Positions 1 to 22,105 of a DNA stretch of 22,105 nucleotides are shown piece after piece; position 1 is the stretch's first letter; every line of letters starts with the position of its first letter. The notes beneath the pieces are model-generated. The model ran no database searches and was not told the DNA's origin. It saw only the letters and a program-made list of their open reading frames with translations. Position numbers and translations under genes: made by a program. This stretch comes from Treponema sp. (GTDB lineage Bacteria; Spirochaetota; Spirochaetia; Treponematales; Breznakiellaceae). The DNA lies in the NCBI GenBank assembly GCA_031288005.1, contig JAITSE010000023.1, positions 1 to 22,105 of the forward strand. The letters run 5' to 3'.

Positions 1-261
1 ACGAAAAGATGCAAAAACCGGAGTTGTCAAAAAATATGATAAAACACTTTTTTATAATTCCCCCGATTCTGGTATCCCTGCGGGCCAGGACCGCGGGAAA
101 GAACTGTAGCGACAGCGTATTGACATAAGGATTCGTTCCCCCGATAGTCTATTTATACACTGATATGACTTTGGTAAAAAAATCCGCCGGACAAGGGTCC
201 GCAATATGCTGACTCCCAATACTCATCGAACTCGTATTATCACGGATATTAGGAAGGATTT
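1..261. other. Non-coding leader region before the miaB cluster
   Basis: No convincing coding frame is seen. The left part is AT-rich (a TATAAT lies at 53-58 but has no matching -35 at normal spacing). A candidate promoter lies at 120-148. A small hairpin (CGGAC 188-192 with GTCCG 197-201) lies in the putative leader. A strong Shine-Dalgarno AGGAAGGA at 251-258 precedes the first gene. Confidence 0.5.
120..148 (+). promoter_or_regulatory. Candidate sigma-70 promoter for the miaB cluster
   Basis: A perfect -35 TTGACA (120-125) is followed after 17 bases by a weak -10 GATAGT (143-148, 4 of 6 matches). It would give a leader of about 105 bases before the ATG at 262. The -10 is poor, so confidence is limited. 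Confidence 0.35.
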
Positions 262-630
262 ATGAATGATATAGAATCTCGAAACGGGTATACTCCAACG
301 AATGTCTTAGCAAGACAGGGAGTAACCGCGATAGGCTGCCTCATCGGCGGCGCCGGCCTCCTGATTGCCGGGGCGCTTCCTCCGGTTGTTGGGATTATCA
401 CGGGGGTTGTCGTGGGAATAGTCGGCATAGCGGCTGTCAGATCCAAAGACCCGGAGGACCGGAAGCCGGGGCTTATTGCCGCGGTTGTGGGGGGCCTTAC
501 CGTTCTCTCCAAAATCGGGATAGCAAAGCCGCTGACCGGAACCCTTCTTGCCATAGGCGCGGTTGGGTTTCTGGCGATAGGCATCTGGAACGGCATCAAA
601 TTCATCAAAGGGCTTAAGACCAGATCGTGA
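262..630 (+). CDS. Small hydrophobic membrane protein of unknown function
   Basis: This 122-residue protein is not recognised as a named family. After a polar N-terminus (about 18 residues) it has glycine-rich hydrophobic segments at roughly 20-58 (two spans), 70-85 and 92-110. It ends in a basic tail (KFIKGLKTRS), so it is probably an inner-membrane protein with three or four short spans. The ATG at 262 follows AGGAAGGA at 251-258, which is good spacing. Its TGA stop (628-630) overlaps the GTG start of miaB (627), so the two are probably translationally coupled and co-transcribed. That linkage does not itself indicate a role in tRNA modification. Confidence 0.8.
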   Translation: MNDIESRNGYTPTNVLARQGVTAIGCLIGGAGLLIAGALPPVVGIITGVVVGIVGIAAVRSKDPEDRKPGLIAAVVGGLTVLSKIGIAKPLTGTLLAIGAVGFLAIGIWNGIKFIKGLKTRS

Positions 631-1955
631 CGTATTTTTTCGAGACCTACGGGTGCCAGATGAACACCGCCGAGTCGGCGGCTCTGGACCTGGCGTTGAA
701 GGAGCGGGGCTGGCAGGCCGCGCAAGACGGGGAAACCGCCGACCTCGTACTTCTCAACACCTGTTCGGTTCGGGAAACCGCGGAAAAGCGGGTCTTGGGC
801 CGGCTGGCCCAGTACGCCGCCCTGAAGAAGAAGCGGCCTTTTACCCTGGTGGTAGCCGGTTGTATGGCACAGCGTTTGGGAGAGGGTCTCAAGGAAAAGG
901 CCGGGGCGGTTGATTATGTCATGGGAACTTCTTCCCGTTCCGTCTTTCCCCTGATCCTGGAAGCCGTGGAGCAGGGCCGGAGGGAGATTCTCTCCGAGGA
1001 AAAACCGGTCTTTGCCTTTTCGTCTTCCCATCTTGAGGAAGGACAGTTCCGTAGTTTTGTGCCTATCATGCATGGGTGCGATAATTTCTGTTCGTATTGC
1101 ATAGTCCCCTATGTGCGGGGCAGGGAAATCTCCCGGGACCCGGTTTCTATAAAGGAAGAAATCAGGCTCCTTGCCGGACGGGGGGTCAGGGAAATTACCC
1201 TGTTGGGGCAGAACGTGAACACCTACCATTGGGAAGGGGCCGGGGGGCCGCCGGACTTTCCCGGCCTCCTGGAGCTTGCCGCCGGAGAAACAGCGGGGAC
1301 TTCTATAGGGTGGATACGATTTTTGTCGGCCAATCCCAAAGATTTTTCTCCCCGTACCATCGAAGTCATGGCGGGAAACCCGGCGTTCTGCCGGCATCTC
1401 CACCTCTGCGTCCAGCATGGCTCCAACCGTGTGCTTAAGGCCATGAATCGCCGCTATACCCGCGAATCCTACCTGGACTTGGCGGCGGAGATCCGCAAAG
1501 CCATGCCGGGCGTGAGTCTTTCCACAGACATCCTCGTGGGCTTCCCTGGAGAAACCGAAGCGGACCTGGAAGAGACCCTCTCCCTCATGGAGGAAGTCAA
1601 GTTCCTCTACGCCTACATGTACCACTACAACCCGAGGGAAGGGACCGCCGCCTACGGGCTGCCGGGACGCATCCCTGAAGATGTCAAACGGGAACGGCTG
1701 GGGCGGGTCATAGCCCTTCAAAAGAAGCATACCCGGGAATTGCTTAAAAACCGTATAGGAATGAGGGAAAAAGTTTTAATTGAGGGAATTTCCCGGAAAA
1801 ATGCCGATGAATTAATAACCCGTACTGAAAAAGATGAAATGGTGGTAGTCTCCGGTTCACCCGATCTGATAGGTTCCTTTGTTCACGTTACCCTTTCATC
1901 CCTGCGGGGAAATACTTTTCGTTCAAAGGAGATCAGCTTATGCCGTGGCGATTGA
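627..1955 (+). CDS. miaB: tRNA-2-methylthio-N6-isopentenyladenosine37 methylthiotransferase MiaB
   Basis: MiaB is a cytoplasmic radical-SAM enzyme that adds a methylthio group to C2 of i6A37 in tRNAs reading U-starting codons. The 442-residue length is normal. The N-terminal UPF0004 domain has its three cluster-binding cysteines, C10 (YGCQMN), C46 (NTCSVRE) and C79 (AGCMAQR). The radical-SAM CxxxCxxC is at C151/C155/C158 (HGCDNFCSYC), followed by PYVRGRE. A TRAM RNA-binding domain occupies about residues 375-435. Start with YGCQMN near residue 10 and absence of MtaB or RimO features favour MiaB. The start is GTG at 627, coupled to the upstream stop. The 3' end overlaps the next gene by 16 bases. 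Residues needed for activity all appear present. Confidence 0.96.
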   Translation: MTYFFETYGCQMNTAESAALDLALKERGWQAAQDGETADLVLLNTCSVRETAEKRVLGRLAQYAALKKKRPFTLVVAGCMAQRLGEGLKEKAGAVDYVMGTSSRSVFPLILEAVEQGRREILSEEKPVFAFSSSHLEEGQFRSFVPIMHGCDNFCSYCIVPYVRGREISRDPVSIKEEIRLLAGRGVREITLLGQNVNTYHWEGAGGPPDFPGLLELAAGETAGTSIGWIRFLSANPKDFSPRTIEVMAGNPAFCRHLHLCVQHGSNRVLKAMNRRYTRESYLDLAAEIRKAMPGVSLSTDILVGFPGETEADLEETLSLMEEVKFLYAYMYHYNPREGTAAYGLPGRIPEDVKRERLGRVIALQKKHTRELLKNRIGMREKVLIEGISRKNADELITRTEKDEMVVVSGSPDLIGSFVHVTLSSLRGNTFRSKEISLCRGD

Positions 1956-2272
1956 TTGGATTCATAATTCTCTTTGGAATTCTTCTGACGTTCATAATGT
2001 TGAATTTAGGAAATACCTGCAATATTTCCTTTGGCCCTTTTGGGGGTTTTGATAACGTACCGGTGTTTCTTACCGCCTTTTGCGCGTTTGCTTTGGGGCT
2101 GCTGTGCGCCATTCCCCTGTCAATTTCCTTCCGTTTGAGGAAAAGAGCCAGACAGAGTAAATTTTCCTCTCCTTCTGAAAGAAAATCCGGGATAAGAAGA
2201 GGCAGAACTGCCTTTGATGAAGTTCCTGAAGGATCCCCTTACCAGGATGAAAATTCCTATGGGATCGATTAA
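1940..2272 (+). CDS. LapA/DUF1049-like small membrane protein
   Basis: A 110-residue protein with two predicted membrane spans (about residues 5-25 and 42-63) separated by a short loop with NVPVF. A basic segment (RLRKRARQ) and a polar C-terminal tail follow. This arrangement resembles LapA-domain (DUF1049) proteins, which are linked in other bacteria to lipopolysaccharide assembly. The match here rests on layout and a few residues only. The ATG at 1940 lies inside the end of miaB (16-base overlap), preceded by AAAGGAG (1926-1932), an excellent ribosome site. Its own end overlaps the following SPOR gene, so it belongs to the same transcript. Confidence 0.75.
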   Translation: MPWRLIGFIILFGILLTFIMLNLGNTCNISFGPFGGFDNVPVFLTAFCAFALGLLCAIPLSISFRLRKRARQSKFSSPSERKSGIRRGRTAFDEVPEGSPYQDENSYGID

Positions 2273-3200
2273 TCGGTTCCGGGCTATTGCGGCCGCCCTG
2301 ATCCTTGCCTGTCTTGGCCTCCCGCTGTATGCCCAGGAAAATGGCTCCGCCCTACTGTCCGCCGAGATGGAATCTATACAAAAAGCCTTGCAAAGCCCGG
2401 AACTTTCCGCAGCCAGCAGACGGGACGCCTTTACACGTATGGCCCGGTTTTTGACCCTCACTGGAAACCTTGAGGGCGCTGCGGATGCCTGGTTTAAGGC
2501 TGCCGCCCTCCCGGAAGGATGGGATGCCATGTGCCTTTTACAAGGGGCCCGCTGTCTTGCCGCCTTGGGTCAGTTTGACGCCGCTGAAGATCACGTAAGG
2601 AACATCCTGCTTGCCGGGAATGTTCAGGGAGCTCAGTTGGAAGCTCGTTATCTTGGCGCCCAAATCCATGCCTTAAAGACGGGGAACGGAGCGATACTGG
2701 CTTCTTTACTTATGAACGGCGAATATACGGAAAGGCGGCCTTCCATGTTGTATACCCTGTGGCGGATCACCGGAGACAAAACCTACAAAATCAGGCTGGA
2801 AACGGAATATCCTGCCAGCCCGGAAGCGCGTATTCTTCTGGAGGACTCCGTCGGGCAGGTTTTGGGGGCGTCTGCCGCAATGTGGCTGCTTTTGCCAGGC
2901 AGGGAAGGGATCGTCCTTGGAGAACCCATTATGGCGGATGGGAGCCTCCGCGAAGCGATCACGGCTCCGGCTTCTTCCACCGCCGAAAGCCCCATACTCC
3001 AGACCGGCCTTTTTCGGAGTGAAGAAAATACCAGGGTTCTGGCGGAGCGGCTAAAAAAAGCTGGTTTTATCCCTCTCATAAACCGGCGTATGGTGAGCGG
3101 AACGGAATACTGGACTGTAGGCGTTTCTCCAGGGAAAAATATACAGGATACCATTCTACAGCTTAAAAATGCAGGCTTTGAATCCTTTCCGGTGTATTAG
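2247..3200 (+). CDS. Exported protein with C-terminal SPOR domain
   Basis: A 317-residue exported protein from this start. A signal peptide (about 1-29, basic NRFR then a hydrophobic core, cut after L-P-L-Y-A) leads to an alpha-helical region (about 35-190) with TPR-like helices, e.g. AADAWFKAAALPEGW and LGQFDAAEDHVRNIL. The last 70 residues fit a SPOR domain (ERLKKAGFIPLI, then a second half ending AGFESFPVY). SPOR domains bind denuded peptidoglycan strands, so a cell-envelope or septal role is likely. In-frame ATGs at 2214, 2247 and 2259 are possible. 2247 or 2259 gives a more normal signal peptide, with GGA-type ribosome sites just upstream. It overlaps the previous gene by about 26 bases. 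A perfect 21-bp hairpin follows its stop. Confidence 0.8.
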   Translation: MKIPMGSINRFRAIAAALILACLGLPLYAQENGSALLSAEMESIQKALQSPELSAASRRDAFTRMARFLTLTGNLEGAADAWFKAAALPEGWDAMCLLQGARCLAALGQFDAAEDHVRNILLAGNVQGAQLEARYLGAQIHALKTGNGAILASLLMNGEYTERRPSMLYTLWRITGDKTYKIRLETEYPASPEARILLEDSVGQVLGASAAMWLLLPGREGIVLGEPIMADGSLREAITAPASSTAESPILQTGLFRSEENTRVLAERLKKAGFIPLINRRMVSGTEYWTVGVSPGKNIQDTILQLKNAGFESFPVY

Positions 3201-3231
3201 CCGGGTTTTTATCGTTCCGGCTGTTTGCGAA

Positions 3232-3278
3232 ATTTTGGCCGCCCTGCGTTTGCGTAACAAACGCAGGGCGGCCAAAAT
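3232..3278. repeat. Perfect 21-bp inverted repeat after the SPOR gene
   Basis: Arms 3232-3252 and 3258-3278 are exact reverse complements (ATTTTGGCCGCC… paired with …GGCGGCCAAAAT) with the five-base loop CGTAA. It starts 31 bases after the SPOR-gene stop. No T-run follows, so it is not a classic intrinsic terminator, although it may stabilise or end the mRNA. A second small stem (3282-3286 with 3292-3296) follows at once. Confidence 0.85.
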
Positions 3279-3383
3279 GTGGCGGTGAAAAACCGCACAA
3301 AGGGCGTTAGCCCGACTACGGTTGCGAACCTGCGGCTCGACGCAGCCTGATTTATCGTAGACGGCGAAGCATATACATACCGG

Positions 3384-3676
3384 TTATATGCCTCTTGCGC
3401 CTTGCTCAGTTTTTTGTCCCAACAACCCTATAGCGTAATGCCGCCGGTAATCCGCTTTGCCGCTCCCATCAACCACATATACCTTTCGCTCCTCCATCCG
3501 CTCAGTCGCTTCGATTACCGGTACAAAAATATCAGCCGCAGCAAATCAAGAGCGTTCTTAATTTCTAGCCCCCGCGCCAATGCTCCAAGCTCTTTTGTCT
3601 TGGCTTCCCACCCTTATGGCATGACCGGTAGCAGCCGCTTAAAACCGGCCCCCCCCTTTTTTTTTGAATTCATCAT
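3384..3676 (-). pseudogene. Decayed IS4-family transposase remnant
   Basis: Read on the minus strand, two stretches match IS4-family DDE transposases. About 3648-3532 encodes an N-terminal piece with an in-frame stop (FKRLLPVMP, stop, GWEAKTKELGALARG, then LEIKNALDLLRLIFLYR). About 3524-3384, in another frame, encodes the region around the first catalytic aspartate (KVYVVDGSGKADYRRHYAIG). The pieces are separated by only a few codons, although intact relatives have several tens of residues between them, so there is an internal deletion and frameshift. The rest of the catalytic domain is absent. Long C and T runs at 3650-3665 interrupt the 5' end. It cannot be functional. The call rests on remembered family motifs. 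Confidence 0.6.
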
Positions 3677-3712
3677 GTTTTAATGGCTTTGTTAAGTAAA
3701 CGTATATGGAGC

Positions 3713-3944
3713 ATTAAACCCTCAATACGAATCAACAACCCCGCCCTGAAATCGAAGCTGCGATGGGACCTCCGGTGCCGTGACGGGGTATGTTGTTCTT
3801 CACCGGTGGTTAGACTCGCAGAAACGCGGAAACATCGAAAACTTCGTTTCCGCGTTTCTGATGTTTCTGGAGGTTTAATACCCTGCCATAAATCTTCCCC
3901 ACGCAAGCTGGTTTTTGGGTATTAAATCCTTTGCTGCGAATAAA
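3713..3944 (+). repeat. Dispersed modular repeat, copy 1
   Basis: Contains all modules of the repeat. ATTAAACCCTCAATA (3713-3727) is identical to 15318-15332. CCCGCCCTGAAATCGAA (3740-3756) is identical to 8010-8026. GGGGTATGTTGTTCTTCA (3785-3802) is identical to 8035-8052. GGGTATTAAATCC… (3917-3944) is shared with 11546-11574 (inverted). It also carries a CACGCAAGC motif (3900-3907) like 9850 and 15298. No protein is encoded. Confidence 0.75.
3819..3860. repeat. 15-bp inverted repeat with expanded loop
   Basis: Arms 3819-3833 (CAGAAACGCGGAAAC) and 3846-3860 (GTTTCCGCGTTTCTG) are exact reverse complements around a 12-base loop. The inner part (GCGGAAAC … TTC GTTTCCGC) matches the triloop palindrome at 15492-15510 with extra bases inserted before TTC. 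It therefore looks like a member of the same palindrome family with an enlarged loop. Confidence 0.8.
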
Positions 3945-3951
3945 ATTTTGC

Positions 3952-3981
3952 TTGCCAAATTAAACCGGTTTGTGATATATT
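3952..3981 (+). promoter_or_regulatory. Promoter of the 4105 gene
   Basis: TTGCCA (3952-3957) is followed after 18 bases by TATATT (3976-3981), with TGTGA just before the -10. This predicts a start near 3988 and a leader of about 117 bases. The end of dispersed repeat copy 1 lies 8 bases upstream of the -35. Confidence 0.5.
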
Positions 3982-4104
3982 ATAGGCGTATAAAATCAGA
4001 TATACGAAAATTCGGCAATACCCATAAAGTGTAGAGGCTGGGTGGGTACTGCCTCCTCTGCGGATTGAAGCGTATCTGGTTTTACAAAAATTTGGAGGTT
4101 TAGT

Positions 4105-5076
4105 ATGACAGTAAAAACTAAAATCACTGCGATTTGCACATTGCCGGTTTTATTTACATTGTCGCTTGCTGTATGTTCCAATGCTTACGATGTAAATAAA
4201 ATAAATCAAGAAACCGCGGCTATCCAAAATGATTTGCATAAGTATGATTATGTATTTCGTTTAGTGGATACAGCGGATAACCGCTCGGCGTTTTATGACA
4301 AGATAAGCGGTCATCGAGACAGCTTAGAGATGCTAGCTTCTTTCTTTGCAGAAAAAGGAGCGGTCGATAGAACTGCGGAGAGTTCCGTCAATATATATGA
4401 CCATTTGGCGCAGGTTGCGTATATCGCATACTCATCGCCAGAGGTACATACTCTTGTTGAAGATTTAGCGTCAGACGGTTTATATGTTCAGTTTTCTTAC
4501 AAGGAGTTTCTTGTTGATCAATGCTTCATCCCTGAGAACAATTCACGAACAGCTTCTGAAAAATTTGGAGTGATAAAGAAAAATATATTGGTTTTTAGTG
4601 GAAGCAGCGTCAATCTAGAAAACTGGGCAAGTGAATACCGGGATATAAGGTTTCTTGAAACGGCGCCCGCTTCCCGTTCGGCAGTTGATACTGAGCCGTC
4701 AACAATCACCCTTTCAATCGCCAGCGAGAACGCAGAACATATTCAGGCATATATGGCTAGTTACACAGAAGTTCTTGCTAATGCGGCGGATGCAAAAATT
4801 TCTGAAAATGGAGACGGTTCATATACCATTGTAAACGGCTATTTGACTACCGATATTGAATTTAGCACGGGAAGGGAATCCAGAGGTCTCTTTTCTAGCT
4901 TTGTAAAAAAAGTAAAAAGCGCTTTTTCGAGTCCTGCTAGGGCATTTGCAACAGTATGTACAATTACCCTAACGGCAGTATCGATAGCTTCTGGAGCGGG
5001 ACTGATAACATTACCTGCTTATCTTTCAGTGACTGGCGGAGCTAATGCATCAATAACATTCGTTATCCTGCTTTAA
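4105..5076 (+). CDS. Unknown exported protein, AT-rich gene
   Basis: A 323-residue protein I do not recognise. It begins with a signal peptide (MTVKTKI, hydrophobic core, then VCSNA-YD as a likely cut; the cysteine is not in a good lipobox). The middle is a soluble mixed alpha/beta region. Near residues 263-280 is a basic amphipathic stretch (SSFVKKVKSAFSSPARAF), followed by a glycine- and alanine-rich hydrophobic tail to the end (ASGAGLITLPAYLSVTGG). That tail could be a membrane anchor or insertion segment. GGAGG at 4094-4098 supports the ATG. Base use is clearly more AT-rich than the miaB or mrf genes, suggesting separate history. A 13-bp hairpin follows the stop. Confidence 0.8.
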   Translation: MTVKTKITAICTLPVLFTLSLAVCSNAYDVNKINQETAAIQNDLHKYDYVFRLVDTADNRSAFYDKISGHRDSLEMLASFFAEKGAVDRTAESSVNIYDHLAQVAYIAYSSPEVHTLVEDLASDGLYVQFSYKEFLVDQCFIPENNSRTASEKFGVIKKNILVFSGSSVNLENWASEYRDIRFLETAPASRSAVDTEPSTITLSIASENAEHIQAYMASYTEVLANAADAKISENGDGSYTIVNGYLTTDIEFSTGRESRGLFSSFVKKVKSAFSSPARAFATVCTITLTAVSIASGAGLITLPAYLSVTGGANASITFVILL

Positions 5077-5080
5077 ATGT

Positions 5081-5115
5081 GCGTTCCGGGAATTCATATT
5101 GGATTCCCGGAACGC
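5081..5115 (+). terminator. Hairpin after the 4105 gene, possible terminator
   Basis: GCGTTCCGGGAAT (5081-5093) pairs exactly with ATTCCCGGAACGC (5103-5115) over a nine-base loop, four bases after the stop codon. No T-run follows, so intrinsic termination is not certain. It may be an mRNA 3'-end stem. Confidence 0.45.
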
Positions 5116-5134
5116 GCCTGAAAAATATTGGGGG

Positions 5135-5160
5135 TTGTTTCTGCCTTTAGGCAAAAACAA
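5135..5160 (+). other. Hairpin in the leader of the 5195 gene
   Basis: TTGTTT-c-TGCCT (5135-5146) pairs with AGGCA-a-AAACAA (5149-5160), one mismatch and a very short loop, about 22 bases before the ribosome site. It could be a second terminator for the upstream gene or an mRNA-stabilising leader stem. Confidence 0.4.
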
Positions 5161-5194
5161 GCTATTTTACTGATTTTATTTTGGAGGATACAAA

Positions 5195-5671
5195 ATGACA
5201 AAGAAATTTTTAATTCTTTTTTGCGTTTTTTTTACGGCTTCCCTGCTGTACGGACAGGAAAACGATACGGAGACCGGAGAGTCCCTCAATCTGCTGCTGC
5301 ATACGAACAAAAAATTTGCTCCTTTGTCCTTTCAATTTTATGACGGCCCTCCGGCGGGTATAAGAGAGATACTTAAACTTGGAGCCGCTGTTCCTGAAAA
5401 TATCCCGTTGATTGCCAGTGAGAAATTCTGGTGGAATACGGCGCAGGTATGCCGCATAGTTACAGCAGCTTCCGGGATTGGCGCTTTGATATGTCTATTT
5501 GCGGATGACTTTCCATATCAGCAGCCTGTATCTAACGCATCCGCCGTCTTAATGGGAACGTCGTTTCTTGGTTCCATCGCCGCAAGCCAGGCGGCAAGCA
5601 GTACATTGCTGCGGATTGTCGATAACTACAACTTATATATCCTGGGGATACCTGTAAAAAGCGGCAAATGA
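5195..5671 (+). CDS. Unknown exported or membrane protein
   Basis: A 158-residue protein with a clear signal peptide (MTKKFLILF… cut after LLYG, before QEN) and two hydrophobic segments at about residues 82-102 (CRIVTAASGIGALICLF) and 115-136 (SAVLMGTSFLGSIAASQAAS). A short C-terminal tail follows. No known domain is recognised. GGAGG at 5183-5187 supports the ATG at 5195. It lies 118 bases after the preceding unknown exported protein, same strand and similarly AT-rich, so the two may have arrived together or share expression. The export signal and membrane segments are reliable; a function is not. Confidence 0.8.
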   Translation: MTKKFLILFCVFFTASLLYGQENDTETGESLNLLLHTNKKFAPLSFQFYDGPPAGIREILKLGAAVPENIPLIASEKFWWNTAQVCRIVTAASGIGALICLFADDFPYQQPVSNASAVLMGTSFLGSIAASQAASSTLLRIVDNYNLYILGIPVKSGK

Positions 5672-5682
5672 GACGGCTTCAG

Positions 5683-5835
5683 GATACCTGGCGGCCCTTC
5701 GTCCCGGTGAAACCAGGATTGAATCGCAAAACCATTCCTGAAAAGGTATGGCCCTGCGGTTCAGTGAGGCAGATATTTCCGATCCCAGGTTAAATCGCCT
5801 GGGACTGGGATCGAAGGGGCGTTGGCGGTTTTTTT
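5683..5835 (+). ncRNA. Candidate structured RNA ending in a T7 run
   Basis: The 5672-6046 spacer has no gene. Within it GCGGCCCTTCGTCCC (5691-5705) can pair with 5807-5821 (GGGATCGAAGGGGCG), with one mismatch and one bulge, closing about 100 bases. Two competing helices use the same bases: CGATCCCAG (5780-5788) with CTGGGATCG (5805-5813), and TCCCAGG (5783-5789) with CCTGGGA (5798-5804). A T7 run is at 5829-5835. Mutually exclusive stems followed by a T-run suggest an RNA switch, a small RNA or a 3' UTR element. It does not match SRP, 6S, tmRNA, RNase P or riboswitch signatures that I know. Confidence 0.3.
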
Positions 5836-5978
5836 GTTTTACCGGAATATACGCTGCGGATTTTACCGGCTCTGGAGGATTTTGTGGATATTTATAGGAA
5901 CTCCTGTAATACTTTCAGAAACTATTGCGCCAGAATAGAGGCGCTTCTATTATGTTTTGGCGTCAGAGGATGCGCTAC

Positions 5979-6007
5979 TTGACGTTTTTTTCAATCTATG
6001 ACATTAT
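5979..6007 (+). promoter_or_regulatory. Promoter of rplM-rpsI
   Basis: TTGACG (5979-5984), 17-base T-rich spacer, CATTAT (6002-6007). Transcription would start near 6014, about 33 bases before the rplM ATG, with GGAAGG at 6032-6037. The stem CGTCA (5961-5965) with TGACG (5980-5984) followed by T7 is also possible, but the promoter reading fits better. Confidence 0.65.
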
Positions 6008-6046
6008 CCTATTTTACTGCTATCTTGGTTTGGAAGGTTGTTAAGA

Positions 6047-6475
6047 ATGAAGACTGTATTTATTAAACCCGCCGATGTTGAGCGGAGATGGTTTTTGATT
6101 GATGCTGAAGGAAAGGTTTTGGGCAGAGTTGCAGCTAAGGCGGCGGCAATAGTCCGGGGGAAGGAAAAAGCGGTTTTTGCGCCTCATCAGGAAGTTGGGG
6201 ACTATGTGGTGATTGTGAATGCGGAAAAAGTCACGGTTACCGGTCAAAAATTCCAAAACAAAATGTATTATCATCATTCTGGTTATGTTGGCGGGCTTAA
6301 ATCTCAATCTTTTGAAAAGCTGATCGTCCGTCGCCCTGCCTCGCCTCTTGAATTAGCTGTCAAGGGAATGCTCCCAAAGGGACCACTGGGGCGGAAATTG
6401 CTGAAGAATGTTAAGGTCTATGCTGGATCCGGGCATCCCCACGGGGCACAGAATCCACAGACCATTGAGATATAA
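6047..6475 (+). CDS. rplM: 50S ribosomal protein L13
   Basis: L13 is an early-assembling protein of the large ribosomal subunit that binds 23S rRNA. The 142-residue product has the usual length and motifs: [13 protein letters not shown] near the start, NAEKVTVTG, and the family signature [15 protein letters not shown] with YAGSGHPH. The start is ATG at 6047, 9 bases after GGAAGG (6032-6037). An upstream in-frame TTG at 6038 would abut the ribosome site directly and is rejected. rpsI follows after 11 bases, the near-universal bacterial arrangement. A promoter lies at 5979-6007. Confidence 0.98.
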
Positions 6476-6486
6476 GGGAGTATAGT

Positions 6487-6879
6487 GTGGTAAAAAATCT
6501 TGGTATTGGGACCGGAAGAAGAAAAACATCTGTCGCCCGGGTGTATATTCGGGATGGAAGCGGAAAAGTTGTCATCAATGGCAGGGAATTAGGTATTTAT
6601 TTTCCCCAACCGGAACATTCCTTGCTGGTCCGTCAGCCTTTGGTGGTTACCGCTAGTGAGAATAAATTTGATGTGTTAATTAATGTCTACGGCGGCGGTT
6701 CCAATGGACAAGCCGGCGCCTGTCGTCATGGACTTGCCAGGGCGCTCTGTCAGGTGGATCAGGGTAATTATATGAGCCTGAGGAGCAATGGTTTCCTAAC
6801 AAGAGATTCTAGGATGGTGGAACGAAAAAAATATGGACAGCGAGGCGCCCGACGTCGCTTTCAGTTTTCCAAACGCTAA
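6487..6879 (+). CDS. rpsI: 30S ribosomal protein S9
   Basis: S9 belongs to the head of the small subunit; its C-terminal basic tail reaches the P-site tRNA. The 130-residue protein has the expected [12 protein letters not shown] start, the [19 protein letters not shown] signature (about residues 66-84) and the terminal R-R-F-Q-F-S-K-R with its invariant Lys-Arg end. The start codon is GTG at 6487, supported by AAGGGAG (6474-6480), which also overlaps the rplM stop. It is co-transcribed with rplM. No hairpin terminator is seen behind it, so readthrough into recX is plausible. Confidence 0.98.
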
Positions 6880-6949
6880 TTTTTTATCGGCCTTTGCTGA
6901 TGAAATTAGCCGCCGTTTAGCTTTCAATGCCAACCGGAGCCGTCTATGA
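6833..6949 (+). CDS. Possible 38-codon ORF between rpsI and recX
   Basis: An ATG at 6833, inside the 3' end of rpsI in another frame, opens 38 codons ([17 protein letters not shown]…[17 protein letters not shown]). It ends in a TGA that overlaps the recX start as ATGA (6946-6949), the usual mark of translational coupling. The ribosome site is weak (GGAA at 6819-6822). It may be a leader peptide, or chance. Confidence 0.2.
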
Positions 6950-7620
6950 CGGTGGTATCCTTAAAATGCGAAGAACAGACCGGTGAAAAGAAATTTTTTC
7001 GGAAAACCGATCCTATGGTTTTTCGGATAGCACTATCTGATGGTTCAATGTTTTCTTTTAAAGCCGCTTATCTGTCCTCTGAATATGATGTAGAGCAGAT
7101 TTGTATTCCTGAGCGGGAGTTGTCTCAGGCGGAACTGGAAGCGCTTAATTTTGCTTCGGCCTGTTACCGGACGGAACAGGCTGCCCTGCGCCTTACAGCC
7201 AGGGCGGAACAGTACAATTTTGGACTGATCCGCAAGCTGGAAAGCCGCGGTCATTCCGCTTCCTGTGTCCTGGCCGTAGTTGGCGTCCTTTCTTTTGAAG
7301 ACATCATTAATGACAGCCGTTACGCCTCCCTCTGGATACAGTCCCACCTTGCCCGGCAATCAGGGGTCAGTCCCCGCGCCCTTGCCGAGTCCCTGCGGCG
7401 CCGGGGTCTCTCTCGCTCCGCAGTTCAGGGGGCTCTTTCTTCCGTCCTGGATGAAGAAACCGAAGCCGCTCTTCTCCGTTCCTACTTGGAAAAGAATCGC
7501 CGCCGTCCCGTTTCGCGCTTCCGTGCCGCCGAGGAAGGCAGCCTAAGACAACTCCTCCGTTATGAAGGCTTTTCCCCGGACCTTATTGACCGATTCCGGG
7601 AAGAATGTATTCTTCTGTGA
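6946..7620 (+). CDS. recX: RecX-family regulator of RecA
   Basis: RecX binds along RecA filaments in the cytoplasm and limits recombinase and co-protease activity. The 224-residue protein has the family layout: a divergent N-terminal part (1-65), then three-helix repeats with A-x-R-L-x-x-R-x-(x)-Y (about 79-95), the central D-S-R-Y-A-S-L-W-I motif with SPRALAESLRRRGLS (about 141-156), and a third repeat (AALLRSYLEKN to RRPVSRF…LLRYEGFSPDLI). The start ATG has CGGAG at 6935-6939. Its end overlaps the acylphosphatase gene by 16 bases. Link to rpsI may place it under ribosomal control. No lexA-like box was recognised. Confidence 0.85.
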   Translation: MTVVSLKCEEQTGEKKFFRKTDPMVFRIALSDGSMFSFKAAYLSSEYDVEQICIPERELSQAELEALNFASACYRTEQAALRLTARAEQYNFGLIRKLESRGHSASCVLAVVGVLSFEDIINDSRYASLWIQSHLARQSGVSPRALAESLRRRGLSRSAVQGALSSVLDEETEAALLRSYLEKNRRRPVSRFRAAEEGSLRQLLRYEGFSPDLIDRFREECILL

Positions 7621-7919
7621 AGTCCCTAAGCCCTTCCGTACCGGACATTTCCGCCTTCTTTGCCCGCGTCAAAGGCCGTGTTCAAGGCGTGGGCTTCCGC
7701 TATGCCTGCCTGCATGAAGCCCGGCTCCTGAGTCTCTCGGGCTGGGTTCGAAACACCCATGATGGCGATGTCGAAGTTTGGGCCGAAGGCTCCGGGGAAA
7801 AATTGGAAACTTTTCTCCTTTGGCTTCATCATGGTCCTCCAGGCGCCTGCGTTGATACCGTGGATTACAACCCCCGGTCAGCCGCCGGGGACGGCAAAGA
7901 TTTTAGGGTTGTGTATTGA
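7605..7919 (+). CDS. acyP: Acylphosphatase
   Basis: Acylphosphatases hydrolyse carboxyl-phosphate bonds such as acetyl phosphate or 1,3-bisphosphoglycerate. The 104-residue protein has both active-site elements: the phosphate loop GRVQGVGFR (R32 binds phosphate) and GWVRNTHDG (N50 orients water). The C-terminal FRVVY strand is also typical. About 15 extra residues precede the usual core (FFARVKGRV), so a later start is possible, but ATG 7605 is the only in-frame ATG. It overlaps the end of recX by 16 bases, which implies co-translation. Confidence 0.92.
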   Translation: MYSSVKSLSPSVPDISAFFARVKGRVQGVGFRYACLHEARLLSLSGWVRNTHDGDVEVWAEGSGEKLETFLLWLHHGPPGACVDTVDYNPRSAAGDGKDFRVVY

Positions 7920-7989
7920 AAATATTAATTTGCCCCGGTTTCATTGGACCGGAAGTCCAAATCCGGCTGCCGCGTCCATTAGGTTCAAT

Positions 7990-8126
7990 AGAGTTGTTAA
8001 ATCAATAAGCCCGCCCTGAAATCGAACCCTCGATGGGGTATGTTGTTCTTCAGTGGCGGTTAGACTTGCATAAACTTCGTTTCTGAAGGTAATACCTTAA
8101 AGCGTAATTGCTTAGAGCTTGCTCCC
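7990..8126 (+). repeat. Dispersed modular repeat, copy 2
   Basis: Lies between the convergent acylphosphatase and the 505-codon gene. Shares CCCGCCCTGAAATCGAA (8010-8026) and GGGGTATGTTGTTCTTCA (8035-8052) exactly with copy 1, then GGTTAGACTTGCA (8058-8070), a short triloop palindrome AAAC-TTC-GTTT (8072-8082), GGTAATACCTTAAA and finally GAGCTTGCTCC (8116-8126), which recurs at 20587-20597. Confidence 0.75.
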
Positions 8127-8129
8127 GGT

Positions 8130-9626
8130 TTACTCCTTGCCGCTGTCAAACACGATCTTCCCCAGAGCCGACGCACTGGGAGCTATAGCGGCCCGGTATT
8201 TCTCCAGGGCTGTTTTTTCCCGGTCCAATTCCGTAAAGGCGTAAACCGCTTTCCCTGTTTCGTCCAGGGAGACGTCGGGATTGGCGTAGGCGCCGAATTC
8301 CTTGATGAGCCGGTCCTGAGCTGCGGCAAGGTTTTGAGGCCGACATTCTTTAGTATGGGGGATGATTTCCTGGGGCTTAACCGTCAAGGGAACATCCCAG
8401 ATACGGCTGTACCCGCTTTTCCTAAAATTTTCCAGTTTCACATCTTCATTATCCCGCTTGTTCAAGACGAAACGGAGACCAGGGATGAGCCAGAAAAGCA
8501 GGGAAAAGATCAGGGGGACTAGGCCCAGGACAAAGACGATGATGGGAAGAGGATTGGCGGAGACAGCGGAAAGGAGCACATAGAGGACGCCGTACAGATA
8601 GGAACTGGCGTTGAAATCCGCCTGGGTGAGGATGGCTCCGGTCTTCAGCGCGTTATAAAGGAAGTACGAACCGAAGACAAGATTCACCCCATTGATCAGG
8701 CTGAACCAGACGTTCATCTTCTTTTCGTTAGACGAAAAAGATTTAAGCCGTTTGATAGGCCCGGACAATCCTGGGAAGGAGCGGTCCTTAGTATCCGCCC
8801 TTAACAGGAGATCGTCAAAGCGGTAAACTACCGTTCCATCCTCGGTGGCCTCAGGAAGTCCCCCGAATTCGACGCAATAGGAGGTGATCCGCTCTTCCGC
8901 CTTATCCGGGGGAAGCCCGGTCAGGGACATCAGTTCAGGCAGGGAGATAAGCCCTCGGTTGGCCTGGATATAGGCGATGACCGCCTGTTTCTCCCGGCTC
9001 GGCCAGTCCGCGTTGGGGTCCCCATCGCCGAAGACAAAGGAAAAAATCGCCTTGTGCAGGGGGCGGCCCCTGGAGCGCGCCGGGGAACCAGTTCCCCGGT
9101 AATGGGGGTCTGTGGCCTTGAGCAGTTCTGAATAGAACCATATATGAATGATCATATTAAAGATTCTGGAGGCCAGGAAAAGTCCGCCTATGCCGTCGTC
9201 CCGGCGGGAAGACCGGTTATTTGAACTAGTGCTTGCCGCCATGGATAGTACAAGGGCCGCCAGGGCGATGAGCATAAAAAAGACAAAATAGCCCACCAGC
9301 ATCAGCAAGATCCACACCTTAAAGACCCAGGAAGCGGCGATTTTAATTCCCTTCTTTAATTTTTCCCCGGCTTTCCGTAAACCGGCGCGGAATCCCCGGT
9401 ATTTGCTTACAAATCCATGGGGAAAAGAATAGAGGATTTCTCCCGATTCGGTCACTTCCAGACGGGCGGAATACTCGTCTGCGGCAATGGGGACCAATTC
9501 CCGAACGGTTTGCAGGGGGAGGGCGGTTTTGGCGACAATATCCGCAACCGTTGCCCCGTTTCGCCGCCGGCGAAACGCATCCGTAACCTTTTCATATTCC
9601 GCCCTGTCAAAATGCCGTTCCATCAT
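8130..9626 (-). CDS. Large unknown membrane protein with three similar soluble modules
   Basis: This 498-residue protein is not recognised. From the N-terminus: a helix-turn-helix-like segment (about 10-50), a hydrophobic stretch (about 97-130) and a second one near 148-170, a winged-helix-like segment (about 205-265), a membrane region (about 300-395, several spans), and a C-terminal soluble part. Each soluble part ends in a similar beta-hairpin: ESGEILYSFP, EDGTVVYRFDD and ETGKAVYAFTE. The modules may therefore be diverged copies of one fold on the membrane. Start ATG 9626 follows AAGGAGG (9634-9640) by 7 bases; an in-frame start at 9647 lies upstream of that site and is less likely. Single gene, no partners adjacent. 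Confidence 0.85.
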   Translation of the reverse strand: MMERHFDRAEYEKVTDAFRRRRNGATVADIVAKTALPLQTVRELVPIAADEYSARLEVTESGEILYSFPHGFVSKYRGFRAGLRKAGEKLKKGIKIAASWVFKVWILLMLVGYFVFFMLIALAALVLSMAASTSSNNRSSRRDDGIGGLFLASRIFNMIIHIWFYSELLKATDPHYRGTGSPARSRGRPLHKAIFSFVFGDGDPNADWPSREKQAVIAYIQANRGLISLPELMSLTGLPPDKAEERITSYCVEFGGLPEATEDGTVVYRFDDLLLRADTKDRSFPGLSGPIKRLKSFSSNEKKMNVWFSLINGVNLVFGSYFLYNALKTGAILTQADFNASSYLYGVLYVLLSAVSANPLPIIVFVLGLVPLIFSLLFWLIPGLRFVLNKRDNEDVKLENFRKSGYSRIWDVPLTVKPQEIIPHTKECRPQNLAAAQDRLIKEFGAYANPDVSLDETGKAVYAFTELDREKTALEKYRAAIAPSASALGKIVFDSGKE

Positions 9627-9683
9627 ATAAACGCCTCCTTGATCCAATTCAATATTTTATTCTGTTCAGGCATGGAAGTCCGC

Positions 9684-9711
9684 GTTATATTCCTAAAATA
9701 GTTGTTGAGAA
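9684..9711 (-). promoter_or_regulatory. Weak candidate promoter for the 8130-9626 gene
   Basis: On the minus strand TTCTCA (9711-9706) lies 16 bases before TATAAC (9689-9684). The -10 is good, the -35 matches four of six. It predicts a leader of about 50 bases ahead of the strong AAGGAGG site. Confidence 0.35.
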
Positions 9712-9798
9712 GATCAAGCGCATCTTTTCATGTACCAGTCTCTTGTAATAAGCAGTCTGGCTGCGGGCAAGCTCTTTTATCGAACCAGGATTTCAGCA

Positions 9799-9865
9799 GG
9801 GTATTAAAATTTCGCCGCAAATCAAGCGAGCCCGCCGCAGAGCCTCCCCCGCGCAAGCGGATTCT
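9799..9865 (+). repeat. Dispersed modular repeat, copy 3 (partial)
   Basis: GGGTATTAAAATTTCGCCGCAA (9799-9820) resembles the repeat end at 3917-3944 and 11546-11574. It is followed by GCCGCAGAGCCTCCCCCG (9834-9851), identical to 15281-15298, then GCAAGCGG with similar flanks in both. The surrounding 9720-9960 holds no gene. Confidence 0.65.
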
Positions 9866-9977
9866 GGAAACAACTGCCTCGATTAGTAATCGTCATGAAG
9901 AAATATCCCGCCCCATTACAGAAGTTAATGGGATTCTAATATGTATTAGGAAAAAATAAAAGGCGGAACGTCGCCCT

Positions 9978-10171
9978 GCAACCGCTGCGCGGTTGCTTTG
10001 GAGTTTTTAGCTCCTATGAGACCTTCGGTCTCCGGGCTTCTCCCGGGGGCCGGTTCTACGGGGAAAACATGCGGGGAGTTTTGCGGAATATCAAAAAGTT
10101 CTAAGAGACCCGCAGGGTCTCACATCCATAAAAGCCCGCAAAACTCCTTAGCAATTTGCGAAGCAAATTGC
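9978..10171. repeat. Cluster of short palindromic hairpins behind glgC
   Basis: In about 195 non-coding bases: GCAACCGC-TGC-GCGGTTGC (9978-9996), GGAG/CTCC (10000-10014), GAGACC-TTC-GGTCTC (10018-10032), CCGGG/CCCGG (10032-10046), a 12-bp outer stem (10075-10086 with 10136-10147) enclosing GAGACCC-GCA-GGGTCTC (10105-10121), and GCAATTTGC-GAA-GCAAATTGC (10151-10171). The three-base loops are all TNC or GNA, closed by C-G. The cluster starts 26 bases behind the glgC stop and may also end its transcript. Confidence 0.85.
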
Positions 10172-10196
10172 AGGCTTGCGGCGGGCGTAGACGCGG

Positions 10197-11468
10197 TTAT
10201 ATTACTGTTCCAGGATAGAGCACAGCATTTTTTGGAATAACGATGATCCCGTCCACGATGTAGTAGTGGCCATAGTTGCCTTCGCTGCGGTTAAGATCGT
10301 CTATACCTATGCGGCAGCCTTCGCCTATACAAGCGTTTTTGTCGATAATCGCGCCTTTAATAATGCTGCCCCTGCCTATGCCCACATTCGGCGCCCGTTT
10401 TTCGGCGTTTTGCTGTTTCTGCGCATTGGTCTCGTAGAAGTCGGCGCCCATACAGATAACTCCGTTAAGGCTTGCCCCGGATTCTATGATGGTTCTGACA
10501 CCGACTATGGAGTTGGAAATCGACGCGTTTGTGATGATGCACCCTTCCGCGGCAATGGACTGGTTCATGTTGCTGAAATTCATTTTTGATGGGGGAAGAT
10601 TCCTGATGTGGGTATAAATAGGTTTATTTTCCGCATAAAAATCGAATTTCGGCGTCAGACTGGTCAGATTAAGGTTGGCCTCGTAGAAATTTTTTATTGT
10701 ACCTATGTCTTCCCAATAACCATTAAAGACGTATGCGTTGACTTTTAGGCTGTTGATGGCCATGGGAATGATCTCTTTGCCGAAATCTGTACATTCATTG
10801 GCAAGGCAGCTTTCCATGGCTTCGGCGTTGAACACATAGATACCCATGGAAGCCAGGAATTCGTCCCCCCTGGATTTATCCTGCCGCAGTTCAGCGGGGG
10901 TCTTAAAATCGGCGATATCTTTTGTGGGGCCGGGTTTTTCCAAAAATTCAGTGATATTGTTATTTTTATTTACTTTGAGGATTCCAAGCTGGCTGGCGTC
11001 ATCACGGGAAACCGTCGTACAGGCGATAGAAATAGCCGCTTTGGATTCCCGATGCTTATTCAGAAAATCTTTTAAATCCATACGGTAGAGTTGGTCGCCG
11101 GAAAGGATCATGTAATACGATGGATTCTGGGTTCTAAAATGAATAAAATTTTTCCGTACCGCATCAGCGGTGCCTTCGTACCAGCCTGAATGGTCAAAAG
11201 TCTGTTCCGCCGCAAGTATTTCAACGAAACCCTTGGAAAAAGAATCGAAAATGTAGGTCTGAGACAAATGTAAATGCAGGGACGCTGAATTAAACTGCGT
11301 CAGTATGTATATTTGCCGGAGGTTTGCGTTTATACAGTTAGAAATAGGAATATCAACAAGCCGGTACTTTCCTCCAAAAGGGACAGCCGGCTTCGCTCTG
11401 GCTTGAGTTAAGGGAAATAAACGAGTTCCCTTGCCGCCGCCTAATACTATTGATAAAACTTCAGCCAT
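10197..11468 (-). CDS. glgC: Glucose-1-phosphate adenylyltransferase
   Basis: GlgC makes ADP-glucose from glucose-1-phosphate and ATP, the committed step of bacterial glycogen synthesis. The 423-residue length fits. Motifs in order: nucleotide loop GGGKGTRLFPLT (10-21) with AKPAVPFGGKYRL (25-37), GTADAV (99-104), SGDQLYRMD (123-131), EFLEKP (174-179), SMGIYVF (207-213) and YWEDIGTI, then a C-terminal left-handed beta-helix domain ending PGTVI. The sequence has the plant/cyanobacterial style (ASQLGILKV, NYGHYYIVDGIIVIPK), as do some spirochaete enzymes. Start ATG 11468 has AAGGAGG 7 bases upstream, and a good promoter is at 11502-11530. It stands alone; no glgA, glgB or glgP is in the window. 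Confidence 0.96.
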   Translation of the reverse strand: MAEVLSIVLGGGKGTRLFPLTQARAKPAVPFGGKYRLVDIPISNCINANLRQIYILTQFNSASLHLHLSQTYIFDSFSKGFVEILAAEQTFDHSGWYEGTADAVRKNFIHFRTQNPSYYMILSGDQLYRMDLKDFLNKHRESKAAISIACTTVSRDDASQLGILKVNKNNNITEFLEKPGPTKDIADFKTPAELRQDKSRGDEFLASMGIYVFNAEAMESCLANECTDFGKEIIPMAINSLKVNAYVFNGYWEDIGTIKNFYEANLNLTSLTPKFDFYAENKPIYTHIRNLPPSKMNFSNMNQSIAAEGCIITNASISNSIVGVRTIIESGASLNGVICMGADFYETNAQKQQNAEKRAPNVGIGRGSIIKGAIIDKNACIGEGCRIGIDDLNRSEGNYGHYYIVDGIIVIPKNAVLYPGTVI

Positions 11469-11501
11469 GGGCTGCCTCCTTATTTTCTAAATCTATTCCT
11501 T

Positions 11502-11530
11502 AGTATAATAGGGAAATATCAATTTGTCGA
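11502..11530 (-). promoter_or_regulatory. Promoter of glgC
   Basis: On the minus strand TCGACA (11530-11525, 5 of 6) and TATACT (11507-11502, 5 of 6) are separated by exactly 17 bases, 34 bases ahead of the start codon. Copy 4 of the dispersed repeat ends 15 bases upstream of the -35. Confidence 0.6.
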
Positions 11531-11545
11531 TACTGTTTTTTTACG

Positions 11546-11690
11546 TTTATTTGCAGCGAAAGATTTAATACCCCGCCGAACCTTCGATTCGAGATCTGGG
11601 GCGGTTAAAAAATAAATATTAAATCCTGAGTGAAGCCGCCTTATAAGAACAGCATACCCCGTCCGCTTGCGGTGGTGTTCTTCATTTAGA
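11546..11690 (-). repeat. Dispersed modular repeat, copy 4 (inverted)
   Basis: Read on the minus strand it carries GGGGTATGCTGTTCTT (11660-11645; 15 of 16 with copies 1 and 2), then GGCGGGGTATTAAATC… to …CAAATAAA (11546-11574), closely matching 3917-3944. The other end contains CCGCTTGCGG (11663-11672). It fills the space between the divergent glgC and mrfA promoters. Confidence 0.7.
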
Positions 11691-11696
11691 TACAAT
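11667..11696 (+). promoter_or_regulatory. Candidate promoter of mrfAB, probably leaderless
   Basis: TACAAT (11691-11696, 5 of 6) lies 8 bases before the mrfA ATG; a weak -35 TTGCGG (11667-11672) is 18 bases further up. Transcription would begin within about two bases of the start codon, consistent with the lack of a Shine-Dalgarno. Part of this promoter lies in repeat sequence. Confidence 0.35.
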
Positions 11697-11704
11697 AATA
11701 AGCC

Positions 11705-13999
11705 ATGGATAATGCCGCTGTGTTGGAAAAAATCCTCGCTGATCCCGCCTTCGCCGGGAATATCGTTGTTGAACGGCGCCTCCCGGCTAGGGAAGGGGTA
11801 TATGCGCCGTTTCCCGAAGACCTGGAGCCGGCGATTGCTGGCGCGTTACGGCGGCGGGGGATAACCCGGCTCTACAGCCACCAGAAAGCGGTGTGGGACG
11901 AAATTCGCCGGGGCCGCCATGTGGTGGTGGTTACCCCGACGGCTTCGGGGAAAACCCTCTGTTACAACCTGCCGGTTCTCCAGGCCCTGCTCAGGGACGA
12001 AAAGGCCCGGGCCCTCTACCTCTTTCCCACCAAGGCCCTTTCCCAGGATCAGCAGTCGGAACTGAACGAACTGATTGGCCCCGATGGGGAGCTTCCCATC
12101 AAGGCCGCCACCTATGACGGGGATACGCCGGACAGCCTCCGGGTGGCGGCCAGGGACCAGGGGCGCATCATCATCTCCAACCCCGATATGCTCCACGCCG
12201 GGGTCCTGCCCAATCATCCCCGGTGGATCAAGTTCTTCTCGAATCTCGCCTACATCGTCATCGACGAAACCCACGCCTACCGGGGCGTCTTTGGAAGCCA
12301 TGTCGCCAATGTGATCCGCCGCCTCCGCCGGGTCGCCGCGTTTTACGGGTCCCGGCCCTGTTTCATCCTCTGTTCCGCCACCATCGCCAACCCCCGGGAA
12401 CTGGCGGAAACCCTTATCGGGGACCGGGCCGTCCTCGTGGACCGGAACGGCGCGCCCCAGGGGGAGAAGCGGGTCATCCTCTACAACCCGCCCCTGGAGG
12501 ACGCGGTCCAAGGCATCAGGCGGAGCGTGATCACCGAAAGCCGCCGCTGGATGCTGGCTTTCCTCAAGGGGGGGATCAAGACCATCCTCTTTGCCCATTC
12601 CCGTATCAAGACCGAGGTGGCCGCTTCGTATGTAAACGACGACCTGGCCAACATCTTCACCGGCAACTCCCGTATACGGGTGGAAGCCTACCGGGGCGGC
12701 CTGCTTCCCAATGAGCGGCGGGAAATAGAGCGGGGCCTCCGGGAGGGGACCATACAGGGGGTTGTGTCCACCAACGCCCTGGAACTGGGGATAGACATAG
12801 GCGGCCTTGACGCCTCGGTAGTGGCGGGCTTCCCCGGCTCCTTCAACTCCTTCTGGCAGCAGTCGGGCCGGGCCGGACGCCGGGGGGGCCTGTCCGTGGC
12901 GGTCTTTGTGGCTTCTTCTTCTCCCCTGGACCAGTTCATCATGAACAATCCCGAATGGTTCTTCCGTAAGAGCGCCGAAGAGGGCCGCATTGATCCCGAT
13001 AACCCCTATATCTTCTCAGACCATGTAAAGTGCGCCGCCTTTGAGCTCCCCTTTCGTGATGAGGCCCTGGAAGAATCGGCGGAAGCCGGGGGAGACCCTT
13101 TTGGGCCTGATACGCGGGAGGCCCTGGGCTCCCTGGAAGAGGAAGGGATAGTACGCCATACGGAGGGCCGCTGGTATTGGGCAGCCCGGCCCTGTCCGGC
13201 GGAAGGGGTCAGCCTGCGGTCGGCGGCGACGGACAACGTGGTTATTGTGGACGGCACTTCCGGCAGGAACCTGGTGATAGGCGAGATGGACCGGCCCAGC
13301 GCCAAGGAACTCCTCTTTGAAAACGCCGTCTACCTGCACCGGGGAAGGCAGTACCTGGTGGAATCCCTGGACATAGAAAACCGGAAGTGCCTGGTCCGTG
13401 AGGCGGAGGTGAACTATTTCACCGACGGCCTTGTAAAGACGGACATCAAGGTCCTGTCGGAAGACGAGCGGATCGGGAATGGCGTAGTGGGAGACATTCT
13501 GGTCCGCTCCCAGGCGGTTCGATTCAAGAAGATACGCTTCCATACCCACGAAAATATAGGGTACGGCGACATAAGCCTGCCGGAGGAGGAGATGGAGACC
13601 CGGTTCCTGGCCCTCCTTTTCAGGGCTGAAACGCCGGAAGGGGCGGTCCTCAAGGACCGAGGAGAGACGGAAGCCGGTTCCATCCTCTCGGGCGCGGGGA
13701 CCCTGATCAAGCGCATCGCCCCCATCTTCCTGCTCTGCGATCCCCGGGACTTAGGGGTAGCGGAACGGGTCCGGGACCCCCACTTCGGTATTCCGGCCCT
13801 CTACATCTACGACAAGTATCCCGGCGGAACCGGCCTTTCCGAAGCCCTCGCCCGCCGGACAGAAGACCTCTTCCGCTCGGCCTACGGCGCGGCGGCGGCC
13901 TGCCCCTGTCAAGGAGGCTGCCCGTCCTGCGTAGGACCGGGGGGAAACAAGGCGGGGACCAGGGCCTTTCTCAAGGCCCTCGCCGATCATGGGAAGTAA
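11705..13999 (+). CDS. mrfA: MrfA/YprA-type DExH helicase with DUF1998 domain
   Basis: Superfamily 2 helicase of the MrfA (YprA) group, which in Bacillus works with MrfB in mitomycin C lesion repair independently of UvrABC. The 764-residue protein has all core motifs: Q-like YSHQ (57-60), Walker A TPTASGKT (77-84), FPTKALSQDQ (107-116), SNPDMLH (158-164), DETH (187-190), SAT (224-226), STNALELGIDIGG (355-367) and QQSGRAGRRG (385-394). The C-terminal DUF1998 region carries four cysteines C733, C735, C739 and C742, matching the metal-binding set of the family. Residues 1-60 align in outline with Bacillus YprA, supporting ATG 11705 although no ribosome site is visible. It overlaps mrfB by 11 bases. 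GC-rich, like mrfB. Confidence 0.93.
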   Translation: MDNAAVLEKILADPAFAGNIVVERRLPAREGVYAPFPEDLEPAIAGALRRRGITRLYSHQKAVWDEIRRGRHVVVVTPTASGKTLCYNLPVLQALLRDEKARALYLFPTKALSQDQQSELNELIGPDGELPIKAATYDGDTPDSLRVAARDQGRIIISNPDMLHAGVLPNHPRWIKFFSNLAYIVIDETHAYRGVFGSHVANVIRRLRRVAAFYGSRPCFILCSATIANPRELAETLIGDRAVLVDRNGAPQGEKRVILYNPPLEDAVQGIRRSVITESRRWMLAFLKGGIKTILFAHSRIKTEVAASYVNDDLANIFTGNSRIRVEAYRGGLLPNERREIERGLREGTIQGVVSTNALELGIDIGGLDASVVAGFPGSFNSFWQQSGRAGRRGGLSVAVFVASSSPLDQFIMNNPEWFFRKSAEEGRIDPDNPYIFSDHVKCAAFELPFRDEALEESAEAGGDPFGPDTREALGSLEEEGIVRHTEGRWYWAARPCPAEGVSLRSAATDNVVIVDGTSGRNLVIGEMDRPSAKELLFENAVYLHRGRQYLVESLDIENRKCLVREAEVNYFTDGLVKTDIKVLSEDERIGNGVVGDILVRSQAVRFKKIRFHTHENIGYGDISLPEEEMETRFLALLFRAETPEGAVLKDRGETEAGSILSGAGTLIKRIAPIFLLCDPRDLGVAERVRDPHFGIPALYIYDKYPGGTGLSEALARRTEDLFRSAYGAAAACPCQGGCPSCVGPGGNKAGTRAFLKALADHGK

Positions 14000-15350
14000 C
14001 CTGCGCTCCCGGCTCAAGCGCATACGGGAAATGGGGCGTGACAAGCCCGCTCCCACCGGCTCGCCTCCTCCCGCCGCTCCCGCCGGGACCGGACCAGAGG
14101 CGCTGCCGGAACGGGCCGGTTTGGGGCCGGATTGGACTCAGGCGGGGTATCTGACCATGAAACGGACCCTGCTCCTAGAGGCTCCGCCGCTTGCCCCGGC
14201 GTTTCCTCCTGCATTGGGGATAGTCGTCCCGGATCTGCTGCGCTATACCCCCGGCAAGGCAGCGCCCGGGGATCTCCTCTTCTTCGACCTGGAAACCACC
14301 GGGCTTTCAAGCAGCGCGGGGATCCGGGCCTTTCTTGCGGCCTTTGGCCGCCTGGTTTCAGCCGCCGGGGAAACGAAGCTGGAAGTCGCCCAGTACCTGC
14401 TTCTGGACTATCCGGGGGAAAAGGATTTTCTGGAAGCGGTTCTGGCGGAATTCCGCCCGGGGAAGAACGGCAAAGCGCCCCTTACGGTTACTTATAATGG
14501 AAAGACCTTTGACGCCCAGGTATTGAAGACCCAGTGCCTGATGTGGGGTAAGCCCCTGCCGGTCTTCTTTCACGCGGACCTCCTCCACCCGGCCCGGCGG
14601 CTCTGGAAGCGGGTCCTCCCTTCCTGTTCCCAGGGGGAAATCGAGACCGCCGTCCTGGGACTCGACCGGACCGGGGATACTCCGGGGGCCATGGCCCCTG
14701 ACATCTGGTTTGCCTTCCTCAAGACCGGGGAAACCACAGCCCTGCGGGGTATGTGCGATCACAATGTAAAGGACATATTCGGACTGACCCGGCTTTTTTC
14801 AGCCCTGGTTCGTATCGCCGAAGATCCCCTGGGAGCCTCCGGGGTGTATGCCTATGATGTGGAGAGCCTTGCCCTGCATTGGCGCAAGGCCCTGTGCCGG
14901 GTCTGCCGGCCAAACCGGGAACAGGGCAAAGGGCCTTTGCTTGAAGGGGAAATCCCCGATACCGGGAAAGCCCTCCTCCGCGCGGCAGCCGGTCAGGGGC
15001 GTCCCCTGGCGGCCCTGGCCCTGGCCCGGGACCTCTTCCGCGCCGGGGAGCATGAGGCGGGCCGGGGGCATCTGAGGAGGATTCTGGAAGGGCGTCATTC
15101 CCCCCGCATCACGGCCCTTGCCTGCCGCGCCCTGGCCATTGACGCGGAACGGCGATTGAGAGACCCTGCCCTGGCCCTCTCCTACGCGGAAGCCGGGTTG
15201 ACCCCGGATACGCCCCTGAGCCTGCGGGAAGACCTGACCCGGCGTAGGGACAGGCTTGCGGAAAAAATCAAACATACCTCGCCGCAGAGCCTCCCCCGTG
15301 CAAGCGGGTTCTTGGGTATTAAACCCTCAATAACAAATAAAAACGAATGA
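13989..15350 (+). CDS. mrfB: MrfB/YprB-type DEDD exonuclease with helical repeats
   Basis: Ribonuclease H-fold exonuclease that partners MrfA. Residues 1-50 are a basic, proline- and alanine-rich N-terminus. The nuclease domain (about 90-275) has FFDLETTGL with D100 and E102, YNGKTFD with D175, and DHNVKDI with H258 and D262, a full DEDD set. Residues 310-430 form TPR-like helices (LLRAAAGQGRPLAALALARD, AEAGLTPDTPLSLREDL), as in Bacillus MrfB. The start overlaps the end of mrfA by 11 bases, so the pair is coupled. The last 22 residues (432-453) are encoded by a dispersed repeat copy (15281 onward) and are probably not ancestral. The domain order and the neighbour make the assignment secure; the drug specificity is inferred. 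Confidence 0.9.
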   Translation: MGSNLRSRLKRIREMGRDKPAPTGSPPPAAPAGTGPEALPERAGLGPDWTQAGYLTMKRTLLLEAPPLAPAFPPALGIVVPDLLRYTPGKAAPGDLLFFDLETTGLSSSAGIRAFLAAFGRLVSAAGETKLEVAQYLLLDYPGEKDFLEAVLAEFRPGKNGKAPLTVTYNGKTFDAQVLKTQCLMWGKPLPVFFHADLLHPARRLWKRVLPSCSQGEIETAVLGLDRTGDTPGAMAPDIWFAFLKTGETTALRGMCDHNVKDIFGLTRLFSALVRIAEDPLGASGVYAYDVESLALHWRKALCRVCRPNREQGKGPLLEGEIPDTGKALLRAAAGQGRPLAALALARDLFRAGEHEAGRGHLRRILEGRHSPRITALACRALAIDAERRLRDPALALSYAEAGLTPDTPLSLREDLTRRRDRLAEKIKHTSPQSLPRASGFLGIKPSITNKNE

Positions 15351-15382
15351 ACCTCCCCGCCCTGAAGGGCGGGGTATCTTGT
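15281..15382 (+). repeat. Dispersed modular repeat, copy 5, running into mrfB
   Basis: GCCGCAGAGCCTCCCCCG (15281-15298) is identical to 9834-9851. GGGTATTAAACCCTCAATA (15314-15332) shares 15 bases with 3713-3727. CCCCGCCC-TGAA-GGGCGGGG (15355-15374) is a perfect 8-bp stem, then GGGGTATCTTGT. The first 69 bases are translated as the end of mrfB. The stem may serve as a weak terminator; no long T-run follows. Confidence 0.75.
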
Positions 15383-15491
15383 AATCGTTACATCATTTAC
15401 GAGGTTCGCTCTGTAAGGAAATTATTTAACTGTGGGGTCTACTAACATTTTTGTTGGTGTTACCAATTCTAACCGTCCTGAAGTCGTAAAC

Positions 15492-15510
15492 GCGGAAACT
15501 TCGTTTCCGC
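15492..15510. repeat. Triloop palindrome between mrfB and fapA
   Basis: GCGGAAAC-TTC-GTTTCCGC: 8-bp perfect stem, TTC loop on plus and GAA on minus. It lies between the convergent mrfB and fapA genes. GTTTCC recurs at 15512-15517, 15521-15526 and 15543-15548. The rest of 15383-15604 has no recognisable feature. Confidence 0.8.
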
Positions 15511-15604
15511 AGTTTCCGATGTTTCCACTCGACCAAGTCCAATGTTTCCGCTCCATTCGGGCGGCTTTTCTGTAACGAAGAAGCTGTTCGTAATAAGGAT
15601 TTAC

Positions 15605-17077
15605 TTACAGGTTTTCAAAAATTAGTTTACGCTGAATTTTATTTAGGCTTATTCGTACTTTTTTTATAGGTTCTGTAACGAAGAGAGCTATTTGACATAT
15701 CTCTATGAGGGTTCCGGGGATTATTTCACCGCGTATTTCTACCGCGGCATGTTCATCATTTCTGCTCTCTCCCATGATGTCTGAAATATGCTTGGAAATT
15801 TTTTCTTTCTCATCTTCCAGACGACGCAGAAGTTCTGCCATTTTTACGTGCTGTTCAAAGTTTTCATTTTCCTTTTGGAGAGCCATGAGTTCCTTAAGTT
15901 TTCCTAATTTTGCCGTCAGCATACGCAGTTGATTGTTGGATTTCTCCTTTTCGTGTTGGAGGGTAAAGTCAACGCCGCAGTGAATCTGTGAGGCTTTCCC
16001 TGATTTTTTGCCCAGGTTTCCAACCCTAAGTCCGTGAATTGCGTAGATATCGCTTCCCAGAATAGTGCTTTTATCACTCATCTCTAAAGTATCCATAGTG
16101 AAAACTCTGGAATTAATGATCTCCTTGTCAACAATTATGGATTTCCGGCATGCGACCTGGCAGTTATCAATAAACCTGGCTTTGAGGTTTCCCCCGACCT
16201 TCACGAAGGCCCGGCCCCGGCCAATAATGCCGCCCGCCACAGTGAGATCATCCTTTGTGACCACATCTGTAACATCGAAAGTCTGCTTGATGTTTACAGA
16301 ACCCCCAGAGTATATTTTGAAGCCATCGCAGACCGGTCCGTTTATTACTACATTGCCGGGAAAGCTGATATTTCCCGTGGCATAACCTACAGCTCCCTTG
16401 ATGACCAGTGAATCCTGGACATTCATTACTTTGTTGTTTTCTACAAGCTGTCCACTGATTACGGCGACAAGAAACTGTCCGTCAATCCGGGTGTTTTGGC
16501 CGGGTTCTATTCCTTCCGGCTTGAAAACCCGGTAGGGAATCACCTTGCCGTGAATGTCTTTTCCGTCCTGCCCTGTCTTGCGGGGCCGAAACTTTGCCAA
16601 TACCTGATTTTGCTTGACGATGATGAAAGGAGAGTATTCACGGTAATCAATACGGGCGTTGCGTCTACGGCGGCTCTGAGATTGATCGTTCGGCGGGGCG
16701 TTGGATACGGCAAGATGAGGGTTCCTTTCAAAATATTCGCCTACCTCGTTTACCGGAGCATCCCCCCGGGCGATGATGACATTTCTGACTACCCGCCTAT
16801 TGAGATTACAGGCCGCCGCGGCTTCTCTGATGGCGCCCCATTTTACTCCGTGAACGATGTTGAGTTTTTCTATGAGATCAGCGATATATTCGTCGGAAAT
16901 CAACGCCCCCTTCCCCAAGGGGGGGAAAAAATCAGCTCTGACTTCAATATCGCCGTCTGAAAAAGTAACAGCTATGTATCCGTCATTTTCGTTTTCCGGC
17001 AGTATAGCGGCAGCGATGGGAACGGCGGCGCCTTCTGGCCCCGGCGAGGTTTCCGCCTGATTCTTAGACAGCCCCAT
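15605..17077 (-). CDS. fapA: FapA/DUF342-family protein
   Basis: DUF342 (FapA-type) proteins have an N-terminal polymerising-type region, a central right-handed beta-helix and a C-terminal coiled coil. They are often annotated as flagellar assembly protein A, though their roles are loosely defined. The 490-residue protein follows this plan: a mixed N-terminal part with the family core PFIIVKQNQVLAKFRPRKTG and GKDIHGKVIPYR, a glycine-rich beta-helix with repeated short strands (GNISFPGNVVINGPV, SGGSVNIKQTFDVTDV, ISGQLV), then a long heptad-rich coil (about 385-445) and a short C-terminal strand domain. GGAGGG (17086-17091) precedes ATG 17077 by eight bases. It stands alone and no flagellar genes adjoin it, so a motility role is only inferred. 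Confidence 0.85.
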   Translation of the reverse strand: MGLSKNQAETSPGPEGAAVPIAAAILPENENDGYIAVTFSDGDIEVRADFFPPLGKGALISDEYIADLIEKLNIVHGVKWGAIREAAAACNLNRRVVRNVIIARGDAPVNEVGEYFERNPHLAVSNAPPNDQSQSRRRRNARIDYREYSPFIIVKQNQVLAKFRPRKTGQDGKDIHGKVIPYRVFKPEGIEPGQNTRIDGQFLVAVISGQLVENNKVMNVQDSLVIKGAVGYATGNISFPGNVVINGPVCDGFKIYSGGSVNIKQTFDVTDVVTKDDLTVAGGIIGRGRAFVKVGGNLKARFIDNCQVACRKSIIVDKEIINSRVFTMDTLEMSDKSTILGSDIYAIHGLRVGNLGKKSGKASQIHCGVDFTLQHEKEKSNNQLRMLTAKLGKLKELMALQKENENFEQHVKMAELLRRLEDEKEKISKHISDIMGESRNDEHAAVEIRGEIIPGTLIEICQIALFVTEPIKKVRISLNKIQRKLIFENL

Positions 17078-17266
17078 GAATGGTACCCTCCAAAGAGACC
17101 TCTCCTTATTAAATATCGGCTGGATTAAGGTTAAAAATTAAAAGTTTCTTTATACTAGACTTGTTCATCAAACTTTAAGTTCGCACAAATCAGGTTACTG
17201 AATAAGTCTATTGAACGGACGCTACAGTGTCAAGAAAATTACCGGAGTTCATAAAAGCCGCAAAAC

Positions 17267-17323
17267 GCGCTATTAATATCTCTGCGTCGAATCTAAGGTT
17301 CGCAAGATGCCCATTAATAGCGC
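17267..17323 (-). terminator. Inverted repeat just downstream of the biotin operon
   Basis: GCGCTATTAAT (17267-17277) pairs exactly with ATTAATAGCGC (17313-17323), 11 bp over a 35-base loop containing a smaller GAATC/GGTTC stem. It begins 10 bases after the ecfT stop (minus strand) and is followed by GTTTTGCGGCTTTTAT, so it may end that transcript. The remaining bases up to fapA (17078-17266) hold no other recognisable feature. Confidence 0.4.
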
Positions 17324-17332
17324 AGCAGGCTC

Positions 17333-17983
17333 CTAGGCCCCCCGGCTTTCCAAGGCAGATGAGGTTTCTGCCGCGAGTTTCAGCATTTTTGCTATAACGA
17401 GCGGCATGAGGACCCTGATCTTTCTTAACCCCCTGCCCCCGCCTCTGCTTTGCCAGGCTTTCTCCGCCTCTTCCCATTTTTCAAAAAATCTGGGGAGAAA
17501 CATCAGCATAAGGGAAACCAGAAGGCTTATGTTCAAGCCTTCAAGATGAAGCAGGGTTTCAAGCCGGGAGAGGGATTTTTTTATCTCCCCCACCGTAGTA
17601 AGGGCGAAAAAGAGGGCGCCCGATGCAAAGGCAAAAATAATCCTGAGTGCAAAGATGATCCCGTCCTTGAGGCCCGCCGGGTTTAATGTCAGGGGGAAGG
17701 AAGTATCCGCCCAGGATTGAGGATTAAATTCAAGGGCCTGGAAAAGAAAGATTAAAGCTACAAAGAGGAGGAGCGAGCGGCTTCCCCGAAGGAGTTCCCA
17801 AGGTTTGATTCTCGCCAAAAGGGAGAGGACGGTGAGGAAGATAGCCAGGGGTGGAAAGACTTTGAGACCAGGGAGAAAAGCTCCCAGGGAAAGACAGAGG
17901 AGGATGGCGAGTTTTGCGCCGCCTGAGAGCCGGTGCAGGAGGGAGTTCCCTTTGCGGTAAGCCCATGGAGTATATTTGTTCAT
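17333..17983 (-). CDS. bioN: Energy-coupling factor transporter transmembrane protein EcfT (BioN-like)
   Basis: EcfT is the membrane coupling subunit that links ATP hydrolysis to movement of the substrate-binding S component. The 216-residue protein has about five or six hydrophobic spans and, in the large cytoplasmic part, the two coupling motifs with Ser-Arg-Gly (179-181 in WQSRGGG, and 213-215 in LESRGA at the C-terminus), characteristic of EcfT/CbiQ. GGAG before ATG 17983 supports the start. It is the last gene of the operon, 12 bases after the ATPase gene. Substrate is inferred from the linked bioY and birA; on its own it could be called CbiQ-like. Confidence 0.9.
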   Translation of the reverse strand: MNKYTPWAYRKGNSLLHRLSGGAKLAILLCLSLGAFLPGLKVFPPLAIFLTVLSLLARIKPWELLRGSRSLLLFVALIFLFQALEFNPQSWADTSFPLTLNPAGLKDGIIFALRIIFAFASGALFFALTTVGEIKKSLSRLETLLHLEGLNISLLVSLMLMFLPRFFEKWEEAEKAWQSRGGGRGLRKIRVLMPLVIAKMLKLAAETSSALESRGA

Positions 17984-17995
17984 GACTCTCCAGCC

Positions 17996-18751
17996 TTACA
18001 GCCAGCAGCAATCTCCAGCGTTCCGGTAATCGCGGCGGGGGTCTCTGACGCCCCAGGCATTTTCCAGGCGATCAAGCACTTCTTCCGGCTTTCCCTTGTC
18101 CCGGATCTTTCCCATCGCCAGGATCACTAGCCTGTCGGCAAAGGCCAAGACCTTTTCTAGTTCGTGGGTGAGGATGATGGCCGTCTTTCCTTCCGTCTTG
18201 AGGTCCTTAAGGATTTTGAGAACCTGCGTTACCCCGGGCCAGTCCAGATTGGCAAAAGGTTCGTCCATGATGATGGTTTCACAGCCCATGGCGAGGACCC
18301 CCGCCGCGGCAAGCCGCCTTTTTTCCCCTCCCGAAAGCCTCCGGGGAGGAAAATCCCTCTTCTCTTTTAGTTCCAGGGCCTTAAGGCAGTTTTCAAGGCG
18401 TCTGCGGGTTTCTTCTTCCGGGAGTTTCAGATTCTCCGGGCCAAAGCGTATATCTTCCTCCACGGTTTCTCCGATTATTTGGGCATCGGCATCCTGAAAC
18501 ACCAGCCCTATATGGCCTTGGAGCAGGCTGCCCCAGGATTTAAGGCTCTTTCCTTTAAAAAATATCTCCCCCGAAGACGGTTCCGTGAGACCCGCCAGGA
18601 TGTGCATAAGCAAGGTCTTCCCCGATCCGTTGGCCCCGGCGATGAGAAGGCATTCGCCTGAAATAATATCCAAATCTATGCCTGACAACGCTTCAAAGCC
18701 ATTGGGAAATTTTTTTACCAGGGAACGGATCGAAAAGAGGATTTCATCCAT
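17996..18751 (-). CDS. bioM: ECF transporter ATPase (BioM/CbiO-like)
   Basis: ATP-binding subunit of the energy-coupling factor complex, 251 residues. All ABC motifs are present: Walker A GANGSGKT (39-46), Q-loop FQDADAQIIG (Q86), signature LSGGE (139-143), Walker B IIMDEP (160-165) and switch histidine THELE (H196). The segment DADAQIIGETVEEDIRFGP is typical of the ECF type. Only one ATPase gene is present, so the subunit probably acts as a homodimer, as in BioMNY. The start is ATG 18751, overlapping the bioY stop by eight bases; a longer frame to 18790 would run deep into bioY and is less likely. Confidence 0.93.
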   Translation of the reverse strand: MDEILFSIRSLVKKFPNGFEALSGIDLDIISGECLLIAGANGSGKTLLMHILAGLTEPSSGEIFFKGKSLKSWGSLLQGHIGLVFQDADAQIIGETVEEDIRFGPENLKLPEEETRRRLENCLKALELKEKRDFPPRRLSGGEKRRLAAAGVLAMGCETIIMDEPFANLDWPGVTQVLKILKDLKTEGKTAIILTHELEKVLAFADRLVILAMGKIRDKGKPEEVLDRLENAWGVRDPRRDYRNAGDCCWL

Positions 18752-19343
18752 CCAGATGGTCCGCGGTGAGGGCCCGCAGCCTGGGCGCAATGAGAGCGGC
18801 GGCTATACCTTTGATGATGTCCCCCGCGAGATACACGAAGGGGAAGGGGACAGCGCCCGCCCCGGCCAGCACAGCCTTTGTCCAGTTCAGGTGGGTGGGG
18901 CCGAAGCGCAGCCAGAGTATACCGGGGATATATAGCGCCAGAATACCCGCAGCAACGGCGGCGATGAGAAAGGGGAGGGAATTCTTTTTCCCCGCTCTAG
19001 GACGGCCTAGTATGGCCCCAGCGGAGACAGCCATGAATAAGTAGCCTATGAGGAAGCCTCCGGTGGGACCCGCAAATCTTGCGATGCCCCCGGTTCCTCC
19101 AGCGAAGACCGGCAGGGAGAGGAGTCCCGCAAGGAGATGCAAGGCCTCAGCGGCTCCACCCATAAAGGGCCCCAGGATCATCCCCGCCAGGAGGACCATA
19201 AAATTCTGAAGCACCATAGGGACAGGTCCCAGTGGAATGCTTATAAAACCCCCCGCTGATATGAGGGCCGCGAAAAGGGCGATAAGGCAGATTTTAAGCA
19301 GCCTTTTTTTTGAATTCAACGCTGAATTTCTTGTGTTTTCCAT
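18744..19343 (-). CDS. bioY: Biotin transporter substrate-binding component BioY
   Basis: BioY is the membrane S component that binds biotin for the ECF transporter. The 199-residue protein has six hydrophobic spans and the family motifs: the start AALISAGGFISIPLGPVPM followed by LQNF, and the biotin-site loop GGTGGIARFAGPTGGFLIGY (about 82-101). The late FVYLAGDIIKGI is also typical. AGAGGT lies just upstream of ATG 19343. It follows birA by 11 bases and overlaps the ATPase gene. Position directly behind a BirA-controlled start makes biotin the near-certain substrate. Confidence 0.96.
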   Translation of the reverse strand: MENTRNSALNSKKRLLKICLIALFAALISAGGFISIPLGPVPMVLQNFMVLLAGMILGPFMGGAAEALHLLAGLLSLPVFAGGTGGIARFAGPTGGFLIGYLFMAVSAGAILGRPRAGKKNSLPFLIAAVAAGILALYIPGILWLRFGPTHLNWTKAVLAGAGAVPFPFVYLAGDIIKGIAAALIAPRLRALTADHLDG

Positions 19344-19354
19344 AATTTACCTCT

Positions 19355-20317
19355 TTAAAGTTGATTCTTGATAATGAATGATATGGCGCCGGGCCAGAAG
19401 CTCAAGATTCCCCCCCCGTCTGTTTTAAGCAGAGCCCGGCCTAAGGGATCTGCGCCAAGAAAAACCCCTTTTATTCCGCTTTCCGCTACCGCCTGCCTGC
19501 CTATGGAATCGGAAAGGGCGTTCCAGTGTTTTTCCAGACCTCCATATCCGGCCTTTTGTAGCCCGCTCCATTCCTCCAGGACCCCAAGGAGGACCTCCCT
19601 CCTCGAAATGATGCGGCCCGAAAGTTCCGCGCAGGAGACGGCGGATTCCCCTCCGGGCCTGTTGTTGACGTTGATCCCTATACCTAAGGACATCCATTTG
19701 ACCCTGTCGCCGTCGGCCCGGAATTCCGTGAGGATTCCGGCAAGTTTCCTTCCTGCCCCATAGACATCATTGGGCCAGCGGAGGAAACATGGTTTTCCGC
19801 AGATTTTTGTCAGGGTTTTGCTCGATGCGATTTGGGCCGCCATTGCGGCCCGGTAGTATTCCGAAGCCGTAAGGGAGGGCCTTTCCAGAAGGGTAAAAAA
19901 GAGGCCGCCTTTTCCTGATTCCCATTTTCTGCCGTTCCTCCCCCGGCCAGCGGTCTGTTTTTCGGCGCTTACAATCGACCCTCCCGGGCAGCCCCGGTCC
20001 GCAAGTTCCGCGGCCCTGTTCATGGTGCTGTCCGTGGAGAACCAATGGTGAAAGAGCTTTTCATTCTTCCCGAATTCCCAGGGATAGAGAAAGTCGCCGT
20101 CTTCACCCATCCAAGCATAACCCTTATCGTTTCCCTCAATGGGGTATCCCGAGGCTTCCAGGGTCCTGACGGCTTTCCAGACGGCGGTACGGGAAACTCC
20201 CGGTTCCGCAGCCAGGCGCTGGCCTGAAAAGAAGGCGCCGGGATTTTCTCTCAGCCTTTGAACAAGAAAAGCCTTCAAGGATATTTCCCGGTTTTCGATT
20301 CTTCCTTTGTTAACCAT
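19355..20317 (-). CDS. birA: Bifunctional biotin-protein ligase and biotin repressor BirA
   Basis: BirA attaches biotin to carboxylases via biotinyl-5'-AMP and, when so loaded, represses biotin genes. The 320-residue protein has the bifunctional layout: an N-terminal winged helix-turn-helix (about 12-70, with GVSRTAVWKAVRTLEASGY and IEGNDKGYAW), the ligase core with STMNRAAELA, biotin loop QTAGRGRNGRKW (121-132), RWPNDVY (180-186), KLAGILTE (191-198; K191 catalytic), then a C-terminal SH3-like domain. The retained DNA-binding domain and the palindrome across its own start imply autoregulation. No clear Shine-Dalgarno precedes ATG 20317, and GTT-AAC-AAA codons are part of the operator. First gene of the four-gene biotin operon. 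Confidence 0.96.
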   Translation of the reverse strand: MVNKGRIENREISLKAFLVQRLRENPGAFFSGQRLAAEPGVSRTAVWKAVRTLEASGYPIEGNDKGYAWMGEDGDFLYPWEFGKNEKLFHHWFSTDSTMNRAAELADRGCPGGSIVSAEKQTAGRGRNGRKWESGKGGLFFTLLERPSLTASEYYRAAMAAQIASSKTLTKICGKPCFLRWPNDVYGAGRKLAGILTEFRADGDRVKWMSLGIGINVNNRPGGESAVSCAELSGRIISRREVLLGVLEEWSGLQKAGYGGLEKHWNALSDSIGRQAVAESGIKGVFLGADPLGRALLKTDGGGILSFWPGAISFIIKNQL

Positions 20318-20338
20318 GATAATAATGAGGTTAACAAA
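20306..20338 (-). promoter_or_regulatory. BirA operator across the birA start
   Basis: TTTGTTAACC (20306-20315) and GGTTAACAAA (20329-20338) form a perfect 10-bp palindrome with a 13-base spacer; with the shorter core TTGTTAAC the spacing is 15. This fits the known BirA box class. One half covers codons 1-4 of birA, the other lies over the expected -10 of the promoter (-35 TTGACA at 20357-20352), so bound BirA would block the start. Confidence 0.85.
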
Positions 20339-20443
20339 AATATTCGAGATATGTCAAGACAGCGTATTGTTTATTGTATGTGGAGGACAGCGAACCTGCC
20401 GAGCCTCTGGTTTGATCACTACAGCGGTGTTAGTTGATTGAAA

Positions 20444-20535
20444 GGCGGGGTCCATACCCCGGAGATTGCCCTGGAAAATCTAAAATACATCGAAATGTTG
20501 TACAATAATTTTCGGATCGGGGTATGGATCCCGCC
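20444..20535. repeat. 92-base element flanked by 18-bp inverted repeats
   Basis: Left arm GGCGGGGTCCATACCCCG (20444-20461) matches the complement of the right arm 20518-20535 at 17 of 18 positions (one G-T). The 56-base interior is AT-rich and has a short internal ACAT/ATGT stem. It could be a small non-autonomous mobile element or a large RNA hairpin. Confidence 0.7.
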
Positions 20536-20611
20536 AGTATAATAAATTTTCTATCCAACGAAGATATCGGCAAGCACACTTGCTTCGAGCTTGCTCCTGG
20601 GTTCTTTGTTG

Positions 20612-20650
20612 GACCTGTTCATCGGAAACTGCGTTTCCGATGAACAGGTC
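20612..20650. repeat. 18-bp perfect hairpin with TGC triloop
   Basis: Arms 20612-20629 (GACCTGTTCATCGGAAAC) and 20633-20650 are exact complements with loop TGC (GCA on the minus strand). The inner CGGAAAC-TGC-GTTTCCG resembles the palindrome at 15492-15510 (GGAAAC-TTC-GTTTCC). It is the longest member of the triloop family here. Confidence 0.9.
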
Positions 20651-20792
20651 TCGTAAAATGCAGGGCACTTTGTAGTTTCAACAAGTATATTGGTTTTGGA
20701 CTCATTCTAACCCGGCCCTGCGCCAAAGTCCCCATTCGACCGTTTTGTTGAATAAGGATATTTCCGGTACAGGGCCGCTTCTTTCGGCCTTA

Positions 20793-22105
20793 TCAGCGCC
20801 AAGTCCCCCATAGCACGTTGGCTTTGTTAGCGTCCAAGCCGCCCAGGACGGCATTATCCCAGCCGCCCACGATGTAGTGGTCGCCCCCGCCCCAGAGATA
20901 GCTGCCAAGCTTGAGACCTTCGTCTTTGTCCCAGAATTCCCCTCTCCCTTTTGTGGTGTTGACGTCGAGCGTTTCCTTAGCGCCGGCGCCGCCATTAGCC
21001 GGATCACGTATGGAGGCAACGAGCTTGGCTCCGCCGCGGAACTTGAGTTGAAGGACAGACGGCTTCCAGCCTCCCATGGAGTTAAACTGGTCAAGCTTAT
21101 CATCTGGATATGTTATATTATGCTGCCAGGAATAAGGCAGGCCGTATTTATATACAAAAAAGAAACATTCTTTTCTGTATGCGTTCCATACTGCATGATA
21201 AGTACCGTCTTCATTGGGCCGCGGCGGAAGATCCTGGTCGTACAGGGGGCCATAGTTATAGCGGGAGTTCCACAGCGCGAATGCCGTGACGCCGCCGGTT
21301 GAGGTTATAACGTTTTTTTGCCCTTCAAATTCAAGAATCGCGTGAATCTCATGGTCATTCCAGCGCACATAGTACTGGGGCTTAGCATTGTTAGCATTGT
21401 TAGCATTGCTACTAGTAGCCAGCCACCGGTTGTTGGGGCCGAATTTCCCCAGCCAGGCGCCGAAAACATCTCCTGTCTCCGCATACTTCCAGGCGCGGCT
21501 CCAGCTTGTGTCAAAACGGAGTTCGCTTTCAGGCCTTTGCTCATTTAACTTCTCAAACTCATGGTAGGGGCCCAGGTCGACCGGGCTGAATTGTCCATCG
21601 TCCAGTTCTATCTTCGCGTTCACGAATATAACCCGTACCCTTGTGCGCTGCTCCAGCGGCGTTATCTTGTAGAGGACCGGTATTTTGTTCAGATGCCCGT
21701 AGAACGCTCCGGTCCTTTCGTCCTTAATGTCATCAAAGTTAATATATTCATAGGGATTCTGCTTTTTCCACGTATAGGTATCTCTTTCGCTGGTCCAGGC
21801 GTTGCCGTTGCCCGGGATGATGCGAATCCGCGCGTCCGTGGTGCGGCCTGTTACGTATACAGGAGAATTATCGTCCCAGTTGCCGCCGTAGATAACAAAG
21901 ACTTTCTTATGAAGAGCCTCGTCACCTTCGACACTCGTCGCTTCCGCGTATCCCCAGCGGTAGCTCGGATTGCCTTCATTGTCCAAGGGCCAGCCTTCAC
22001 TTCTCTCCAAGGGCTTGTCCAGTTCTATGGTCTGAGCCGCAGGCAGCCAGCGCGCGAAGAGTCTTGCCGTCTCGCCTTTTTTTGTTTCAAGTACTGTTGC
22101 AAGCT
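20793..22105 (-). CDS. Large unknown protein, 5' part beyond the window
   Basis: An open frame on the minus strand runs from the right edge to the TGA at 20793-20795, at least 437 residues; the start lies outside the window. No known domain is recognised. The composition is rich in W, Y, N, D and G, with strand-forming segments and repeated aromatic-glycine patterns, ending GGGDHYIVGGWDN…VLWGTWR, as in secreted or surface-exposed proteins; this location is an inference, since the signal peptide would be off-window. A 9-base unit is repeated three times at 21382-21408, giving Ala-Asn-Asn repeats. A short GGCCG/CGGCC stem (20772-20789) follows the stop. A TTG at 22010 could be mistaken for the start, but the frame stays open to the edge. 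Confidence 0.75.
   Translation of the reverse strand, partial: LATVLETKKGETARLFARWLPAAQTIELDKPLERSEGWPLDNEGNPSYRWGYAEATSVEGDEALHKKVFVIYGGNWDDNSPVYVTGRTTDARIRIIPGNGNAWTSERDTYTWKKQNPYEYINFDDIKDERTGAFYGHLNKIPVLYKITPLEQRTRVRVIFVNAKIELDDGQFSPVDLGPYHEFEKLNEQRPESELRFDTSWSRAWKYAETGDVFGAWLGKFGPNNRWLATSSNANNANNAKPQYYVRWNDHEIHAILEFEGQKNVITSTGGVTAFALWNSRYNYGPLYDQDLPPRPNEDGTYHAVWNAYRKECFFFVYKYGLPYSWQHNITYPDDKLDQFNSMGGWKPSVLQLKFRGGAKLVASIRDPANGGAGAKETLDVNTTKGRGEFWDKDEGLKLGSYLWGGGDHYIVGGWDNAVLGGLDANKANVLWGTWR
21382..21408 (-). repeat. Three tandem copies of a 9-base unit in the surface-type gene
   Basis: TTAGCATTG is repeated exactly three times (21382-21390, 21391-21399, 21400-21408), coding Ala-Asn-Asn on the minus strand. 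Being a multiple of three, changes in copy number keep the frame and only alter the length of an Asn-rich loop. Confidence 0.85.

What the first reader, a model, noticed from the sequence alone, without database searches (positions are those of the whole stretch)
9978..10171. A family of intergenic palindromes capped by C-(GNA)-G triloops
Seven perfect palindromes in the window's spacers have exactly three loop bases, and the loop is always TTC/GAA or TGC/GCA closed by a C-G pair: 8072-8082, 9978-9996, 10018-10032, 10105-10121, 10151-10171, 15492-15510 and 20612-20650; 3819-3860 is an expanded relative. The arms differ in sequence and length (4 to 18 bp), but the cap is constant. On one strand each is C-GNA-G, the triloop known to make exceptionally stable DNA mini-hairpins (GCGAAGC, present at 10158-10164). 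Constant cap with free arms suggests selection on, or creation through, single-stranded DNA hairpins: a REP-like element, a transposase or replication by-product, or a cruciform or protein-binding site. I know of no described family with this definition.
Basis: partly seen in the sequence, partly recalled or inferred. Interest (0 to 1): 0.72.

Follow-up and report, generated by a model that had tools for sequence, protein, structure and literature searches.

The report
Spirochaete hairpin repeats with constant tips
Spaces between genes in some gut spirochaetes carry small scattered DNA repeats that fold into hairpins whose arms vary freely while staying paired and whose three-base tip keeps one very stable DNA pattern, which suggests that the folded DNA itself is what is maintained.

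Summary
Six of six noncoding triloop palindromes (arm >=6) in the window are C-GNA-G. In relatives' loci chosen only by GlgC homology, 16 of 60 are, against 1.9 expected; in all 174 records examined, 44 of 103 (arm >=7) against 3.9, with every N found. The triloop excess is patchy: 28 of 41 in G009, 2 of 37 in Breznakiella homolactica, 0 of 12 in 200 kb of E. coli. The cap matches the published GNA/GNNA rule for very stable DNA mini-hairpins.

The palindromes are parts of dispersed, REP-like double-hairpin elements; the four at 9978-10171 are two oppositely oriented copies of one. In G009 an element has 104 copies; in 58 read, hairpin A has a GNA cap in 51, while hairpin B has 41 distinct sequences in 57 copies, 47 of them perfect palindromes, between near-constant flanks. 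REP tags (1 of 63) and a local link to Y1 transposases are lacking; terminators and attC fit poorly.

Best reading: non-autonomous mobile elements selected as folded DNA. Mobility and the enzyme are inferred. Long-armed palindromes masked as coding also show some excess. New variant of a known kind.

The parts
9978..10032 (-). Copy 1 (degraded) of the local double-hairpin element: GAGACC-GAA-GGTCTC (10018-10032), GGAGctaaaaaCTCC (10000-10014), GCAACCGC-GCA-GCGGTTGC (9978-9996), then AGG
   Evidence: Direct reading and coordinates; shares CTCC-nnn-GCAA..TTGC-AGG and GAGACC..GGTCTC with copy 2
10075..10171 (+). Copy 2 of the local double-hairpin element: outer hairpin GGAGTTTTGCGG (10075-10086) / CCGCAAAACTCC (10136-10147), nested hairpin GAGACCC-GCA-GGGTCTC (10105-10121) inside it, spacer, hairpin GCAATTTGC-GAA-GCAAATTGC (10151-10171)
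   Evidence: relatives with a similar pair of hairpins and other arms or tips: L328/L368, L361, L362, L326, L369, L333/L370
3730..3944 (+). Copy of the widespread two-hairpin repeat (AATCAACAACCCCGCC .. GGGGTATGTTGTTCT .. GGTATTAAA .. GAATAAA) with the nested GAAAC palindrome 3819-3860
   Evidence: a copy from G003 used as query matches in 29 of 46 relatives' genomes at E<=0.001
8000..8100 (+). Decayed copy of the same repeat, with AAAC-TTC-GTTT at 8072-8082 (right end approximate)
   Evidence: 86% identity over 44 bp and 93% over 27 bp to the copy at 3730
11546..11686 (-). Third copy of the same repeat, with an imperfect CGAATCGAAGGTTCG hairpin in its second stem
15492..15510 (-). GCGGAAAC-GAA-GTTTCCGC palindrome between convergent ORFs; arm related to 3819-3860 (GGAAAC units)
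   Evidence: 91% over 33 bp to 3836-3867
20612..20650 (-). 18-bp perfect palindrome with GCA cap, GACCTGTTCATCGGAAAC-GCA-GTTTCCGATGAACAGGTC
9842..9865 (-). AGAATCCGC-TTGC-GCGGGGGAGGC hairpin, resembling AAGAACCCGC-TTC-GCGGGGGAGGC hairpins at the tips of repeat copies in relatives (complement C-GCAA-G)
   Evidence: resemblance by eye

Best explanation
The palindromes are the structural parts of small, non-coding, dispersed hairpin elements (often two hairpins on a constant frame) of spirochaetes related to Treponema/Breznakiella. Shown: the elements occur in many copies; at matching positions the stems differ in sequence and length but stay paired; the tip is mostly C-GNA-G. Inferred: selection acts on the folded DNA strand. 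A C-G closed GNA tip with a sheared G.A pair lets the hairpin form easily in single-stranded or supercoiled DNA and resist nucleases, as in phage N4 early promoters. Also inferred: an unidentified enzyme acting on folded DNA copies or moves the elements, the arms are kept matched by intrastrand templating or fast compensatory change, and new hairpins are gained at the exposed tip, giving the nested palindromes.
For: Cap excess: 16 of 60 against 1.9 in loci chosen only by GlgC homology, 5 of 10 against 0.3 in G003, 28 of 41 against 2.9 in G009; 44 of 103 against 3.9 overall at arm >=7. Fixed arms, free loop: ATTTGC-NNN-GCAAAT has a GNA cap at 13 of 27 sites in 46 genomes (my count's list; p 7e-6 against a uniform 12.5%; 7 of 21, p 0.01, if G014's seven sites are counted once). 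cGNNAg tetraloops 25 of 145 against 4.8, GNYA as enriched as GNRA. G009: 104 copies at <=2 mismatches, reversed-pattern control 0; 58 read: hairpin A cap GNA in 51 (N = C 35, G 12, A 2, T 2), hairpin B paired to within a loop of five in 47 of 56, against 380 of 3014 for swapped arms; 41 distinct B sequences of 57, linker identical in 57 of 58. No clear strand bias relative to genes (5 sense, 8 antisense). GNA or GNNA loops make stable, nuclease-resistant DNA hairpins (PMC4686876, passages). In N4 promoters the closing C:G and the loop's 5'G and 3'A are needed for hairpin extrusion (PMC4496689, passages).
Against: No mobilising enzyme was identified and no empty site was shown, so mobility rests on copy number. 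GNA hairpins are not concentrated at Y1 genes. The rule is not strict: hairpin B tips are varied; hairpin A has ANA in 4 and another loop in 1 of 58; AAA caps occur in relatives of the window element (L368, L369) and at 5 of the 27 fixed-arm sites. The triloop signal is weak or absent in G001, G002, B. homolactica, Gracilinema and G044. cGNNAg tetraloops are enriched also in B. homolactica (7 of 47 against 1.7) and barely present in G009 (1 of 11), so tetraloops may have another cause. ORF-masked long palindromes also show the cap. Flank identity upstream in G009 is partly selected, since exact-flank copies were listed and fetched first.
Confidence: 0.55

Rival explanations
1. By-product of replication: a nascent 3' end folds back through a C-GNA-G mini-hairpin, primes on itself and copies the upstream strand, so any sequence ending in CGNAG can become a perfect palindrome. 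The cap is constant because only it self-primes; no function.
For: Explains constant cap, arbitrary arms and perfect pairing at once. ORF-masked palindromes show an excess that grows with arm length (21 of 180 against 8.6 at arm >=7, 14 of 66 against 3.2 at arm >=8). Nested palindromes at tips.
Against: Many copies share constant flanks and frames (104 in G009), which fold-back alone does not disperse. The excess is patchy between relatives. At hairpin B the tips vary although most arms are perfect.
Confidence: 0.2
2. REP elements of a RAYT (TnpA_REP) system with an unusual loop.
For: Small, intergenic, multi-copy palindromes; perfect-stem REPs with 3-nt loops exist, and the loop's first G is critical in the S. 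maltophilia system (PMC8266576, passages). CGTC-tagged REPs are reported in Spirochaetes (PMC3733652, passages). Y1_Tnp hits in 14 of 18 relatives.
Against: GTAG at 0 and CGTC at 1 of 63 oriented GNA palindromes. No Y1 hit in G009 or G003 (draft MAGs). No enrichment at Y1 loci per noncoding base. 18 of 20 Y1 genes read lack the HUH motif by eye.
Confidence: 0.12
3. Transcription terminators or other RNA hairpins, with the cap chosen for RNA stability.
For: Convergent spacers somewhat over-represented (13 of 34 with both neighbours known, against 22% of spacer length). GNRA and CTTCGG loops are also enriched.
Against: A run of four T within 8 nt of the stem at no more than 3 of 63, counting both strands. 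8 of 34 lie between divergent ORFs, and there is no sense-strand preference. GNYA tetraloops are as enriched as GNRA.
Confidence: 0.1
4. Integron attC sites, or chance and assembly artefact.
For: Some hairpins have flanks vaguely like attC (L028, L033; by eye).
Against: No hit over the integron-integrase cut-off in 18 genomes, though 17 have sub-threshold matches, as do all 14 control genomes. A published survey found no integrons in T. azotonutricium or T. primitia (PMC3607928, passages). The same families occur on many contigs of several genomes.
Confidence: 0.03

Closest known systems
REP / BIME / REPIN elements (GTAG- and CGTC-tagged families)
   Same: Short intergenic palindromes, high copy, often paired, stems and loops variable between subfamilies; some with perfect stems and 3-nt loops (PMC3733652, PMC8266576, passages)
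   Different: No GTAG/CGTC tag, loop rule GNA (many published GTAG-family loops fit TY or CMA), no linked TnpA_REP found, constant frame and linker around two hairpins with very variable stems
Double-hairpin elements and repetitive hairpin-forming elements of mitochondria (Allomyces, recalled; sponges, PMC2800124, outline and section 22)
   Same: Adjacent hairpins dispersed in intergenic DNA; regarded as spreading within the genome
   Different: In sponges stems are conserved and loops vary; here the reverse: stems vary and the tip is mostly kept. Bacterial chromosome, not organelle
Phage N4 virion RNA polymerase promoters (PMC4496689, passages)
   Same: Short palindrome whose hairpin needs the closing C:G and 5'G/3'A of a triloop in order to extrude from supercoiled DNA
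   Different: A phage promoter with specific stem contacts; no evidence of transcription starts here
d(GCGAAGC) mini-hairpins, GNA/GNNA loops (PMC4686876, passages)
   Same: The same cap rule
   Different: Studied as oligonucleotides and aptamer parts, not as a genomic repeat family
Integron attC sites
   Same: Function as folded single-stranded DNA with variable terminal stems (recalled)
   Different: No attC boxes, cassette arrays or integron integrase demonstrated

Membership tests
REP (RAYT-mobilised) | Multi-copy intergenic palindromes of about 20-40 nt | tested here: met
   12 sites of one palindrome in G003; 104 copies in G009
REP (RAYT-mobilised) | GTAG or CGTC tag beside the stem | tested here: not met
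   GTAG 0, CGTC 1 of 63 oriented GNA palindromes, 8 nt either side
REP (RAYT-mobilised) | Cognate TnpA_REP in the genome, associated with the repeats | tested here: not met
   No Y1_Tnp hit in G009 and G003 (both draft MAGs, so not final); no local enrichment at 28 Y1 loci
REP (RAYT-mobilised) | Cleavage of the single-stranded hairpin by the transposase | not testable with these tools
   Needs a biochemical assay
Double-hairpin element (DHE) | Two hairpins on a constant frame, dispersed | tested here: met
   G009 element; local element; widespread two-hairpin repeat
Double-hairpin element (DHE) | Evidence of mobility (empty sites) | not tested
   Only one genome per species was at hand
DNA GNA/GNNA mini-hairpin | C-G closed loop GNA or GNNA with N free | tested here: met
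   (a statistical rule with exceptions)
Rho-independent terminator | Stem followed by a T tract, at gene 3' ends, strand-consistent | tested here: not met
   T4 at no more than 3 of 63; 8 of 34 in divergent spacers, no strand bias
Integron attC | Integron integrase in the genome | tested here: not met
   0 of 18 genomes over the TIGR02249 cut-off

The most novel reading that the evidence does not exclude
Gut spirochaetes host small double-hairpin DNA elements that spread as folded DNA through an unknown enzyme recognising a C-GNA-G tip, and each round of copying rewrites the stem: one arm is templated on the other, so the sequence becomes hypervariable while the pairing stays perfect. This would be a repeat whose heritable trait is a fold and a tip, not a sequence.
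Probability: 0.25. Interest if true: 0.82.

Novelty: new variant of a known kind. Interest (0 to 1): 0.62.

Why it matters
A loop rule known from test-tube DNA (GNA/GNNA mini-hairpins) appears here as a strong genomic signature, which suggests that DNA hairpins form and matter in living cells. The elements give a natural experiment, dozens of stems on one near-identical frame, for asking how palindromes are made, kept perfect and extended, and a handle for finding an enzyme that works on folded DNA.

Tried and rejected
Y1/RAYT link: per base, Y1 loci looked richer in GNA hairpins (11 in 62.9 kb against 11 in 268.8 kb), but per noncoding base the difference vanished.

Terminators, attC: see rivals. 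Rfam had no match in the window at gathering thresholds. A plasmid search with the 9900-10200 spacer found nothing. A viral-contig scan with the neighbouring 505-aa protein found no relative.

Energy models: ViennaRNA RNA and DNA parameters give no bonus to GNA triloops, so they could not separate DNA from RNA.

Window palindromes in relatives: GGAAACTTCGTTTCC gave 6 sites in 3 of 7 genomes, in contexts unrelated to the window's copies. BLAST of 9960-10196 in 40 genomes passed E 0.001 in three only (G005, G012, G014). Of seven G014 stretches fetched, four (L361, L362, L365, L366) held the ATTTGC hairpin; L363, L364 and L367 did not. BLAST of window 3720-3945 in four genomes gave two weak hits.

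Novelty searches: (PubMed Central open-licence papers; only the top rows were listed) showed no paper on GNA-capped genomic repeats or on such repeats in termite-gut treponemes. Paywalled literature was not seen.

Selection and rows dropped: one search used L001-L080, L087-L145 and L236-L275, without the window and without L081-L086 and L146-L235, and without five contigs whose middle 200 bases occur in another record. G009 was sampled because L032 was rich in the palindromes; ten of the twenty G003 stretches were chosen from contigs listed with the two-hairpin repeat (GNA 2 of 4 there, 3 of 6 in the other G003 stretches). Identical palindromes with identical 4-nt flanks were counted once (loop counts). 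The 58 G009 copies are those already held or fetched, of 104; the subtype with ATACTT after the flank (CTTTTGGC arms) is under-sampled, 2 read. One search's automatic parse gave 49 GNA caps in hairpin A; reading the centre of each insert gives 51, two copies having a wobble mismatch near the tip.

Full report
What was checked. The window comes from a spirochaete whose GlgC is 93% identical to that of a Treponema MAG (L001) and 80-87% to 79 other loci of Treponema, Spirochaetaceae and Spirochaetia, among them Breznakiella homolactica. That most of these MAGs come from termite and cockroach guts is recalled from their series, not shown by a call. No genome is held for the window itself, so tests beyond the window use relatives.

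The observation. Coordinates and sequences are as stated. In the window 6 of 6 noncoding triloop palindromes with arm >=6 have a C-GNA-G cap, against 0 of 5 under the ORF mask. 8072-8082 has 4-bp arms (3 of 64 triloop palindromes with arm 4 are of the class) and is not significant alone, but it sits in a copy of the same repeat as 3819-3860.

Chance. The null is the frequency of each closed pentamer in the same noncoding DNA. The cleanest set is the relatives' loci picked only because they encode GlgC (L004-L080 less four that belong to separately counted genomes): 16 of 60 triloop palindromes (arm >=6) are C-GNA-G, expected 1.9, p 5e-11. In all 174 records (2.15 Mb, 194 kb noncoding) it is 54 of 176 against 6.6 at arm >=6 and 44 of 103 against 3.9 at arm >=7 (p 6e-35). 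That set includes G009 and G003, which I sampled because they looked rich, so its p value is inflated. Among caps seen at least four times, CGAAG, CGCAG, CGTAG and CGGAG are the four most enriched at arm >=7; C-ANA-G is a weaker second class (16 of 103). Under the ORF mask it is 36 of 596 against 28.6 (arm >=6), 21 of 180 against 8.6 (>=7) and 14 of 66 against 3.2 (>=8), so the excess is not confined to spacers, though the mask is crude; per kb the palindromes are about 20 times denser in noncoding DNA. Tetraloops: C-GNRA-G 12 against 2.5 and C-GNYA-G 13 against 2.3, of 145. With arms fixed as ATTTGC/GCAAAT and the loop free, 13 of 27 sites in 46 genomes have a GNA cap and 5 have AAA (counted from the list; p 7e-6 against a uniform 12.5%). 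Seven of the 13 are in one genome; counting those once leaves 7 of 21, p 0.01.

Where it holds. The triloop excess is patchy: G009 28 of 41 (2.9 expected), G003 5 of 10 (0.3), other relatives' loci 16 of 60 (1.9), G001 2 of 12 (0.5), G002 1 of 15 (0.6), B. homolactica 2 of 37 (1.5), Gracilinema 0 of 5, another Treponema MAG 0 of 9, E. coli 200 kb 0 of 12. Tetraloops do not follow the same map: cGNNAg is 7 of 47 against 1.7 in B. homolactica, 2 of 8 in Gracilinema, 2 of 15 in E. coli, but 1 of 11 in G009 (split into GNRA and GNYA). So the triloop signal behaves like lineages of repeats, while the tetraloop signal may have other causes.

What the palindromes belong to. Listing them with flanks shows sets with constant flanks but different, perfectly paired arms. 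Three cases matter. (a) In the window, 10075-10171 is a two-hairpin element: GGAGTTTTGCGG .. CCGCAAAACTCC enclosing GAGACCC-GCA-GGGTCTC, then GCAATTTGC-GAA-GCAAATTGC. 9978-10032 is a degraded, oppositely oriented copy with GAGACC-GAA-GGTCTC, GGAG..CTCC and GCAACCGC-GCA-GCGGTTGC. Relatives carry a similar pair of hairpins with altered arms and tips, for example GGAGTTTCAC-GAA-GTGAAACTCC TTA GGTAATTTGC-GAA-GCAAATTACC in L361 and GGAGTTTTGC-AAA-GCAAAACTCC in L368; in L326, L369 and the window the outer hairpin holds a further predicted hairpin at its tip. (b) 3730-3944, about 8000-8100 and 11546-11686 are copies of another two-hairpin repeat, matched in 29 of 46 relatives' genomes. (c) In G009 one element has 104 copies (reversed-pattern control 0): GGGATAGAGCGGAAATA [hairpin A] GCAGCGATAGCCCGG [hairpin B] TGCGCCC. 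In 58 copies read, the hairpin A insert has 23 forms including its edges and its cap is GNA in 51, cGNNAg in 2, ANA in 4, other in 1. Hairpin B has 41 distinct sequences in 57 copies, from TCCCCGCGAAGCGGGGA to TTTTTGCGTGCTTGCACGCAAAAA; 47 of 57 are perfect end to end, give or take one base at the foot, the other 10 being truncated, nested or mismatched; swapped arms pair in 380 of 3014 cases. The linker is identical in 57 of 58 and the right flank in 51 of 58 (each located by fuzzy search); the upstream flank is identical in all 58, but that is partly selected. Arm classes are partly linked: 6 of 7 copies with CTTTACC-type hairpin A have a TTTTT-type hairpin B, although TTTTT also occurs with other A types. 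So the element has subfamilies.

Mechanism. Shown: dispersal, stem turnover with pairing kept, tip mostly kept. Supported: a DNA-level constraint, because N is free in the triloop, which is the rule published for very stable, nuclease-resistant DNA mini-hairpins (GNA or GNNA; PMC4686876, passages read); because there is no consistent strand relative to genes (5 sense, 8 antisense); and because at most 3 of 63 have a T tract. That the RNA version of GCGAAGC is much less stable is recalled, not read. The closest functional precedent is the N4 early promoter, where the closing C:G and the 5'G and 3'A of a three-base loop are needed for extrusion from supercoiled DNA and a sheared G:A pair forms (PMC4496689, passages). 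Inferred: an enzyme acting on folded DNA spreads the elements; arms are kept matched by templating one on the other or by fast compensation (two hairpin A copies with a wobble mismatch, by eye, are possible intermediates); exposed tips take up new hairpins.

Known families. REPs are the nearest bacterial kind, but the tags are missing, G009 and G003 lack Y1 hits, and Y1 loci are not enriched per noncoding base. Many published GTAG-family loops fit TY or CMA, and CGTC-tagged REPs are reported in Spirochaetes (PMC3733652, passages). A 2025 REP survey covers Leptospira, Borrelia and Spirochaeta, and its main text does not contain 'Treponema' or 'GNA' (PMC12306157, term search). In a group 3 REP system the loop's first G is essential (PMC8266576, passages), so a loop-reading transposase is plausible. 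Mitochondrial hairpin elements share the layout, but in sponges the stems are conserved and the loops vary (PMC2800124, section 22). A 2026 survey of inverted repeats in 118,019 genomes has no occurrence of 'loop sequence', 'triloop' or 'GAA' in its main text (PMC13155455, term search). My paper searches, listed under Tried and rejected, showed nothing that describes this rule as a genomic repeat family.

Verdict. A real and strong signature, best read as new REP-like double-hairpin elements selected as folded DNA. Mobility and the enzyme are inferred. Interest 0.62.

Noticed in passing
L216-L227, L229, L231-L235 (Y1 loci of G001, G002, G005, G007, G008, G010, G014): A multi-copy RAYT-like protein family (35 Y1_Tnp matches in G008) in which the HUH motif appears replaced, by eye, in 18 of 20 genes read (DDWLxFYI-like in place of NHIHFLI in L230; L228 was read in another frame). 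Several copies lie between inverted GCTAAACTTGACCCACAA-like ends.
   Followed up: partly
window 3232-3278: Perfect 21-bp inverted repeat with a 5-base loop (CGTAA); its region has partial matches in L042 and L030.
   Followed up: no
window 20434-20566: 133-bp stretch 81% identical to L027 508-640, holding GCGGGGTCCATACCCC and GGGGTATGGATCCCGC; probably another dispersed repeat.
   Followed up: no
G037 contig 10, 8723-12010: Eight copies of GCGATAGCCCGGT, all on one strand, within 3.3 kb.
   Followed up: no
records examined: The 9-mer CTATCGACA occurs 31 times in noncoding DNA, in 31 records; possibly a conserved promoter element near glgC.
   Followed up: no
L318-L323 (G005, G006, G009, G015, G016, G046): Tyrosine recombinases in open frames of 419-511 aa that match the integron integrase model in two stretches below its cut-off, with a gap around model positions 178-230.
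   Followed up: no
L326, L365: Direct repeat arrays (AGAGAGGTCTCC- and GGATGCGCGGACGCACATAACTA-type units) beside the ATTTGC-GAA-GCAAAT hairpins.
   Followed up: no
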